Of a DNA stretch of 64,000 nucleotides, positions 1-64,000 are shown piece after piece. The translations under genes were made by a program, and so were the position numbers. Origin of the DNA: Taklimakanibacter albus. GTDB lineage: Bacteria > Pseudomonadota > Alphaproteobacteria > Rhizobiales > Aestuariivirgaceae. A model generated the notes under the pieces. It did no database searches, was not told where the DNA came from, and saw nothing but the letters and a program-made list of their open reading frames with translations. Every line of letters starts with the position of its first letter. Positions within the stretch are counted from its first letter, which is position 1. The stretch spans positions 1,944,624 through 2,008,623 of the forward strand of contig NZ_JAENHL010000008.1 in NCBI RefSeq assembly GCF_016595235.1. The letters run 5' to 3'.

Positions 1-1002
1 CTGCAACGCGGTCTTTGCCATCTCCAATCCGGCATGCAGATAATCATGATCGGAGTTGGTCCAGTAGAACTTGATGGACTCGACAAAGCCGAGCATGGCG
101 TGGGCGGCCGCAAACCGCGGATCGAGCCTTACCGCCTGGCGCAGAAAGGGCTCCGCTTCGCGCACCGTGTCATAGGTGGCCGCCAGTTGCAGTGCCCGCA
201 GGTAAAAGTCATAGGCCGACATGTTGTCGGTCGGCCGGGCCCTGGTGTAGGACGCAATCGCGGTTCTGGCCTGGCGGGCCAAACGGGCGGCGATCATCTG
301 GGTGATTTCGTCCTGGATGGCGAAAATATCGGTGAGCTCGCGATCATAGTGCTCGCCCCAGACATGGGCCGTTGAGGCGGCGTCGATCAGTTGCACGGTG
401 ACCCGGACACGGTTGCCGATCTTGCGCACGCTGCCTTCGACGACATATTGAACGCCGAGCCTCTTCGCCACCTCGGCCACATCATTCGCCTTGCCGCGGA
501 ACTGGAAGGACGAGTTCCGCGCAATGACCAGAAATTCCTTGAACCTGCCGAGTTCGGCGATGATGTCTTCGGTGATCCCATCGCTGAAATAGCCCTGCTC
601 CGGGTCGCCGCTCATATTGTCGAACGGCAGGACAGCTATGGATGGTTTGTGCGATTTCTCAGCTGCCGTCTGGCTCGCCGGTTCGCCCGCGCCATTTGAT
701 GCCTGCGCCAAGGCTGGCCTCGGGCCGGCATATTTGTAGCCGCGGCCATGCACCGTCATGATCATGCCGGGGTCAAGCGTCTTACGCAGCGCCGATATAT
801 GCACCTGCAGCGTGTTCTCCTCCACCACCACGCCAGGCCAGACCGCATCGAAGAGCTCGGACTTGCCGATCACCTCGTCCGGCCTCCCCAGCAGCATGGC
901 CAGGATGTCGAAGGATCGCGCCGAAAGCTCCACCGGCCCCTCAGGCCCCAACAGCAGCCGTTCAGCGCGCTTCAGGCGATAGCTCCCAAACTGCAAGTCC
1001 AT
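1..1002 (-). CDS. CadC-like winged-helix regulator with TolB-like and TPR-type regions (3' end beyond window)
   Basis: My reverse-strand translation reads through without a stop from an ATG at 1002 to the window edge, giving about 334 residues. The first ~95 residues form an OmpR/CadC-type winged helix (MDLQFGSYRLKRAERLLL at the start, ending with the typical HGRGYKYAGPR strand). A short linker leads to a TolB-N-like segment (SIAVLPFDNMSGDPEQGYFSDG, VVEGSVRKIGNRVRVTVQL). A helical TPR-like region follows (AYDFYLRALQLAATYDTVRE). This architecture is common in rhizobial one-component regulators and adenylate-cyclase-like proteins, but no membrane helix or cyclase domain is visible in the part present. 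The ligand and targets are unknown. It diverges from the small gene at 1144. The carboxy terminus lies outside the window. Confidence 0.8.
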   Translation of the reverse strand, partial: MDLQFGSYRLKRAERLLLGPEGPVELSARSFDILAMLLGRPDEVIGKSELFDAVWPGVVVEENTLQVHISALRKTLDPGMIMTVHGRGYKYAGPRPALAQASNGAGEPASQTAAEKSHKPSIAVLPFDNMSGDPEQGYFSDGITEDIIAELGRFKEFLVIARNSSFQFRGKANDVAEVAKRLGVQYVVEGSVRKIGNRVRVTVQLIDAASTAHVWGEHYDRELTDIFAIQDEITQMIAARLARQARTAIASYTRARPTDNMSAYDFYLRALQLAATYDTVREAEPFLRQAVRLDPRFAAAHAMLGFVESIKFYWTNSDHDYLHAGLEMAKTALQ

Positions 1003-1143
1003 TTGCCGCGAACCCGTTCCTTGAGCCGAGGATAACCCAAGTCGGCCCTCATAGCGAACTTCAGGGCCTTTCAGGACTCTTCAGGCCCAAGCCAAGGACC
1101 TGAGTGGGAGGCGGCGTCATTCTACTGGCTACAAGAGGATGCC

Positions 1144-1356
1144 ATGACCGACATCATTCCCACTGCCCCAATCTCCATCCGCCGCTCCAGCCTGCCACGC
1201 TTGAGCTTGCCGAAAATCGATATGGGAGCATCACTTTACGCAATCGCCAGGCTTTGGAGTAACGCCCTCCATCTGGCTTATGTGGCTCCCTATACCAACC
1301 GCCGGCCGCCGGTCATTCCGGACAAGGATATCGAAGGCCGCAATCCAGATTGGTGA
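1144..1356 (+). CDS. small protein of unknown function
   Basis: This is a 70-residue ORF whose ATG follows an AGAGGA-like ribosome binding site 4-9 nt upstream. It is rich in Ser, Pro and Arg at the N-terminus. The middle, around residues 28-48, is mildly hydrophobic with several aromatics (LYAIARLWSNALHLAYVAPY). The end is charged and polar (IPDKDIEGRNPDW). I recognise no family. The length and the aromatic central helix resemble small alphaproteobacterial proteins of the DUF1127 kind, but the DUF1127 signature is not evident. It stands alone between the divergent regulator and the convergent deoB gene. A good RBS and sensible composition favour a real gene. Confidence 0.5.
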   Translation: MTDIIPTAPISIRRSSLPRLSLPKIDMGASLYAIARLWSNALHLAYVAPYTNRRPPVIPDKDIEGRNPDW

Positions 1357-1382
1357 GCTGCTCGAGACGTCCGCCGGATTGT

Positions 1383-2564
1383 TCAGAGCCACGATTTGCC
1401 TGCCCCAAGAGGGGCAATGCCGAGATGGGCGGCTATGGTCTGGCCGATATCGGCGAAGCCGTCGCGCCGGCCGAAGCTCGCGGGCGCGGCACCGGGAGAG
1501 AAGGTGAGGATCGGCACACATTCACGCGTGTGATCGCTGCCGCGCCAGGTCGGGTCGCAGCCGTGATCGGCGGTGATGACCAGGAGATCGCCCGACTTCA
1601 GGAGTGCGAGTGCCTCAGGCAATAACGCGTCGAAGGCTTCCAGCGCCGCGCCATAACCCCTGGGGTCGCGGCGGTGGCCGTAGAGCATGTCGAAATCGAC
1701 GAAATTGGTGATGAGCAGGCCACCTTCGGCCAGTCCCGGCAGGGCGGCGAGCGACGCCTCGAACAGCGCCTCATTGCCGACCGCCTTGATCTCGCGTCCG
1801 GTTCCGGAATGGGCATAGATGTCGCCGATCTTGCCGATCGAGATCACCTCGCGGCCGACCTCGGTCAGACGGTCGAGCAAAGTCGGCGCCGGCGGTGAAA
1901 TCGAATAATCCTTGCGGTTGCCGGTGCGAGTAAAATCGCCCGCATCAGCGCCGACAAAAGGTCTCGCGATGACACGGCCGACATTGAGATCGTAAGACAG
2001 CTCGCGCGCCACCTGGCAGACCTCATAAAGACGGTCGAGGCCGAAAGTCTCCTCATGCGCTGCGATCTGGATCACCGAATCGGCCGAGGTGTAGATGATC
2101 GGCCGCGAGCTCTCCATGTGGTCTTCACCGAACTCGGCGATGATGTCGGTGCCGGAAGCGTGCTTGTTGCCGAGGAGCCCCGGCAGCTCGGCCTGCGCAA
2201 TGAGCGCGTCGGTGAAGCTTTTGGGGAAGCAGGGAACGGTCTTCGGGAAATAGCCCCAGTCGAAACTGACCGGCACGCCGGCAATCTCCCAATGGCCGGA
2301 AGGCGTGTCCTTGCCGTTCGATTTCTCGACGCCGAATCCCCATTGGCCTTTGAGTGCCGTTTCGGCGGTGAAACCTTTCGGCAAATGGCCGCTCGCCGCC
2401 AAAGCGGCGTGGCCCAGCCCCAAGGATGCGAGATGCGGCAAGGAGAGCGGCACATGCGCCGCGATGTGACCCAGCGTGTTGGCGCCGCGATCGCCGAACC
2501 GGTCGGCATCGGGGGCGCCGCCAATGCCGACGGAGTCGAGGATGAAGAGGAAAGTGCGGCTCAT
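1383..2564 (-). CDS. deoB: phosphopentomutase
   Basis: The enzyme interconverts (deoxy)ribose-1-phosphate and (deoxy)ribose-5-phosphate, so it feeds pentose from nucleoside phosphorolysis into central metabolism; it is cytosolic. The protein has 393 residues, the usual DeoB length. The N-terminal metal site is visible as FLFILDSVGIGG with Asp10. The phosphorylated Thr motif GKDTPSGHWE places the catalytic Thr at residue 87. The C-terminal alkaline-phosphatase-fold metal motif is ITADHGCDPTWRGSDHTRE. It is the last gene of the nucleoside operon, starting 6 nt after deoA. No strong terminator is visible after it before the convergent small gene. Confidence 0.96.
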   Translation of the reverse strand: MSRTFLFILDSVGIGGAPDADRFGDRGANTLGHIAAHVPLSLPHLASLGLGHAALAASGHLPKGFTAETALKGQWGFGVEKSNGKDTPSGHWEIAGVPVSFDWGYFPKTVPCFPKSFTDALIAQAELPGLLGNKHASGTDIIAEFGEDHMESSRPIIYTSADSVIQIAAHEETFGLDRLYEVCQVARELSYDLNVGRVIARPFVGADAGDFTRTGNRKDYSISPPAPTLLDRLTEVGREVISIGKIGDIYAHSGTGREIKAVGNEALFEASLAALPGLAEGGLLITNFVDFDMLYGHRRDPRGYGAALEAFDALLPEALALLKSGDLLVITADHGCDPTWRGSDHTRECVPILTFSPGAAPASFGRRDGFADIGQTIAAHLGIAPLGAGKSWL

Positions 2565-2570
2565 GAAATC

Positions 2571-3881
2571 TCAAGCTCCGATGCGCGTGAGCACCGGCGA
2601 TGATACAGGAGGCGCCTCGCCTAAGCGATAGGAACCCCGCACCATCTCCGCGGCGCGGGCAAAGGACGCCTCGTCGCGCGCATGGATCAGCGCCAGCGGG
2701 CGATCGCGGCCGACGGAAACGCCCCGCCCCGCAAGTTCCGTCAGGCCGACGGCATGATCGATCTTGTCGCTGGCGACGCGGCGGCCGCCGCCCAGTTCGA
2801 TGACCGCGAGGCCCAGCGAACGGGTATCGATATGGGCAACGACGCCCTCTCCCGCCGCCGAAACCGGACGGATGATCGGCGCCTTCGGCAGCTGCGCGCG
2901 GTAATTTTCGATGAGATCCTTAGGCCCGCCCAGACCGGCCGCCATGATCTGAAAATGCTCGGCCGCCTTGCCCGATGAAAGGGTTCCCTCCAGCATGGCC
3001 CTGCCCTCCATGTCACTGCGCGCCAGGCCGGCGAGATGCAGCAGCTCGGCGCCCAGCGCGACGGTGACCTCATGCAGGCGCGGATCGCGGCGGACGCCGG
3101 TCAGATAATCGAGCGCATTGGCGATCTCGACGGCATTGCCGGCTGCACTCGCCAAAGGCTCGTTCATGTCGGTGATGAGCGCCGATGTCTTGAGGCCGGC
3201 GCCATTGGCGACGGAGACGAGGCTTTCGGTGAGCTCGCGCGCTTCCTCCGCCGTCGCCATGAAGGCGCCGGTGCCGGTCTTCACATCGAGCACCAGTTGC
3301 TCAAGGCCGGCGGCGAGCTTCTTCGACAGGATGGACGCGGTGATGAGCGGCACCGATTCGACCGTACCGGTCACATCGCGAATGGCGTAAAGGCGCTTGT
3401 CGGCGGGCGCCAGGTCAGCGGTCTGGCCGATGACGGCGCAACCCGCCTCACGCACCACCTTGCGGAAGAGAGCGAGATCGGGCTGCGAGACATAACCCGG
3501 TATGGCGTCGAGCTTGTCGAGCGTGCCGCCGGTATGGCCGAGGCCGCGGCCGGAGATCATCGGCACGGCGCAGCCCAATGCGGCGAGCATCGGCGCCAGC
3601 ATGAGCGAGACATTGTCGCCGACGCCGCCGGTCGAATGTTTGTCGACGACCGGCCGGCCAAGATCCCGCCAGTCGAGCACGGTGCCCGAATCGCGCATCG
3701 CCTCGGTGAGCGCCACCGCCTCAGCCCGCGACATGCCGCGCAGGAAAACCGCCATGGCGAAAGCAGCCGCCTGGCCTTCCGACACGCTGCCGGTGGTGAG
3801 GCCCTGGATGAAGTCGGCGATATCGGCCGGCGCCAGATCCTTGCCGTCGCGCTTGCGGCGGATGAACTCCTGGGCGAGCAT
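2571..3881 (-). CDS. deoA: thymidine phosphorylase
   Basis: DeoA cleaves thymidine and deoxyuridine with phosphate to the free base and 2-deoxyribose-1-phosphate. The 436-residue length is typical of bacterial DeoA. The signature of nucleoside phosphorylase family 3 is visible around residues 80-130: DKHSTGGVGDN followed by MISGRGLGHTGGTLDKLDAIPG. The substrate-binding segment YAIRDVTGTVESVPLITASILSKK is split by the 20-residue reporting limit but is continuous in the protein. Its ATG overlaps the punA stop as TGATG, so translation is likely coupled. The deoxyribose-1-phosphate product is the substrate of DeoB encoded next. Confidence 0.96.
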   Translation of the reverse strand: MLAQEFIRRKRDGKDLAPADIADFIQGLTTGSVSEGQAAAFAMAVFLRGMSRAEAVALTEAMRDSGTVLDWRDLGRPVVDKHSTGGVGDNVSLMLAPMLAALGCAVPMISGRGLGHTGGTLDKLDAIPGYVSQPDLALFRKVVREAGCAVIGQTADLAPADKRLYAIRDVTGTVESVPLITASILSKKLAAGLEQLVLDVKTGTGAFMATAEEARELTESLVSVANGAGLKTSALITDMNEPLASAAGNAVEIANALDYLTGVRRDPRLHEVTVALGAELLHLAGLARSDMEGRAMLEGTLSSGKAAEHFQIMAAGLGGPKDLIENYRAQLPKAPIIRPVSAAGEGVVAHIDTRSLGLAVIELGGGRRVASDKIDHAVGLTELAGRGVSVGRDRPLALIHARDEASFARAAEMVRGSYRLGEAPPVSSPVLTRIGA

Positions 3882-4690
3882 CAGCGGCTCATCACCGATT
3901 GGAGCGCCGCAAAGCGCGATAACAACCGCGTCATGTCGCCGACGGCCTTGACGCCTTCGCTCTTCGTCTCCTCATGGCTGGGGCTCGCGCCCTCGATGCC
4001 GGCGCCGAGATTGGTGATGACCGATATGCCCGCCACCCGCAGGCCGAAGCGGCGCGCCAGGATGGTCTCGGGCACCGTCGACATGCCGACCGCCTGGGCG
4101 CCCCAGCTCTGCGCCATGCGGATCTCGGCCGGCGTCTCGAAGCTGGGGCCCGAGAACCACACATAGACACCTTCATGCAGCGCGATCTTCTCGGCCTCGG
4201 CGGCGCGGCGCATCGTGCCGGCAAGCTCCGCGTCATAGGCGGCGGTCATCGGCACGAAGCCCTTGTCACCTTCCTCGCCGACCAGCGGATTCATGCCGGA
4301 GAAATTGATGTGATCGGTGATCAGCATGAGACTGCCCGGCCGCATCTCAGGGTTCAGCGAGCCTGCCGCATTGGTGAGGATGAGCGTTGTGACGCCCAGG
4401 ACCTGTAGCGCCTCGATGACGGGGCGCATGATGGCGGCGTCGCCGCGCTCATAAGGATGGCCGCGCCCGCGCAGGACAAGGATCGGCCGCCCGCTCAGAT
4501 GGCCGGCGAAAACCTCGCCGGTGTGGCCGGAGATGCTCGGCACCGGAAAACCCGGCAGATCGCGATAGGGAATGCGTATGGGCGAAGTGACCGCTTCGGC
4601 GACCGGCCCCAGGCTCGAGCCCAATATGATGGCGGTGTCGGGACGCAACGTGCCGAGCCGCTGGCGCAGAACATCGACGGACCTGATCAT
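3881..4690 (-). CDS. punA: purine-nucleoside phosphorylase (trimeric PNP type)
   Basis: The enzyme phosphorolyses inosine and guanosine (and deoxy forms) to purine base and (deoxy)ribose-1-phosphate. At 269 residues it fits the low-molecular-mass homotrimeric class rather than hexameric DeoD. Motifs seen are ILGSSLG near the N-terminus for phosphate binding, SGHTGEVFAG, ILTNAAGSLNP, and the substrate pocket segments FSGPSFETPAE and AVGMSTVPE, ending in ITNLGAG. The Asn of ITNLGAG corresponds to the base-contacting Asn of the family. It overlaps cdd at its start by 4 nt (ATGA) and deoA at its end by 1 nt, so it sits in the middle of a tightly packed salvage operon. Confidence 0.93.
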   Translation of the reverse strand: MIRSVDVLRQRLGTLRPDTAIILGSSLGPVAEAVTSPIRIPYRDLPGFPVPSISGHTGEVFAGHLSGRPILVLRGRGHPYERGDAAIMRPVIEALQVLGVTTLILTNAAGSLNPEMRPGSLMLITDHINFSGMNPLVGEEGDKGFVPMTAAYDAELAGTMRRAAEAEKIALHEGVYVWFSGPSFETPAEIRMAQSWGAQAVGMSTVPETILARRFGLRVAGISVITNLGAGIEGASPSHEETKSEGVKAVGDMTRLLSRFAALQSVMSR

Positions 4691-5088
4691 GAGGACAGGT
4701 TCTCCGGACCGAAGGAGGCGGGCAACAGCTCGCCGAGCGTGAAGCTCCGCTTGATGCGGCCGGTCTCGTCGCAGACATGAATGGCGAGATCATCAGCGCC
4801 GAATTCACGCAGCTTCTGGCGGCAGCCGCCACAGGGCGTCACCAGCCCGTCACCAGCGCCGACGACGGCGGCTTCGACGATCTTGCGGCCGCCCGCCAGC
4901 ACCATGGCGGCAATCGCGCCGGCCTCGGCGCAGGTGCCCTGCGGATAGGCGGCATTCTCGACATTGCAGCCGGGATGGACCACGCCGGTCTCGTCCTTCA
5001 CCGCGGCGCCGACCAGGAAACGCGAATAAGGCGCATAGGCCTTGGCCCGCGCCGCGACCGCCGCGGCAATGAGCGCTGCGTCAGGCAT
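4687..5088 (-). CDS. cdd: cytidine deaminase
   Basis: Cdd deaminates cytidine and deoxycytidine to the uridine forms. At 133 residues it matches the short homotetrameric class. The zinc ligands are directly visible as Cys53 in TCAEAGA, Cys86 and Cys89 in TPCGGCRQ. Glu55 is the proton shuttle. The substrate loop NVENAAYPQ precedes them. It lies 1 nt downstream of an ABC permease stop codon and overlaps punA by 4 nt. The product deoxyuridine is a substrate of DeoA in the same operon, so the gene set can degrade both purine and pyrimidine nucleosides brought in by the adjacent transporter. Confidence 0.96.
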   Translation of the reverse strand: MPDAALIAAAVAARAKAYAPYSRFLVGAAVKDETGVVHPGCNVENAAYPQGTCAEAGAIAAMVLAGGRKIVEAAVVGAGDGLVTPCGGCRQKLREFGADDLAIHVCDETGRIKRSFTLGELLPASFGPENLSS

Positions 5089-5089
5089 C

Positions 5090-6073
5090 TTATTTTTCCT
5101 TCACATAGGGCACGCCGCCGGCCTTGGGCGCCACCGCGTGACCGATGAAACCCGCCAGCAGGAAGACGGTCAGAATATAGGGCACGGCCTGCATCAGCTG
5201 CACCGGAACTTCGCCGATGCCGGTGATCGGCACGCCTTGCAGGCGGTTGGCGACCGCTTCGAGCACGCCGAACAGCAGGCAGGCCCACATGGCCGGTATG
5301 GGCCGCCATTTGGCGAAGATCAGCGCCGCCAGGGCGATGAAGCCTTTGCCCGCCGTCATGTTCTCAATGAAGCTGGCGCCTTGGGCGATGGCGAGATAGG
5401 CCCCGCCGAAACCGCACAGAACCCCGCAGCAGGTCACCGCCGCATAGCGCATGGCCGGCACGGAAATGCCGGCGGTGTCGACGGCGGCCGGGTTCTCGCC
5501 CACCGCGCGCAGGCGCAAGCCGAAGCGGGTGCGGTAGAGCAGCCACCAGGTGATCGGCACGGCGAGAAAGGCCATGTAGACGAGGATGTTCTGGCCGGAG
5601 AGGATTTGCGAATAGATCTGTCCGATGACCGGTACGCCGCGCAGCTCGGCGGCGAAGGGCCAGGCGTGCCCCATGAAACGCGCGTCATTGGGGAGTTGCG
5701 GCGTCTGGCCGCCGATATCGAACCAGGTCTCGCCCAATTGCGCGGTCAGGCCGGCGGCGATGAAATTGATCGCCACGCCGGAGACGATCTGATTGCCGCG
5801 ATGGGTGATCGAGGCGAAACCATGAATGAGCGCGAAGAAGACGGAGGCCAGGATGGCGGCGATCAGTCCGGCCCAGGCCGAGCCGGTGAGGGCCGCGACG
5901 GTGCCGGCGGCGAAGGCCCCGACCAGCATCTTGCCTTCGAGGCCAATGTCGAAGACGCCGGCGCGCTCGGAATAGAGCCCGGCGAGACAGGCGAACAGCA
6001 GCGGCACCGAGACGCGGATGGCGGAGCCGAAAATCTGGGCGAAGAGATCAAGCCATTCCATGGCGCCAACCAA
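5090..6073 (-). CDS. nucleoside ABC transporter permease (BPD_transp_2, second permease)
   Basis: This 327-residue integral inner-membrane protein belongs to the sugar/nucleoside permease superfamily of the NupQ/YufQ type. Multiple hydrophobic segments alternate with short loops. The family hallmark YSERAGVFDIGLEGKML lies near residues 30-46, and GIALNFIAAGLTAQL-like sequence near 115 (here GVAINFIAAGLTAQL). The coupling region RLRAVGENPAAVDTAGI is the cytoplasmic loop facing the ATPase. It pairs with the permease at 6494-7606 to form the membrane channel. A 420-bp repeat-filled gap separates the two permease genes, which is unusual inside such an operon. Confidence 0.9.
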   Translation of the reverse strand: MVGAMEWLDLFAQIFGSAIRVSVPLLFACLAGLYSERAGVFDIGLEGKMLVGAFAAGTVAALTGSAWAGLIAAILASVFFALIHGFASITHRGNQIVSGVAINFIAAGLTAQLGETWFDIGGQTPQLPNDARFMGHAWPFAAELRGVPVIGQIYSQILSGQNILVYMAFLAVPITWWLLYRTRFGLRLRAVGENPAAVDTAGISVPAMRYAAVTCCGVLCGFGGAYLAIAQGASFIENMTAGKGFIALAALIFAKWRPIPAMWACLLFGVLEAVANRLQGVPITGIGEVPVQLMQAVPYILTVFLLAGFIGHAVAPKAGGVPYVKEK

Positions 6074-6493
6074 TCTTCGTCATCCCGGCGAAAGCCGCTA
6101 TCGTGTGCACACATCTCACGAGAGGACGCGCCTTTCCCTCTCCCCGCTTCAGCGAGGAGAGGGTGGGGCCCAACGCGTCAGCGTTGGGAGGGTGAGGGGC
6201 ATCCCTGTTACCCTTCTTTCTGACCAACGCAGCCTTCTCGATAGATCCGGTGATCATTTTTGCACTAAGAGATCGGGCGCCCCTCACCCTCCCATTGCTT
6301 CGCAATGGGCCCCTCCCTCTCCCCGCTACGCGGGGCGAGGCAAATCTCAGGCGCCGCGCAAGATGTGTGAATGTGATAGCGGCGAAAGCCGGGATCCATT
6401 GAATAGACGCGAGGCGGGCAGCGCTCATTGTTCTGAGGCATTTTAGGGGATCCCGGCTTTCGCCGGGATGACGAATGAAGGATATTGCGCGCA
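6074..6493. repeat. nested palindromic intergenic repeats inside the nucleoside operon
   Basis: No gene is supported here. The outer parts (about 6078-6098 and 6449-6473) carry the palindromic motif CGTCATCCCGGCGAAAGCCG and its inverse. A second CGGCGAAAGCCGGGATCC copy lies near 6380. Inside, 6099-6117 and 6361-6379 are imperfect inverted repeats (CTATCGTGTGCACACATCT against AGATGTGTGAATGTGATAG, about 15 of 19 matching). Between them is an element of CTCTCCCC/GGGGAGAGG-type hairpins whose 6187-6340 portion is clearly homologous to 29059-29209. This looks like one palindromic element inserted within another. Confidence 0.75.
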
Positions 6494-7606
6494 TCATGCC
6501 TCCTTCGCCTTGAACCATGAGCTGGCAAAGAACCGCGCGATCTGCGGCCTGAACATGTGCTCGAGCGCGCCGGCGAACAGGATGATGAGGCCCTGGACGA
6601 CCACGATCATGTCACGCGTGATGGTCGGCTTCTCGAAGGAGAGATCGGCGCCGCCCTGATAGAGCGCGCCGAAAAGAAGCGCCGACAGCACGATGCCGAA
6701 AGGATGCGAGCGCCCCATCAGCGCGACCGCGATGCCGACGAATCCATAACCGGCGGTGAACTGGAGCAGCAGCCGGTTGGATGCGCCCATGATCTCGTTG
6801 AGCGCCAGGAAGCCGGCGAGGCCGCCCGAGATCATCATGGCGATGACGATGAGACGTTGCGGTTTCATGCCGGCATAGGCGGCGGCGGACGGATTGGCGC
6901 CGAGCACGCGCAATTGATAGCCGAGCGTCGTGTGCCAGAGCAGCAGCCACACGGCGACGGCGCAGACGAGCGCCCAGATGAAAGAGAGATTGAGCGGCGA
7001 GCGGGCGACCGCCATGCCGAGGCCGGCCAGGACGTCATGGATGAGCGGCAGATGCGCATTGGGATCGAAGGTGCGCGTCTCGGGATTCATCGAACCTTTG
7101 GGCGACAGCACGTTGACGAGCAGATAGATCATCAACGCCGAGGCGATGAAATTGAACATGATGGTGGTGATCACCACATGGCTGCCGCGCTTGGCCTGCA
7201 GATAGGCCGGGATGAAAGCCCAGGCGGCGCCGAACAGCGCCGCGGCGATGATGGCGAGCGGAATGATGATCACCATCGGCAGGAAGCCGAGCGACAGGCA
7301 GACCAGCGCCACGCCCAAGCCGCCGAGATAGGCCTGGCCCTCCGCCCCGATATTGAACAGGCCGGCATGGAAGGCGACGGCGAAGGCAAGACCGGTGAAG
7401 ATGAAATTCGTCGTGTAGAACAGCGTGTAGCCGAGCCCGGTGCCATAGCCGAAGGCGCCGTTCAGCATGATGATGACGCTGTCGACCGGCGATTCGCCGA
7501 TGGCCAGAAAGACCAGGCCGGTGACGAGGAAAGCGGCGCTGAGATTGACGAACGGGATGAGGCCGATATCGACCCAGCGCGGCAATTCGCGCGACGGCCC
7601 GCTCAC
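6494..7606 (-). CDS. nucleoside ABC transporter permease (first permease)
   Basis: This is a 370-residue inner-membrane permease of the NupP/YufP type. I chose the GTG at 7606 because it overlaps the ATPase stop codon as GTGA, the usual coupled arrangement. An upstream in-frame extension would run about 27 codons into the ATPase gene. About ten hydrophobic segments are visible. The family signature FHAGLFNIGAEGQAYLGGLG lies near residue 80. The loop YQLRVLGANPSAAAYAGM near 255-272 is the likely ATPase-coupling element. It works with the second permease, the ATPase and the BMP-type binding protein of the same operon. Confidence 0.9.
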   Translation of the reverse strand: MSGPSRELPRWVDIGLIPFVNLSAAFLVTGLVFLAIGESPVDSVIIMLNGAFGYGTGLGYTLFYTTNFIFTGLAFAVAFHAGLFNIGAEGQAYLGGLGVALVCLSLGFLPMVIIIPLAIIAAALFGAAWAFIPAYLQAKRGSHVVITTIMFNFIASALMIYLLVNVLSPKGSMNPETRTFDPNAHLPLIHDVLAGLGMAVARSPLNLSFIWALVCAVAVWLLLWHTTLGYQLRVLGANPSAAAYAGMKPQRLIVIAMMISGGLAGFLALNEIMGASNRLLLQFTAGYGFVGIAVALMGRSHPFGIVLSALLFGALYQGGADLSFEKPTITRDMIVVVQGLIILFAGALEHMFRPQIARFFASSWFKAKEA

Positions 7607-9129
7607 GCCGCCGCTCCCGCCATCATCAGGCCGATCTGCTTCTCCGAGGTCTCGGGCGCGCATTCGCCGGTGATATTGCCGCCGCACATGACCAGCACCC
7701 GGTCGGCCAGGCCACGGATCTCGTCGAGCTCGACGGAAACGAGCAGCACCGCCTTGCCGCGGTCGCGCATGGCGATGAGCCGACGATGGATGAATTCGAT
7801 GGCGCCGACATCGACGCCGCGCGTCGGCTGGCCGACGATGAGAAGATCGGGATCCTGCTCGATCTCGCGCGCCAGCACGATCTTCTGCTGGTTGCCGCCG
7901 GAGAACAGGCCGAGACGCAGATGCGGGTCCTGCGGACGCACGTCGAAATCCTGCATCTTCTTTTCGGTGTCGGCGACGATGGCGCGGCGGTCCTGGAAAA
8001 TGCCCCTCTGATAGATCTCGTCGCCATGATAGCCGAGGATGACATTCTCGCAGGCATCGAAGGACGTCACGATGCCGAGGCGATGGCGGTCCTCCGGCAC
8101 ATGGGCGAGCTTCTGCGCCCGCGCCAGCGCCGCATCGCAGGGCAGTGGCGTGCCGTTGAGCAGGATCTCGCCGGAGAAAGGCGGCCTGATGCCGGTGATC
8201 GCCTCGAGAAGCTCGCTCTGCCCGTTGCCGGCGACGCCGGCAATGCCGACGATCTCGCCGGCGCGCACGGCGAAGGAGACGCCATTGACCTTGACCGTGC
8301 CGGCTGAGTCCTTGACCACGAGATTTTTCACCTCGAGCACGATGCGCTCAGGCTGGCGCTCGGCCTTGACGACGCGCAGCAGCACCCGGCGTCCGACCAT
8401 GAGCTCGGCGAGCTGCTCGGGCGACGTCTCGCGGGTCGGCAGCGTCGCGACCATCTCGCCGCGGCGCATGACCGACACCCGATCGGTGATCGCCATGATC
8501 TCCTTGAGCTTGTGGGTGATGAGGACGATCGTCTTGCCCTGATCCTTCAGCTGCCTGAGGATGCGGAAGAGATGCTCGGCCTCGCTCGGCGTGAGCACGC
8601 CGGTCGGCTCGTCGAGAATGAGCACCTCGGCGCCGCGATAAAGCGCCTTCAGGATTTCGACGCGCTGCTGCAGGCCGACGGCCAGGTCATCGATGAGCGC
8701 GTCGGGATCGACGGTCAGGCCATAGTCCTTCTCGAGCCGCTCCAATTCGCGGCGGACCTTGGCGCGGCCGCTGTTGAGCAGGAAACCGCCTTCGGCGCCC
8801 AGCATGATATTCTCGAGCACGGTGAATTTGCCGACCAGCATGAAATGCTGATGCACCATGCCGATGCCGGCCTTGATGGCGTCGGTGGGACTGGCAATAC
8901 GCGTCGGCTTGCCGTCGACCTGGATGTCACCCGAATCGGCCTGATAGAAGCCGAACAGGATCGACATCAAGGTCGATTTGCCGGCGCCGTTCTCGCCGAC
9001 AATGCCATGGATGGTGCCCTTCTCGACCTCGAGCGAGATGTCCTTGTTGGCGTGGACCGGCCCGAAACGCTTGTCGATATGGGCAAGCGCGATGGCGGGG
9101 TGAGCCGCCATCGCCTTGTCGGATGTCAT
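7603..9129 (-). CDS. nucleoside/sugar ABC transporter ATPase with two ABC domains
   Basis: This 508-residue protein is a fused double ABC ATPase of the RbsA/NupO class. Domain 1 (about residues 10-250) has Walker A GENGAGKST, a Q-loop within MVHQHFMLV, the signature LAVGLQQRVEIL and Walker B VLILDEPTGVLTP. Domain 2 (about 265-505) has a degenerate Walker A, GVAGNGQSE, the signature LFSGGNQQKIVLARE and Walker B LLIVGQPTRGVDVG. An asymmetric pair with one degenerate site is normal for this class. It starts 13 nt after the binding-protein gene and overlaps the first permease gene by 4 nt. Confidence 0.94.
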   Translation of the reverse strand: MTSDKAMAAHPAIALAHIDKRFGPVHANKDISLEVEKGTIHGIVGENGAGKSTLMSILFGFYQADSGDIQVDGKPTRIASPTDAIKAGIGMVHQHFMLVGKFTVLENIMLGAEGGFLLNSGRAKVRRELERLEKDYGLTVDPDALIDDLAVGLQQRVEILKALYRGAEVLILDEPTGVLTPSEAEHLFRILRQLKDQGKTIVLITHKLKEIMAITDRVSVMRRGEMVATLPTRETSPEQLAELMVGRRVLLRVVKAERQPERIVLEVKNLVVKDSAGTVKVNGVSFAVRAGEIVGIAGVAGNGQSELLEAITGIRPPFSGEILLNGTPLPCDAALARAQKLAHVPEDRHRLGIVTSFDACENVILGYHGDEIYQRGIFQDRRAIVADTEKKMQDFDVRPQDPHLRLGLFSGGNQQKIVLAREIEQDPDLLIVGQPTRGVDVGAIEFIHRRLIAMRDRGKAVLLVSVELDEIRGLADRVLVMCGGNITGECAPETSEKQIGLMMAGAAA

Positions 9130-9142
9130 GAGCGATGCCTGA

Positions 9143-10138
9143 TCAATAGGGGCAGGCGGAGTCCGACATATAGTCGTGGACCTTGACGGTGCCGGCCTTG
9201 ATGTCGGCTTCCGCCTTGTCGACGGCCGCCTTCATCTCCGGCGTGATCAACGCCTTGTTGTTGTCGTCGAGCGCCCAGCCGACGCCGCCTTCGGCGAGGC
9301 CCAGCACCGTGACGCCCGGTTTGAAGGCGCCGTCCTGGCCGGCCTTGAAGACATTGTAGGTCGCGACATCGACGCGCTTCAGCATCGAGGTCAATACCTT
9401 GCCGGGATGCAGCCCGTTCTGATTCGAATCGACACCGATGCCGAGCTTGCCGGCATCCGCCGCCGCCTGCAGCACGCCGATGCCGGTGCCGCCGGCGGCG
9501 TGATAGACGACATCGGCGCCACGATCGAACTGCGACTTGGCGAGCTCACCGCCCTTGGCGGGATCCGACCACGCTTCGCCGGTGGTGCCGGTCATGTTCT
9601 GGAAGACTTCGGCCCCGCTCTTGGTGGCCTTGACGCCGCCGACATAGCCGCAGGCGAAACGCCGGATCAGCGGAATGTCCATGCCGCCGACGAAGCCGAC
9701 CTTGTCGGTCTTGGAGGCAAGTGCCGCCAGTACGCCGACGAGATAGCTGCCTTCCTGCTCCTTGAAGACGATGGAGGCGACATTGGGCGCCTCGACCACC
9801 ATGTCGATGATGGCGAAATGCGTGTTGGGAAACTCGGCGGCCACTTTCTTCAGGGCCTGCTCATAGCTGTAGCCGACGGCCACGATCGGCGAGAAACCGG
9901 CTTCGGCGAATTTGCGCAAAGCCTGCTCACGCTGGCCGTCATTCTGGATCTCGAAATCCTTGAAAGCGATGCCCGTGTCGGCCTTGAATTTCTCGGCGCC
10001 CATGAAGGCGCCTTCATTGAAGGACTTGTCGTTGCGTCCGCCGAGGTCGTAAGCGACCGCCGGCTTGTCATCGGCAGCCCAGCTTGCGCCCGTCATCAAT
10101 GCCGTCATGGCAACGGCCGCAAACAGCTTCCTGATCAT
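9143..10138 (-). CDS. BMP family nucleoside-binding protein of an ABC transporter
   Basis: This 331-residue periplasmic protein starts with a Sec signal peptide (MIRKLFAAVAMTALMTGASWA, cleavage probably after AWA at residue 21). No lipobox Cys is present, unlike Gram-positive relatives. Family motifs are VAYDLGGRNDKSFNEGAF, ADVVYHAAGGTGIGVLQAA, and GIGVDSNQNGLHPGKVLTSM. BMP/Med-type proteins bind nucleosides, and the downstream salvage genes make that the likely ligand here. An AGGGAGG ribosome binding site lies 6 nt before the ATG. It is the first gene of the operon running down to deoB, so the operon promoter should lie between 10139 and the RpoH-type promoter of the divergent hsp20 gene. 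Confidence 0.93.
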   Translation of the reverse strand: MIRKLFAAVAMTALMTGASWAADDKPAVAYDLGGRNDKSFNEGAFMGAEKFKADTGIAFKDFEIQNDGQREQALRKFAEAGFSPIVAVGYSYEQALKKVAAEFPNTHFAIIDMVVEAPNVASIVFKEQEGSYLVGVLAALASKTDKVGFVGGMDIPLIRRFACGYVGGVKATKSGAEVFQNMTGTTGEAWSDPAKGGELAKSQFDRGADVVYHAAGGTGIGVLQAAADAGKLGIGVDSNQNGLHPGKVLTSMLKRVDVATYNVFKAGQDGAFKPGVTVLGLAEGGVGWALDDNNKALITPEMKAAVDKAEADIKAGTVKVHDYMSDSACPY

Positions 10139-10316
10139 GAAAACCTCCCTGTTGATCTTTATCGTTGCGGTAAGCCTAGCGCGGAACCGGGAAAAGCGGA
10201 ACTCGTCCCGCCCGACGCCGTTTCAGACCTACGTCCCGGGTCACCCGACCCCGGAATGGCCAGTTGACGCCAGCCGCGTGTCATTTGCAAGCTGGCCTTT
10301 GTGCGGAGCCCACAGG

Positions 10317-10345
10317 CTTGAAACCATAGGGTTCCGGCAACATAT
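10317..10345 (+). promoter_or_regulatory. RpoH (sigma-32)-type heat-shock promoter
   Basis: CTTGAA at 10317-10322 is followed after 15 nt by CAACATAT (10338-10345). This matches the RpoH consensus CTTGAA-N13-17-CCCCATNT well: a perfect -35 and six of eight bases in the -10. It lies about 65 bp before the start codon of a small heat-shock protein, the expected target class. Transcription start would fall near 10352, giving a leader of about 58 nt. Confidence 0.65.
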
Positions 10346-10351
10346 TAGGGT

Positions 10352-10410
10352 CAACCATCCGGTGCCTATCGAGGGCCGGATAACTTGAGCTGCTTTCCGA
10401 AGGGCCCGTC
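10352..10410 (+). promoter_or_regulatory. possible RNA thermometer in the hsp20 leader
   Basis: The predicted leader can form an upstream hairpin (CCGG with a CC/GG extension, 10359-10379). A weak hairpin, GCUUU-CCGA-AGGGC at 10392-10405, includes two U-G pairs and buries the AGGG ribosome binding site. Rhizobial small heat-shock genes commonly carry ROSE-type thermometers with such G-U-rich pairing of the Shine-Dalgarno. The classic ROSE consensus is not obvious, so this is a structural suggestion only. Confidence 0.3.
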
Positions 10411-10836
10411 ATGACTCGCCTATCGCTGTTCTCCAGCCCCTATCTCCTTGGCTTCGACGATTTCGAACGCATCGTCGACCGGGCGGCGAAATCCGCCAAT
10501 GACGGCTATCCGCCCTACAATATCGAACGCGTGGCGCGCGGCGACAACGCGCCGGAGAAATTCCGTATCACCCTGGCGGTCGCCGGATTCTCGCGCGACG
10601 AGCTTGAAATCACCGTCGAGGAAAACCAACTCATTATCAGGGGCCGTCAAATAGACGACGGTTCCAGGGCCTATCTCCACCGCGGCATTGCCGCCCGCCA
10701 GTTCCAGCGTGCTTTCGTCCTGGCGGACGGTGTCGAGGTAAAGGGGGCTCAATTGGAGAATGGCCTGCTCGCCATCGATCTCGAGCGGCCCGAGCCTCAA
10801 AAGATCGTGCGTAAGATCGACATCAAAGGAGTCTGA
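10411..10836 (+). CDS. Hsp20/alpha-crystallin family small heat-shock protein
   Basis: This 141-residue protein has the rhizobial IbpA/HspH layout. A short N-terminal arm (LFSSPYLLGFDDFERIVDRA) is followed by the alpha-crystallin domain (about residues 37-128: YNIERVARGDNAPEKFRITLAVAGF, ENQLIIRGRQ). The conserved GxLxIxL-like end is NGLLAIDLERP. Such proteins bind unfolding proteins and hold them for refolding by DnaK. Expression is predicted to be heat-induced from the RpoH-like promoter upstream. The DUF1150 gene begins 3 nt after its stop, a pairing that is widespread in alphaproteobacteria. Confidence 0.93.
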   Translation: MTRLSLFSSPYLLGFDDFERIVDRAAKSANDGYPPYNIERVARGDNAPEKFRITLAVAGFSRDELEITVEENQLIIRGRQIDDGSRAYLHRGIAARQFQRAFVLADGVEVKGAQLENGLLAIDLERPEPQKIVRKIDIKGV

Positions 10837-10839
10837 GCC

Positions 10840-11106
10840 ATGACCGGACCCGAAACCGAAAAGAAACTCGAAATCGCCACGGAAGAGCTGGCGGTACTCG
10901 GCAATGGCGCGCTTGGCTATATTCGCGAAATCGAGCCTGGCCATGCCGCCAAGCTTCTGGGGCCGAAAAAGATCAACGTGCCGGGCGATATCAGGCTGTA
11001 CTGCCTCTATGGCGCCGACGGCACGCCCATGTCGATCTCGGACAGCGTCGAAGCGGCCTTCGCCGCCGCGGCCGAGCATGAGCTGACGCCGGTCACCGTG
11101 CACTGA
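10840..11106 (+). CDS. DUF1150 family protein
   Basis: This 88-residue protein matches the DUF1150 pattern, with an acidic start, ALGYIREIEPGHA, and a central LYGADGTPMSISDS. Family members almost always sit directly behind an hsp20 gene in alphaproteobacteria, as here with 3 nt between genes, but the molecular function is not known. No signal peptide or membrane segment is visible. Co-transcription with hsp20 implies a role during heat stress, which is inference from position. A clear terminator follows 23 nt downstream. Confidence 0.85.
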   Translation: MTGPETEKKLEIATEELAVLGNGALGYIREIEPGHAAKLLGPKKINVPGDIRLYCLYGADGTPMSISDSVEAAFAAAAEHELTPVTVH

Positions 11107-11128
11107 CGGGTTTTACGGACTAACGTCG

Positions 11129-11164
11129 AAACGCCCTTTCGAGAAATCGGAAGGGCGTTTTCGT
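11129..11164 (+). terminator. rho-independent terminator after hsp20-DUF1150
   Basis: The inverted arms AACGCCCTTT (11130-11139) and AAGGGCGTTT (11151-11160) are separated by an 11-nt loop and followed by more T residues. This closes the heat-shock operon. Confidence 0.85.
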
Positions 11165-11172
11165 TTGTACTT

Positions 11173-11307
11173 CTCCCTCCGCCGCCGAAGGCGGGTAGGG
11201 TGGCGCGCAAGCCGTCAGGTCAATTGATGAGCATTTGTCGGCGGAGAGACCCCACCCGTCCGCCCTATGGGCGGACACCGTCCCCGCGCTTCGCGCGGCG
11301 GAGGGAG
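11173..11307. repeat. palindromic intergenic element with CTCCCTCCGCCG ends
   Basis: Perfect 12-bp inverted ends CTCCCTCCGCCG (11173-11184) and CGGCGGAGGGAG (11296-11307) enclose smaller hairpins, including CGTCCGCCCTATGGGCGGAC and a CCGCGCTTCGCGCGG stem. No ORF is supported in the gap between the DUF1150 and ptsN genes. The design resembles the other CTCTCCC-type elements in this window, but the sequence differs. Confidence 0.65.
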
Positions 11308-11350
11308 ATGCAAAGTGTGAATCCGCCCCCTCTTCGGAGGACGACTTCGC

Positions 11351-11818
11351 TCAAGCCGCGTGCGGCGTGGCGGCGGGTTCGGTGAGGATGGCGTAGAGGC
11401 CTTCGGCGGTGTCGGTGCCGCGCAGTTTCGCCACGATGTCGTGATCGCGCAGAAGCCTGGAGATGCGCGCCAGCGCCTTCAGATGATCAGCGCCGGCATG
11501 CTCGGGCGCCAACAGCAGGAAAACCAGATCGACCGGCTCATTGTCGACGGCGTCGAATTCGACCGGCGCCGCGAGGCGCGCGAACAGGCCATAGACGCGG
11601 GTCAGCGTCGGGATCTTGCCATGCGGAATGGCGATGCCGTGACCCAAGCCGGTGGAGCCGAGCTTCTCGCGCTGCAACAACGTCTCGAAGATGACGCGAT
11701 GATCGATGGCGGTGAGCTTGCCCGCCGCGTGCGCGACCTCCTGCAGAAGCTGCTTCTTGTTCTGCACCCTGAGACTCGGCAGGACCGAATGCGAATCGAT
11801 GATCTCGGCTAAGTTCAT
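11351..11818 (-). CDS. ptsN: PTS IIA-like nitrogen regulatory protein (EIIA-Ntr)
   Basis: This 155-residue cytosolic protein is the last phospho-acceptor of the nitrogen PTS relay (EI-Ntr, NPr, EIIA-Ntr). It regulates potassium transport, carbon/nitrogen balance and sensor kinases by direct binding. The phosphorylated histidine is His66 in LGHGIAIPHGK, and the fold continues through FDAVDNEPVDLVFLLLAPE. No sugar-specific IIB or IIC domain is attached, as usual for PtsN. It follows hpf by 42 nt in the conserved order rpoN-hpf-ptsN. That context supports the assignment over a carbohydrate-type EIIA. Confidence 0.95.
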   Translation of the reverse strand: MNLAEIIDSHSVLPSLRVQNKKQLLQEVAHAAGKLTAIDHRVIFETLLQREKLGSTGLGHGIAIPHGKIPTLTRVYGLFARLAAPVEFDAVDNEPVDLVFLLLAPEHAGADHLKALARISRLLRDHDIVAKLRGTDTAEGLYAILTEPAATPHAA

Positions 11819-11860
11819 GTCTTGGTATTCCTTGTTGCGCTCGTGGCGAGGCGACTGGCT

Positions 11861-12442
11861 TCAGGAAGCCGCGCCGAGATGGGGATCGATCCAACCGATA
11901 TTACCGTCGGAACGACGATAGACGACGTTGAGACCGCCATCGCGCGCATTGCGGAACAACAGGAACTGGCCGGTGGAAATGTCGAGCTGCATCACCGCCT
12001 CGCCCACCGAAAGCTCCGGCACATCGGCGGAGCTTTCCGCAATGATGACAGGGTTGAGGTCTTTCGGTTCCTCGACATCGTGTTCCCCCGCGCTCGCAAT
12101 GATGTAGTCCGCGGCAGCGCGCCGGCGCACCGGCTCGGCGCGGCTGTCATTGTGATCCTTGAGCCGGCGCTTGTAGCGCCTCAGCTGCTTTTCGAGATGG
12201 CCCGCCGCCTTGTCATAGGATTGCGTGGCCTCGGCGCCCTGACCGTGAGCCTGAAGCACGAGCCCCGTCGCCAGATGCAACGTGCAGTCGGCGGTGAACT
12301 GCGAGCGCTGCTTCTCGAGCGTGACATGGGCGGAGACGGTTCCATTGAAGAACTTCTCGGCGATATCGAAAATCCGATTCTCGATATGCGCCCGCAATGC
12401 TGCGCCGATGTCCAGATTTTTGCCAGTGATCTTGACCTGCAT
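11861..12442 (-). CDS. hpf: ribosome hibernation promoting factor, long form
   Basis: This 193-residue protein has two parts. The N-terminal ribosome-binding S30AE/YfiA domain covers about residues 1-100 (MQVKITGKNLDIGAALRAHI, AHVTLEKQRSQFTADCTLHL). A C-terminal dimerisation domain follows a charged linker and covers about 130-190 (VGEAVMQLDISTGQFLLFRN, VVYRRSDGNIGWIDP). The long form dimerises 70S ribosomes to 100S particles in stationary phase. It lies between rpoN and ptsN. The 196-bp gap upstream of it leaves room for its own promoter, so it need not depend on rpoN transcription. Confidence 0.94.
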   Translation of the reverse strand: MQVKITGKNLDIGAALRAHIENRIFDIAEKFFNGTVSAHVTLEKQRSQFTADCTLHLATGLVLQAHGQGAEATQSYDKAAGHLEKQLRRYKRRLKDHNDSRAEPVRRRAAADYIIASAGEHDVEEPKDLNPVIIAESSADVPELSVGEAVMQLDISTGQFLLFRNARDGGLNVVYRRSDGNIGWIDPHLGAAS

Positions 12443-12638
12443 TTTACCTGACAGTGTTTATCGACTTGGCCCATCCAATGTGGGCGGTGCGGCGTCCGAC
12501 GTCAACTGCCGAAAGTTCCTAATTCCGGCTTTCGGCTTCCGCTATGTCACAAGAGAGGACCAGCCCCCTCTAAAACGGCGCGGAAACTAGTCGTGGGCAG
12601 AGGTTAAGTCAACCTTAATCCGAGCCCACCTGCGGCCC

Positions 12639-14159
12639 TCACGAGCCGAAGGCGTTCTTCTCCCGCCGGCGTTGCACGGAAGAAGGAATTCCAAGCGATT
12701 CCCGATATTTAGCAACGGTCCGGCGGGCGATGTCGATACCGTCCGCCTTGAGCATGTCGACGAGTGTGTCGTCGGACAGGATGTTGGCTGAGGTTTCGCG
12801 CTCGATCATCTCGCGCAGGCGGTGGCGGACGGATTCGGCCGAATGCGCCTCGCCGCCCTCGGCCGAATTGATCGCCGTGGTGAAAAAGTACTTCAGCTCG
12901 AAGATGCCGCGCGGGGTGACCACATATTTGTTCGACGTCACCCGGCTCACCGTCGATTCGTGCATCTCGATCGCTTCCGCCACCGTCTTGAGATTGAGCG
13001 GACGCAGATGCTGGACGCCATAAGCGAGAAAGGCGTCCTGCTGGCGCACGATCTCGCGCGCCACCTTGAGGATGGTCTTGGCGCGCTGGTCGAGGCTCCT
13101 GACCAGCCAGGTGGCGTTGGCGTGGCACTCGGAGAGATAGGTCTTGTCCTCCGCGCGCATCGGCCCGCGCGAGACCTGAGCCATGTAGCGGTTGTTGACC
13201 AGAACGCGCGGCAGCGTATCGCTGTTGAGCTCGACCAGCCAGCTGCCGTCGGGCGCCGGCCGCACCGACACGTCCGGCACAACCGGCTGCACCGGCTCGG
13301 CGCCGAAGATATGGCCGGGCTTGGGATTGAGGCGGCGCAGCTCGGCGATCATGTCGCGGATGTCGTCGGCATCGAGCCTGCAGAGTGACTTCAGCGCGGC
13401 GAAGTCGCGCTTGGCGACGAGATCGAGATGATCGACGAGAACCATCATCGCCGGGTCGAGCCGGTCCAGCTCTTTGAGCTGCAGCTTGAGGCATTCCTTG
13501 AGATCGCGGGCGAAGACGCCGGCGGGATCGAAGCCCTGCAGCACTGCGAGCACACGCTCGACATGCGCCACATCGGTGCCGAGCATCTCGGCCACCTGGG
13601 CGGTATCGGCGGTGAGATAGCCCGCCTCGTTCACCATGCCGATGAGATTCTGGCCGATGAGCCGGTCGGCCGGACCGGCGATGGCCAGCATCAACTGCTC
13701 GGTCAGATGCTCGGCGAGCGTCGTCTCGCGCGTCAGCGTCGCGCCGAATTCGAGATCGTCCTGATCGAGCGACACGGCGCGCGACGATTTGAGCGAGGCC
13801 CAGCCCGAATCGCCTTGCGCCATCGCGCTGCGGTTCGCCGCATCGGCGCGACTTTCGCCCTGATAGACATTGTCGAGATCGGTACCGAGCGTAGCGAGTT
13901 TTTCGCTGGCGCTCGCCCCGTCCTTGAAAGCGCTCGCGACGTCGCGCTCCTCCGACGCCTCGGAAGCGGCCGGCATCTCGGCGGCTGGCGCCTCGCGCTT
14001 CTCGTCGCGCTCCAGCAACGGGTTCTTTTCGAGCTCGCTTTCGACATAGGTCTGGAGCTCAAGGTTGGACATCTGCAGAAGCTTGATCGCCTGCTGCAGC
14101 TGGGGCGTCATGACCAGGGACTGGCCCTGCCTGAGTTCCAACCGTGGAGTCAGCGCCAT
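12639..14159 (-). CDS. rpoN: RNA polymerase sigma-54 factor
   Basis: This 506-residue protein is a full-length RpoN. Region I is the Gln/Leu-rich activator-contact segment (LRQGQSLVMTPQLQQAIKLL, residues about 9-28). An acidic variable region II follows (about 50-130). The core-binding region III comes next. The C-terminal DNA-binding part ends with the RpoN box, present as ARRTVAKYRESLGIP near residue 480. It needs AAA+ activators to open promoters and controls nitrogen, dicarboxylate and other genes. It follows lptB on the same strand with a 188-bp gap that holds a palindromic repeat. Confidence 0.97.
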   Translation of the reverse strand: MALTPRLELRQGQSLVMTPQLQQAIKLLQMSNLELQTYVESELEKNPLLERDEKREAPAAEMPAASEASEERDVASAFKDGASASEKLATLGTDLDNVYQGESRADAANRSAMAQGDSGWASLKSSRAVSLDQDDLEFGATLTRETTLAEHLTEQLMLAIAGPADRLIGQNLIGMVNEAGYLTADTAQVAEMLGTDVAHVERVLAVLQGFDPAGVFARDLKECLKLQLKELDRLDPAMMVLVDHLDLVAKRDFAALKSLCRLDADDIRDMIAELRRLNPKPGHIFGAEPVQPVVPDVSVRPAPDGSWLVELNSDTLPRVLVNNRYMAQVSRGPMRAEDKTYLSECHANATWLVRSLDQRAKTILKVAREIVRQQDAFLAYGVQHLRPLNLKTVAEAIEMHESTVSRVTSNKYVVTPRGIFELKYFFTTAINSAEGGEAHSAESVRHRLREMIERETSANILSDDTLVDMLKADGIDIARRTVAKYRESLGIPSSVQRRREKNAFGS

Positions 14160-14289
14160 CCAGCGCTCCTTCCTGCCTAACCGCGATCCCGGAATACCGG
14201 AAACGCCCGCAACTAGGCCCAGCGCGTAGCACAGCCGGTTTTAAAATGCACTAAAGCCCGCGATCACGGGTTGGTGCGGCCTTTCTTTG

Positions 14290-14335
14290 CGCCTCGCCTT
14301 GTCCGAAAAGTCTGCAACTTTTCGGGGCGATGCGG
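14290..14335. repeat. rhizobial-type palindromic repeat (CCGAAAAG...CTTTTCGG)
   Basis: TCGCC-N4-CCGAAAAG (14294-14310) pairs with CTTTTCGG-GGCGA (14318-14330). The same hairpin plan, with a CCGAAAA/TTTTCGG core flanked by a CGATGC-like stem, recurs at 19388-19432 and 63790-63835, always in intergenic DNA. Confidence 0.65.
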
Positions 14336-14347
14336 CCAATAACGGAA

Positions 14348-15169
14348 TTATAGACTGAAGCCTTCGCCGAGATAGAAGCGCCGCACGTCAGGATTGTGGA
14401 CGATCTCCTGCGGGGTTCCCTCGGTCAGGACCTCGCCCTCATGGATGATGAGCGCGCGGTCGATGAGCTCGAGGGTTTCACGGACGTTGTGATCCGTAAT
14501 AAGCACCCCGATTCCCCGAGCGGTAAGCTGTCGCACCAGCTGGCGTATATCACCGATCGCAATCGGATCAATTCCGGCGAAGGGCTCGTCGAGGAGCATG
14601 AATTGCGGGTGCGTGGCGAGGGCGCGGGCGATTTCCACCCGGCGACGCTCGCCGCCAGATAGCGCCACAGCTGGCGAATGTCGTAAATGGGAGACGGAAA
14701 ACTCATCGAGCAACTCACGCAACTCACTTTCGCGCCGCTGACGGTCGGGCTCTGCGAGCTCCAGCACGGCACGAATGTTGTCCTCAACCGTGAGACCGCG
14801 AAAGATCGAGCTTTCCTGGGGCAGATATCCGATACCGAGCCTGGCCCGCTGATACATGGGCAAAGTGGTGATATCCGTCCCGTCGAGGCTGATCGTACCC
14901 TGGTCCGACGCGATGAGACCGGTGATCATGTAGAACACCGTCGTCTTGCCGGCGCCATTGGGTCCAAGCAGCCCCACGGCCTCGCCACGCTTCACGGAGA
15001 GGTTGACCCCTCTGACCACCGGCCGCTGTCCGAAGCTCTTGCGGAGCCCCACGGCGACCAGACCGTCGTCGGTGTGCGAATCATCGGCACGGGGCCTTGG
15101 CGCCCGTTCCGCTGTCCGCTGGCCTGGCCCCATCACCTTCTCCGGCTTGCGGGGCCGTGCGGCCGTCAT
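14348..15169 (-). CDS. lptB: LPS export ABC transporter ATP-binding protein
   Basis: LptB powers extraction of lipopolysaccharide from the inner membrane with LptFG and the LptC-LptA bridge. I chose the ATG at 15169 (273 residues) because AGAAGG and GTGAGG ribosome-binding sequence lies just before it. An in-frame ATG at 15205 lacks one. Seen are Walker A GPNGAGKTT, Q-loop YLPQESSIFRGLTVEDN, signature LSGGERRRVEIARAL, Walker B FMLLDEPFAGIDP and the H-switch ITDHNVRETL. A basic, low-complexity extension of about 35 residues precedes the ABC domain. It follows lptA by 60 nt on the minus strand. Confidence 0.95.
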   Translation of the reverse strand: MTAARPRKPEKVMGPGQRTAERAPRPRADDSHTDDGLVAVGLRKSFGQRPVVRGVNLSVKRGEAVGLLGPNGAGKTTVFYMITGLIASDQGTISLDGTDITTLPMYQRARLGIGYLPQESSIFRGLTVEDNIRAVLELAEPDRQRRESELRELLDEFSVSHLRHSPAVALSGGERRRVEIARALATHPQFMLLDEPFAGIDPIAIGDIRQLVRQLTARGIGVLITDHNVRETLELIDRALIIHEGEVLTEGTPQEIVHNPDVRRFYLGEGFSL

Positions 15170-15229
15170 TGCCTCACCCTTCTGCGTCACCTGATTACCG
15201 CCCATTTAGATTAATATTGGGTGAAATTG

Positions 15230-15757
15230 TCACTGGCCCGGAACGAAGCTGCCTTTAACGCGCCCGCCGGTCATCTCGCTCTTGTTGGTCTTGAGATCGA
15301 CGAACAGCTGCTCGCCATTCATCACCGTCTTGCCCTGCACCACCTTGGCGCCGCCCTTCACCCAAAGCTTGTTGGCCTTCACGTCCATATGGGCGGTCTT
15401 GCCGGTGACCGTCTGCTTCGCGGTGACGATCACCACGCTGCCCTCGGCATCGAGAAGCGTGACCTCGGTCTTCTTCTCGTCCTTGTTCTTGGGGTCAGGC
15501 TGCTCCTCATAGGTCACGGTCAAAAGCTCGGCATTGAGGGTGACATCGCCGCGCTTGGCTTTCACGTTGCCCTTGAAGATCGCCTTCTTCTGCTCGTCGA
15601 GGATCTCCATCGTATCGGCTTCGATATCGACATTGCGCGGCGTCTTCGATTCCGTGGCCGCGGTGGAGGTGTCGACGGTCTGGGCCGACGCCGGGAGTCC
15701 GCCCAAAGCGAGCCCGGCAAGCACGGCAATGGCGGCAAGGCTGGCGCGGCAGATCAT
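15230..15757 (-). CDS. lptA: LPS transport periplasmic protein LptA (OstA-like)
   Basis: This 175-residue periplasmic protein has a signal peptide (hydrophobic residues 5-22, cleavage near ASAQ at about residue 25). A beta-jellyroll OstA domain follows (NVDIEADTMEILDEQKKAIF, GNVKAKRGDVTLNAELLTV, GKTAHMDVKANKLWVKGGA). It forms the periplasmic bridge that carries LPS from LptC to LptD. Its start overlaps the lptC stop by 4 nt, and lptB follows. The KNKDEKKTEV insertion at about 93-102 is more charged than in enterobacterial LptA. Confidence 0.93.
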   Translation of the reverse strand: MICRASLAAIAVLAGLALGGLPASAQTVDTSTAATESKTPRNVDIEADTMEILDEQKKAIFKGNVKAKRGDVTLNAELLTVTYEEQPDPKNKDEKKTEVTLLDAEGSVVIVTAKQTVTGKTAHMDVKANKLWVKGGAKVVQGKTVMNGEQLFVDLKTNKSEMTGGRVKGSFVPGQ

Positions 15758-16404
15758 GGGGTGCTGTCTCCTTGAGATTTCGAGCTTCCGAAATGGGCCT
15801 TCACCCCATTCAAGAACAGAATATTGTTGCCGTCATTGGTTATTTGCACGCCATTGGCGTTGATCGTGCCATTCGACAGCTGGACCTGTACCGGCACGTC
15901 GCTGGTCAGGCGCTTCTCGCCCACCACCACATGGGCCTTGTCCATCCGGGCCGTGAAACGGTCCTTGGACTGAATGACCACCTCGGTGTCGAGATCGAGC
16001 GTCTTGACGTCCGAATTATAGAGGCCCTTCTGGGACTGGAAGGTGATGGCCTCGCCGTTCTTGCGGTTGGTGGCGCCCGAGACGTCGTTGAGCTTGATGA
16101 ACTTCGGCTCGTCCTTGTCCTGGATGGCGGTCTTGGCCGAGATCGAATAAGGCCGCTGCTGGCTGTCTAGGCCGGTGATGGTCGAGGTCGAAACGGTCAC
16201 ATGGTCGGCCGGCACGACCGCTTCCTCGACGGGCTTTGGCTTGGTCGTGAAGGCGCCGGTCTGATAGAGAAACGCGAGCAGGACTCCGACCGCGATGAGA
16301 CCGAAGGCGCCCGAGACATAGGGCGCCAGCCGCGCGCGGCGGGCGGCGCGCAGCGGGCGGCGACGGCGCGATCCTTGCGGAATGGCGTCAATGCGCGAAG
16401 ACAT
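15754..16404 (-). CDS. lptC: LPS export system protein LptC
   Basis: This 216-residue bitopic inner-membrane protein starts with an Arg-rich cytoplasmic segment (RRRRPLRAARRARLAPY). A single transmembrane helix follows at about residues 31-50 (SGAFGLIAVGVLLAFLY). The rest is a periplasmic OstA-like domain (VSTSTITGLDSQQRPYSISA, FQSQKGLYNSDVKTLDLDTE). It receives LPS from LptBFG and passes it to LptA. Its start overlaps the 3' end of the RNase D-like gene by 17 bp, and its stop overlaps lptA, so rnd-lptC-lptA is one packed transcription unit. Confidence 0.92.
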   Translation of the reverse strand: MSSRIDAIPQGSRRRRPLRAARRARLAPYVSGAFGLIAVGVLLAFLYQTGAFTTKPKPVEEAVVPADHVTVSTSTITGLDSQQRPYSISAKTAIQDKDEPKFIKLNDVSGATNRKNGEAITFQSQKGLYNSDVKTLDLDTEVVIQSKDRFTARMDKAHVVVGEKRLTSDVPVQVQLSNGTINANGVQITNDGNNILFLNGVKAHFGSSKSQGDSTP

Positions 16405-16999
16405 CGTCTTCGGTCCAGCCGAGAAGATCGAGGTCGGCCCTCACCGGCACGAAATCGAAGCAGGCGCGCGCCAGGCCCTTGCGGCCCTCGCGCTCCAGCA
16501 TCTGGTCGAGCCTGGATTTCAGCTCATGCAGATAGAGCACGTCCTGGGCGGCATATTGCTTCTGCGAATCGCTCAGCACATGGGCGCCCCAGTCGGAGCT
16601 CTGCTGCTGCTTGTTGAGCTCGATGCCGAGCAGCTCCTTGACGAGGTCCTTGAGACCGTGGCGGTCGGTATAGGTGCGCGACAGCTTGGAGGCGATCTTG
16701 GTGCAGTAGACGGGTCCGGTGACCACGCCCAGATGATGTTTGAGTGTCGCGACATCGAAACGCGCGAAGTGGAAGATCTTCAGCACGGAACGGTTATCGA
16801 GCAGCGCCTTGAGGCGGGGCGCGTCATAGGTCGTGCGGTCGAGCTGGACGAGATGGGCATTGCCGTCGCCCGAAGACAACTGCACGACGCACAGCTTGTC
16901 GCGCAGCGGGTTGAGGCCCAGCGTCTCGGTGTCGATCGCGACTTCCGAGCCGAGATCGAGCCCCGCCGGTAAATCGCCCTTGTAGATTTTTGTCGCCAT
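16388..16999 (-). CDS. rnd: ribonuclease D-type 3'-5' exonuclease
   Basis: This 203-residue protein contains only the DEDDy exonuclease domain. It has Exo I VAIDTETLGLNP (Asp23, Glu25), Exo II IFHFARFDVATL (Asp82) and Exo III with Tyr and Asp in KQYAAQDVLYLHEL. The HRDC domains of enterobacterial RNase D are absent, which is the usual short form found upstream of lptC in alphaproteobacteria. It probably trims 3' ends of structured RNAs such as tRNA precursors. It is the first gene of the rnd-lptCAB unit, with a tRNA-Leu gene 103 bp upstream on the same strand. Confidence 0.92.
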   Translation of the reverse strand: MATKIYKGDLPAGLDLGSEVAIDTETLGLNPLRDKLCVVQLSSGDGNAHLVQLDRTTYDAPRLKALLDNRSVLKIFHFARFDVATLKHHLGVVTGPVYCTKIASKLSRTYTDRHGLKDLVKELLGIELNKQQQSSDWGAHVLSDSQKQYAAQDVLYLHELKSRLDQMLEREGRKGLARACFDFVPVRADLDLLGWTEDDVFAH

Positions 17000-17102
17000 C
17001 CGTCAATCGATCGCGGCACCCGCTAGAGGGGTGCAGCTGCCCTGTTCCATATGCTTCGGTCAGATCGAGGGCTCGCCGGGCCGAAGCTCGGGGAGTGAAA
17101 AT

Positions 17103-17187
<85 letters not shown>

Positions 17188-17319
17188 ATTGCGGCGCTTC
17201 ATAAATACCGATTGCATCAGTGTCAACTGACTGCCTTGTGCCGGGCGATTTGGGCTTTGCAAAGGCGGCGTCCGGCCGGTAAAAGGCCCAAATCCTGTCA
17301 ACATGATGGATTTGACGGC

Positions 17320-18318
17320 GTGACGCTTGCTCCTTCCGAAACACTGATCACCCTTATCGGCGGCTCCGGCTTCCTCGGCCGGCATGTCGTCCGGGCCCTT
17401 GCCAAACGGGGTTATCGCATCCGGGTCGCCTGCCGCAGACCCGATCTCGCCGGCCATGTCCAGCCGCTTGGCGTGCCGGGCCAGATCATGCCGGTGCAGG
17501 CCAATGTGCGCTATCCGGACTCGCTCGCGGCGGTGTGCGAAGGCGCCCAGGCGGTCGTCAACCTGACCGGCGTGCTCTACAGCGCCGGGGCGCAAAGCTT
17601 TGATGCTATTCATGTTTTTGGCGCCGAGGCGTCCGCCAGGGCGGCCAAGGCGGCGAAGGCGAAGACCTTCATCCAGATCTCGGCGATCGGCGCCGACGCC
17701 AATTCGGCGAGCGACTACGCCAAGTCCAAGGCGGAAGGGGAAGCCCGCGCCCGCGCCAATTTCCCGGGCGCCATCGTGATCCGGCCGTCGATCGTCTTCG
17801 GCCCGGAGGACCAGTTCTTCAACCGATTCGCCGCCATGGCCCGGTTCTCGCCGGCTTTGCCGCTGATCGGCGGCGGCACCACGAAATTCCAGCCGGTCTT
17901 CGTCGGCGACATCGCCAAGGCGGTCGCCCAGCTGATCGACGCCAATATTGCTTCGGGAAAAACCTACGAATTCGGCGGTCCCGAGGTCGAAAGCTTCCGC
18001 CAGCTCCTTGACTTCACCCTCCAGACGATCGGCCGCAAGCGGCTCCTGGTGCCGGTGCCGTGGCCGGTGGCGCGTATCCAGGGCATGATCATGGGCCTCC
18101 TGCCCAAGCCACTCCTCACCAGCGACCAGGTGGAGCTGCTCAAGCACGACAATGTGGTGAGCCAAGACGCCATTCGCGACGGGCGCACCCTGCAGGGCCT
18201 CGGCATCACGCCGCGCGGCATCGAGGCCATCGTGCCGAGCTATCTCTACCGCTACCGCAAGGCGGGCGAATTCTCCGGCACCGGCGAGAAGCCGAAAGAG
18301 ATCGTCGATCTGAGCTGA
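17320..18318 (+). CDS. NDUFA9-like NAD(P)-binding atypical SDR (complex I-associated type)
   Basis: The protein has 332 residues from a GTG at 17320. A longer in-frame reading would begin nearer the tRNA and looks like leader sequence. It has a Rossmann dinucleotide motif LIGGSGFLGRHVVRALAKRG at about residues 12-31. NLTGVLY, a YAKSKAEGEARA segment carrying Tyr-x3-Lys, and RPSIVFGPEDQFFNRF are typical of the NDUFA9/Ycf39-type extended SDRs. Alphaproteobacterial members are described as complex I NDUFA9 subunit family proteins, thought to aid assembly or stability of respiratory complex I. No complex I genes are nearby. A strong terminator lies 27 bp downstream and is shared with convergent uppP. 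Confidence 0.85.
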   Translation: MTLAPSETLITLIGGSGFLGRHVVRALAKRGYRIRVACRRPDLAGHVQPLGVPGQIMPVQANVRYPDSLAAVCEGAQAVVNLTGVLYSAGAQSFDAIHVFGAEASARAAKAAKAKTFIQISAIGADANSASDYAKSKAEGEARARANFPGAIVIRPSIVFGPEDQFFNRFAAMARFSPALPLIGGGTTKFQPVFVGDIAKAVAQLIDANIASGKTYEFGGPEVESFRQLLDFTLQTIGRKRLLVPVPWPVARIQGMIMGLLPKPLLTSDQVELLKHDNVVSQDAIRDGRTLQGLGITPRGIEAIVPSYLYRYRKAGEFSGTGEKPKEIVDLS

Positions 18319-18344
18319 GAAAGCCCGCCCCTCTTCCAGAATGG

Positions 18345-18378
18345 AAAATGGCCGCTCTTTCGAGGCGGCCATTTTTGT
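18345..18378. terminator. bidirectional rho-independent terminator
   Basis: AAATGGCCGC (18346-18355) and GCGGCCATTT (18365-18374) form a perfect 10-bp stem. T residues follow on the plus strand and A residues precede it, so it can end both the NDUFA9-like gene and uppP. Confidence 0.9.
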
Positions 18379-18400
18379 TTCGGAAATTTGCCCGTTAAAG

Positions 18401-19225
18401 TTAATGCACCGTGCCGAAGCTGTAGCCGGAATAGACGAGCGCCAGGAGAATGACGCCGAGCGCCACGCGGTAGATGGCGAAAGGCAGGAAGCTCGTGACC
18501 TTCACCAGCTTCATCAGGATCGCGATGGTGGCGAGCGCCACGATGAAGGTGAAGAAGGCGGTGAGAAACTGATCGCCCGAGATCGCGTGGCCTTCGCTGA
18601 TGGCGGTGCCGAGCTTGAGCACACCGGCGCCGGCGATCGCGGGGATGCCGAGCAGGAAGGAGAAGCGCGCCGCTTCGGGACGCTCGAAACCCAGCGCGCG
18701 GCCGGCGGTCATGGTGATGCCGGAGCGGCTGGTGCCCGGAATGATGGCGATCGCCTGAGCCGTGCCGATGATCATCGCCTGGCCGAGCGTCATGTTCTCC
18801 ATGCGCTTCACCCACAGGCCGTAGCGGTCGCACAGATAGAGCAGGATGCCGAAGATGATGGCGTTCCAGGCGACGAGCTGCGGCATGCTGCGCGCCGCGT
18901 CCATGAAGCCGATCTTGTCGAGGATGGGACCTACGATCACCGCCGGGATGGTGGCGGCGATGATGAACAAAGCGAGCTTGCCCCACACCGTCATGCGGCC
19001 GCGCAGAAGATCGAAGGCGCCGCCGATGAGCTTGAGGATGTCGCGCCAGAAATAAGCGACGACCGCCAGGAACGATCCCATATGGACCATGACGTCGGTC
19101 ATCAGCCCCTGGTCGGGCCAGCCGGTGATCAACGGCACGAGCAAAAGATGCCCGGACGAGGAGATCGGCAGAAACTCGGTGATGCCCTGGATCAGGGCAA
19201 GAATCAGGATTTGTTCAATGGGCAT
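18401..19225 (-). CDS. uppP: undecaprenyl-diphosphatase
   Basis: This 274-residue polytopic membrane protein dephosphorylates undecaprenyl pyrophosphate to recycle the lipid carrier for peptidoglycan and O-antigen synthesis. Overproduction of the family gives bacitracin resistance. Both catalytic signatures are present: QGITEFLPISSSGHLLL (Glu17, Ser22, His26) and IPGTSRSGITMTAGRALG. I chose the ATG at 19225, preceded by an AAGGA ribosome binding site. A 34-codon in-frame extension upstream is Pro/Arg-rich and not homologous-looking. It is convergent with the NDUFA9-like gene and shares its terminator. Confidence 0.95.
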   Translation of the reverse strand: MPIEQILILALIQGITEFLPISSSGHLLLVPLITGWPDQGLMTDVMVHMGSFLAVVAYFWRDILKLIGGAFDLLRGRMTVWGKLALFIIAATIPAVIVGPILDKIGFMDAARSMPQLVAWNAIIFGILLYLCDRYGLWVKRMENMTLGQAMIIGTAQAIAIIPGTSRSGITMTAGRALGFERPEAARFSFLLGIPAIAGAGVLKLGTAISEGHAISGDQFLTAFFTFIVALATIAILMKLVKVTSFLPFAIYRVALGVILLALVYSGYSFGTVH

Positions 19226-19387
19226 ATCGAGACCAGTCCTTGGGGGAATCGCTTGCCGCCCGCCCCCCGGGGTTCTATATGCGACATGACGGCCCGGCAA
19301 TGGCGGCGCGGTATTTCGCCGCTGCATGACGACGATTTAAGATGGAATTCCGCCAGGATCACAAGCTGATCTATCCCTTTGATCTGT

Positions 19388-19432
19388 GCATCGGATTATC
19401 CGAAAACCGCTTCGCATTTTTCGGTCCGATGC
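19388..19432. repeat. rhizobial-type palindromic repeat (GCATCGGA...TCCGATGC)
   Basis: GCATCGGATTATCCGAAAA (19388-19406) is mirrored by TTTTTCGG-TCCGATGC (19417-19432), giving an interrupted hairpin. It is nearly the same element as 63790-63835 (GCATCGGCTTATCCGAAAACC in both, with one change). It ends 34 bp before the fzlA-like start codon. Confidence 0.75.
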
Positions 19433-19466
19433 CCTGGCGCGAGTTTCGTAAGCTACAAGGACGCTG

Positions 19467-20150
19467 ATGCCCCGTCTCTATCATTTCACGCTTGATCCCT
19501 ATTCCCGCCGCATGCGGCTCGCCCTCAACGAATATGGCACTCCCGCCGAAGCGGTCGACGAGCAGCCCTGGGCGCCGTCGCAGGATCTGTCCCGGCTCAA
19601 TCCGGCGGGCGCCTTGCCGGTGCTGGTGGAAGATGACGGCTCGGCGGTGAGCGGCGTCGAGGCCTTGGGCGAATATCTCGAAGAGACCCGCAATGGCGGC
19701 GCCTCGCTCATTCCCGGCAATGCCAGAGCGCGTGCCGAAGTGCGCCGCCTCACCGGCTGGTTCGACACCAAATTCTATGCCGAGGTCGCCGAGCCGGTGC
19801 TCACCGAGAAAGTGGTGCGCCGGTTCATGCAGCGCGAACAGGGCGGCGGCTCGCCCGAGATGACGCGGGTGCGCAAAGGGCTCGACCTCCTCAAGGCGCA
19901 TCTCGATTATATCGGCAAGCTCGCCGACGGCCGCAACTGGCTGGCGGGCGACCATCTCTCGCTCGCCGATCTCGCCGGCGCGGCGCATCTCTCGGCGATC
20001 GACTATATCGGCGATGTTCCGTGGGCTGACTTTCCATCCGCCAAGGCGTGGTTCCAGCGCCTCAAATCGCGCCCCTCCTACCGCCCGCTGCTCACCGACA
20101 GCGTGCGCGGCATGCCGGCGTCCAAGTCCTATACGGATCTCGATTTCTGA
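19467..20150 (+). CDS. fzlA: FzlA-like glutathione S-transferase family protein
   Basis: This 227-residue protein has a GST fold. A thioredoxin-like N-domain covers about residues 1-80 (LYHFTLDPYSRRMRLALNEY, NPAGALPVLVEDDG). An all-helical C-domain covers about 90-210 (GRNWLAGDHLSLADLAGAAHL). It ends in a short tail, SKSYTDLDF. The acidic-aromatic tail and position next to uppP and queG match my recollection of FzlA, the FtsZ-binding GST homologue that sets constriction rate in Caulobacter and other alphaproteobacteria. The alternative is an ordinary GST. Ribosome-binding sequence ACAAGGA lies 7 nt upstream. queG follows 32 nt later and may be co-transcribed. Confidence 0.72.
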   Translation: MPRLYHFTLDPYSRRMRLALNEYGTPAEAVDEQPWAPSQDLSRLNPAGALPVLVEDDGSAVSGVEALGEYLEETRNGGASLIPGNARARAEVRRLTGWFDTKFYAEVAEPVLTEKVVRRFMQREQGGGSPEMTRVRKGLDLLKAHLDYIGKLADGRNWLAGDHLSLADLAGAAHLSAIDYIGDVPWADFPSAKAWFQRLKSRPSYRPLLTDSVRGMPASKSYTDLDF

Positions 20151-20182
20151 TTCTTGTCCCGAAGTGATGTAGATTGGGCGGC

Positions 20183-21295
20183 ATGATACCGCTCGAGGAC
20201 AGATTGCGCCTTAAGGCCCGCGAGGAAGGCTTCGCGGATCTGCGCATCGCCGATCCCGGCGCCGCGGCGCAGGCGGGCGGCAGGCTCCAGGAATTCCTGT
20301 CCTTCGGCCGTGAAGGCGACATGGCATGGCTCAAGGAAACGGCGGCGCGGCGCGCCGATCCCCGCGTCCTGTGGCCAGGCGCCCGTTCGGCTATCCTCCT
20401 CGCCATGAGCTATGCGCCGGAGATCGATCCGCTCGAGAGGCTCGCGCGCAAGGACACCGGCGTCATCTCGGTCTATGCGCTGGGACGCGACTATCACGAC
20501 GTCATCAAGGGCAAGCTCAAGCAGCTGGCGCAATGGCTAGCGCGCGAGACGCAGGAAGAGGTGAAGGTCTTCGTCGATACGGCACCGCTCATGGAGAAGC
20601 CGCTGGCGGAAGCGGCGGGCCTCGGCTGGCAGGGCAAACACACCAATCTCGTGTCGCGCAGCCTCGGCTCGTGGTTCTTTCTCGGCGCCATCCTGAGCGC
20701 CGCCGAGCTCGCCCGCGATCCTCGCGAAAGCGACCATTGCGGCACCTGCCGCGCCTGTCTCGACATCTGCCCGACAAAGGCCTTCCCGGCGCCCTATCAG
20801 CTCGATGCGCGCCGCTGCATCTCCTATCTCACCATCGAATATAAGGGCCATATCGCGGACGAATTCCGGGAAGCGATCGGCAACCGCATCTATGGCTGCG
20901 ACGACTGCCTGGCGGCCTGCCCGTGGAACAAATTCGCCGGCGCCGCCCATGAAGCGAAGCTCAAGGCGCGGGACGATCTCATTGCCCCCAAGCTCGCCGA
21001 TCTCGCCCGCCTCGACGACCAGGCCTTCCGCCAGCTGTTCACCGCCTCGCCGGTCAAGCGCAGCGGCCGCGACCGCTTCATCCGCAATGTCCTGATCGCC
21101 ATCGGCAATTCAGGTGACGCGGGCCTCGCGCCGGAAGCCGAAAGGCTGCTCGGCGATGAATCCGCTCTGGTGCGCGCCATGGCGGTGTGGGCTTTGTCAC
21201 GACTTCTCGATGCGGAAGACTTCGCCACGTTGCGTGACAAACATGCGCAGCAGGAAACGGATGACGCGGTCGCGGCCGAATGGCAGAAGGCCTGA
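20183..21295 (+). CDS. queG: epoxyqueuosine reductase
   Basis: QueG performs the last step of queuosine synthesis, reducing epoxyqueuosine to queuosine in tRNAs with GUN anticodons, using cobalamin and two [4Fe-4S] clusters. The protein has 370 residues from the ATG at 20183. Cluster motifs are visible as CGTCRACLDICPTKAF and YGCDDCLAACPWNKF. The family segment RCISYLTIEYKG and the N-terminal VYALGRDYHDVIKGKL substrate region are present. A HEAT-like C-terminal region (about 290-370) completes the long QueG form. The next gene starts 1 nt after its stop. Confidence 0.95.
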   Translation: MIPLEDRLRLKAREEGFADLRIADPGAAAQAGGRLQEFLSFGREGDMAWLKETAARRADPRVLWPGARSAILLAMSYAPEIDPLERLARKDTGVISVYALGRDYHDVIKGKLKQLAQWLARETQEEVKVFVDTAPLMEKPLAEAAGLGWQGKHTNLVSRSLGSWFFLGAILSAAELARDPRESDHCGTCRACLDICPTKAFPAPYQLDARRCISYLTIEYKGHIADEFREAIGNRIYGCDDCLAACPWNKFAGAAHEAKLKARDDLIAPKLADLARLDDQAFRQLFTASPVKRSGRDRFIRNVLIAIGNSGDAGLAPEAERLLGDESALVRAMAVWALSRLLDAEDFATLRDKHAQQETDDAVAAEWQKA

Positions 21296-21296
21296 C

Positions 21297-22127
21297 ATGC
21301 CCCATCTCTTCTGCTTCGGTTTAGGATTCACCGGCCAGGCCCTGGCGCGCCGCCTCAGCGCGCAAGGCTGGACGGTCACCGGCACCAGCCGCGCCGGCGG
21401 CGACGGCACGCTCGCTTTCGACGGCAGCGCGCCGCTGCCCATGAGCGCGCTTGACGGCGTCACCCATCTCCTGATCTCGGTTCCGCCCGGCACCCAGGGC
21501 GATCCGGTGCTGAACCGCCATGCCGAAGATCTCCAGAAACGGGCGGCGCAGTTCCACTGGGCCGGCTATCTCTCGACCACCGGTGTCTATGGCGACCGCC
21601 ATGGCGACTGGGTCGACGAGACATCGCCGCTCGAACCCTCCACCGAGCGCGGCCATCGTCGGCTCGCCGCCGAAACACACTGGCAGAGTCTCGGCATGCC
21701 GCTCCATATCTTCCGGCTCGCCGGCATCTATGGGCCGGGCCGCAACCAGCTGGTGTCGATCCTCGATGGCACCGCGAAGCGCATCGTGAAGCCGGGCCAG
21801 ATCTTCAGCCGTATCCATGTCGAGGATATCGCCGGCGTGCTCTGGGCCTCGATCGCAAGGCCGCATCCTGGGCAGGCTTATAATGTCTGCGACGACGAGC
21901 CCTGTCCGCCGCAGGACGTCGTCGCCTATGCCGCGGCACTTCTGAAACGCGAAGCACCGCCCGAGATCGCCTTCGCCGATGCCGACCTGTCGCCGATGGC
22001 CAAGAGCTTCTATGCCGAATCGAAACGCGTTTCCAACCAACGCATGAAAGAGGAGCTCGGCTACAAGCTCCTTTATCCGACCTATCGCGAGGGACTGGCG
22101 GCGCTGCTTTCGACTTTGCCCTCGTGA
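21297..22127 (+). CDS. SDR family NAD(P)-dependent epimerase/reductase (YeeZ-like)
   Basis: This 276-residue protein has an N-terminal Rossmann motif, FCFGLGFTGQALARRLSAQG. The extended-SDR-like features are LISVPPGTQGDPVL, YLSTTGVYGDRHGDWVDETS and FRLAGIYGPGRN. The C-terminal ESKRVSNQRMKEELGY resembles nucleotide-sugar epimerases. The canonical catalytic Tyr-x3-Lys is not clear, as in YeeZ-type atypical SDRs, whose substrates are not established. The ATG at 21297 directly follows the queG stop, so the two are likely co-translated. Its last 46 bp overlap the convergent hydrolase gene. Confidence 0.82.
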   Translation: MPHLFCFGLGFTGQALARRLSAQGWTVTGTSRAGGDGTLAFDGSAPLPMSALDGVTHLLISVPPGTQGDPVLNRHAEDLQKRAAQFHWAGYLSTTGVYGDRHGDWVDETSPLEPSTERGHRRLAAETHWQSLGMPLHIFRLAGIYGPGRNQLVSILDGTAKRIVKPGQIFSRIHVEDIAGVLWASIARPHPGQAYNVCDDEPCPPQDVVAYAAALLKREAPPEIAFADADLSPMAKSFYAESKRVSNQRMKEELGYKLLYPTYREGLAALLSTLPS

Positions 22128-22888
22128 AGAAGGGCGAGCTCCTCCGCCGCGCGGTGAATGGTGATGATGTCCTGCTCGCGCGACAGGCGATGATCGCCGT
22201 CCTTGATCAAGGTGAAATGCGCATCAGCCGCGCGGATCGCCTGAAAGGTCTTCAGGCCATGCTGCCAGGGCACATCGGGATCCTGATCGCCATGCAGGAT
22301 GCGTAACGGACAGACGAGATCGAGGCCCCTCTCCAGGAGACGATGATGGCGGCCATCCTCCAGCAGCTTGGCGGTGATCGGATAGGGATCGCCATAGCGG
22401 CTGGGCCTCCGCCACACGCCGTCACGCGCCAGCGCTTCCTGCGCGTCGGGGCGTTTGGCGATCTCGGCCTCCATATTGAAGGTCATGTCGGCGGCGGGCG
22501 CCACCAGGACGAGCCCGGCGATGTTGCCTGAACCTTCGCGGGCAAGGAGCAGCGCCAGGAAGCCACCCATGCTGGAGCCGATCAGGATCATCGGCCGGCC
22601 ACCCGCGAGGCGCAGGACGTGGCGGGCCTCGGCGAGCCAGAGGGACAAGGTGCCGTCCTCGAAGCGCCCTTCTGAGGCGCCATGGCCGGAATAGTCGAAA
22701 CGGATGAACAGCCGGTCGTCACGCCCCGAAAGTTCCCGGAGCCGTTCGGCCTTGCTGCCTATCATGTCGGATTTGAATCCACCAAGCCACAGGAATCCCG
22801 GCCTTTTTTCGTCCCCTCGCGGCGCCTCCCGGAGGTCGAAGGCGATGCGAAGCCCCGGCCGGGCTTCCATCATTTCGAATTGCGGCAT
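22082..22888 (-). CDS. alpha/beta hydrolase (ABHD10-like)
   Basis: This 268-residue cytosolic alpha/beta hydrolase shows the nucleophile elbow GSSMGG (Ser in [14 protein letters not shown], about residue 107). The acid lies in [12 protein letters not shown] and the catalytic His in [11 protein letters not shown] lid-like region lies at about residues 130-175. The [17 protein letters not shown] motif resembles ABHD10/palmitoyl-thioesterase-type enzymes common in alphaproteobacteria. The substrate is unknown. It diverges from infC and overlaps the SDR gene tail to tail by 46 bp, which could create antisense interference. Confidence 0.85.
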
Positions 22889-22901
22889 CAGCCTTCTCTC
22901 C

Positions 22902-22933
22902 TTGACTTGCGACCCATCTTCACGGTCTATACA
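22902..22933 (+). promoter_or_regulatory. possible sigma-70 promoter for infC
   Basis: TTGACT at 22902-22907 is followed after 18 nt by TCTATA (22926-22931), or after 20 nt by TATACA (22928-22933). This lies about 65 bp before the infC start. The -35 box is good, and the choice of -10 is ambiguous. Confidence 0.4.
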
Positions 22934-22996
22934 GGCTTCGCAACGCGCCCCGGGGTCTTAGCCATATCCCAGCGCCATTCAGGAGACGACGACCAC

Positions 22997-23560
22997 TTGA
23001 GCATACCACCCCGCAGGCCAGTCAACAGCCGCTCGGCGCAGCCCCAGCCGAACAAAGAAGAGGGCCACAAGATCAACAACCGTATCGATGCGCGTGAAGT
23101 CCGCCTGATCGACGCCCAGGGCGAGAATCACGGCGTCGTTCCGACCCGCCAGGCGATGATGATGGCCGAAGAGGCCGGTCTCGATCTGGTCGAGGTGTCG
23201 CCCGATGCGAAGCCGCCGGTCGCCAAGATCCTCGATTACGGCAAGTTCAAATACCAGGAACAGAAAAAGGCCAACGAGGCCCGCAAGAAGCAGAAGGTCA
23301 TCGAGATCAAGGAGATCAAGATGCGCCCGATGATCGATGACCACGATTACGACGTGAAGATGAAAGCGGTGAAACGCTTCTTCGAGGAAGGCGACAAGGT
23401 CAAGGTCACGCTGCGCTTCCGCGGCCGCGAGATGGCGCATCAGGAACTCGGCCGGCAATTGCTCGACCGGGTAAAGGGCGACACCGTCGAGATCGCCAAG
23501 GTCGAATCGGAACCGCGCTTCGAAGGCCGCCAGATCGTCATGGTGCTGGCGCCCAAGTAA
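22997..23560 (+). CDS. infC: translation initiation factor IF-3
   Basis: IF-3 binds the 30S subunit, checks start-codon pairing and prevents premature subunit joining. From a TTG at 22997 the protein has 187 residues. An AGGAG at 22981-22985 is the nearest ribosome binding site. Rare start codons are a hallmark of infC because IF-3 autoregulates by discriminating against them. Upstream in-frame sequence extends into the divergent hydrolase gene and is not part of IF-3. The N-domain has [19 protein letters not shown], the linker [20 protein letters not shown], and the C-domain [20 protein letters not shown] and [10 protein letters not shown]. It is not linked to rpmI-rplT, which lie 6.6 kb away. 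Confidence 0.95.
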
Positions 23561-23586
23561 GGGCTCTGCTAATTAGGGATGACATG

Positions 23587-23624
23587 GACCGCTCCATCGT
23601 CGCGATGGGGCGGTCTTTCTTTTG
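23587..23624 (+). terminator. rho-independent terminator after infC
   Basis: GACCGC-T-CCATCG pairs with CGATGG-G-GCGGTC around a 3-nt loop. It is followed by TTTCTTTT, making it one of the strongest terminators in the window. It isolates infC from the downstream transporter gene. Confidence 0.92.
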
Positions 23625-23639
23625 GAGCGCCTTCCCCGC

Positions 23640-24596
23640 ATGACCGACGACAAGGAAGCCCGCCGCCGCCAGCTCACGGGCGTCGCCTTCATGTGCGCCG
23701 GGGTGCTCGCCTTCACCTTCCAGGATCTCATCATCAAGGGCATATCGGGAACCTATCCCGCCCATGAGATCGTCTTCGTCCGCACCTTGCTGGCGCTGCC
23801 CATCACCCTCCTCATCGTCATGCTGGACGGCGGACCGAAACAGCTGAGGACAAACCGGCTCGGCGCCCACAGCGTGCGCGGCGTCATGCTGTTCCTCGCC
23901 TACACCACCTATTATCTGGGCATCGCGGCGCTGCCGCTCGCCATGGCGGTGGCGATCTCCTTCGCGGCCCCCCTCTTCATCACCGCCTTCGCCGGACCGC
24001 TTTTGGGCGAGAAGGTCGGCAAGATCCGCTGGCTCGCGGTGCTCCTAGGGTTTCTCGGCGTCGTCATCGTCATGAAGGACCGGCTCGGCCAGCTCGAATG
24101 GGCGGTACTGTTGCCGGTGCTCTCGGCTCTCTTCTACGCATTGGCGCAGATACATGGCCGGCATATCGGCGCCACCGAAACGGGGGCGACCATGTCCTTC
24201 TATGTGAATATCGCCTTCCTCATCCTGTCGGGCCTCGCCGGTATCGTCATCGGCAATGGCGCCTTCGCCGAATGGAGCCATCCGAGCCTCGCCTTCCTGC
24301 TGCGCGCCTGGACGTGGCCGACACCGCATGATTTCCTGCTGATGCTCGGCTGCGGCGCCGCGGCGTCGATCGGCATCTATTGCCTGGGCCAGGGCTACCG
24401 GATGGCAGAGGCCAATCTCGCCGCCATCTTCGAATATACGGCGCTGCCCTGGGCGATCCTGTGGGGCTATCTGTTCTTCGCCCAGCTGCCCGGCTATTCG
24501 ACGCTGGCCGGCGTCGGCCTCGTCGTCGTTGCCGGCGTCATCATCGCCTTCCGCGAAAGGCCACGGCGTACGCCGTTGCGCGGCAACGAGACGTGA
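23640..24596 (+). CDS. DMT superfamily EamA-type transporter
   Basis: This 318-residue polytopic membrane protein has about ten predicted helices in two EamA repeats (about residues 10-145 and 160-300). The first repeat begins TGVAFMCAGVLAFTFQDLII and the second lies around VLLPVLSALFYALAQIHGRH. Family members export metabolites such as amino acids or import metabolites such as SAM. Nothing in the sequence identifies the substrate. The Arg-rich C-terminus (RERPRRTPLRGNE) is cytoplasmic. It starts 16 bp after the infC terminator and stands as a single gene before a promoter region for marC. Confidence 0.86.
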   Translation: MTDDKEARRRQLTGVAFMCAGVLAFTFQDLIIKGISGTYPAHEIVFVRTLLALPITLLIVMLDGGPKQLRTNRLGAHSVRGVMLFLAYTTYYLGIAALPLAMAVAISFAAPLFITAFAGPLLGEKVGKIRWLAVLLGFLGVVIVMKDRLGQLEWAVLLPVLSALFYALAQIHGRHIGATETGATMSFYVNIAFLILSGLAGIVIGNGAFAEWSHPSLAFLLRAWTWPTPHDFLLMLGCGAAASIGIYCLGQGYRMAEANLAAIFEYTALPWAILWGYLFFAQLPGYSTLAGVGLVVVAGVIIAFRERPRRTPLRGNET

Positions 24597-24711
24597 CGGT
24601 CCTCGCCATCCTGGAATAAGGCACCCGGTAGCTCGCCTGTAGGGCTATGGTCCAACTATTCCGCTTTCCTTACGTCAAATACCTTGACGCGCATATAAAA
24701 GGGAGGCGGGA

Positions 24712-25338
24712 ATGCCCTTCGGGATAGCCGACATCTTTGTCATTCTCCTGATCACCATCGGTCCGCTGAAGGCGGCCATCGTCTATGCGACGCTCACCGC
24801 CAAGGCCGACGCGGCATTCCGTCGGCATGTCGCCATCAAGACCGTCATCACGGCCACGATCGTGATCGTCCTCTTCGTTCTGGCCGGCGAGTTCATCCTG
24901 AAAGTCTTCCATATCTCGCTGCCGGCGCTCAAGATCGCCGGCGGGTTGATCCTCCTGCTCTTCGCCCTGCACATGGTCCTGGGCGAGGAGAAAAAGGGCC
25001 AGGTGGACAATGTCCCTCCCTCCGCCGATATCGCCGTTTATCCTCTCGCCATGCCGCTCATGGCGACACCGCAAGGCATCGTCGCCATCGTGACGGTCGC
25101 AGCGGGCGCCCAAACCATGGGCGATATCGCCATCCTGCTGGTGCTGGCCCTGATCGTCCTGGCGATCAACCTCATCGTCCTGCTGCTCGCCGACAAGATC
25201 ATCAAATTCGTCGGTCCGGGAGCCCTCATGATCGTCGGCAAGGTCGTCGGGATCCTGCTCGCGGGCCTCGCGGTTCAGCTGATGATATCGGCCGGCACCG
25301 ATCTCGGACTGATCGCCAAGCCGTTGCCGCACAGCTAG
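24712..25338 (+). CDS. MarC/UPF0056 family membrane protein
   Basis: This 208-residue protein has six hydrophobic segments and the MarC family plan. These include ILLITIGPLKAAIVYATLTA at the start, GGLILLLFALHMVLG and the conserved second-half motif PLAMPLMATPQGIVAIVTV. The family function is unresolved; despite its name it is not a proven antibiotic exporter. An AAGGGAGG ribosome binding site lies about 5 nt before the ATG, and an A/T-rich stretch upstream may hold its promoter. A HlyD-type gene follows after 10 nt and a DUF2955 gene after that, so the three probably form an operon. Confidence 0.88.
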   Translation: MPFGIADIFVILLITIGPLKAAIVYATLTAKADAAFRRHVAIKTVITATIVIVLFVLAGEFILKVFHISLPALKIAGGLILLLFALHMVLGEEKKGQVDNVPPSADIAVYPLAMPLMATPQGIVAIVTVAAGAQTMGDIAILLVLALIVLAINLIVLLLADKIIKFVGPGALMIVGKVVGILLAGLAVQLMISAGTDLGLIAKPLPHS

Positions 25339-25348
25339 AGGCGCCGCG

Positions 25349-26476
25349 ATGGCCCGCAAGCCCAGGCTCGAAAGCACGGACAACGAGGAGTCCACCGCCG
25401 CCAGCCCACCGGCGCCCAAGAACCCGATCCGGCGCCTGACCGGCATCGTGTTGCTTCTCTGCGCCGTTTTTTTCACCTACAGCCTCTTCGCCGACCGTCT
25501 CACGCCCTATACGGCGCAGGCGACCGTCCAGGCCTATGTCGTGCGTCTCGCCGCCGACGTGTCGGGCCGCATCAGCGCCGTCAATGTCATCGACAACCAG
25601 ATCGCCAAGACCGGCGAGATCCTCTTCGAGATCGACCGCGAGCGCTACGAGATCGCCGTGGAGACGGCGGAAGCGCAATTGGCCGCCGCCGGCCAATCGG
25701 TGGGAGCCTCGACGGCGGCACTCGCTTCCGCCGAAGCCCGCCTTGCCGAGGCCGAGGCAAAGCTGATCAATATCCGCGAGCAGACGGCGCGTATCTTCGA
25801 ACTGGTCAAGAAGGGCATTTACGCCAAAGCGAAAAGCGACCAGGCCACCGCTACCCTCGACGCGGCAATCGCCGATGCCGATCGCGCCAAGGCCGATGTG
25901 GAGCAGGCCCGGCAGAATCTGGGTCCGCAGGGCGCCGACAATCCGCAGATTCGCCAGGCACAGGCCAGCCTGCGCAAGGCCAGACGCGATCTCACCGACA
26001 CGATCGTGCGGGCGCCATCGGATGGCGTCGTCACCAATCTGCAGCTCGCGACCGGTCAATATGTCTCGACCGGCCAGGCGGTCCTCACCTTCATCGATGC
26101 CGAGGTGATCTGGATCGATGCGCAGTTCCGCGAGAACAGCATCGAGAATATCGCGACCGGCGATAGCGCCGACATCGTCCTCGATATACGCCCGGGACGC
26201 GTCTATGCCGGCAAGATCGAGAGCATCGGCTGGGGCGTCGACAGCCGCGACATCGACCCCGCCACCGGCCTACCCGTGGTCAGGAACTCCACCGGATGGA
26301 TACGTGACGCCCAACGTTTCCCGGTGCGCGTGCAGTTCGAGCCGGACGGCCAGCCCAAGGGAATCCGGCTCGGCTCGCAGGCCAATATCGTCGTCTATAC
26401 CGGCGGATCAGCGCTGACCGACGCCATCGGAAGACTGTGGATCACGCTGGTGTCCTACTTCAGCTATCTCGGCTGA
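25349..26476 (+). CDS. HlyD family membrane fusion protein
   Basis: This 375-residue protein has a short cytoplasmic N-terminus, one transmembrane helix at about residues 28-48 (TGIVLLLCAVFFTYSLF), and a periplasmic part. A biotinyl/lipoyl half lies at about 60-100 (VVRLAADVSGRISAVNVIDN). An alpha-helical hairpin follows at about 105-215, rich in Ala/Glu heptads. The second half is at about 215-260 (APSDGVVTNLQLATGQYVST), then a beta-barrel. Members link an inner-membrane pump to an outer-membrane channel. Its partner is probably the DUF2955 protein encoded 1 nt downstream, as in EmrA/AaeA-like two-component exporters. The substrate is unknown. Confidence 0.9.
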   Translation: MARKPRLESTDNEESTAASPPAPKNPIRRLTGIVLLLCAVFFTYSLFADRLTPYTAQATVQAYVVRLAADVSGRISAVNVIDNQIAKTGEILFEIDRERYEIAVETAEAQLAAAGQSVGASTAALASAEARLAEAEAKLINIREQTARIFELVKKGIYAKAKSDQATATLDAAIADADRAKADVEQARQNLGPQGADNPQIRQAQASLRKARRDLTDTIVRAPSDGVVTNLQLATGQYVSTGQAVLTFIDAEVIWIDAQFRENSIENIATGDSADIVLDIRPGRVYAGKIESIGWGVDSRDIDPATGLPVVRNSTGWIRDAQRFPVRVQFEPDGQPKGIRLGSQANIVVYTGGSALTDAIGRLWITLVSYFSYLG

Positions 26477-26477
26477 C

Positions 26478-27584
26478 ATGGACGCGTCGCAGCCACGCGG
26501 GATCGAGATCGCCGCCCGGCGGCACGCACTCAGGATCGCACTTGCCGCGACGCTCGCCTTCACCATCGCCGAACTGGCCGATTGGGAATTCAGCTTCCTC
26601 GCCCCGATGCTCGCCGTTCAGTTTCTGGCGGCCTCTCGAAAAGCACCCGGATTCCTGCAAGGCGCCGCCGTCCCCCTCGTCATCCTGATCGCGACGTCGG
26701 TGGCGCTCGGCATCTCGACACTCACCTCGCTCACGCCGGTGGTTCTTCTGCTTCTGATCAGCCTGGTGATCTGCCTGAGCTTCTACGGCCAGCGGCGCGG
26801 CGCGCCCAGCGCCCTCATGCTGCTGATCCAGATCGCCTTCTGCTGCATTCCGGTGATCCATACGATCTCGTTCGATCTCGCCTGGCTGTTCATGACGGCG
26901 CTCATCCAAGGCAGCATCGCCGCGATCGTCACCGTCTGGATCATCTACTGGCTCATCCCGGCGCCCGCCATCGGTGACGCGAGCGCCACGCCGCCGCCCG
27001 CTCAGCCGGCTCACGAGCCGGTGCTGGCAGCACGCATCGCCTTGTCCGACACGCTTATCCTGCTTCCCGTCCTCGTCGCCTTCATCATGCGCGGCGACAT
27101 CGACAACATCATCGTCCTGATGATCGCGCTCAACCTGCTGCGCGCGGTGGAGCCGGAGCAGAGCGGCCGCATCGCGGCGGCGATCATCCTCGGCAATGTC
27201 GTCGGCGGCGCCGTGGGCGTACTCGCCTATCAATTCGTCGTCCTGGGCGGCAGCCTCGTCTTCTTCGTCCTCATCGTCCTGGCGCTGGGCCTGTGGTTCG
27301 GCGAGCGGATCGCGATCGGCGGACCGAAGGCGCCCGTCTATGCCATCGCCTTTGCGACCTTCCTGCTGATCCTCGGCCTCGGCGTCGCACCGCTCCCCGG
27401 CGGCTCGGAAGAGCTGTTCGCGACCCGCATCATCAAAATTCTCCTGGCGAGCGCCTATACGATCGGCGCCTTGAGCCTCGTCGCGCATCTGCGCCGGCTC
27501 AAAGGCCCTGCCAGCCCCGCCATAAAGTTAAGAGCGCCGCCGCGATCAGAAGCAGCCCGGCAACGCGGCCCGACCAGATGGTGA
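26478..27584 (+). CDS. DUF2955/FUSC-like aromatic-acid-exporter-type membrane protein
   Basis: This 368-residue integral membrane protein is arranged as two blocks of hydrophobic helices (about residues 15-165 and 190-345) around a Pro/Ala-rich linker (SATPPPAQPAHEP). This pattern, with PMLAVQFLAASRKAP near the start, fits DUF2955, a relative of the FUSC/AaeB exporters. Members pair with HlyD proteins, and the upstream gene is 1 nt away. The C-terminal 25 residues are basic and overlap the convergent lysE gene by 86 bp, so the real end of the conserved fold is earlier. The exported compound cannot be inferred. Confidence 0.82.
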   Translation: MDASQPRGIEIAARRHALRIALAATLAFTIAELADWEFSFLAPMLAVQFLAASRKAPGFLQGAAVPLVILIATSVALGISTLTSLTPVVLLLLISLVICLSFYGQRRGAPSALMLLIQIAFCCIPVIHTISFDLAWLFMTALIQGSIAAIVTVWIIYWLIPAPAIGDASATPPPAQPAHEPVLAARIALSDTLILLPVLVAFIMRGDIDNIIVLMIALNLLRAVEPEQSGRIAAAIILGNVVGGAVGVLAYQFVVLGGSLVFFVLIVLALGLWFGERIAIGGPKAPVYAIAFATFLLILGLGVAPLPGGSEELFATRIIKILLASAYTIGALSLVAHLRRLKGPASPAIKLRAPPRSEAARQRGPTRW

Positions 27585-28134
27585 AGGCCGGGCTGCCGGC
27601 CATCGCATTGCGCCCGGCGGCCGCCATGAGGCCCAGACCGCCATAAACGGCGAACTGCACCGCCGCCACCATGATGCCGATCACCAGCGCCTGCGACCAC
27701 AAGGGGCCGAAAGCCGGCCTGATGAATTGCGGATAGACGGCAAGCACGAACAGCCAGGCCTTGGGATTGAGGATGCAGGTGACGACGGCCTGGGCGAAAA
27801 TTGTCAGGAGCGAGCGCGCGCTGCTCCCGTCGACCTTCCCCATCACGATGCTGCTGCGGGCCAGCGTCACACCGATCCAGATCATATAAAGCGCGCCGGC
27901 GATCAGCATCGGGGCATAGATCTGCGGCACCAGCTGGCTCATGCCGACGACCGCGAAAACCCCGAAAGCAGTGTGGAAGGCGCCGCCGGCCATGATGCCG
28001 AAAGTGGCGGTGAGACCGGCCTTGCGGCCGCCGGTCAATGCATTGGCCATCACATAGATCATGTCCATGCCCGGCACGATGATGATGCCGGCGAGCAGGA
28101 TGAAGAAGATCCACAAAGCTTCGGGATAGGTCAT
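27499..28134 (-). CDS. LysE/RhtB family amino-acid exporter
   Basis: This 211-residue inner-membrane protein has about six hydrophobic segments. The LysE-family motif is present as IIVPGMDMIYVMANALTGGR followed by KAGLTATFGIMAGGAFH. The second motif is VTCILNPKAWLFVLAVYPQF, with the NPK signature. Family members export amino acids or derivatives such as homoserine lactones. I chose the ATG at 28134 over a TTG seven codons upstream because GGTGGA precedes it. It diverges from the WYL regulator at 28333, which may control it, and overlaps the DUF2955 gene tail to tail. Confidence 0.88.
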   Translation of the reverse strand: MTYPEALWIFFILLAGIIIVPGMDMIYVMANALTGGRKAGLTATFGIMAGGAFHTAFGVFAVVGMSQLVPQIYAPMLIAGALYMIWIGVTLARSSIVMGKVDGSSARSLLTIFAQAVVTCILNPKAWLFVLAVYPQFIRPAFGPLWSQALVIGIMVAAVQFAVYGGLGLMAAAGRNAMAGSPAFTIWSGRVAGLLLIAAALLTLWRGWQGL

Positions 28135-28211
28135 ATAGAGTCCACCGTTTCTCAATCAGTCTCGGCGGGCTATAAGACCGGCCAATGGCCAGGGCAGTGT
28201 CAGTTGCGGCA

Positions 28212-28260
28212 GCGCGGGATGCGAAAAAGTGGACACCGGTTTTTCGCAGGAATCCCGCGC
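28212..28260. repeat. palindromic intergenic repeat (GCGCGGGAT-GCGAAAAA hairpin)
   Basis: GCGCGGGAT (28212-28220) pairs with ATCCCGCGC (28252-28260), and GCGAAAAA (28221-28228) pairs with TTTTTCGC (28240-28247), around an 11-nt loop. This closely resembles dispersed palindromes familiar from rhizobial intergenic DNA. Confidence 0.7.
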
Positions 28261-28275
28261 TAACAGATAAGGATC

Positions 28276-28323
28276 GATCGCGTTCATGAGTTTGGGTTGA
28301 ATCAACCCAAACTCATCGCGATC
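28276..28323. repeat. 48-bp near-perfect palindrome upstream of the WYL regulator
   Basis: ATGAGTTTGGGTTGA (28286-28300) is the exact inverse of TCAACCCAAACTCAT (28302-28316) around a single base. The stem extends through GATCGCG (28276-28282) and CGCGATC (28317-28323) after a 3-nt bulge on one side. It ends 9 bp before the regulator start codon. It could be an operator or part of a dispersed repeat. Confidence 0.75.
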
Positions 28324-28332
28324 TTGTGGACC

Positions 28333-29025
28333 ATGCGGAAAGCATCGAGGCTCTTTGAGATCATCCAGATCCTCCGGGTGGCGAAACGGCCGGTGACGGC
28401 GGCGGTCATCGCCGAACGGCTCGAGGTCACGGTGCGCTCGATCTATCGCGATATCGGCGCCCTCCAGGCGATGCGGGTGCCGATCGATGGCGAGCGCGGC
28501 ATCGGCTACATCATCCGCCCGGGCTTCGACCTGCCGCCCTTGATGTTCACCATCGAGGAGACCGAGGCGGTCGTGCTGGGACTGGCCTTGATCGAGCGCA
28601 CCGGCGACAAGGAGCTCACGGCGGCGGCGAAGAAAGTGAAGCAGAAGATCGCCGCGGCGGTGCCCGCCCCCTTGCGCCAGCTGGTGTCGGCGGGCGCGCT
28701 GCATGCCTGGGGACCGATCGCGCCCCAGCCCGCCAATGTCGATTTCACACTGCTGCGGCGGGCGATCCGCGAGGAGGAGAAGCTCGAGCTCGCTTATCGC
28801 GACGAGCAGGGCAAGCTCACGACGCGCGTCATCCGGCCCTTGGCGCTCATCTATTATCTCGATGCCGCGATGATCGTCGCCTGGTGTGAATTGCGCAAGG
28901 CGATCCGCAATTTCCGCCTCGACCGTACGCAGGACTGCAAGGCGACGGGGGCGTATTTCCGCAATGAGGGCGACAAGCTCAGGGATCTGTGGATGGCCGG
29001 CTGGAAGACGAAGCCGGCGGAGTGA
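28333..29025 (+). CDS. YafY-type transcriptional regulator with HTH and WYL domains
   Basis: This 230-residue protein starts with a HTH_11-type winged helix (RLFEIIQILRVAKRPVTAAV, LEVTVRSIYRDIGALQ). A WYL domain follows at about residues 125-195; its WYL-type motif reads YYLDAAMIVAWCELRKAIR, and FRLDRT follows. WYL domains sense small molecules or nucleic-acid fragments. The start at 28333 has no good ribosome binding site, and the long palindrome just upstream could hide the initiation region. The divergent LysE exporter is the natural candidate target. Confidence 0.88.
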   Translation: MRKASRLFEIIQILRVAKRPVTAAVIAERLEVTVRSIYRDIGALQAMRVPIDGERGIGYIIRPGFDLPPLMFTIEETEAVVLGLALIERTGDKELTAAAKKVKQKIAAAVPAPLRQLVSAGALHAWGPIAPQPANVDFTLLRRAIREEEKLELAYRDEQGKLTTRVIRPLALIYYLDAAMIVAWCELRKAIRNFRLDRTQDCKATGAYFRNEGDKLRDLWMAGWKTKPAE

Positions 29026-29058
29026 TGCAGCTACACCTCGCCCCTCGAAGAGGGGTTA

Positions 29059-29209
29059 GGAGGGTGAGGGGCATCCCTGTTACCCATTTCTGACTAATGC
29101 AACTTTTGCGGTAGACCCGCTTTTCGTTGCACCAAGGGACCGGGTGCCCCTCACCTTCCCATTGCTGCGCAATGGGCCCCTCCCTCTCCCCGCTCTCGCG
29201 GGGCGAGGG
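29059..29209. repeat. second copy of the CTCTCCCC-type intergenic element
   Basis: This stretch aligns with 6187-6340 at roughly 80 percent by eye. Shared blocks include GGAGGGTGAGGGGCATCCCT, GTTACCC, CCCCTCACC, CCCATTGCT and GCAATGGGCCCCTCCCTCTC. It contains several hairpins, and no ORF is supported. The whole 29026-29243 gap holds nothing else I can identify. Confidence 0.8.
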
Positions 29210-29243
29210 GAAGAGCCGCCTCACTTCTCAGAGGTGTGATCTT

Positions 29244-29945
29244 TTAGAACTTCTCCACCCAGGGGCGGACCTCGAGCTCCCAGCTCCAGGCGCTGCGGGG
29301 CTGCATCAGGATGTCGAGATAGGAGCGCGCGATGGCGTCGGGATCGAGCATGCTGTCGGGCTTGTCGGCGGGCTCGCTGCGGCCGGGATTGCGGATGGCG
29401 CCGTCGATGACGAAATGGGCGACATGGATGCCCTGCGGTCCCAGTTCCCGCGCCATGCTTTGGGCGAGGCCGCGAAGGGCGAATTTACCCATCGCGAAGG
29501 GGGCGGAGAGCGGATAGCCCTTGATGCTGGCGGTGGCGCCGGTGAACAGGATGGCGCCGGAGCCCTGCTTCACCATGCGCCGGGCCGCCTGCTGGCCGAC
29601 CAGGAAACCACCATAGGCGGTGACGGCGATGGCCTCGGCCACGTCCTCCGGGTCGAGGTCGACCAGGGGGCCGCGCAGCCGGCCGGAAGCGTTGTAGATG
29701 ACCACATCCGGGGGGCCCAAGGCCTTGTCGACCTCGGCGAACAGGGCTTCGACCTGGGCCGGATCGGCGGCGTCGCAGGCGAAGGTTTTCGCCCGGGTCT
29801 GGGCGGCAAGGCTGGCCAGCTTCTGGGGATTGCGGGCGGCGAGCCCCACTTTCAGCCCCTGCTCGGCCAGGAGCCGGGCCAGGGAAGCGCTCAGACCCGC
29901 GCCTGAGCCGATGATGAGGGCGGTGGTGAAGCGGAGCTTGGACAT
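29244..29945 (-). CDS. short-chain dehydrogenase/reductase with Tyr-to-Phe active site
   Basis: This 233-residue Rossmann protein has a divergent cofactor motif, ALIIGSGAGLSASLARLL, in place of TGxxxGxG. The NxxG element is present as VIYNASGRLRGP. The position of the catalytic YxxxK reads FAMGK within SAPFAMGKFALRGLAQ, so Tyr is replaced by Phe while Lys is kept. The C-terminal half, with RELGPQGIHVAHFVIDGAI, is typical of a conserved proteobacterial subfamily. Without the Tyr, classical SDR oxidoreduction is doubtful, though other enzymatic or binding roles are possible. Its substrate is unknown and it has no operon partner. Confidence 0.85.
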   Translation of the reverse strand: MSKLRFTTALIIGSGAGLSASLARLLAEQGLKVGLAARNPQKLASLAAQTRAKTFACDAADPAQVEALFAEVDKALGPPDVVIYNASGRLRGPLVDLDPEDVAEAIAVTAYGGFLVGQQAARRMVKQGSGAILFTGATASIKGYPLSAPFAMGKFALRGLAQSMARELGPQGIHVAHFVIDGAIRNPGRSEPADKPDSMLDPDAIARSYLDILMQPRSAWSWELEVRPWVEKF

Positions 29946-30035
29946 GGGGCCTCCCTTGCCTATGGTGGTTCCCGAATGTGGGGCCGGCGGGCTCCCTCCG
30001 GCAAGTCATGCCGTTAGGTCATATCAGCAGCCCGC

Positions 30036-30063
30036 TTGCATTTTCCTTGGGCTTCCGTCATAA
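30036..30063 (+). promoter_or_regulatory. possible promoter for rpmI-rplT
   Basis: TTGCAT (30036-30041) and TCATAA (30058-30063) are spaced by 16 nt, about 80 bp before rpmI and just upstream of the leader hairpin. This is a plausible but not strong sigma-70-type match. Confidence 0.35.
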
Positions 30064-30077
30064 CCCGGCCCGTTCAA

Positions 30078-30118
30078 ACCGCCTGGCCTGTAAAGGGCAT
30101 GCCAGGGCGGTCTTTTAT
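30078..30118 (+). terminator. terminator-like leader hairpin (attenuator candidate) before rpmI
   Basis: ACCGCCTGGC (30078-30087) pairs with GCCAG-G-GCGGT (30101-30111), with one bulged G. It is followed by CTTTTATT, 22 nt before the rpmI start codon. This is a terminator shape placed inside the leader. The L35-L20 operons of other bacteria are autoregulated by L20 binding their leaders, so an attenuation role is plausible. Confidence 0.6.
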
Positions 30119-30140
30119 TGTGCACCGAAAGGATAGCGAA

Positions 30141-30341
30141 ATGCCCAAAATGAAGACGAAGTCGTCGGCCAAGAAGCGATTCAAGGTCACGGCGAACGGC
30201 CGCATCAAGGCCGGCCAGGCCGGCAAGCGCCACGGCATGATCAAGCGCAGCAACAAGCAGATCCGTAACCAGCGGGGCTCCATGATTCTGGCCGAGGGCG
30301 ATGAGCGCTTGGTCAAGATTCATATGCCTTATGCCCGCTAA
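30141..30341 (+). CDS. rpmI: 50S ribosomal protein L35
   Basis: This 66-residue very basic protein has the L35 signature [20 protein letters not shown] at its start, and [19 protein letters not shown]. The ATG is preceded by AAAGGA at a normal distance. rplT follows after 21 nt, the usual pairing. A terminator-like hairpin in the leader suggests regulation before this gene. Longer in-frame readings upstream would run through that hairpin and are not credible. Confidence 0.97.
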
Positions 30342-30362
30342 GCTGCTGCAAGGAGTTAAGAC

Positions 30363-30716
30363 ATGTCCCGCGTCAAGCGTGGTGTAACGGCCAGAGCCGC
30401 CCACAAGAAAGTCATCAAGAGCGCCGCCGGCTATTTCAGCCGCCGCAAGAACATCTTCCGCGTCGCCGTGCAGGCGGTGGAGAAGGCGCAACAGTATCAA
30501 TATCGCGACCGGCGCACCAAGAAGCGCAATTTCCGCGCTCTGTGGATCCAGCGCATCAATGCGGCGAGCCGCGAACTCGGCCTCACCTACGGCCGATTTA
30601 TCAACGGGCTCGGCAAGGCCGGTATCGAGATCGACCGCAAGGTTCTGGCTGATCTCGCCGTGCACGAGCCTCAGGCTTTCGCTGCTCTCGTCGACAAGGC
30701 GAAAGCGGCTCTCTGA
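30363..30716 (+). CDS. rplT: 50S ribosomal protein L20
   Basis: This 117-residue protein is a full-length L20. It has a basic extended N-terminus, [20 protein letters not shown], then [20 protein letters not shown] and the globular C-terminal part [21 protein letters not shown]20 is required early in 50S assembly and in several bacteria represses its own operon by binding the mRNA. It ends just ahead of a large hairpin terminator that separates it from pheS. Confidence 0.97.
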
Positions 30717-30740
30717 GCCTCGTCAGCATCCATCGGTTCG

Positions 30741-30790
30741 GGCCGGGCTTTCGCTGGCGCTTCACGAAGCGTCATCGGCCCGGCCTTTTT
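30741..30790 (+). terminator. terminator between rplT and pheS
   Basis: GGCCGGGC (30741-30748) and GCCCGGCC (30778-30785) enclose an inner GCGCTTC/GAAGCGT hairpin and are followed by TTTTT. It can end rplT transcription or attenuate read-through into pheST, whose start lies 19 nt further on. Confidence 0.85.
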
Positions 30791-30808
30791 CGTTGAAAGA
30801 CCCAAAAG

Positions 30809-31879
30809 ATGAGTCTGCAAAACCTCGAACAATCGCTGATCGACGGCATCACCAGCGCCGCGGATGAAACCGAGCTCGAATCCTTGCGCGTTTCGGCGCT
30901 GGGCAAGAAGGGCGCCATTTCCGAGCGCATGAAGACGCTGGGCGGCATGGCGCCGGAAGAGCGCAAGACGGCGGGCGCCGAGCTCAACGCGCTCAAGGAC
31001 AAGATCACCGAGGCGCTCTCGGCGCGCAAGTCAGCGCTCCAGGCCAAGACGCTGGAAGCCCGGCTCGTCACCGAAAAGGTCGACGTCACGCTGCCGGCGC
31101 GGCCCGAAGCGCAAGGCTCGATCCATCCGGTGAGCCAGGTGTGGGAAGAAGTGGTGCAGATCTGGGGCGATCTGGGCTTCTCCGTCGCCGAAGGTCCGCA
31201 TATCGAAAACGATTTCTACAATTTCACCGCGCTCAACATTCCGCCCGAGCATCCGGCGCGCCAGGAGCACGACACCTTCTATCTGCAGCCCAAGGCCGAC
31301 GGGTCGCGCATGTTGCTGCGCACCCACACTTCGCCGGTGCAGATCCGCTCGATGCTGGAAAGCAAGCCGCCGATCCGCATCATCGCGCCGGGGCGCACTT
31401 TCCGCTCGGATTCGGACCAGACCCATACGCCGATGTTCCACCAGATCGAAGGTCTCGTCATCGACGAAGAGACGCATCTGGGCCATCTCAAATGGGCGCT
31501 CGCCGAATTCTGTAAGGCGTTCTTCGAGATCGACGACGTCAAGATGCGCTTCCGCGCCTCGCATTTCCCGTTCACCGAGCCGTCGATGGAAATCGACATC
31601 AACTGCTCATGGGAAGGCGGCCAGGTGAAGATCGGCGAAGGCTCTTCCTGGCTCGAGATTCTCGGCAGCGGCATGGTGCATCCGAGCGTGATCAAGGCCG
31701 GCGGCCTCGATCCTGAGCGTTATCAGGGCTGGGCCTTCGGCATGGGGCTCGACCGCATCGCCATGCTCAAATACGGAATCCCCGATCTGCGCGCCTTCTT
31801 CGAGGCCGATCTGCGCTGGCTGCGCCATTACGGCTTCCGCTCGCTCGCTGTTCCCACTCTCGCCGGAGGGCTCTCCTGA
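30809..31879 (+). CDS. pheS: phenylalanine-tRNA ligase alpha subunit
   Basis: PheS carries the class II catalytic core of the heterotetrameric enzyme that charges tRNA-Phe. The 356 residues comprise an N-terminal coiled-coil tRNA-binding arm (about 1-90) and the catalytic domain. Motif 2 is [19 protein letters not shown] and motif 3 [14 protein letters not shown]. The [14 protein letters not shown] loop is also present. The start codon lies 19 nt after a terminator hairpin, suggesting attenuated transcription from rplT or a hidden promoter. The stop overlaps the pheT start as TGATG. Confidence 0.97.
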
Positions 31880-34287
31880 TGAAATTCACCCTCTCCTGGC
31901 TCAAGGATCATCTCGACACCGAGGCCACCCTCGACCAGATCGTCGACGGCCTGATCGGCGTCGGCCTCGAGGTCGAAGCGGTCGAGGACAAGTCGAAGGG
32001 GCTCGCCCCTTTCACCGTCGCTTATGTGAAGGAAGCGCGCCAGCATCCCAATGCCGACCGCCTGCGCGTCTGCGACGTCCTGACCCGCTCCGGCATGGTC
32101 CAGGTCGTGTGCGGCGCGCCCAATGCCAAGACCGGCATGAAGGCGATCTTCGCGCCGCCCGGCGCCTATATTCCCGGCACCAAGATCACGCTCGAAAAGG
32201 GCGTCATCCGCGGCGTCGAATCGAACGGCATGCTGGTCTCGGAGCGCGAGCTTTTGCTCTCCGACGAGCATGACGGCATCATAGAGCTCGACAAGACGGC
32301 GCCGATCGGCTCATCGGCGGCGGATGCCTTGGGCCTCTCCGATCCGATGATCTATATCAAGGTCACGCCGAACCGCCCGGATGCGCTCGGCATCCACGGC
32401 ATCGCGCGCGATCTCGCCGCCAAGGGCCTCGGCACGCTGAAGCCGATCAAGATTCCGGCCATCGCCGGCAAGTTCAAATCGCCGATCGGCGTGTCTTTGA
32501 TCTTCGATGGCGGCGATGTCAGCCCCTGCCCGCTTTTCGTCGGGCGCTATATCAAGGACGTCAAGAACGGCCCGTCGCCGAAATGGCTGCAGAACCGGCT
32601 GAAGGCGATCGGGCTCCGGCCGATCTCGGCCCTGGTCGACGTCACCAACTACATCACCTTCACCTATGGCCGGCCGCTGCATGTGTTCGATGCCGACAAG
32701 ATCAAGGGCTCGATCCATGCCCGGCTCGCCAAGCGTGGCGAATATCTGCGCGCGCTCGACGGCAAGACCTATTGGCTCGACGCCAATATGACGGTCATCG
32801 CCGATGAACGCCGCCCGGAAGCCCTGGGCGGCATCATGGGCGGCGAGGAATCGGGCGTATCGGACAAGACCGTCAATGTCTTCCTCGAATCCGCTTACTT
32901 CGACGCGCTGCGCACCGCGGCCACCGGGCGCAAGCTCGGCGTCCAGTCCGATGCGCGCTACCGTTTCGAGCGCGGCGTCGATCCGGCCTTCACGCAGACG
33001 GGCGCCGAGCTCGGCACCGAGATGATCCTCGAGCTGTGTGGCGGTGAACCCTCCGAGCTCGTCGTCGCCGGCCATGTGCCGGACACACAGCGCAGCTATC
33101 TCCTGCGGCGCCGGCGCGTCGCCAATCTCGGCGGCGTCGAGGTCTCGGAAGCCCAGCAGAAGGAAATCCTGACCGCGCTCGGCTTCGAGGTGACGGAGAA
33201 GCCGGACGGCCTTCTCTGCGCCGTGCCGTCCTGGCGGCCGGATGTCCATGGCGAGGCCGATCTCGTCGAGGAAGTCTGCCGCATCTACGGGCTCGACAAT
33301 GTGCCCTTCGCCGAGATGCCCAGGCTGTCGCCGATCGCCAAGCCGGTGCTGAGCCCGCTGCAGCGACGCATGATCCAGGCGCGGCGCACGCTCGCCTCGC
33401 GCGGCCTCAATGAAGCCGTCACCTGGTCGTTCCTGCCCGAGGCGCATGCGCGTCTCTTCAACAACGGCCAGCGCAACCGCGACCTCGTGCTCGCCAATCC
33501 GATCTCGTCGGAGCTTTCCGACATGCGGCCGTCGCTGCTCGCCAATCTCATCGCGGCGACGGGACGCAACATGGCGCGCGGCTTCCAGGACGTGGCGCTG
33601 TTCGAGGTGGGCCAGGCCTATGCGGGTGATAAGCCCGAGGATGAAACCCTGCGCGCTGCCGGCACGCGGCGCGGCGATGTCGTGCCGCGCAACTGGCAAG
33701 GCGGCCAGCGCGCCGTCGACGTGTTCACCGCCAAGGCCGACGCGCTGGCGGTGCTCGAAGCGGCAGGCGCACAGGTCCAGACCATGCAGGTCGTGGCGGA
33801 GGCGCCCTCCTGGTATCATCCCGGCCGTTCCGGCACGATCCAGATGGGCCCGCAGAACAAACTTGCGACCTTCGGCGAGATCCATCCACGCATCCTGGCG
33901 GAAATGGACGTGAAGGGCCCGCTGGTCGCCTTCGAGGTCAATCTCAGCGCCATACCGGGCACCAAGACGAGAACCAGCACCCGCGCCGCGCTGAAGGCTT
34001 CCGATCTCATGGCGCTCAAGCGCGACTTCGCCTTCGTCGTCGATGAGGCGATCGAGGCCGACAAGATCGTCAAGGCGGCCAAGGGCGCCGACAAGCAGCT
34101 CGTCTCCGATGTCGTGGTGTTCGACCGCTTCGCCGGCGGCACGCTCGAAGCCGGCAAGGCGTCGCTTGCCATCGAGGTGACGATCCAGCCGCGCGAGAAG
34201 ACGCTGACCGAGGAAGAGATCGAGGCCCTGTCGCAGAAGATCGTGGCGCAGGTCCACAAGGCGACCGGCGGCGTGCTGCGGAGCTGA
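31879..34287 (+). CDS. pheT: phenylalanine-tRNA ligase beta subunit
   Basis: This 802-residue subunit has the full bacterial domain set. The N-terminal B1 is followed by the EMAP-like tRNA-binding B2 domain at about residues 39-150 (HPNADRLRVCDVL, VVCGAPNAKTGMKAIFAPPG). Next come the B3/B4 editing domain (about 210-390, with ALVDVTNYITFTYGRPLHVF), B5 (about 400-475), the catalytic-like B6/B7, and the C-terminal FDX-ACB domain (about 705-800, LMALKRDFAFVVDE). Start-stop overlap with pheS supports equal synthesis of both subunits. A repeat element follows its stop rather than a simple terminator. Confidence 0.97.
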   Translation: MKFTLSWLKDHLDTEATLDQIVDGLIGVGLEVEAVEDKSKGLAPFTVAYVKEARQHPNADRLRVCDVLTRSGMVQVVCGAPNAKTGMKAIFAPPGAYIPGTKITLEKGVIRGVESNGMLVSERELLLSDEHDGIIELDKTAPIGSSAADALGLSDPMIYIKVTPNRPDALGIHGIARDLAAKGLGTLKPIKIPAIAGKFKSPIGVSLIFDGGDVSPCPLFVGRYIKDVKNGPSPKWLQNRLKAIGLRPISALVDVTNYITFTYGRPLHVFDADKIKGSIHARLAKRGEYLRALDGKTYWLDANMTVIADERRPEALGGIMGGEESGVSDKTVNVFLESAYFDALRTAATGRKLGVQSDARYRFERGVDPAFTQTGAELGTEMILELCGGEPSELVVAGHVPDTQRSYLLRRRRVANLGGVEVSEAQQKEILTALGFEVTEKPDGLLCAVPSWRPDVHGEADLVEEVCRIYGLDNVPFAEMPRLSPIAKPVLSPLQRRMIQARRTLASRGLNEAVTWSFLPEAHARLFNNGQRNRDLVLANPISSELSDMRPSLLANLIAATGRNMARGFQDVALFEVGQAYAGDKPEDETLRAAGTRRGDVVPRNWQGGQRAVDVFTAKADALAVLEAAGAQVQTMQVVAEAPSWYHPGRSGTIQMGPQNKLATFGEIHPRILAEMDVKGPLVAFEVNLSAIPGTKTRTSTRAALKASDLMALKRDFAFVVDEAIEADKIVKAAKGADKQLVSDVVVFDRFAGGTLEAGKASLAIEVTIQPREKTLTEEEIEALSQKIVAQVHKATGGVLRS

Positions 34288-34316
34288 GCAAGCTAGCCTG
34301 CTCCCAGAAATTTCCC

Positions 34317-34452
34317 TTCTCCCGTTGCGAAGCAATGGGAGAAGGTGCCCGAAGGGCGGATGAGGGCTCTTCTGCAAGAGCTACGGAACGTCTTAAGAGC
34401 CCTCACCCGGCCTTCGGCCACCCTCTCCCATCCTGCGGACGGGAGAGGGGGA
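34317..34452. repeat. palindromic CTTCTCCC-type intergenic element
   Basis: The stretch begins with a CTTCTCCCGTTGC/GCAATGGGAGAAG hairpin (34317-34345). Then TGAGGGCTCTT (34361-34371) is exactly inverted by AAGAGCCCTCA (34395-34405), and the element ends with CTCTCCC/GGGAGAG. It fills the gap between convergent pheT and the phosphatase-like gene and may act as their terminator. Confidence 0.7.
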
Positions 34453-34474
34453 AAATGCCCGAGAGCCACCGCAT

Positions 34475-34798
34475 TCACGGCAAATAGCGCGACACCCTCG
34501 TCTCGAGCAGGCGGACGAGCATCGGGTCCATGAATTCGAACTCGTCCGGAATATCGAGGCAGATGACGCGCGCTTTCTTCAGCGATGCGCGGAAACGCTG
34601 CTGCAGCTTGTTACGGTGCGTCTTCTCCATCACGAAAATGATATCGGCCCATTCGACGAGTTCCGCGGTGAGCGGAGTGTCGGCGTCGTGATTGGTGCCT
34701 GCCGAGGCGACCTCGATATCGGGGCGGCGCGAGAAGACCTGCTCGGCGGTCGGACTGCGCAAGCGATTCTGGCTGCAGACGAAGAGAACGTTTTTCAT
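34475..34798 (-). CDS. low-molecular-weight protein tyrosine phosphatase-like protein
   Basis: This 107-residue protein carries the CX5R phosphate loop as VCSQNRLRSPTAE, with Cys8 and Arg14. Canonical LMW-PTPs have CxGNxCRSP, so two loop residues differ. A candidate general acid lies in LDIPDEFEFMDP. The length is well below the ~150 residues of canonical enzymes, as in a compact predicted-phosphatase family. I chose the ATG at 34798 because it overlaps the stop of the upstream ATPase gene as ATGA. That coupling implies the two proteins act together. The substrate is unknown. Confidence 0.8.
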   Translation of the reverse strand: MKNVLFVCSQNRLRSPTAEQVFSRRPDIEVASAGTNHDADTPLTAELVEWADIIFVMEKTHRNKLQQRFRASLKKARVICLDIPDEFEFMDPMLVRLLETRVSRYLP

Positions 34799-35943
34799 CG
34801 CGACGGCCATTTCCATGGCGGCGCGGTGCGGTCCATGACGATCGTTTCGCCGAGCTGTTTCTCGAGCTGGACCAGCCAGCCGTCCGGATGCCGGTCGAGC
34901 GCCGCCACGAGCTGCGACGAATGCGACACGAGAATGATCTGGCAGCGCTCGGCCGCCTTGGTCACCAGACGCGCCAGCGGCGCGATGAGATCGGGATGCA
35001 GGCTCGCCTCCGGCTCGTTGAGGATCATCAGCTCGGGCGGGCGGGGCGACAGAAGTGCGGCGATCAGCAGAATATATCTGAGCGTGCCTTCGGAGAGCTC
35101 GGCGACGTTCAGCGGGCGCAAGAGCCCGTGCTGACTCATCTCCACCTCGAAACGGTCATTCACATCGAGGCTGGCGCCGTCGAAGGCGTCGGCGACGGCG
35201 TCGGCGAGCGCATCCCGGTCGCCGATCTCGATAATCGTCTGCAATGCCGCGCCGATGTCGCTGCCGTCTCCGGCGAGGATAGGCGTCAAGGTGCCGACCT
35301 GCGGCCGGCGCGCTGGCGCCTCACGGTCGGTGCGCAGATTGTCGTAGAAGCGCCATTGCCGCATGCGCTCGCGCAGCAGAAGCAGCTCCCAGCCGTCGAG
35401 CGGATCGGCGCGATGGGTCATCACGCTGTCGAAATGCGACAGATGTTCGGCGCAGTCGCGCCAGGTACCGGATTTGCTTTCGCGCAAGCGGGAGTGGGCG
35501 CCGTGGCGCTCGGCGATGACATTGGCGCGGCCGAGAAGCTCGCCGGTCCACACCGCCTCGACCTTGATGACGGGATCGAGCGCAAAACGTGAGGTCGATG
35601 GCGGCGGCAAGCCGAGATCAATGGCGTAGCCGTAATCCTCCGAAGAGAAGCCGAGCTGGAGGCTGATCGGACCTCCGCGGCGCGTGCCCTGGACCGGATG
35701 CCGGCCGGTCTTCATCTCGCGGCTGAATTTTTCAGGCCCCGCCCAAAGCGTCGAGGACAGGCCACCCTCGGCGGCGAGCGAGGCGATCACGCGGCCTTGC
35801 GCGACATCCGACAACAAACGCAAGGCGCGATAGAGGCTCGATTTGCCGCTGCCATTGGCACCGGTGACGATGTTCAGCCGGCCGAGCGCCAGCGTGACGT
35901 CACGCAGCGAGCGGTACCCGGATATGGCAAGCCGCGTGATCAT
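34795..35943 (-). CDS. AAA_21-type ATPase (SMC/OLD-like, no nuclease domain)
   Basis: This 382-residue protein is a predicted ABC/SMC-like ATPase. It has N-terminal Walker A VTGANGSGKSSLYRAL, a central arm region with Arg-rich segments (about residues 150-230), and a signature-like ELSEGTLRYILL. Walker B with D-loop is LMILNEPEASLHPDL, and the switch ILVSHSSQL lies near residue 345. No TOPRIM nuclease domain is attached, so it is not a complete OLD nuclease. It is translationally coupled to the small phosphatase-like gene. The biological role of this pair is not established. DNA-linked or stress-related functions are possible but not shown. Confidence 0.85.
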   Translation of the reverse strand: MITRLAISGYRSLRDVTLALGRLNIVTGANGSGKSSLYRALRLLSDVAQGRVIASLAAEGGLSSTLWAGPEKFSREMKTGRHPVQGTRRGGPISLQLGFSSEDYGYAIDLGLPPPSTSRFALDPVIKVEAVWTGELLGRANVIAERHGAHSRLRESKSGTWRDCAEHLSHFDSVMTHRADPLDGWELLLLRERMRQWRFYDNLRTDREAPARRPQVGTLTPILAGDGSDIGAALQTIIEIGDRDALADAVADAFDGASLDVNDRFEVEMSQHGLLRPLNVAELSEGTLRYILLIAALLSPRPPELMILNEPEASLHPDLIAPLARLVTKAAERCQIILVSHSSQLVAALDRHPDGWLVQLEKQLGETIVMDRTAPPWKWPSR

Positions 35944-35983
35944 GCTCGTGGCAGATTATAAACAGGTGCCGGCGACCTGCCAA

Positions 35984-36940
35984 TCACGAGCTGCCGATGA
36001 AGATACCGGTGAGGAAGACCAGGGCGCCGCCGACCGCCACCTGGAAGGCGGCACGCAGGAACGGCGTGTCCATGTATTTCCAGCGGATCCAGGAAATCGC
36101 CCACAGCTCGAAGAACACCACGATCATGGCGACGACGGTGGCGGTCCAGAAATCCGGGATGAGATAGGGCAAGGCATGGCCGAGGCCGCCCAGCGTCGTC
36201 ATGAACCCGGAAGCAAGGCCGCGGATCAAAGGCCGGCCGCGGCCGGAGAGCTTGCCGTCGTCGGACAGCGCCTCGGCAAGGCCCATCGAGATGCCGGCGC
36301 CCAGAGAGGCGGCAAGGCCGACGAGGAAGGTCTCCCAGGTATTGTGGGTCGCGAAGGCCGCGGCGAAAAGCGGGGCCAGGGTCGAGACGGACCCGTCCAT
36401 CAGGCCGACCAGGCCCGGCTGGATCACCTGGAGGAGGAACAATTTCTGCTTCGCATCGGCCTCATCGAGCCTGGCATCAGGGGTCAGATGCTTGAGGCCG
36501 AGCCGGTCGGCGAGCGAGGTATGCTCCTTCTCGGCCAGAGCGAGCTCGGTCAGGAGTTTCTGGATGGCCGGATCCTGCGCCTGTTCCGCCGCCTTGGTGT
36601 AGAAGCGCATGTTTTCGAGCTCCAGCACCTCGGCCCGCTGGCGCATGGTTTCGAGCGTCATCTGCTTTGACAGCCACACCGGGGGGTGGCGCACGAAGCC
36701 ACGGACGTCGCCGCGCCGGATGAGTGGGATGAAATCGCCGAATTTCTTCAGATAGGCGTCGGTCAGGGTGGCCTTGTGCGCCTGCTCTTCCTCGGCCATT
36801 TCGACGAAAACCTTCGCCGAGGCCGGGAATTTCTCCATCAGCGCGTGGGCGAAGGCCAGATAGGTACGGGAATCGTCCTCTTCGCTCGAAATCGCGAGCG
36901 CCAGGATCTCTTGTTCGGTGAGGTCGGCAAAGGCTTTCAT
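35984..36940 (-). CDS. mbfA: membrane-bound ferritin-like iron exporter MbfA
   Basis: This 318-residue protein fuses a ferritin/rubrerythrin-like diiron domain (about residues 1-155) to a VIT1/CCC1-type membrane domain (about 165-318). In the diiron domain, candidate ligands are Glu20, Glu52 and His55 in [10 protein letters not shown], and Glu/His in [13 protein letters not shown] and EKEHTSLAD. The membrane domain carries [20 protein letters not shown] and [11 protein letters not shown]. In Agrobacterium and Bradyrhizobium MbfA exports iron and protects against iron and peroxide stress, and is repressed by Irr under low iron. A clear Irr-type box lies immediately upstream. No ribosome binding site is evident between box and ATG. 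Confidence 0.92.
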
Positions 36941-36947
36941 GTTTCTT

Positions 36948-36966
36948 GTTTAGAATAGCTCTAAAC
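36948..36966 (-). promoter_or_regulatory. iron control element (Irr box) upstream of mbfA
   Basis: The sequence GTTTAGA-ATAGC-TCTAAAC is a 7-bp-arm palindrome matching the ICE consensus TTTAGAA-TTCTAAA bound by Irr. Its near edge is 7 bp from the mbfA ATG, so Irr binding would block transcription start directly. Confidence 0.85.
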
Positions 36967-37031
36967 TACAATCCAGAGGGAAAGTACCAAGGCTTCGGCA
37001 GGTCCCGCCCGTCACGCTCTATCTTTTTGTT

Positions 37032-37051
37032 TGCGCATGATCTTTTCGGAA
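37032..37051. repeat. truncated rhizobial-type repeat upstream of lepA
   Basis: TGCGCATGATCTTTTCGGAA resembles one arm of the GCATGATC...TTTTCGG palindromes seen elsewhere. The mirrored arm is missing, so it is probably a decayed copy. Confidence 0.4.
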
Positions 37052-37124
37052 TGCCGGCGGCGGCCTGCGCGCGTTATGCGCGGCGCTTGACGGGGCGGGG
37101 TGCGCCTGCCATCAAGCCCTTCAA

Positions 37125-38927
<1,803 letters not shown>

Positions 38928-38994
38928 GGACAGCCGGGCCTATCGAACGCTCGATCGCGCTCTGTCGCCGCTGAACTGGAAGAAGCGCCAGCGG

Positions 38995-39504
38995 ATGAAG
39001 CAACATGTGCGGGCGCGCCTTGCACAGGCGGAACGTGACGCGCAAAGCGTCAGTTACTTTCAGCGTGAACTTTTCCGCAGCCTGGCTAACCTCGCCCGGC
39101 CCGCCAGTGAGCAGATTGCGTATCTTCAGCATATCTTCCGTTTCATGAAGATGAAACAGGAAGATGACTGGATCAGCGCGGAAGAGCTTGTACTGGAATA
39201 TGATGATTCGTTCAGAGGCGCGTGCGGCGACCCCGAGCGGGGAACGCTCGGTTGGCGGCACGCGCTTGGCCTGACGCCGGAGCAGATCGAGGCCTTGACC
39301 AGGCTCGACGACAAATTTGATGAGATACGAGGAGAAGAGAGCGCCGAATCGTGGACGGGTCTCGCGCTCAAGCGGGAACCGTTTTGGCGAGAGGTTCGAG
39401 AGATGGCCATCGAATGCCTGAACCTGCTGGAAGGGCGACAATGGTCCCTGGATCCGGCCCTAAATTCGAACCATTCAGATGCGATGGAACCGGCGAGACA
39501 GTAG
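38995..39504 (+). CDS. protein of unknown function
   Basis: This 169-residue protein reads from the ATG at 38995; earlier non-ATG starts would overlap the lepA end. It is mostly helical in character, with basic N-terminus MKQHVRARLAQAERDAQSV. A middle segment runs QIAYLQHIFRFMKMKQEDDW, and the second half is acidic (LTRLDDKFDEIRGEESAESW). There is no signal peptide, membrane segment or recognised motif. Codon usage seems slightly less GC-biased than its neighbours by eye. The transglycosylase gene begins 3 nt after its stop, suggesting co-transcription. Confidence 0.6.
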   Translation: MKQHVRARLAQAERDAQSVSYFQRELFRSLANLARPASEQIAYLQHIFRFMKMKQEDDWISAEELVLEYDDSFRGACGDPERGTLGWRHALGLTPEQIEALTRLDDKFDEIRGEESAESWTGLALKREPFWREVREMAIECLNLLEGRQWSLDPALNSNHSDAMEPARQ

Positions 39505-39507
39505 GCA

Positions 39508-40173
39508 ATGGCGCGCGCAATCCTCGTAATCATGTCCGGCCTGGCCTTCCTCGTGAGCGCAGGGATGGCCTCGGCGCGCCCGCCGCTCGAGGAGACCTCC
39601 AGCGGCAAGGTGCTCTATCAGCGCATCGGCAAGGCGGAAGCGCAGCGCAACCAGATCCCCTTCGCGATTGTTGATGCTGTGATGCGAGTCGAAAGCGGCT
39701 ATGATCCGGGAGCGGTCGGCGATGTCGGCGAAGTGGGCCTCATGCAGATCCTGCCTTCAACCGCCGACATGCTGGGTTTCAAGGGCAGCCGCGAGGCGCT
39801 GGCCAAGCCTGAAAACAACATCGCCTATGGCACGGAATATCTGGCAGGGGCATGGCGCCTCTCCAACAAGGACATCTGCACCACGGTGATGAAATACCGC
39901 GCCGGCCATGGCGAGACGCGGTTCTCGGTCAAGTCGGTCGACTATTGCAAAAGAGTGCGCCAGCACCTCGTGGCGATCGGCTATCCGGTGACCGGCGATG
40001 TGCCGAAGGCGACTTTCGGCTTCAACGCTGGCAGTTCCGGCTCGGTGCGGGTCAAAGGCCGCGTCCGGGTCAGGCTCGGCGGCAGCAGCGGCTGCTTCAC
40101 CCGCGTGATCCAGCCCGGACGCAATTTCGGCAAATGCATCTCGCGCGCCGCGCTCAAGGGCCTGCTGAAATAA
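39508..40173 (+). CDS. lytic transglycosylase (SLT domain)
   Basis: This 221-residue periplasmic enzyme has a Sec signal peptide (hydrophobic residues 4-20, cleavage near ASA at about 23). A family 1 SLT domain at about residues 38-150 carries the catalytic Glu62 in VMRVESGYDP. The conserved GLMQILPSTADMLGF and a NIAYGTEYLAGAW segment follow. It cleaves glycan strands of peptidoglycan to anhydro-muropeptides. The C-terminal ~60 residues are basic, with Cys residues in SGCFTRVIQPGRNFGKCISR, and do not match a known wall-binding domain. The two C-terminal Cys could form a disulfide in the periplasm. Confidence 0.88.
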   Translation: MARAILVIMSGLAFLVSAGMASARPPLEETSSGKVLYQRIGKAEAQRNQIPFAIVDAVMRVESGYDPGAVGDVGEVGLMQILPSTADMLGFKGSREALAKPENNIAYGTEYLAGAWRLSNKDICTTVMKYRAGHGETRFSVKSVDYCKRVRQHLVAIGYPVTGDVPKATFGFNAGSSGSVRVKGRVRVRLGGSSGCFTRVIQPGRNFGKCISRAALKGLLK

Positions 40174-40237
40174 ATCTATCGTGTTCGAATTGCAGCAGGC
40201 TGGTTTCGATCCTTGTTTCGGATTAGGATCGAAACTC

Positions 40238-40681
40238 ATGGGCGCCAAGACTCTCTTCAAAATTCCGCAATACAGGCTGGGCAGCGATGGCCAGCCGTTC
40301 GAGGCGGTCGGCAGCATGCCCGATTTACGTGTTGCCCAGCCGGCGGCGGTCTTCACCTGCGGCTCGTATCTTCTCCTGCTGCTCAAGGACCCGCCAACCG
40401 TGGTCCAGTCGAGGACCGGCCGGCCCGGCATGATCAGCTATCCCTTCTCGCTCGCCGTACTCGACACCGAAAAGCAGCGGGTGGTCAGGTTCATCAGCCT
40501 GGAAGAGAGCCTCACTGGCAGCCGCATGCTGGGTATTTTTGACTGCGCCGGCTCACGTTCGAATCTGGGGAATGCAGACCTGATGACGCAGGACGAGTTT
40601 CTTGACCTCGCCACCAGGCTGTTCCGCGAGGAGACGGACTGCTCCGCCCCGCTGCTGCGTGTCGGCGAATACCTTTCCTGA
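40238..40681 (+). CDS. protein of unknown function
   Basis: This 147-residue protein reads from an ATG with AGGA about 10 nt upstream; a GTG 19 codons earlier is the alternative. It shows alternating hydrophobic stretches (AAVFTCGSYLLLLLKDPP, SYPFSLAVLDTEKQRVVRFI) suggestive of a beta-rich soluble fold, and an acidic C-terminal helix (DEFLDLATRLFREETDC). No known motif is recognised and no signal peptide is evident. It follows the transglycosylase gene by 64 nt and is convergent with the saccharopine-dehydrogenase-like gene. Confidence 0.6.
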   Translation: MGAKTLFKIPQYRLGSDGQPFEAVGSMPDLRVAQPAAVFTCGSYLLLLLKDPPTVVQSRTGRPGMISYPFSLAVLDTEKQRVVRFISLEESLTGSRMLGIFDCAGSRSNLGNADLMTQDEFLDLATRLFREETDCSAPLLRVGEYLS

Positions 40682-40690
40682 TGCCGTGCG

Positions 40691-41677
40691 CTACACCTCG
40701 ATACGCATGCCGAATTCCTTCAATCGCGCGATGAGATGCTCAGGCGCGATCAACTGGTCGGGAAAATAGAGACCCGGCGCCGGCGGATCCTTGCCGTCAA
40801 GCCCGGCGAGACGTTCGAGCGCTACCGCGATGCCCGCTGCCGTGACCGGCGCCTGGCCCTGCGGATGCGACAGAACATGACGGGCCTTGTGTGGCTTGCC
40901 GTTCTTCTCACCGTCGATCTCGATGATGATCTCGGCGACGACATCCGGTGACGATTCATCCGGCTGGCCAACTGCCAGATCGAAGCGCAGGTTTTTCGCC
41001 ATCGTCGACGCCGACAGGCTCAGAAGATCGAAGGGGGTATAGGGCGTGGCCCGCAATTCAACGCCGTCGCTCATGCGCACCACGCGTTTCTTGTCCTCTT
41101 CCGTGGTCCAGGTCCATTTGCCGTCCTTGAGATAAGTGCTCTGCGGTGCCGCCATCAGCAAGCGGTCGAAATCGGCGGAAGCGGCAGGCCCGCCCATATC
41201 GCGCGGATCGAGCACGGCGGAAATCGTGACGCCGTCGATGCGGTCGAAGTCCCTGGCGAAATGGAGCGCCGGCAGCAGAGCGGCGCCGGCAAGCCAGGTG
41301 CTGTTGAAGAGAATGGCCGAGGCATTGGGGCGATGCATGTAAAGCGCCGTTTCCGGCCCTATCTCATAGGCGCCGGTCGAGACGCCGACATAGGCGGCAC
41401 CCGTCGCTTGCGCGTAACGCATCGAGTTGAGTGTGTGATCCTTGACGAACATGGCGATGGCCGAGAAGCGGCGGCTCGGATCGAGGCCCAGATCGCGCCG
41501 GTCGAGATCGATGGCCACGGCATCGGCGTTCCCGAGCGTCGCGGCAACGGCTTCTGCCTTCTGCAGATCGCGGCCGCCGATGGTGATCGGCGTATCCGGA
41601 TAGAGCTTGCGCAAGGCGCGTGCGGTCTGGGCGCCGACGAAGCCTGAGCCGCCGATGATGAGGAGGGATTTGGTCAT
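40691..41677 (-). CDS. saccharopine dehydrogenase-like NAD(P)-binding protein
   Basis: This 328-residue protein starts at an ATG preceded by AAGGAGCATCAC, where AAGGAG is the ribosome binding site. It has the N-terminal Rossmann motif LIIGGSGFVGAQTARALRK. A saccharopine-dehydrogenase-type fold follows (ITIGGRDLQKAEAVAATLGN, ATGAAYVGVSTGAYEIGPE). Members act on varied substrates, so the reaction cannot be assigned. It lies 19 nt downstream of the CurA-like reductase gene on the same strand. The two form a likely operon driven from the TetR-controlled intergenic region, suggesting a shared detoxification or catabolic role. Confidence 0.83.
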   Translation of the reverse strand: MTKSLLIIGGSGFVGAQTARALRKLYPDTPITIGGRDLQKAEAVAATLGNADAVAIDLDRRDLGLDPSRRFSAIAMFVKDHTLNSMRYAQATGAAYVGVSTGAYEIGPETALYMHRPNASAILFNSTWLAGAALLPALHFARDFDRIDGVTISAVLDPRDMGGPAASADFDRLLMAAPQSTYLKDGKWTWTTEEDKKRVVRMSDGVELRATPYTPFDLLSLSASTMAKNLRFDLAVGQPDESSPDVVAEIIIEIDGEKNGKPHKARHVLSHPQGQAPVTAAGIAVALERLAGLDGKDPPAPGLYFPDQLIAPEHLIARLKEFGMRIEV

Positions 41678-41696
41678 GATGTGATGCTCCTTAATC

Positions 41697-42695
41697 TCAA
41701 CCGAGCTTGACCAGCATCTTGCCGGCATTGGCGCCGGCGAAGATGTCGAGGAAAGCCTGGGGGGAATTTTCGAGACCTTCGACGACCGTCTCCTTCCATT
41801 TGATGCGGCCGTCGGTGATCCATTGCTTCATGTCGCGCTGGAAGTCGGGCCAGAGATCGAGATGGTTGGAGGCGATGAAGCCCTGGAGCTTCAGGCTCTT
41901 TTCGATGACGGCATAGATGTTGCGGGGGCCTATCGGCTCGCCATTATATTGGGCGATCATGCCGCACAGGGTGAAGCGCGCGAAGTCATTGGCATTGGCG
42001 ATCGCCGCTTCGAGATGATCACCGCCGACATTGTCGAAATAGATGTCGATGCCTCTGGGCGCTGCCTTAGCCAAGGCAGCGGTGATGTCCTTCTCGGTCT
42101 TGTAGTTGATCACTTGATCGACACCCGCTTCCTTGAGCAGCCAATCGATCTTGTCCGGCGAACCAGCGGAGGCGATCACGTGATTGCCCTTGATCCTGGC
42201 GATCTGGGCGACGAGCGAGCCGACCGCACCCGCCGCGGCCGACACGAAGACAGTCTCGCCGGGCCTCGGCTCGCCCAAGCGCAGGAAGCCGGCATAGGCA
42301 GCGAGCCCAGGAAAGCCGAGCGGGCCCAGATAGGCCTGCAAGGGGAAGGCTGGATCGACCACCGCGGCGCCCGCCGCGTCGATGAGCGCCAGGTCGCGCC
42401 AGCCGGCAAAGTGGCTGACCGTGTCGCCCGGCTTGAAGGCGGGATCGCGGCTTTCCTCGACGATGCCGACTGCCGCCCCTTCCATCACCTCGTTCAGCGC
42501 GAAAGGCGGGATGAAGCTTTTCTTCTCGGTCATGCGGCCGCGCATATAGGGATCGACCGAGATCCATTGGTTGCGGACCAGGAGCTGGCCGGACACCGGT
42601 TCGGCAAGCTGGCGTTCGGCCAGCCGGAAGCTGTCAGGCCCCGGCAGACCTGTGGGACGTTTCACCAGATGAATTTCGCGGGCAATTTTGGGCAT
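41697..42695 (-). CDS. NADPH-dependent zinc-free MDR family reductase (CurA-like)
   Basis: This 332-residue protein starts at the ATG at 42695, which has a textbook AGGAGG. The MDR fold is evident, with VDPYMRGRM and GWRDLALIDAAGAAVVDP in the N-domain. The cofactor motif is SAAAGAVGSLVAQIARIKGN, with YFDNVGGDHLEAAI in the Rossmann part. The structural and catalytic zinc Cys residues of alcohol dehydrogenases are absent, as in CurA/leukotriene B4 dehydrogenase-type double-bond reductases. Likely substrates are alpha,beta-unsaturated carbonyls. It diverges from a TetR regulator across a 116-bp region with a strong palindrome. Confidence 0.9.
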   Translation of the reverse strand: MPKIAREIHLVKRPTGLPGPDSFRLAERQLAEPVSGQLLVRNQWISVDPYMRGRMTEKKSFIPPFALNEVMEGAAVGIVEESRDPAFKPGDTVSHFAGWRDLALIDAAGAAVVDPAFPLQAYLGPLGFPGLAAYAGFLRLGEPRPGETVFVSAAAGAVGSLVAQIARIKGNHVIASAGSPDKIDWLLKEAGVDQVINYKTEKDITAALAKAAPRGIDIYFDNVGGDHLEAAIANANDFARFTLCGMIAQYNGEPIGPRNIYAVIEKSLKLQGFIASNHLDLWPDFQRDMKQWITDGRIKWKETVVEGLENSPQAFLDIFAGANAGKMLVKLG

Positions 42696-42744
42696 AAGGG
42701 TCCTCCTGCCCGGAAACCCTCTGTTTTCCGGGTTGATTTTCATG

Positions 42745-42771
42745 TTACAGATAGTAAGTTACTAGTTGTAA
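42745..42771. promoter_or_regulatory. TetR-type operator between reductase and regulator genes
   Basis: A 27-bp palindrome is centred on G42758. TAGTAA and TTACTA flank the centre, and TTACA and TGTAA lie outside, with only two mismatched positions per arm. It sits midway between two divergent start codons, so bound repressor could control both genes. Confidence 0.75.
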
Positions 42772-42811
42772 TATGTGAGGGCAGGCGGACCTGTCAAGGA
42801 GGGCAGAGAGC

Positions 42812-43399
42812 TTGGTGCAAAAATTATCGAATGCCGACCGGCGGGCGCAGCTGCTCGAGACCGCACATGCGATCGTGCGCGAGCAAGGCACTGACGCGTT
42901 GACACTGGGCGCGCTGGCCGAGCGCGCCGGGGTGAGCAAGCCCATCGCCTATCGCCATTTCGAAACGCGCTCCGGCCTGATGACGGCGCTCTACAAGGAG
43001 ATCAACGAGCGCCAGAGCATCGCCCTCGATGAGGCGCTGCAACACACGCCGAAACGGCTCGCCGATGTCGCGCGGGTGGTCGCCACCGCCTATATGGACT
43101 GCGTCATCGCGGTCGGAGCGGAATTCCACGCCATCGCCGCGGCGCAGAAGGGTGATGCGCAAATGGGCGCCTATCAGCGCGAGCTCATCGAGCACTATGC
43201 CGAGTCCTATTGCGCGGTAATGGCGCCGCTGACGTCGCTGCCTGAGGACACGGTGCGGCGGCGCGCCTTCGGCATCTTGGGTGCGGCCGATGCACTGTCG
43301 GTCGAGATGGTGCGCGGCGCCATCAGCAAGGAGCAAGCCGCCAACGATCTGGCGACGCTCATCATCAGCTGGCTTTCGCCTGAGAGAAAGCCAGGCTGA
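42812..43399 (+). CDS. TetR family transcriptional regulator
   Basis: This 195-residue protein has an N-terminal TetR helix-turn-helix at about residues 10-55 (LLETAHAIVREQGTDALTLG followed by ALAERAGVSKPIAYRHFETR). A helical ligand-binding domain follows. It starts at TTG 42812, or GTG one codon later, behind AAGGAGG. It is the natural repressor for the divergent CurA-like and saccharopine-dehydrogenase-like genes through the palindrome in between, a common local arrangement. Its ligand is unknown. The 3' end overlaps the convergent EamA gene by 35 bp. Confidence 0.9.
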   Translation: MVQKLSNADRRAQLLETAHAIVREQGTDALTLGALAERAGVSKPIAYRHFETRSGLMTALYKEINERQSIALDEALQHTPKRLADVARVVATAYMDCVIAVGAEFHAIAAAQKGDAQMGAYQRELIEHYAESYCAVMAPLTSLPEDTVRRRAFGILGAADALSVEMVRGAISKEQAANDLATLIISWLSPERKPG

Positions 43400-44246
43400 A
43401 CACGGCGAGCAGCACGGCACCGATGCCAATGAGCTGATGGAGGCTCACCGTTTCACCCAGTATGACGAAGGCCAGCAGGACGGCGGTGACGGGCGCCATG
43501 GCGGTGAACAGGGCCGCCTCGCTGCCGGCGACACGCGCCAGGCCCGCATACCAGAGCAAATAGCCGCCGACCGTCGGCACGATGGCGTAATAGACGATCG
43601 CCCAGAGCGATGATGTGATCATGGGCGCCGTCCAAGGCGTTTCAAGGAGAGCCGGGACCAGCGCCACCATGAGGCCGATGCCGGTCATCAGCGTCGACTG
43701 CGCCAAAGGCTCGATCGGCACGCGCAGCCTCTTGTTGAGGAGGATGAACAGGCCTTCGCAGAGGATGGCGGCGAAGATCAATGCATTGCCTAGGAGCGAA
43801 GAGGATCCGGGCGCACCCGGCTCAAAGGCGATCACGAAAACGCCGCCTGCCGCGAGCGCAATGGCGAAGAGCACGGCTGGGCGCGGCCGTTCCCCTAAGA
43901 TGAAGATGGCGATCGCCGCCGAGACGACCGGCAAGGTGCCGATGATCACGCCGGCATTGGCGGCGGAGGTGTAGTTTAGCCCTAGGATCAACAGGGACGT
44001 GTAGAGCACGCTGCCCGCCGTCGCCTGCAGAAGCAGCAGAATACGATCACGGCGGTCCGGCCGCGGCCAGCGGCTGGCGGTCAGACGCATCAAAATGAGA
44101 AAGAAGGGAAGCGCCAGCGCCAGGCGTAAGGCGGTGGCGGTGAAAGGCGGCAGACCTGAGCCGGCGATCTTGCTGGCGATCACGGTGCTGCCGACCGTCG
44201 CCATGGCGGCGGTGAGAAGGATGTAACCTTGAAGCTTCTGAGACAT
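43365..44246 (-). CDS. DMT superfamily EamA-type transporter
   Basis: This 293-residue protein has ten hydrophobic helices in two EamA repeats. It starts at the ATG at 44246 (MSQKLQGYILLTAAMATVGS); in-frame sequence further upstream is Arg/Pro-rich and not membrane-like. Conserved features include LRLALALPFFLILM in helix 2 and LYTSLLILGLNYTSAANAGV. The second half has GETVSLHQLIGIGAVLLAV. The substrate is unknown. The AraC-type regulator gene lies 53 nt upstream on the same strand, a frequent regulator-exporter pairing in proteobacteria. Confidence 0.88.
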   Translation of the reverse strand: MSQKLQGYILLTAAMATVGSTVIASKIAGSGLPPFTATALRLALALPFFLILMRLTASRWPRPDRRDRILLLLQATAGSVLYTSLLILGLNYTSAANAGVIIGTLPVVSAAIAIFILGERPRPAVLFAIALAAGGVFVIAFEPGAPGSSSLLGNALIFAAILCEGLFILLNKRLRVPIEPLAQSTLMTGIGLMVALVPALLETPWTAPMITSSLWAIVYYAIVPTVGGYLLWYAGLARVAGSEAALFTAMAPVTAVLLAFVILGETVSLHQLIGIGAVLLAVFSLAFSQAKAS

Positions 44247-44299
44247 CGCCGCAAAAAACCCGATCCGGCCTTCGCGGTCTTGAACGAAATTGCAGGAGG

Positions 44300-45091
44300 T
44301 CAGTGCATGCCAGCGTAAAGGCCGGGCGATACGCCATAGGTCCGGACAAAAAGGCGCGTCATGTGACTCTGATCGGCGAAGCCCGCGGCTATTGCCGCCT
44401 CGGCGAGCGGCAAGCGCCCGGTGATCAGCCGGCGTGCCAGAGCGACACGGCGCTGCATCAGAAAAGCATGCGGCGTAAGGCCGGTCGCCTTGCAGAAGCC
44501 GCGCAGCAATTGGAATTTGCCGAGGCCGCATTCACGGGCGAGATCGTCCAGCGTGACGGGCAAGGCCGGATCGGCCTCGATCAGCTCACGCGCCTTGGCG
44601 ATGCCTTCCGGGACCGCCTCGCCGGTCCGTCGCGGACGCAAGGCGGCGAGCAGAATGAAGATCATCTCCTCGCGCTGAAGTTTTCCCGCCTCCCCTTCCG
44701 TCATGGCGGCATAAAGCGCGCGGAAGCGATGGACGATGCGCGCATCGGGGATCACCGGATCATGGAACTCGAAGATCTTCGTTCCGCCTTCGCTCATATC
44801 CGCGACCGCCCCGGCGATCACCTCCGGATCGAAATAGAGCATGCGCCAGGAGCGGCCGAGATCGCCGATGGGAATGCCGTCATGGACCTCGCCCGGATTG
44901 ACGGTGATGGCATCGCCCGGCCCCGCTTCCACCGGCCCGCGGCCGCTGGCCGACTTCTGGGCGCCCTGGTGGATGACGCCGATGCCGAACTGGTCATGGG
45001 TGTGGCGCGGAAAGACGTGACGCGTCGTCGCCTCGACGGCGTCGACGCCCTCGAAGCCCGATGGGCGCATGTTGAAGTCGCGGCGCGCCAT
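44300..45091 (-). CDS. AraC family regulator with cupin sensor domain
   Basis: This 263-residue protein has an N-terminal AraC-type cupin at about residues 10-100 (RHVFPRHTHDQFGIGVIHQG, EAGPGDAITVNPGEVHDG). Two C-terminal helix-turn-helix motifs lie at about 165-260 (LDDLARECGLGKFQLLRGFC, AEAAIAAGFADQSHMTRLFV). The ATG at 45091 sits 1 bp after the choV stop, but an alternative ATG at 45070 is possible. The preceding genes encode choline transport and the following gene a drug/metabolite exporter, which is the more typical target of this subfamily. Confidence 0.87.
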   Translation of the reverse strand: MARRDFNMRPSGFEGVDAVEATTRHVFPRHTHDQFGIGVIHQGAQKSASGRGPVEAGPGDAITVNPGEVHDGIPIGDLGRSWRMLYFDPEVIAGAVADMSEGGTKIFEFHDPVIPDARIVHRFRALYAAMTEGEAGKLQREEMIFILLAALRPRRTGEAVPEGIAKARELIEADPALPVTLDDLARECGLGKFQLLRGFCKATGLTPHAFLMQRRVALARRLITGRLPLAEAAIAAGFADQSHMTRLFVRTYGVSPGLYAGMH

Positions 45092-45092
45092 A

Positions 45093-46286
45093 TCAGTCCG
45101 GCTGGCGGCGCAGCACCGCCTGCAGCACGTCGCGCACGCCGATGGCGCCGACGAAACGCTCAGTCTCGTCGAACAGCGCCACCGGCGCTGTCTCGGCGCG
45201 GTGCATGGCAAGCATCACGGTGCGCAGAGGCGTGCCGGGTGTCGCCCAGAAGACCGGACGCGTCGACGGATCGACCGGTTTCTCGGCTTCCGAGCAGGCG
45301 ACCCAGGTGGCCGGCTGTTTCTCACGCTCGGCCGCCACGACCTTGCGGTCGGCGCCGATCTTGAAGCGGGTGGTGCGGCGGCGGTCGAGCCAGATCCAGC
45401 CCTCACCCGCCTCCTCGAGATCGCGCGCATCGCGCATCACATTGTAAGCGGTGAGCACGCTCAGCGGATTCACATTGGCGATGAATTCGCGCACATAGTC
45501 ATTGGCGGGCCGGAGCACGATGTCCTCGGGCCGGCCCGTCTGCACGATGCGGCCACCTTCGAGGATGGAAATGCGGTTGCCGAGCTTCAGCGCCTCTTCG
45601 AGATCGTGGCTGACGAAGATGATGGTCTTCTTGAGCGTCTTCTGCAGCGACAGAAGCTCGTCCTGCAATTTGGTGCGGATCAGAGGATCGAGCGCCGAGA
45701 AGGGCTCGTCCATCAGCAGGATCGGCGCCTCGGTGGCGAACGCGCGCGCCAGGCCGACGCGCTGCTGCATGCCGCCCGACAATTCATGGCCATATTTTTT
45801 CGACCATTGATCGAGGCCGACCAGCTTCAGCTGCTTGTCGACGCGCTGGGCGCGCTCGCCATCCGCCATGCCGGCGAGCTCGAGGCCGAAGCCGACATTC
45901 TCGGCGACGGTGCGCCAGGGCAGAAGGCCGAATTGCTGGAACACCATGGCGACACGGTGCTGGCGCAGGCGCCGCAATGTCTCGGGACTGCAGGTGACGA
46001 CATCGACGGGCTTGCCGTCGTCATTCACGACGACCTCGCCGCGCGACACCTTGTTGAGGCCATTGACGGCGCGCAGCAGAGTGGATTTGCCCGAGCCCGA
46101 CAAGCCCATCAACACGCTGATCTCGCCTTCCTTGACGGCGAGATTGGCGCCGGCGCAGCCCAGCACCGCGCCAGTCTTTTCGAGAATCTCCGAGCGCGAG
46201 GCGCCCTGATCGAGAAGCTTCAGCCCTTCCGCCTCGCGTTCGCCGAAGACGATGTCGACATTCTTGAATTCGACGGCGGTGGTCAT
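45093..46286 (-). CDS. choV: choline/glycine betaine ABC transporter ATPase
   Basis: This 397-residue ATPase is of the ProV/ChoV type. An N-terminal extension including SRSEILEKTGAVLGCAGANL is characteristic of this subfamily. The ABC domain has Walker A MGLSGSGKSTLLRAVNGL, Q-loop MVFQQFGLLPWRTVAENV, signature HELSGGMQQRVGLARAF and Walker B ILLMDEPFSALDP. A C-terminal CBS-like region at about 285-397 is probably the ionic-strength or osmolarity sensor known from OpuA/ProV relatives. The ATG overlaps the choW stop by 4 nt (ATGA). In-frame sequence further upstream belongs to the permease gene in another frame. Confidence 0.93.
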   Translation of the reverse strand: MTTAVEFKNVDIVFGEREAEGLKLLDQGASRSEILEKTGAVLGCAGANLAVKEGEISVLMGLSGSGKSTLLRAVNGLNKVSRGEVVVNDDGKPVDVVTCSPETLRRLRQHRVAMVFQQFGLLPWRTVAENVGFGLELAGMADGERAQRVDKQLKLVGLDQWSKKYGHELSGGMQQRVGLARAFATEAPILLMDEPFSALDPLIRTKLQDELLSLQKTLKKTIIFVSHDLEEALKLGNRISILEGGRIVQTGRPEDIVLRPANDYVREFIANVNPLSVLTAYNVMRDARDLEEAGEGWIWLDRRRTTRFKIGADRKVVAAEREKQPATWVACSEAEKPVDPSTRPVFWATPGTPLRTVMLAMHRAETAPVALFDETERFVGAIGVRDVLQAVLRRQPD

Positions 46287-47140
46287 GCGGCTTTTTTCCT
46301 TTCGCCGACGCGGCAGACGCGGTCGAGAATGATGGCGAGCACCACGATGGCGATACCGGCTTCGAGACCGAGCGGGATATTGACCGAGTTCAGAGCGCGC
46401 ACCACCGGCTTGCCGAGACCATTGGCGCCGACGAGAGCGGCGATCACCACCATGGAGAGCGACAGCATGATGCATTGGGTAAGGCCGGCCATGATGGTCG
46501 GCAGCGCCGCCGGCAATTCGACCTTCCACAAAAGCTGCCGCTTGGTGGCGCCGAAGGCCTCGCCCGCCTCGATGAGCTGCTTCGGCACCGAGGTGATGCC
46601 GAGATGGGTGAGGCGCACAGGCGCCGGAATGGCGAAGATCACGGTGGCGATGAGGCCGGGCGCCAGGCCCAAGCCGAACAGCACCAGCACCGGAATCAGA
46701 TAGACGAAGGTCGGCATGGTCTGCATGAGGTCGAGTACGGGCCGCAAGACCCGGAACAGCCAGGGCCTGTGGGCGGTGGCGATGCCGAGCGGCACGCCGA
46801 TCGCCATCGACACACCGGCGGCGGCGATGACTAGCGCCAGGGTCTCGATGGTTTCCTTCCAGAAGCCGAGATTGATGATGAGCAGCAGGCCGATCACCAC
46901 GGCGATCGCAAGCTTGACCGAGCGCTGCAAATACCAGGCGAGAAGGGCGATCAGGAGAACGACGACGATCGGCGGCAGCATCAATACGAGGCCGATCAGG
47001 CCTTCCAGCACCACGGTGAAACCGCGGGCGATGCCGTCGAAGAACCATTCGAAATTGGTCGTGAGGAAGCCGAAAAACGCCTTGCCCCAGGCGCCGATCG
47101 GAATCTTCCAGGCGGTGATGAATTGCGTGACCGGATCCAC
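46283..47140 (-). CDS. choW: choline/glycine betaine ABC transporter permease
   Basis: This 285-residue inner-membrane permease is of the ProW/ChoW type and starts at a GTG behind GGGAGGG. About six hydrophobic segments are visible. The binding-protein-dependent transport signature appears as EAGEAFGATKRQLLWKVELP, the coupling helix that docks on ChoV. LRPVLDLMQTMPTFVYLIPV is typical of choline/betaine permeases. A terminator-like hairpin lies between choX and this gene, so choWV expression may be set lower than choX. The start is 104 nt after the choX stop. Confidence 0.93.
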   Translation of the reverse strand: MDPVTQFITAWKIPIGAWGKAFFGFLTTNFEWFFDGIARGFTVVLEGLIGLVLMLPPIVVVLLIALLAWYLQRSVKLAIAVVIGLLLIINLGFWKETIETLALVIAAAGVSMAIGVPLGIATAHRPWLFRVLRPVLDLMQTMPTFVYLIPVLVLFGLGLAPGLIATVIFAIPAPVRLTHLGITSVPKQLIEAGEAFGATKRQLLWKVELPAALPTIMAGLTQCIMLSLSMVVIAALVGANGLGKPVVRALNSVNIPLGLEAGIAIVVLAIILDRVCRVGERKKAA

Positions 47141-47193
47141 CTCAGCCCTCCCCTTCTAAATCGTTTCTTCTGCTTGTTGACACAGACCCTAAC

Positions 47194-47224
47194 AAAAAGG
47201 CGGCCCGCCGTCACGAGCCGCCTT
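47194..47224 (-). terminator. terminator/attenuator between choX and choW
   Basis: On the minus strand AAGGCGGC pairs with GCCGCCTT around a 12-nt loop and is followed by TTTGTT. It would end most transcripts after choX while letting some continue into choWV. Confidence 0.75.
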
Positions 47225-47244
47225 GGTTTGTCTATGGTCCAGCC

Positions 47245-48201
47245 TCAGCCGCCGAGCTTGGCCTTGACCGCAGCCGCGGCGTCGCCGCCATCGAAGGTCG
47301 TGACACCCTGGAGCCACGGCGTCACCGCGTCGGGATTGGCCTTGAGCCACTCGGTCGCCGCAACCTTGGCTTCCTTGCTGTCATTGAGGATGCCGCCCAT
47401 GATCTCATTTTCCATCTTGAGCGTGAATTTGAGATTGGAGATGAATTTGCCGACATTCGGGCAGTCTGCGACATAACCCTTGCGCACATTGGTGGCGACC
47501 GTGGCGCCGCCGAAATTCGGGCCGAAGACGTCGTCACCGCCCGACAGATAGGCCATTTCGAAATTGGCGTTCATCGGATGCGGCTCCCAGCCAAGGAAGA
47601 CCATATCGGTTTTCTTCGGTCCCGACTTGGCGACCTGGGCGAGCATGCCCTGCTCCGAGCTTTCGACCAGCTCGAAGCCCTTGAGTCCGAATTTGTCGCC
47701 CGAAATCATATCGAGGATGAGCCGGTTGCCGTCATTGCCGGGCTCGATGCCGTAGATCTTGTTGTCGAGCTTGTCCTTGAACTTGGCGATGTCGGCGAAA
47801 TCCTTGAGGCCGGCGTCATACGTATATTTGGGAACGGCGAGGGTATATTTGGCGCCCTCGAGATTGACGCCCAGCGTTTCGACCGAGCCATCCTCGCGAT
47901 AAGGCTTGATGTCGTTTTCCATGGTCGGCATCCAGTTGCCGAGGAATACATCGATGTCCTTGCTCTTGAGCGAGCTGTAGGTGACCGGCACCGACAGGAG
48001 CTGCACTTCGGGCTCATAGCCCAGCGCCTCGAGGAGAACATTCGCGGTCGCGGTGGTGGCGGTGATGTCGGTCCAGCCGACATCCGAGAAGCGCACCTTC
48101 TTGCAAGCTTCGGCATCACCCGCCGCGGCCGCTTCGGCCATCAGGCCCAAGCTGGCGCTCAACGCCAATACGCCCAGCAAAGCCCGGAACTTCGTGGTCA
48201 T
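47245..48201 (-). CDS. choX: choline-binding periplasmic protein of ABC transporter
   Basis: This 318-residue periplasmic protein has a signal peptide (hydrophobic to about residue 22, cleavage near AEAAAAG). The aromatic cage known from Sinorhizobium ChoX is retained at identical numbering: Trp43, Asp45, Trp90, Tyr119 and Trp205, in the contexts SDVGWTD, FLGNWMP, GAKYTLA and VFLGWEPHP. Asn156 in EPGNDGN is also present. This makes choline the most likely ligand, rather than betaine alone. A GGAGG ribosome binding site precedes the ATG. A BetI-like palindrome lies 70-87 bp upstream, consistent with choline-responsive repression. Confidence 0.94.
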   Translation of the reverse strand: MTTKFRALLGVLALSASLGLMAEAAAAGDAEACKKVRFSDVGWTDITATTATANVLLEALGYEPEVQLLSVPVTYSSLKSKDIDVFLGNWMPTMENDIKPYREDGSVETLGVNLEGAKYTLAVPKYTYDAGLKDFADIAKFKDKLDNKIYGIEPGNDGNRLILDMISGDKFGLKGFELVESSEQGMLAQVAKSGPKKTDMVFLGWEPHPMNANFEMAYLSGGDDVFGPNFGGATVATNVRKGYVADCPNVGKFISNLKFTLKMENEIMGGILNDSKEAKVAATEWLKANPDAVTPWLQGVTTFDGGDAAAAVKAKLGG

Positions 48202-48270
48202 CTTATCCTCCCTATGGCTATCTTTGCCGGAAAGACTACTCTCATTTGCGGGGGGATCGTCAAGCTTTTT

Positions 48271-48288
48271 ATTGGACGGACGTCCAAG
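48271..48288. promoter_or_regulatory. BetI-like operator upstream of choX
   Basis: TTGGACG-GA-CGTCCAA (48272-48287) is a perfect palindrome with 7-bp arms, with A/T-rich edges. BetI repressors recognise TTGGACGTCCAA-type sites in other proteobacteria, and a betI-like gene diverges here. The site lies 70-87 bp before choX and about 200 bp before the regulator. Confidence 0.75.
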
Positions 48289-48300
48289 GAAAACGATAGG

Positions 48301-48375
48301 CTAGTGTCCCGAATCCGAAGTTCGCCACTGCCAGCGGCACATTCCGAGCGAACTTCGGATTCGGAAGGACACTAG
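48301..48375. repeat. 75-bp palindromic element 1 with CTAGTGTCC ends
   Basis: The ends CTAGTGTCC (48301-48309) and GGACACTAG (48367-48375) are exact inverses. Inside, GAATCCGAAGTTCGC (48311-48325) is exactly inverted by GCGAACTTCGGATTC (48348-48362). The loop is about 22 nt. It contains no ORF and sits between the BetI-like operator and the betI-like gene. Confidence 0.85.
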
Positions 48376-48389
48376 AAAACTTAATGATT

Positions 48390-48465
48390 CTAGTGTGCTT
48401 TTGAACGCGAAGTTCCTGTCGGTGCAAGCCGCCCGATATCAGGAACTTTGCGTTCAGCACACTAG
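48390..48465. repeat. 76-bp palindromic element 2 with CTAGTGTGC ends
   Basis: The ends CTAGTGTGC (48390-48398) and GCACACTAG (48457-48465) are exact inverses. The inner arms TGAACGCGAAGTTCCTG (48402-48418) and CAGGAACTTTGCGTTCA (48440-48456) match with one exception. It has the same plan as element 1, from which it is separated by 14 A/T-rich bp. It ends 25 bp before the betI-like start. Confidence 0.85.
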
Positions 48466-48490
48466 GCGGTCCAGGCATAAAGAGGCACCA

Positions 48491-49069
48491 ATGCCCAAGA
48501 GGGGAATGAAACCGATCCGGCGCCAGCAGCTGATCGATGCGGCGATCTCGTCGATCCATGAGCATGGCTTCGCCAGCGCCACGGTGGCACGTATCGCCCG
48601 CAAGGCCGGCGTCTCGACCGGCATCGTGCATCACTATTTCGCCGACAAGACCGACCTGCTCGCCGCCACCATGCGGGCGATGCTCGACGTGCTCAGGCGC
48701 GAGGCGGTGGAGCGCATAGGCAACGCCCACACGCCGATCGAGCGCATCTATGCGATCATTCACGCCTCCTTCGGCGATGCGCAATTCGCCGAGGAAGTGT
48801 TCAGCGCCTGGCTGGCGCTTTACGGCAATGCGCGCGAGTCGGAGAAGCTGCAGCGCATCCTGCGCATCTATCACCGGCGGCTGCACAGCAATCTCGTCTA
48901 TAATCTCGTGCCGCTGATCGGGCGGCCGCGCGCCGAGGACGTGGCGCTCGGCATCGGCGCCCTCATCGACGGGCTGTGGCTGCGTTATGCGCTGACCGGG
49001 CGGCCGGACGATGCCGAAGTGCCGCGCGCCATGACACGCGCCTATGCCGACGCTATGATCGCAGCATAA
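48491..49069 (+). CDS. betI: BetI-like TetR family repressor
   Basis: This 192-residue protein has the BetI N-terminus MPKRGMKPIRRQQLIDAAIS followed by the TetR helix-turn-helix VARIARKAGVSTGIVHHYFA. FSAWLALYGNARESEKLQRI and IYHRRLHSNLV in the ligand domain resemble rhizobial BetI. BetI represses choline uptake and oxidation genes and is released by choline. Here no betA or betB genes are in the window; the divergent choXWV operon is the obvious target. AGAGG lies 6 nt before the ATG. Two palindromic elements fill the region where its promoter should be. Confidence 0.85.
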   Translation: MPKRGMKPIRRQQLIDAAISSIHEHGFASATVARIARKAGVSTGIVHHYFADKTDLLAATMRAMLDVLRREAVERIGNAHTPIERIYAIIHASFGDAQFAEEVFSAWLALYGNARESEKLQRILRIYHRRLHSNLVYNLVPLIGRPRAEDVALGIGALIDGLWLRYALTGRPDDAEVPRAMTRAYADAMIAA

Positions 49070-49094
49070 AAGTCTCTCAAAAAGGAACGCGGAC

Positions 49095-50084
49095 ATGAAA
49101 CCAGTCAAGTGGGGCATCATCTCGACGGCCAATATCGGGGTCAAGAAAGTCATCCCCGGCATGCTGAAGAGCAAGGAGATCGAGATCACGGCGATCTCGT
49201 CGCGCGACAAGAAGACGGCGCAGAAATGGGCGAAGGAGCTCGGCATCGCCAAGGCCTATGGCTCCTATGAGGAAATGCTCGCCGATCCCGAGATCGAGGC
49301 GGTCTATAATCCGCTGCCCAACCACCTGCATGTTCCCCTGACGCTCGCCGCCGCCAAGGCCGGCAAACATGTGCTGTGCGAGAAGCCGGTCGCCATCACC
49401 GCCAAGGAAGCGGAGAAGCTCAAAAAGGCGCCAAAAGGCATCTATATCGCCGAAGCCTTCATGGTGCGCCATGCCGCGCAATGGCTGGAGGTGCGCAAGC
49501 GCATCGCCAAGGGCGAGATCGGCGAGCCGCGCCTCATCCAGGTGCTGTTCTCCTATTTTCTCGACGACCCGAAGAATGTCCGCAACGACGCCAAGATCGG
49601 CGGCGGCGGGCTGCTCGACATCGGCTGCTATCCGATCACCGTGGCGCGTTTCATTTTCGATGCCGAGCCCAAGCGCGTGACCGGCGTCTTCGACCGCGAC
49701 CCCAAATTCAAGATCGACCGCATCATGAGCGGGCTTGCCGATTTCGGCAAAGGCCGGCAGCTCTCCTTCGCCATCGCGACGCAGACGGCGCCGTTCCAGC
49801 GCGTGCAGATCCTCGGCACCAAGGGCCGCATCGAGATCGAGATCCCGTTCAACGCGCCGCCCGACAAGCCGAACCGCTTCTTCGTGCAGGGCATGGTGAT
49901 GAATGAAGGCAAGACGCACGAACTGCCGGTGAGCGATCAGTATCAATTGCAGGGCGAAGCCTTCAACCGCGTCATCCGCAAGAAGGAAAAGGCCGATTAC
50001 GGCGTCAAGGACGCGATCCAGAGCATGAAGATCATCGATGCGTTCTTCCGTTCGGAAAAGAGCCGGAAATGGGAGAAAGTGTGA
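49095..50084 (+). CDS. Gfo/Idh/MocA family oxidoreductase
   Basis: This 329-residue protein has an N-terminal Rossmann fold, WGIISTANIGVKKVIPGML, and the family motif CEKPVAIT near residue 95, whose Lys is catalytic. The C-terminal alpha/beta domain includes GGGGLLDIGCYPITVARFIF, with the conserved DxGxY/H-like element. Such enzymes oxidise or reduce sugars, inositols or related polyols with NAD(P). A specific substrate is not readable. It starts 25 nt after betI on the same strand, so it may be co-transcribed, although no link to choline metabolism is known. An AAGGA ribosome binding site precedes it. Confidence 0.9.
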   Translation: MKPVKWGIISTANIGVKKVIPGMLKSKEIEITAISSRDKKTAQKWAKELGIAKAYGSYEEMLADPEIEAVYNPLPNHLHVPLTLAAAKAGKHVLCEKPVAITAKEAEKLKKAPKGIYIAEAFMVRHAAQWLEVRKRIAKGEIGEPRLIQVLFSYFLDDPKNVRNDAKIGGGGLLDIGCYPITVARFIFDAEPKRVTGVFDRDPKFKIDRIMSGLADFGKGRQLSFAIATQTAPFQRVQILGTKGRIEIEIPFNAPPDKPNRFFVQGMVMNEGKTHELPVSDQYQLQGEAFNRVIRKKEKADYGVKDAIQSMKIIDAFFRSEKSRKWEKV

Positions 50085-50206
50085 AAGCCGGCCCGGATTG
50101 ATGAGAGTTTACGCGCCTGGGAGATTGTGCAAAGCTTGGCGCAGTGACGCGGGATAGGCTTCCTCTCGACGTTTGTCGGCGGGAATGTTGACAGGGAGAT
50201 CAGAGC

Positions 50207-51049
50207 ATGGCCGACAAGAAACCGGCAGGAGACGTGGACGTCACCAAAGCCTGGCAGGCGACGCAGGATCAGAAGGGCGCCGCCACACGGCTTCGGATTT
50301 TCGCCCTGCTGTCGTGGGCTGTCGCCATCGGCGGCGAAATCGCCGGCATTGTCCTGCTCAGGCAGCACAAGTTCGATGAAGGCAATCTCGGGCTGCTGAT
50401 CGGCATTCTGGTCGGGATCGCGATCTTCGCCATTGCCGGCAGCTTGTTGTGGAAAGCTGCCAACAGGAAAAATCCGGCCAGCAAGGCCGATGCTTTCCGG
50501 TTCTTTGTCCAGAACCAGCTCGGGGCGATCATCACGCTGATCGCCTTCCTGCCGCTGGTGATCCTGATCTTCATGGACAAGGACATGGATCCCAAGAACA
50601 AGAAGATCGCCGGCGGCATCGGCGCCGTCCTCGCCGTGGTCGCGGCACTCATCGGGGTGAATTTCCAGCCGCCGTCGGTCGAGCAATACACCGAAGATAT
50701 GAATCAGTGTGCGACCCAGATCAGGGCCGGCCAGCCGACCACGGCCTGCTCACCGGAAGTCGCGGCGCAGGCGCAGGACATCGCCCGGGATTCGCAGGCC
50801 GTGACCGACGCCACGAAAACCACCCAGAACCCGAATGGTCAGGATGTCGTGTATTGGATCGCGCCTGAAGCCGGGGCCAAGAAGTCTTCGACCCCGCATG
50901 TCTTCCACCTCTGCGAAGCCGTGAGTCCGCTGCGCGGCAAGACCGTAAATCACGGCTCGGTGACGCAAGCCTATTCGGAGAATGCCATCCGCATTACCGA
51001 GCAGATTGCCATGGAGCAGAAGCAATGCGGGTTCACCACCTCGAATTGA
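50207..51049 (+). CDS. membrane protein of unknown function
   Basis: This 280-residue protein starts behind GGGAGATCAGAGC. A polar N-terminus of about 28 residues leads to four hydrophobic helices: about 30-50, 60-82 (LGLLIGILVGIAIFAIAGSL), 103-125 (AIITLIAFLPLVILIFM) and 132-152 (IAGGIGAVLAVVAALIGV). The last 125 residues are soluble with four Cys (NQCATQIRAGQPTTACSPE, HLCEAV, KQCGFTT), which could form disulfides outside the cytoplasm. I recognise no family. It stands alone, with a convergent glyoxalase-like gene 15 bp downstream. Confidence 0.75.
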   Translation: MADKKPAGDVDVTKAWQATQDQKGAATRLRIFALLSWAVAIGGEIAGIVLLRQHKFDEGNLGLLIGILVGIAIFAIAGSLLWKAANRKNPASKADAFRFFVQNQLGAIITLIAFLPLVILIFMDKDMDPKNKKIAGGIGAVLAVVAALIGVNFQPPSVEQYTEDMNQCATQIRAGQPTTACSPEVAAQAQDIARDSQAVTDATKTTQNPNGQDVVYWIAPEAGAKKSSTPHVFHLCEAVSPLRGKTVNHGSVTQAYSENAIRITEQIAMEQKQCGFTTSN

Positions 51050-51064
51050 TCCCGCAGCTTCAGA

Positions 51065-51452
51065 CTACACGTCCTTCATCAATTCCATGAAGCGGATGCG
51101 GTTGCCGAACGGGTCGATGACCTCGACCTCGAGCCTTCCGTCCTGATCCTCGAGGCCGGGCCTCATATAGCGGTAGTCTTTTCCGATGAGCTCGCGCTGG
51201 AAGGCGCGGATGCCTTTCATGTAGACGCACATATTGCCGCCAGGCGTCGCGTCGCCCGCATGTTCGGAGAGATGCAGCCTGAGCCCTGAACGCGAGATCT
51301 GGGTATAAAGCGGGGAGTTGTCGCCGTAACGATGCTCCCAGTCGACGGCAAAACCCAAGAAGCCAAGATAGAATTCATGCGCCTTGGGCACGTCGAAGAT
51401 GCGCACGATCGGCACCGCCGCTTCGAAGACGATCGGCTCGTCGTCGCGACGA

Positions 51453-51460
<8 letters not shown>
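51065..51460 (-). CDS. glyoxalase/bleomycin-resistance (VOC) family protein
   Basis: This 131-residue protein has the paired beta-alpha-beta-beta-beta modules of the vicinal oxygen chelate fold. [20 protein letters not shown] and [20 protein letters not shown] form the first half. [18 protein letters not shown] and [16 protein letters not shown], the canonical DPFGNxxxFxE end, form the second. Members may act as glyoxalases or dioxygenases, or sequester toxic compounds. The short form resembles Ble-type binding proteins. Its start overlaps the 3' end of the cupin gene by 8 bp, implying co-expression. Confidence 0.85.
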
Positions 51461-51848
<388 letters not shown>

Positions 51849-51881
51849 GATCGCGATCCTTTCGACGTTGCGGGGCCTTGC

Positions 51882-52793
51882 TTACCACAGCCGCGCGGCG
51901 CCGCGCACACCGCTTTTCTCGCCATGCCGGGCGCGCGCCACCTTGACGCTGGCGGCGCCGGAGAACGCATAACGGCCGGCACGCAGTCCCAGTTCCTCGA
52001 CGAGCTCGGGCAGGCCCGACAGCCCGCCGCCGATCACGAAGATGTCGGGATCGACGACATTGACGATGGCGGCGGTGAGGCGCGCCAGCCGGTCGGCAAG
52101 GCGGTCGATCGCGGCCTTCGCCATGTCGTCGCCGGCACGCGCCTTGGCGACGATGTCAGGTCCCTTCAGCGCCACGCCCGTGACCTTGGCATAGTCACGC
52201 GTGAGGCCCGTGCCCGACACATATTGCTCGACGCAGCCCGCTTTGCCGCAGAAGCAGGGAATGAGCGGCCATTCGCTGTCATTGGGCCAGGGCATCGGCG
52301 TATGACCGAATTCGGCCGCCTCGTTGTTGGGACCGTGGCGCACCTGGCCGTCGATGACGAGGCCGCCACCCAGCGCCGTGCCGATGGTGAAGCAGGCGAC
52401 GACGCCGTGGCCCGCCCCGGCCCCGTCATGGGCCTCCGACAGCGCAAAGCAATTGGCGTCGTTCTCGAGCCGGACCGGCCGGCCCAGCAGCTGTTCGATA
52501 TCGGCCGGCATCGGTTTGCCGTTGCAGTCGAGGATATTGGCATTGCGCCACAGGCCGGTCCTGGGCGCGACCGAGCCCGGCGCGCCGACGCCGATGGTGG
52601 CACCTGCGCCCGCATGCTCTTGCGCCTCGCGCACCATGCCTGCGATCGCCGCGAGGATCGCGTCATAGGTCCTGGGCGTCGATACGCGTTTCTCGAACCG
52701 GACGCGGCCGTCATCGGCGAGCACGATCGCGTCGATCTTGGTGCCGCCGAGATCGATGCCGATGCGGTCAGGCGCGGTTGTAGATGTCGTCAT
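51882..52793 (-). CDS. ROK family sugar kinase
   Basis: This 303-residue cytosolic kinase has the phosphate-binding motif IGIDLGGTKIDAIVL. The catalytic-base region is RPVRLENDANCFALSEAHDG, where Asp of NDAN is the base. The ROK zinc site is PCFCGKAGCVEQYVSGTGL, with three Cys plus the conserved His of EFGHTP upstream. ROK kinases of this type phosphorylate glucose, fructose, mannose or N-acetylhexosamines. Linked to a glucose/mannose-type ABC transporter, glucokinase or mannokinase activity is most likely. The ATG at 52793 lies within the 3' end of the PMI-type cupin gene (26-bp overlap), showing tight operon packing. Confidence 0.92.
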   Translation of the reverse strand: MTTSTTAPDRIGIDLGGTKIDAIVLADDGRVRFEKRVSTPRTYDAILAAIAGMVREAQEHAGAGATIGVGAPGSVAPRTGLWRNANILDCNGKPMPADIEQLLGRPVRLENDANCFALSEAHDGAGAGHGVVACFTIGTALGGGLVIDGQVRHGPNNEAAEFGHTPMPWPNDSEWPLIPCFCGKAGCVEQYVSGTGLTRDYAKVTGVALKGPDIVAKARAGDDMAKAAIDRLADRLARLTAAIVNVVDPDIFVIGGGLSGLPELVEELGLRAGRYAFSGAASVKVARARHGEKSGVRGAARLW

Positions 52794-53109
52794 AACGCAC
52801 GATGTCGTCTTCGCCAAGATAATCGCCGAACTGCACCTCGATGACCTCGACCAGCCCGTCATGGAGATTTTCGAGACGGTGTTTCGCACCTTGGGGAATA
52901 TCGATCGACTGCGCGCGGGTGAGCGCCACGACCTTGTCGTCGACGGTAACGGTGGCGGTGCCGGAGACGACGGTCCAATGCTCGCCACGATGCTTGTGGC
53001 TCTGCAAGGAGAGCCGGCCGCCCGGCGTGACGACGATGCGCTTCACCTTGAAGCTCTTGCCCTCGTCGAGCACGTGGAAGGAGCCCCAGGGACGGGTTTC
53101 ACTATACAT
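52768..53109 (-). CDS. phosphomannose isomerase type II-like cupin
   Basis: This 113-residue protein equals the C-terminal cupin of bifunctional mannose-6-phosphate isomerase/GDP-mannose pyrophosphorylase. It shows SETRPWGSFHVLDEGKSFKV, then VTPGGRLSLQSHKHRGEHWT with the metal-binding His/Glu set. SIDIPQGAKHRLENLHDGLV completes the barrel. I chose the ATG at 53109 because AGAGAGG lies 7 nt upstream; an earlier ATG contains that ribosome binding site. Free-standing versions may isomerise mannose-6-phosphate to fructose-6-phosphate. Together with the ROK kinase this suggests mannose uptake and entry into glycolysis. Confidence 0.88.
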   Translation of the reverse strand: MYSETRPWGSFHVLDEGKSFKVKRIVVTPGGRLSLQSHKHRGEHWTVVSGTATVTVDDKVVALTRAQSIDIPQGAKHRLENLHDGLVEVIEVQFGDYLGEDDIVRYDDIYNRA

Positions 53110-53133
53110 CAAACTAACCTCTCTCATTTAGTG

Positions 53134-53182
53134 GCGCGTGATCTTGACGGAAGACCAGCGCCCACTTTTCCTGATCACGCGC
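53134..53182. repeat. palindromic intergenic repeat (GCGCGTGATC...GATCACGCGC)
   Basis: Exact 10-bp inverted ends (53134-53143 and 53173-53182) enclose 29 nt, filling the whole gap between the ABC ATPase and cupin genes. The ends match a repeat type common in rhizobial genomes. Within the operon it could act as a processing or attenuation site. Confidence 0.75.
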
Positions 53183-53186
53183 TGCT

Positions 53187-54302
53187 CTAAGCTATGCGCA
53201 GCTGGGTGCCCGGATCGAAGAACACCGCCTTGTCGAGATTGAAGGCGAGCTTCATGCGGCTGCCGGCCGCCACACGGGCATCGGCCCTGAGCCGCGCCAC
53301 CACCTGCTTGCCGCCCAGATGGGTGACGGCAAAAGTGTCTGAGCCGGCGGGCTCGACCACCTCGATCTGGCATTCCGACAGAACGACACCGGCGGAATTG
53401 CGGTCCGCCCCGTCGGGATCGGTCAGCGCTTCCGGCCTGATACCGAAAATGACATTGCCGCCGGCATGTTTGGCGATCCGGCCGGCGCCCTCGGGCAAGG
53501 CCAGCGTCAAAGGATCGCCCGAGCGTTGCGGCATCGAGAGGCGAAGCCCGTGGCCATTCGCCTCGACGCTGGCGGGGATGAGATTCATCGCCGGCGAGCC
53601 CATGAAATCGGCGACGAACATATTGGACGGATGATTGTAGATCTCGGCCGGGGTGCCGAATTGCTGCAGGATGCCGTCCTTCAGCACCGCGATGCGCGAG
53701 GCGAGCGTCATCGCCTCGATCTGGTCATGCGTCACATAGACGATGGTGGTCTTCATCGACTGGTGCAGGCGCTTGATCTCGGTGCGCATGTCGACACGCA
53801 GTTTGGCGTCGAGATTGGACAGCGGCTCATCAAAGAGGAAGACCAGAGGCCGGCGCACCAGAGCGCGGCCCATGGCGACGCGCTGGCGCTGGCCGCCCGA
53901 CAGCTGGCTCGGCTTGCGGTCGAGCAGATGCTTGATCTGCAAGGTCTCGGAGACGTCGTTCACCGCCTTGTCGCGCTCCGGCTTCGGCACGCCCTTGATC
54001 TCCATGCCGAAGGCGATGTTCTGCGCCACCGTCATGTTGGGATAGAGCGCATAGGACTGGAACACCATGGCGATGTCGCGCTCGGACGGATGCAGATCGT
54101 TCACCTTGCGGCCATTGATGTGGATCTCGCCCGCGGTGATCGTCTCGAGACCGGCAATGGTGTTGAGCAAGGTCGACTTGCCGCAGCCCGAGGGACCGAC
54201 AAGGACGAGAAAGCCGCCTTCTTCGATGGCGAGATCGATGCCCTTCAGCACATCGACATTGCCGAAGCGCTTTTCGAGGCTCTTGATTTCAAGAAACGGC
54301 AT
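53187..54302 (-). CDS. sugar ABC transporter ATPase (UgpC/MalK/GtsD type)
   Basis: This 371-residue protein has an ABC domain (about residues 1-240) with Walker A VGPSGCGKSTLLNTIAGL, Q-loop MVFQSYALYPNMTVAQNI, signature QLSGGQRQRVAMGRAL, Walker B VFLFDEPLSNLDAKLR and H-loop YVTHDQIEAM. A C-terminal TOBE/OB-fold region follows (about 250-371), as in MalK and UgpC. There it binds regulatory partners. The gene follows the second permease with only 3 nt between. It is specific to this operon by position, although MalK-type ATPases can serve several transporters. Confidence 0.93.
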   Translation of the reverse strand: MPFLEIKSLEKRFGNVDVLKGIDLAIEEGGFLVLVGPSGCGKSTLLNTIAGLETITAGEIHINGRKVNDLHPSERDIAMVFQSYALYPNMTVAQNIAFGMEIKGVPKPERDKAVNDVSETLQIKHLLDRKPSQLSGGQRQRVAMGRALVRRPLVFLFDEPLSNLDAKLRVDMRTEIKRLHQSMKTTIVYVTHDQIEAMTLASRIAVLKDGILQQFGTPAEIYNHPSNMFVADFMGSPAMNLIPASVEANGHGLRLSMPQRSGDPLTLALPEGAGRIAKHAGGNVIFGIRPEALTDPDGADRNSAGVVLSECQIEVVEPAGSDTFAVTHLGGKQVVARLRADARVAAGSRMKLAFNLDKAVFFDPGTQLRIA

Positions 54303-54305
54303 GTT

Positions 54306-55187
54306 TCACCCCTTGACCGCGCCCGCCATCAATCCACGCACGAAATACCGGCCCGACACGACATAGACGATGAGGGTCGGCAAAGCGGCGAGAATGGCGC
54401 CGGCAAAATGCACATTGTATTCCTTGACGCCCGTCGACGAGCTGACGAGGTTGTTGAGCGCCACCGTCATCGGCAGCGAATAGGAATCGGCGAAGGAAAC
54501 GCCGAACAGGAAGTCGTTCCAGATATTGGTGAACTGCCAGATCACCGTGACGACGATGATGGGGCCCGAGCTCGGCAGCAGGATACGGCGGAAGATCTGG
54601 AAGAAGCTGGCGCCATCGATCATCGCGGCGCGCACCAGCTCGGTCGGGAAGGCTTCGTAGTAGTTGCGGAAGAACAGAGTGGTGAAGCCGATGCCATAGA
54701 TGGCATGGACGAGCGAGAGGCCCCAGGTGGTGCCGGCAATGCCCAGAAGCCCCAGCACCTTGGCCATCGGGATGAGCACGATCTGGAACGGGATGAAGCA
54801 GGAGAGCAGCATCAGCGTGAAGACCAGATTGTCGCCGGGAAAGCGCCATTTGGTCAGCACATAACCATTGAGGGCGCCGAGCAGCGTCGATGCAGCGACC
54901 GCCGGCACGACCATCAGGATCGAATTGAGGAAATAGGGTTTCAAGCCGGTCGGCTGGACGCCGATCTGCGCCGTCGACCAGGCGCTGAACCACGGATCGA
55001 GCGTGAATTGCTGCGGCAAGGACAGCATGTCGCCCTGGCGGATCTCGTCCAGAGGCTTCACCGAATTCACCAGCATCACGTAAAGCGGCAGCAGGTAATA
55101 GAAGGCGAAGAGGATGAGAGCGCAATAGATCAGGATGCGCGTCAGCGACGCCGTCCTGACCGCGGTATCGGGGGCGGCGGCGCTCAT
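54306..55187 (-). CDS. gtsC: glucose/mannose-type ABC transporter permease 2
   Basis: This 293-residue MalG-type permease has six hydrophobic segments (the first at about 18-40, LIYCALILFAFYYLLPLYVM). The EAA coupling loop is YEAFPTELVRAAMIDGASFF. It begins within the stop codon of the first permease gene (4-nt overlap) and ends 3 nt before the ATPase gene. Glucose/mannose specificity is inferred from the GtsA-like binding protein, since permeases of this class look alike. The C-terminus VVSGRYFVRGLMAGAVKG is the usual MalG-like ending. Confidence 0.88.
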   Translation of the reverse strand: MSAAAPDTAVRTASLTRILIYCALILFAFYYLLPLYVMLVNSVKPLDEIRQGDMLSLPQQFTLDPWFSAWSTAQIGVQPTGLKPYFLNSILMVVPAVAASTLLGALNGYVLTKWRFPGDNLVFTLMLLSCFIPFQIVLIPMAKVLGLLGIAGTTWGLSLVHAIYGIGFTTLFFRNYYEAFPTELVRAAMIDGASFFQIFRRILLPSSGPIIVVTVIWQFTNIWNDFLFGVSFADSYSLPMTVALNNLVSSSTGVKEYNVHFAGAILAALPTLIVYVVSGRYFVRGLMAGAVKG

Positions 55188-56086
55188 GATTTCCGCCCCG
55201 TGCTGAGTTCGGAATAGAGATAAGGCACGATGACGGACGCGATCATGATCAGCATGATGGTCGCCGAGGCGGCGCCGATGCCCATGGAGTTGCGGGTGAA
55301 GGTGTAGGAATACATGAAGGTGGCGGGAAGCTCAGTGGCCTGGCCCGGCCCGCCGCCGGTGAGCGCGACCACCAGATCGTAAGCCTTGATGGCGAGATGC
55401 GCCAGCACCACGAAAGCCGACAGGAAGACCGGGCGCATCATCGGAATGATGATGCGGCGGTAGATGGTGAGATTGGAGGCGCCGTCCATCTGCGCCGCCT
55501 TGATGATCTCATTGTCGACGCCGCGCAGGCCCGCCAGGAACATCGCCATGACGAAACCCGACGATTGCCAGACCGCCGCGATCACCACGGTGTAGATCGC
55601 GAAGTTACGGTCCTTGATCCAGGTGAAGGAGAAACTTTCCCAGCCCCATTGATGCATCGTGTGCTCGAGACCGATGCCGGGGTCGAGAAACCATTTCCAG
55701 GCGGTGCCGGTGACGATGAAGGAGAGCGCCATCGGATAGAGATAGATCGGGCGCAGCACGCCCTCGGCGCGGATCTTCTGGTCGAGCAATATGGCGAGGC
55801 CTAAGCCCAGCACCGAGCAGATGATGATATAAAGCGAGCCGAAAATGCCGAGATTGCCGAGCGCCCGCCACCAATGCGGCAAGGCCCAGAGCTTGGAATA
55901 ATTCTCAAGACCGACCCAGCCGAAGGACGGCAGCATCTTCGAGTCGGTGAAGGAGAGATAGCCGGTGAACAGGATGAAGCCATAGACGAAGATCAGAACC
56001 GCGGCGAAGCTCGGCGCCAGCACGAGGCGCGGCAAGAGCTCCTGCAGGTAATTCCTCGCTGATGGCGCCGTGGCGGCTTGGGCCAT
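55184..56086 (-). CDS. gtsB: glucose/mannose-type ABC transporter permease 1
   Basis: This 300-residue MalF-type permease has six helices, the first at about residues 20-43 (LVLAPSFAAVLIFVYGFILF). The EAA loop is GLRGVDNEIIKAAQMDGASN. FSFTWIKDRNFAIYTVVIAA is typical of the glucose/mannose branch. It starts about 120 nt after the binding-protein stop, and a terminator-like hairpin lies between them. It heads the coupled permease-permease-ATPase block. Confidence 0.88.
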   Translation of the reverse strand: MAQAATAPSARNYLQELLPRLVLAPSFAAVLIFVYGFILFTGYLSFTDSKMLPSFGWVGLENYSKLWALPHWWRALGNLGIFGSLYIIICSVLGLGLAILLDQKIRAEGVLRPIYLYPMALSFIVTGTAWKWFLDPGIGLEHTMHQWGWESFSFTWIKDRNFAIYTVVIAAVWQSSGFVMAMFLAGLRGVDNEIIKAAQMDGASNLTIYRRIIIPMMRPVFLSAFVVLAHLAIKAYDLVVALTGGGPGQATELPATFMYSYTFTRNSMGIGAASATIMLIMIASVIVPYLYSELSTGRKS

Positions 56087-56162
56087 GGCTTCACCCCCCT
56101 ACTCTTGAGATGACGGTTGAAACTTTGCCCGCTTTTCGGGCCGTGTGCCAGAGAGAAAGCAA

Positions 56163-56188
56163 AGGCCCCGGCGTGTGGACCGGGGCCT
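56163..56188 (-). terminator. hairpin terminator/attenuator after the sugar-binding protein gene
   Basis: On the minus strand AGGCCCCGG pairs with CCGGGGCCT around an 8-nt loop, followed by a T-rich but interrupted tract (TTGCTTTCTC). It probably raises binding-protein mRNA over permease mRNA, as at choX/choW. Confidence 0.65.
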
Positions 56189-56206
56189 CGCTGTTCTCTG
56201 TATCGA

Positions 56207-57448
56207 TTACTTCGCAGCCGCGATGGCGGTGACGAGTTCCTTCACGGCGGCATCGGAGTCGAGCTCGCCATTGAAGTGCCGGGTCACGACGTCATAAAGC
56301 GCGTTCTTGACCGCCGCCGGAGCGGCATAGCCATGCGCCATCGAGCCCATCAGCGTGCCGGCGCCGGCCGCTTCGGCCAGATCCTTCATGCCTTTCTTGC
56401 CGCAATCGTCGAAAGCGGTGTCGGGCACGTCGGTGCGGGCCGGGACGGAGCCCTTGACCACGTTGAAGGACGACTGGAAGGCGGGGTTCTCGATGGCCGA
56501 AGCCATCTCGAGCTGGGCCTTCTGCTTGTCCTCGCCGACCTTGAACATCATGAACATGTCGGAGTTGAAGGTGACCGAGCCTTGCGTGCCGGGGAAGCGG
56601 ATGCAGACGAAGTCGGCACCCGGCTTCTGGCCGGCCTTGAGGAACTCGCCCTTGGCCCAGTCGCCCATGAATTGCAGGCCGGCCTTGCCTTCGATGACCA
56701 TGGCGGAAGCGAGGTTCCAGTCGCGGCCGGAGAAGTTGGCATCGACATAGGAGCGCAGCTTCGCCATGCGGTCGAAAGCTTCCTTCATCTTGGGCGAGCC
56801 CAAGGCTTCCGGATCGAGATCGATCATCGCCTTCTTGTAGAAGTCGTTGCCGAGCGAGAGCACGACACCGTCGAAGATCGTCGCGTCCTGCCAGGGCTGG
56901 CCGCCATGGGCGACCGGGGTGATGCCGGCGGCCTTGAACTTGTCGAGAAGGGCGACGAGCTCGTCCCAGCTCTCCGGCGCCTTGCCGCCCGCGGCATCGA
57001 GCGCCTTCTTGTTGATCCACACCCAGTTGGTGGAGTGCACGTTCACCGGGGCGGCGATCCATTTGCCGTCATATTTGGCGAAGCCCTGCAGCGCCGCCGG
57101 GATGACCTTGTCCCAGCCTTCCTTGTCGGCCACGGCACCGAGATCGCCCACCACGCCCTGCTTGGCCCAGTCGGTGATGTCGAAGCCGAGCGCCTGCACG
57201 GCGGTGGGCGGGTTGCCTGCGGTGACGCGGGCGCGCAAGGCGGTCATCGCCTGCTCACCGCCGCCGCCGGCGACCGGCATGTCCTGCCAGGTGACGCCCT
57301 TGGATTCGAGATCCTTTTTCAAAACATCTAGGGCCGCGGCCTCGCCGCCCGAGGTCCACCAGTGGAGCACTTCCACCTGGTCGGCCGCCTGGGCGCTCAA
57401 AGCGAGCCCAGAGGCAAATACGCTGGTCAGCAGCAATCTACGCAACAT
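56207..57448 (-). CDS. gtsA: glucose/mannose-type ABC transporter binding protein
   Basis: This 413-residue periplasmic protein starts at the ATG at 57448 behind AGGGAGGA. The signal peptide covers about residues 1-22 ([18 protein letters not shown]). The mature start [20 protein letters not shown] and the segment [19 protein letters not shown] resemble GtsA of Pseudomonas and related glucose/mannose-binding proteins. The next elements are [15 protein letters not shown] and [20 protein letters not shown]. Two Cys in the C-terminal half (VCIRFPG, DDCGKKG) may form a disulfide. It is the first gene of the operon, and the LacI-type regulator diverges upstream. Confidence 0.88.
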
Positions 57449-57659
57449 GAATTCCTCCCTGAGTTGCGATACGCATTCCGGCGCCCGCACAGGCACCGGT
57501 CAATCATCGGCAAAGCTAGAAGCCCGGGCTCTTCAGCGCCGTAATCGGAAGTCTTCGAAGCGGGAAGCTTCGCGCGCCGCGACAGCCCTGGCAAATGAAA
57601 TGAATAGTCTCCTCCCTCGGCCTAGGTTGTTCTTGTTGATCCCGGAACCGTGCCGAGAC

Positions 57660-57673
57660 CTGTAACGTTACAG
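57660..57673. promoter_or_regulatory. LacI-type operator O1 (CTGTAACGTTACAG)
   Basis: This is a perfect 14-bp palindrome with the central AACGTT typical of LacI/GalR-family sites. It lies 212 bp upstream of gtsA and 124 bp upstream of the lacI-type gene, in the 348-bp divergent region that holds no gene. Confidence 0.8.
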
Positions 57674-57778
57674 ATTTTCCTTGTCAACAGGGCCGGAAGC
57701 CTGTTGATGAAAACACCCTTTAATTGTTGGATGATTGACATGGGAGTCAGAAGAATCAATATGATCGCGCCCATTTTC

Positions 57779-57790
57779 TGAAACGTTACA
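57779..57790. promoter_or_regulatory. LacI-type operator O2 (TGAAACGTTACA)
   Basis: It differs from O1 by one base over 12 positions and ends 6 bp before the regulator start codon, so binding here would block the regulator's own expression. The spacing O1-O2 is about 118 bp centre to centre, compatible with looping. Confidence 0.75.
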
Positions 57791-57796
57791 AGCCCC

Positions 57797-58843
57797 ATGG
57801 ACCGCTCCCGCAGCAAGCCGCCGCACCGCCCTTCGCAAGGGCCGCCGACGCTGCGCACGATCGCCGGACTGACCGGCCTCGGCGTCACCACGGTATCGCG
57901 GGCGCTGAAAGACGGGCCGGAACTCTCGCATGAGACCAAGGCCCGGGTGCGCGCGGTGGCGGACCAGATCGGCTACCGGCCGCATCGCGCCGGCGTGCGC
58001 CTCAAGACCGGGCGCACCTTCGTGATCTCCTTCGTGCTCAACCAGGCCGACGATATGAGCGATTACGCGAGGCGCCTGATCATGGGCATCAGCGATGCCT
58101 TGCGCGGCACGCAATATCACCTGCAGGTCCTGCCGCAGAATATCGACCAGGACCCGATCGATCCGGTGCGCTACATCGTCGACACGGCGGCGGCGGACGG
58201 TCTCATCCTCACCCATTCCGAGCCGCAGGATCTGCGCGTCAAGATGCTGCTCGAGCGCGATTTCCCCTTCATCACTTTCGGGCGCACCGAACTGGCGACG
58301 CCGCATCCCTATATCGACACCGACAATTTCGACTTCGCCTATCGCGCCGCGCAAGCGCTGCTCGCGCGCGGGCGGAAACGCATCGTCATCGTGCTGCCGC
58401 CCAAGCAATTCACCTATAGCGGCCATCAGCAGGCCGGCTATCGCCGCGCCGTGTTCGAAGCCGGGCTCGAGCCGCGCATGGCCGAAGGCGTCGACCTCTA
58501 TTCACCGGCCTTCACCTTGCGCGCCTATGCCAACCGGCTGGCGCGCGAGGCCGGAGCGCCCGACGGCATCATCTGCGGCTCGGAGATGCAGGCGCTCGGC
58601 ATGATGCTGGGCTTTCAGGATGCGGGCTTCGTCATCGGGCGCGATGTCGACATCGCCAACAAGAAGACGTCCAACATCCTCGATCTGGTGCAGATGCCGA
58701 CATTGCAGTATTTCGAGGACCTGATCCGCGCCGGGCATGACTGCGCTGAATACCTGCTCAAGCGCATCGAAGGCCGCGAGCCGGTGAGCACCCTGCAGCG
58801 CCTCGACCTGACGAGCTTCAGCGAAGGCAGCACGCAATCCTGA
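57797..58843 (+). CDS. LacI family transcriptional regulator
   Basis: This 348-residue protein has a helix-turn-helix at about residues 18-65 (LRTIAGLTGLGVTTVSRALK). The hinge helix region is GYRPHRAGVRLKTGRT. A periplasmic-binding-protein-like ligand domain follows (about 70-340), with DGLILTHSEPQDLRVKML and RKRIVIVLPP. The 17-residue Pro/Arg-rich N-terminal extension before the HTH is longer than in LacI. It diverges from the sugar ABC operon and faces two AACGTT operators, one at its own start, so it probably represses both. A sugar or sugar phosphate of the pathway is the likely inducer. Confidence 0.92.
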   Translation: MDRSRSKPPHRPSQGPPTLRTIAGLTGLGVTTVSRALKDGPELSHETKARVRAVADQIGYRPHRAGVRLKTGRTFVISFVLNQADDMSDYARRLIMGISDALRGTQYHLQVLPQNIDQDPIDPVRYIVDTAAADGLILTHSEPQDLRVKMLLERDFPFITFGRTELATPHPYIDTDNFDFAYRAAQALLARGRKRIVIVLPPKQFTYSGHQQAGYRRAVFEAGLEPRMAEGVDLYSPAFTLRAYANRLAREAGAPDGIICGSEMQALGMMLGFQDAGFVIGRDVDIANKKTSNILDLVQMPTLQYFEDLIRAGHDCAEYLLKRIEGREPVSTLQRLDLTSFSEGSTQS

Positions 58844-58963
58844 CTGACCGGACAGTGCTAACCAGGCGCGCGTCCGCCACAATCATTAATTGCGCATCCC
58901 CCTTAATCATCCGCGCAGATTGCCCCTTGCGGTTGTCCCGACCCGGGTGGAGGATCGCGTGGG

Positions 58964-61879
58964 ATGAAGAGGGATGCCGTGCAGAGGCCGGGACGGCTCA
59001 AAGTACCGATTCTTCCGGGCAATGTGACGTCTTTGCGCCGGATCATAGACCATGCTGCGATCGGCATGGCGCTGCTTGGCAAGGATGGTCGTCTCCTTTA
59101 CGCGAACCGCTCCTTCCAGACACAGACCGGCTATACGGCAAGGCAATCCGCCGGACTCAAGCTCGCCGACATCACGCATCCGCAAGAGCAGCGAAAGCTC
59201 CGGCCCACCGCGCGCGGCAAGGACGGCGTCGAGCTCTGCTATGTGCGCCGGGACGGCTCACTCTTTCATGCGCTGACCAGTCTTTCAAAGCTGGGCAAGG
59301 GCCATGGAAAATTCGACGCAATTTTGCAACTGACGCCCATCGAAGCGCGCAAGGAGCGCGACCAGGTGCTGGCCGAGAACGAATGGCGCTGGAACCAGGC
59401 TCTGCGTAGCGCCGAGCAAGGCGTCTGGGACATCGACATCGCGAACAACCGGATCTGGATCTCGCCCTATTGGGAAGGCGTGCTCGGCTTCGGATCGGAC
59501 AAGGCCGACGTCTTCAGGAAGAAATGGCTGGCCCGCCTGCATCCCGACGATCGCGCGCATATGCAACGCGCGATCGATGGCCTGAGAGGCGGCAGTCTCT
59601 CCGAAACCCATGAAACCTACCGGCTGCACCGCGCCGACGGCGTCTGGATCTGGATCCTGTCACGCGGCAAGGTCACCCACCGCGCACCCGACGGTTCAGC
59701 GCTGCGCATCATCGGCACCACCGCGGATATCACGCGGCAGAAAGAGACCGAGGCGCTGCTCGCCGCCACGACCGATCGGCTCGACATCGCCCTCGCTGCC
59801 GGCGGCGTCGGCATCTATGACGTGGATGTCCGCACCGGCCTGCGCAATTTCGATGACCGGACGCTGGCGCTTCATGGGCTCAAGCGCGCGACATTTGACA
59901 GCACGCAGAAAGCCTGGGAACACGCCGTCCACCCTGACGACCTCGCCCGGGTCCTGCAGCAGATCGCTACCACCCGCGCATCGCAGCAGAACACGACGCA
60001 ATATGACTATCGTGTCATTCATCCGTCGGGGGCGATCCGTCACATCCATGCCATCGCCCGCTTGATCCGGGCGCCCGACGGCGCAGCACTGCGCGTCATC
60101 GGCGTGTGCCGGGACGTCACCGAGGAGGCCGAACGGACACAACGGCTGCAGGAGGCATTGACACAACTCGCCGCCACCACCGAACGGCTGGAGCTCGCTC
60201 TCGAAGCCGGTGGGATCGGTATTTTCGACGTCGACATCGCCGCCGACAAACGCCGGTTCGACGACCGGATACTGGCGCTCCATGGTCTGAGCCGCGAGGA
60301 TTATGACGGCTCGCGCGAGGCCTGGGCGCAGACCATCCACCCTGATGACCGGGCGCGGCTCATCGAGCAGATCACCGCCGACCGGGCCTCGGGCGAGGCC
60401 TCGCAGCACTATGATTTCCGTGTCGTGCACCCGCGCTCGGGCGTCGTCCGCCATATCCGCTCCATAACCCGGCAGATCCACGCGGTCGACGGCGCCGTGC
60501 AGAACGTCGTCGGCGTCAGCTGGGATGTCACAAGCGAGGTCGAGCAGACAACCAGGCTGCTGGAGACGGCCGCCCGGCTCGCCACCACGACCGACCGATT
60601 GAATCTCGCTCTCGAGGCGGGCGATGTCGGCACGTTCGACACCGATGTCGTCGCCGGCAGGCACATGCTCGACGCCCGGACCCTCACCCTCCTCGGCAGA
60701 GAGCCAGGCGATGCCGGTCACACGGTGGAGACCTGGATGGGCGCCATCCACCCGGAGGATCGCCCACGGATCGAGCAGGAATTCGCGGCAAACCTGGCGT
60801 CGACAGTAACGTCCGCCCAGTATGATTTTCGCGTGGTGCACAAGCGCAGCGGCGCCATCCGGCATATCCGTTCCCTGACCCGGTTGATCCGTGACGAGAT
60901 GGGCAAGGCACTGCGCGCCACCGGCGCGTGCTGGGACATCACCGATCACGTCGAGCGCGCCCGGCAATTGCGCGAGGCACTGTCCCTGCTCGACGCGATC
61001 ATGAACGCCACGCCCGATCTGGTTTTCGCCAAAGATCTCGCCGGCCGCTATCTCATCACCAACAAGGCGGCCGAGAAGGTCACCGGGCATTCCGTCGCCG
61101 ATGTCGTCGGCAAGGACGATACGGAGATCTACCCGGCCGAGACTGCCGCGATCTACATCGCCAATGATCGCCACGCATTGGCCACCGGCCAGCCCCATAC
61201 GGTCGAAGAGACCGGCGTCACCGACGGCGTGCCGCGTATATGGCTGACGAACAAGGCGCCGCTGCGCGATGCCCATGGCCATGTCATCGGTCTCGTCGGC
61301 GTCGCGCGTGACATCACCGAGATCAAGAAGGCCGAGACGGCGCTGCGCGAGACGCTCGAGCTGCTCGATGCGGTGATGCGCGGCACGCCGGACCTCATCT
61401 TTGTCAAGGATCGCGACAGCCGCTACCTCGTCGCCAATGAGGCGCTCGGGCGGGTGCTTGGCCGCAAGACCGAGGACATGCTGGGCTTGCGGCCGGCCGA
61501 TGTTCATCCGCCGCATGTCGCCGAAAAGCTGATGGCGCATGACCGCCGGATCATGACGAGCGGCGCCGCCCAGACGATCGAGGAAACCATCCTCGTCGAC
61601 GATGTCTCCCGTATCTTCCTGTCGACCAAGGCACCACGCCGCGACGAGCACGGCAATGTCATCGGCATCATCGGCATCGCCCGCGATATCACCGACATGA
61701 AGACGGCCGAGGCCGCGGTCATGGCGCTGAACCAGCGGCTGCAGATCGCCATCGAGGCCTCGGGCGGCGGCGTCTTCGACGCCGACATGACGAAGCCGGA
61801 ATTCCGCTGGGGCTCGCGCATGTACGAGCTCTACGACCTTCCTCGCGACGCCTATGACGGCACGCTCGAGCAATGCTGA
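58964..61879 (+). CDS. multi-PAS sensor protein, N-terminal part of a frameshifted PAS-GGDEF-EAL gene
   Basis: This 971-residue ORF consists almost entirely of PAS domains with no membrane segment. They lie at about residues 24-125, 140-258, three near-identical PAS_3-type units starting at 267, 403 and 540, two of another type at 675-790 and 798-912, and half a PAS from 922. It ends abruptly in DAYDGTLEQC inside that PAS. The missing half is the first 75 residues of the overlapping ORF at 61873. A GGAGG lies about 10 nt before the ATG; a GTG five codons in has an AGAGGGA. As annotated it would lack an output domain, so it is best viewed as the 5' part of one diguanylate cyclase/phosphodiesterase gene. 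Confidence 0.85.
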   Translation: MKRDAVQRPGRLKVPILPGNVTSLRRIIDHAAIGMALLGKDGRLLYANRSFQTQTGYTARQSAGLKLADITHPQEQRKLRPTARGKDGVELCYVRRDGSLFHALTSLSKLGKGHGKFDAILQLTPIEARKERDQVLAENEWRWNQALRSAEQGVWDIDIANNRIWISPYWEGVLGFGSDKADVFRKKWLARLHPDDRAHMQRAIDGLRGGSLSETHETYRLHRADGVWIWILSRGKVTHRAPDGSALRIIGTTADITRQKETEALLAATTDRLDIALAAGGVGIYDVDVRTGLRNFDDRTLALHGLKRATFDSTQKAWEHAVHPDDLARVLQQIATTRASQQNTTQYDYRVIHPSGAIRHIHAIARLIRAPDGAALRVIGVCRDVTEEAERTQRLQEALTQLAATTERLELALEAGGIGIFDVDIAADKRRFDDRILALHGLSREDYDGSREAWAQTIHPDDRARLIEQITADRASGEASQHYDFRVVHPRSGVVRHIRSITRQIHAVDGAVQNVVGVSWDVTSEVEQTTRLLETAARLATTTDRLNLALEAGDVGTFDTDVVAGRHMLDARTLTLLGREPGDAGHTVETWMGAIHPEDRPRIEQEFAANLASTVTSAQYDFRVVHKRSGAIRHIRSLTRLIRDEMGKALRATGACWDITDHVERARQLREALSLLDAIMNATPDLVFAKDLAGRYLITNKAAEKVTGHSVADVVGKDDTEIYPAETAAIYIANDRHALATGQPHTVEETGVTDGVPRIWLTNKAPLRDAHGHVIGLVGVARDITEIKKAETALRETLELLDAVMRGTPDLIFVKDRDSRYLVANEALGRVLGRKTEDMLGLRPADVHPPHVAEKLMAHDRRIMTSGAAQTIEETILVDDVSRIFLSTKAPRRDEHGNVIGIIGIARDITDMKTAEAAVMALNQRLQIAIEASGGGVFDADMTKPEFRWGSRMYELYDLPRDAYDGTLEQC
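59762..60961 (+). repeat. three tandem intragenic PAS-coding repeats of about 408 bp
   Basis: Units begin at about 59762, 60170 and 60581, each encoding ATTDRL or ATTERL, then LALEAGG-like, IHPDDR-like and YDFRVVHP-like motifs, and ending with a GV-WDVT-like strand. Two further related units of about 123 codons follow (60986-61708). They are protein-level duplications, not mobile elements. Confidence 0.75.
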
Positions 61880-61884
61880 GCTTC
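61866..61884 (+). other. apparent one-base deletion joining PAS and GGDEF-EAL reading frames
   Basis: The sequence GAGCAATGCTGAGC gives E-Q-C-stop in the first frame. Adding one G (CAATGGCTGAGC) restores E-Q-W-L-S-F-I-H-A-D-D, exactly the conserved W-x-x-x-I-H-x-D-D of a PAS_3 domain. The downstream frame is the one expected after loss of one base. No slippery heptamer is visible. Confidence 0.85.
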
Positions 61885-63777
61885 ATTCATGCCGACGACG
61901 TGCCCAAGGTGCTCAAGGCCTATGAGGCCGCGCTCAACGAGACCTTCGTCTTCAGCATGGATTTCCGGATCCGCCGGCAGCGCTCAGGCGAATTGCGGCA
62001 TATACGCTCCTTCGCCCGGGTGATCCGCGACGAAGCCGGCGTGGCGGTGCGCGCCGTGGGCATGAATTTCGACATCACCGATCACAAGGAGCTGGCGGAG
62101 GCGCTGTTCGAGGAGAAGGAGCGCCTGCGCATCACGCTGCATTCGATCGGCGACTCGGTGATCACCACCGATGCCGAGGCGCGTATCACCTTCATGAATC
62201 CGATCGCCGAGGAGATGACCGGCTGGCCGGCGGCCGAAGCGGCGGGCCGGCCGCTCAGCGAGGTCTTCCGGATCGTCGACGAGATCACCGGCGCGCCGTT
62301 TACCGATCCGGTCGCGGCATGCCTTGCGCAGATGCGCCCCTATCACCTCGATGACGGCGCCGTGCTCATCGCGCGCGACGGCGAACGGCGCAATGTCCGC
62401 GATTCGGCGGCGCCGGTGCGCGCCACTTCGGGCGACATCATCGGCGCCGTATTGGTGTTCCAGGACGTGACCAAGGCGCGCAGCCTGCAGCAGGCGCTCG
62501 AACATTCCGCCACCCATGACGGCCTGACCGGATTGCCCAACCGCACCGCCTTCGAACGCAATCTTCAGGCGGCGCGCGAGGCCATATCCAGGAAACGCGA
62601 GCACGTCCTGTGCTTCATAGATCTCGACCGCTTTAAGATCGTCAATGACGACGCCGGCCATGCGGCGGGCGACGCCCTGCTGCGCGACGTCGCCAATCTG
62701 TTGCGCCGGGCCTGCCGCGCCGATGACGTCGCCGCGCGCCTGGGCGGTGACGAATTTGCGCTTCTCCTGCACGACTGCGGCGTCAGCGACGGCGAGCGGC
62801 TGGCCCAGCGCTTCCTGAAGAACCTCGCCGATCTGCGCTTCACCTGGAACGATCGCGCCTATCAGATCGGCGCCAGCATAGGCCTGACCCTCATCGCGAC
62901 GGACGCCCCACCGACGGACGAATTGATGAGCCAGGCCGATATCGCCTGCTACACCGCGAAATTCGCGGGGCGCAACCAGATCGCGGTCTATGGCGGCGCC
63001 GGCAGCCCGGCGCAACGGCACCATCGCGAGGTGCAGGTCGCGGCCGGCATCCGCAATGCCATCGAGAGTGACCGCTTCCGTCTCTTCGCGCAGGAGGTCA
63101 TCGACCTGAAACCGGCGAGCGGCACAAGACGGCATTTCGAGATCCTGCTCAGGATGCTGGACGAGAGGGGCGCCGTCATGGAGCCGGCGAGCTTCATCCC
63201 GGCATCGGAACGCTACGACCTGATGGGCAGCATCGACCGCTGGGTCATCCGCACCACCTTCCGCGCCTATGGCGCGCGCCTGCGTCAGACGCCGGATATG
63301 ACGATCGCCCTCAATCTTTCCGCCAATTCGCTCAACGATCCGTTCTTATGGCCGTTCCTGCAGGAGGAGCTCGCGGCCTCGGGGCTGCCGGCGGGGCGGA
63401 TCAATTTCGAGATCACCGAGACCGCCGTGATCAACAACCTGGCGGTCGCCAAGCAATTCCTGTCGCGCGCGCGCGCCGCCGGCTGCGGCGTCCTCCTCGA
63501 TGATTTCGGCACCGGCCTGAGCTCGTTCATCTATCTGAGGCAATTTCCGGTCGACGGCGTCAAGATCGACGGCAGCTTCATCCGCCAGATGACCGAGAAC
63601 CCGATCGACCGCACCATCGTCGAATCGATCAACGCCATCGGCCATCGTCTCGGCGCCGTCACCGTCGCCGAGCAGGTCGAGGACGAAGCCACACTCGAGC
63701 TGGTGCGCGCCATGGGCGTCGACCGGGCGCAAGGTTACGCCATCTCGAGGCCCACGCCCTTCGACACTCTGTTCTGA
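61873..63777 (+). CDS. GGDEF-EAL c-di-GMP enzyme, C-terminal part of a frameshifted gene
   Basis: This 634-residue ORF starts with the second half of a PAS domain (residues 1-75, MLSFIHADDVPKV), then a complete PAS (about 84-205). A GGDEF domain follows (about 210-375) with an intact GGDEF at 291-295 and an RADD inhibitory I-site at 282-285. The EAL domain (about 390-625) has HFEILLR, with Glu423 in an EIL variant, NFEITE, DDFGTG and KIDGSF. Both synthesis and hydrolysis of c-di-GMP are possible. The ATG overlaps the upstream stop by 7 bp and has no clear ribosome binding site. Confidence 0.9.
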   Translation: MLSFIHADDVPKVLKAYEAALNETFVFSMDFRIRRQRSGELRHIRSFARVIRDEAGVAVRAVGMNFDITDHKELAEALFEEKERLRITLHSIGDSVITTDAEARITFMNPIAEEMTGWPAAEAAGRPLSEVFRIVDEITGAPFTDPVAACLAQMRPYHLDDGAVLIARDGERRNVRDSAAPVRATSGDIIGAVLVFQDVTKARSLQQALEHSATHDGLTGLPNRTAFERNLQAAREAISRKREHVLCFIDLDRFKIVNDDAGHAAGDALLRDVANLLRRACRADDVAARLGGDEFALLLHDCGVSDGERLAQRFLKNLADLRFTWNDRAYQIGASIGLTLIATDAPPTDELMSQADIACYTAKFAGRNQIAVYGGAGSPAQRHHREVQVAAGIRNAIESDRFRLFAQEVIDLKPASGTRRHFEILLRMLDERGAVMEPASFIPASERYDLMGSIDRWVIRTTFRAYGARLRQTPDMTIALNLSANSLNDPFLWPFLQEELAASGLPAGRINFEITETAVINNLAVAKQFLSRARAAGCGVLLDDFGTGLSSFIYLRQFPVDGVKIDGSFIRQMTENPIDRTIVESINAIGHRLGAVTVAEQVEDEATLELVRAMGVDRAQGYAISRPTPFDTLF

Positions 63778-63789
63778 CTTGTTAGCTGC

Positions 63790-63835
63790 GCATCGGCTTA
63801 TCCGAAAACCGCCTCACACCTTTTCGGGCCGATAC
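63790..63835. repeat. rhizobial-type palindromic repeat (GCATCGGC...GCCGATAC)
   Basis: GCATCGGCTTATCCGAAAAC (63790-63809) is mirrored by TTTTCGG-GCCGATAC (63821-63835). It is closely related to the copy at 19388-19432. It separates the GGDEF-EAL gene from the convergent reductase gene. Confidence 0.75.
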
Positions 63836-64000
63836 TCAGGAATCCCACTTCGGCGCCCAGCCCAAAGGCGAGACGAGCCGGCGGTTCTGCCGTGAGGCCG
63901 CCGACAGCTTCGCCATGTCGGCCGACGACAATTCGAAATCGAGAACCCTGAGGTTGCTCCGGGCATTGTCGCGCTTGGTCGTCATCGGCACCGCCACCAC
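63836..64000 (-). CDS. aldo/keto reductase, C-terminal fragment at window edge
   Basis: The reverse strand encodes about 54 residues ending in a TGA at 63836-63838: VVAVPMTTKRDNARSNLRVL, then DFELSSADMAKLSAA and SPLGWAPKWDS. The P-x-T-x-K-x-x-x-x-x-N-L pattern is the NADPH-binding C-terminal motif of aldo/keto reductases of the 2,5-diketo-D-gluconate reductase type. The catalytic Asp, Tyr, Lys and His lie outside the window, so the substrate cannot be judged. Confidence 0.85.
   Translation of the reverse strand: MVAVPMTTKRDNARSNLRVLDFELSSADMAKLSAASRQNRRLVSPLGWAPKWDS

Follow-up and report, generated by a model that had tools for sequence, protein, structure and literature searches.

The diguanylate cyclase DgcE of Escherichia coli combines a MASE1 domain with three PAS domains, a GGDEF domain and a degenerate EAL domain (PMC6510439). 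Degenerate diguanylate cyclase genes are described from Shigella flexneri, where over-expression in E. coli of dgcE, dgcQ and dgcN, which carry stops before the GGDEF domain, led to a higher signal from a c-di-GMP reporter; the signal was reduced by dgcM and pdeR, bands for both frames were obtained for dgcQ and dgcM, and a second dgcE band matched no reading frame (PMC11327459). For Vibrio fischeri it was reported that 75 of 82 suspect loci contained a sequence error, the majority of them frameshifts, and that adjacent ORFs became one after correction; a truncated GGDEF domain was made whole by correcting one of the frameshifts, and a small number of frameshift pseudogenes proved to be genuine (PMC2330054). 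Frameshift genes that occur as singletons, a class taken here from the legend of figure 5 of PMC3711429, are considered there to be likely indel mutations or sequencing errors.

We analyzed a window of 64 000 nt (the whole stretch of DNA, to which all positions refer) from Taklimakanibacter albus and focused on two overlapping ORFs which together resemble a single PAS-GGDEF-EAL gene. The case is an ordinary one: a gene of a known type carries a private, recent break of one base. It has the look of an everyday mutation of recent date, or of a slip in the assembly, rather than of a new kind of system. As in the Shigella genes dgcE, dgcQ, dgcN and dgcM, a stop before the GGDEF domain is followed by an intact GGDEF frame, although those nonsense mutations were confirmed by whole-genome sequencing, whereas here a putative one-base deletion is seen in the deposited sequence. 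As in V. fischeri, two adjacent ORFs correspond to one gene in a sister strain, but the V. fischeri loci were resequenced. Among the literature matches listed, nothing was specific to such a gene in Rhizobiales or Mesorhizobium.

Domain layout and catalytic motifs

ORF1 (58964..61879, + strand, ATG start, 971 aa) forms the N-terminal sensor part. All of its Pfam matches are of the PAS type (seven families listed at E 0.01) and no output domain was found among them. ORF2 (61873..63777, + strand, ATG start, 634 aa) matches PAS, GGDEF and EAL families. Both share the 7 bp ATGCTGA (61873..61879, + strand), which contains the start of ORF2 and the stop of ORF1, so that the translation of ORF1 ends with GTLEQC and a stop, while ORF2 begins with MLSFIHADD. 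These coordinates and the overlap agree with the preliminary description, as does the total of nine PAS domains, which we obtained from our own segmentation together with Pfam: seven whole domains and a partial one in ORF1, the remainder of the eighth and a whole ninth in ORF2. The N-terminal part of PAS 8 (61727..61873, + strand) is read in the ORF1 frame and the C-terminal part (61873..62106, + strand) covers positions 27–88 of the 89 positions of the PAS_3 profile; the tail of ORF1 alone gave no Pfam match. In the protein of the sister genome (locus L057, see below) a PAS_3 match at residues 947–1033, counted from a scanned stretch that begins at codon 2, runs across the break point and covers profile positions 3–88 of 89, and the two parts are joined in two Mesorhizobium homologues (L054 and L055) as well. 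The earlier view that both ORFs hold complementary halves of one PAS domain is therefore right for a single split PAS_3 domain, but the pieces are nearer to one quarter and three quarters than to halves.

Downstream of the break, ORF2 contains PAS 9 (62122..62487, + strand; residues 84–199 as PAS and 89–203 as PAS_4), the GGDEF domain (62509..62979, + strand; residues 213–369) and the EAL domain (63049..63753, + strand; residues 393–627). A GGDEF motif together with an RxxD inhibition site, the combination used to recognize an active diguanylate cyclase, is found in ORF2 (RADDVAARLGGDEF at residue 282), with GGDEF-domain motifs at residues 282 and 291. The EAL motifs have catalytic roles, and the patterns E.LLR, NLSA, E[IV]TET, DDFGTG, KIDG, AEQVE and Q[GA] are all present in ORF2; some of these patterns were composed after looking at the sequence, and independent support comes from the alignment of ORF2 residues 72–631 to PDB entry 5xgb (PA0861) with an E-value of 1e-134. 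Both enzyme activities are putative. PA0861, which we take to be RbdA of Pseudomonas aeruginosa, has the same PAS-GGDEF-EAL architecture as ORF2, but the solved chain comprises 568 residues, whereas in the gene of the window a much longer PAS array preceded these domains.

At the level of the whole protein we scored the sequences with NCBIfam NF007298 (PRK09776, diguanylate cyclase of the DgcE type), presumably the model for E. coli DgcE (YegE), with a curated cut-off of 1135 bits. The two halves in the window score below it (357.4 for ORF1 and 788.2 for ORF2). The cut-off is passed by the intact sister gene (1159.4) and by the Mesorhizobium homologue L054 (1150) and missed by two further homologues, L056 (932.9) and L006 (951.5). 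The likeness to DgcE lies in the order of domains, with GGDEF and EAL placed after more than one PAS domain. In contrast to the N-terminal MASE1 membrane domain, three PAS domains and degenerate EAL domain given for DgcE (PMC6510439), the gene studied here has nine PAS domains and an EAL domain with catalytic motifs. Neither Pfam nor hydropathy points to a MASE1 domain of the DgcE type: MASE1 is not one of the seven families that ORF1 matches in Pfam at E 0.01, and no strongly hydrophobic stretch was found (the highest mean hydropathy over 19 residues is 1.26).

By regarding the PAS array more closely we observed tandem duplicates between window positions 59768 and 61711, where PAS 3, 4 and 5 are 47–53% identical to each other and PAS 6 and 7 share 48% identity. 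Since relatives vary in protein length (scanned stretches of 1604, 1477 and 1210 aa), PAS copies may have been gained and lost among them. The intact gene, with its tandem PAS copies and variable length, is more instructive than the break.

Homologous genes across the junction

Among the matches listed, the closest counterpart is found in a sister genome of the same genus (Rhizobiales bacterium Y(2018), SCPD01000002.1; genome G001, locus L057; the genome under study is G000). In the genome search, among the matches listed, ORF2 is 98% identical to a part of a frame of 1623 codons in this genome, and the same frame holds the match to ORF1, with 96% identity over the 970 residues at the N-terminal end of the sister protein. 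The sister gene itself is a single uninterrupted gene of 1604 codons, in keeping with the roughly 1600 residues estimated before. Its alignment to the window comprises 4815 columns with one gap, of one base, which falls at the break within the ATGCTGA overlap. When the last 3.4 kb are aligned under default scoring, an extra, offsetting pair of one-base gaps appears near window position 60536, which keeps the frame. The single frame-changing gap relative to the sister is thus the one base at the break, and the idea of one gene split by a one-base deletion at this very place is supported by the comparison.

The preliminary description had also proposed to compare the locus in related strains. 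We found the frame open across the junction in homologues from Mesorhizobium sp. IRAMC:0171 (L054, 71% identity), Mesorhizobium sp. 1M-11 (L055, 73%), Luteimonas panaciterrae (L056, 64%) and a further genome (G033, locus L006, 50%). Together with the sister gene (L005 and L057 are counted once), one frame runs through the junction in all five homologues examined, a count that leaves out two Silvimonas loci (34–35% identity) and the remaining listed genome matches; L056 aligned poorly over the stretch of the junction PAS (22%), and L056 and L006 count only as open frames. Separate genes with the same stop–start overlap, the arrangement envisaged as the opposite case, were sought in these five homologues and seen in none, so neither a conserved two-gene arrangement as expected for translational coupling nor a conserved frame transition as expected for programmed frameshifting occurs in any of them. 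A break in one genome with intact homologues elsewhere is the pattern of a singleton frameshift. Against these homologues the break is private to this assembly, and the indel is very probably both private and recent, whether it arose in the cell or in the assembly. For three other genomes of the same genus (G002, G003 and G004) the best matches, among those listed, cover about the first 380 residues of ORF2 with 44–52% identity, and no full-length counterpart was seen among them.

The position of the two frames allows a second view of the junction, namely that programmed frameshifting joins them during translation. ORF2 lies in the −1 frame relative to ORF1 and both frames are open together over positions 61858–61879; a ribosome could change frame only within this range because the ORF2 frame is open only from 61858. 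However, no slippery heptamer was found by eye in those 22 bases, all five homologues encode the protein in one frame, and recoding clusters rest on a conserved shift position (PMC3711429, in its treatment of such clusters). We consider this explanation hardly credible. It was rejected together with an evolved coupling of two genes, as no homologue examined carries the split.

Several other relatives of the gene were noticed. The Luteimonas homologue (4984–8658, 64% identical) belongs to a gammaproteobacterium, unlike the Rhizobiales and Mesorhizobium relatives, and horizontal transfer of the PAS-GGDEF-EAL gene is possible in this case. Two neighbouring PAS-GGDEF paralogues, L002 and L003, lie in the genome under study (contig C7, 697187–700647); they are 51% and 47% identical to ORF2, their matches cover its first ~379 residues and stop before the EAL domain, and no EAL domain was found for L002 among the Pfam matches of one scanned frame. 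In addition, a 47% identical relative in another genome (L010; G038, contig C7, 742847–743953) contains one TGA in the matched frame and is possibly another broken PAS-GGDEF gene.

Constraint on the two halves

Next, we compared the substitutions between the window and the sister genome. The dN/dS values are 0.122 for ORF1 (970 codons) and 0.077 for ORF2 (633 codons). For ORF2 the residue changes unique to the genome under study number 2, 3 and 3 with L054, L055 and L056 as outgroups, compared with 3, 3 and 5 for the sister; for ORF1 the corresponding values are 6, 5 and 6 compared with 8, 9 and 3. With these three outgroups no consistent excess of changes was observed on the branch of the broken gene. 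The ORF1 count with L056 leans in the opposite direction (6 to 3), with too few changes to be weighed, and the outgroups differ in PAS number, which makes the ORF1 alignments less sure. By a rough Poisson estimate, which takes the observed count as its own baseline and serves as a guide only, clearly more changes would be expected than are seen if ORF2 had drifted neutrally for more than roughly one tenth of the branch. Both halves thus seem otherwise intact and free of decay, and because of this constraint the deletion should be either very recent or an assembly error.

The same constraint bears on the view that the split is a working one, in which two proteins are coupled through the stop–start overlap and selection keeps the enzyme free of the sensor. 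Purifying constraint acts on each half, the TGA/ATG overlap would permit re-initiation, and the stopped dgcE, dgcQ and dgcN genes of S. flexneri still raised the c-di-GMP reporter (PMC11327459, as above). The constraint is, however, mostly older than the break, which weakens this view, and none of the five homologues examined has the split. Moreover, the overlap cuts through a PAS domain and is a by-product of the deletion. While GGAGG is located ten bases 5′ of the ORF1 start, no Shine–Dalgarno-like run was found in the bases before the ORF2 ATG (TATGACGGCACGCTCGAGCA). The Shigella case itself is mixed, as the reporter signal fell with dgcM and pdeR and no reading frame accounts for the second dgcE band (PMC11327459). 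A working split is therefore very unlikely. Even less weight is given to the special case of a useful real split that yields a free 634-residue PAS-GGDEF-EAL enzyme, released from a nine-PAS sensor, and a 971-residue PAS array still acting on it in trans; if true, c-di-GMP control would have been rewired recently and in a single step, and the change would be observed as it happens.

Assembly quality and origin of the gap

In order to judge the deposited sequence we compared 800 kb of the sister genome (contig C22) with 864 kb of the genome under study (contig C8), using non-overlapping ORFs of at least 100 codons that were at least 90% aligned and at least 85% identical and that had at least 10 mismatches, 55% of them at third positions. 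Three earlier counts were set aside. The first flagged 26 of 263 sister genes looked up in this genome and 20 of 262 in the reverse direction and was dropped, because in 19 and 18 of these genes, respectively, the break begins within the first 200 nt of the stop-to-stop frame, often before any likely start. When frames were taken from the first start codon, 5 of 296 and 3 of 293 genes were flagged, seven of these eight being read as artefacts of start choice because their 5′ part lacks third-position bias; the split gene alone among the eight shows this bias on both sides of the break. A further count, over the 800 kb, gave 55 of 565 and 41 of 567 genes (12 and 8 with 'both halves coding'); as its criterion was the first stop downstream of a shift of any kind, a run-based test took its place.

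With the run-based test, which is blind to shifted runs shorter than 150 nt, 565 sister genes (622 kb) were looked up in the genome under study and 11 candidates were listed; when those coding-like on both sides are considered, there are 2 frame shifts, the split gene included, and 3 nonsense changes in short genes. In the reverse direction 567 genes (627 kb) gave 9 candidates, with 2 frame shifts and 1 nonsense change coding-like on both sides. The second frame shift in the genome under study is a 10-base gap in a 469-codon gene outside the window (contig C8, about 1384332–1385719), which we take to resemble a fused uracil-DNA glycosylase. Both frame shifts in the sister are one-base differences, one of them with a second gap 66 bases on. 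Frame shifts are rare and about equally so in both assemblies, and the split is more than a chance observation, the gene being one of the 2 frame-shifted among 565. These similar numbers (2/565 and 2/567) argue against a systematically indel-prone assembly; the control leaves room for one isolated error.

Such an error, in the assembly or in base calling, would mean that the strain has an intact gene and that the gap exists only in the deposited sequence. This is a serious possibility, to which we give somewhat less than even odds. Both frames are open and constrained everywhere else, no other assembly compared has the gap, and an error would produce precisely such a lack of decay; a single one-base break in 622 kb of compared coding sequence also fits the residual base-call errors of a good assembly, and in V. 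fischeri adjacent ORFs were likewise fused when frameshift errors were corrected (PMC2330054). On the other hand, frame shifts are no more frequent here than in the sister assembly, the site corresponds to a GG pair in the sister with no long homopolymer, and confirmed frameshift pseudogenes are also listed among the V. fischeri loci (PMC2330054). The predicted hairpin at the break site, nearly the same in the window and in the sister stretch, is no stronger than in shuffled sequence (z-scores 0.47 and −0.25), which argues against an error at this site; for the same reason a hot spot of DNA structure, be it mutational or in sequencing, was rejected.

The best explanation remains a real mutation in the cell, for which we estimate a probability of roughly one half. 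The ancestral single gene would have encoded a soluble PAS9-GGDEF-EAL protein of ~1600 residues of the PRK09776 type, in which a private and very recent deletion of one base occurred inside the eighth PAS domain in this strain. We infer that the deletion would lie in the cell rather than in the assembly alone and that protein and activity would be affected. Translation in the first frame would stop at 61879 and leave a 971-residue sensor array without enzyme. The enzyme part would persist as an open, undecayed frame with low output by re-initiation at the overlapping ATG or from internal starts, and the enzyme would carry one whole and one partial PAS domain and thus be cut off from most of its sensors. 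The likeliest outcome predicted from the two frames is a sensor array without output and at most a low level of re-initiation of the enzyme. Re-initiation at the ORF2 start is possible, but this start has no Shine–Dalgarno-like run and the overlap arose with the deletion.

For annotation, ORF1 and ORF2 are best regarded as a single gene that is either broken or misread. Should the deletion be real, a nine-PAS sensor would be linked to its c-di-GMP enzyme in the sister but separated from it in this strain, a natural difference that would offer a small test of the role of long PAS arrays.

A plasmid search with 901 bases spanning the break gave no match. Opposite ORF1, an antisense frame of 725 codons is open on the − strand (window 59696–61873) with a TTG start at the break region; most probably it merely mirrors the codon bias of this GC-rich gene. 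Directly upstream of the split gene (window 53187–58843) we observed genes of a sugar-type ABC transporter on the − strand (substrate binding, two permeases and an ATPase, of which, among the matches listed, only the ATPase passes a curated cut-off) and a LacI-type regulator on the + strand.
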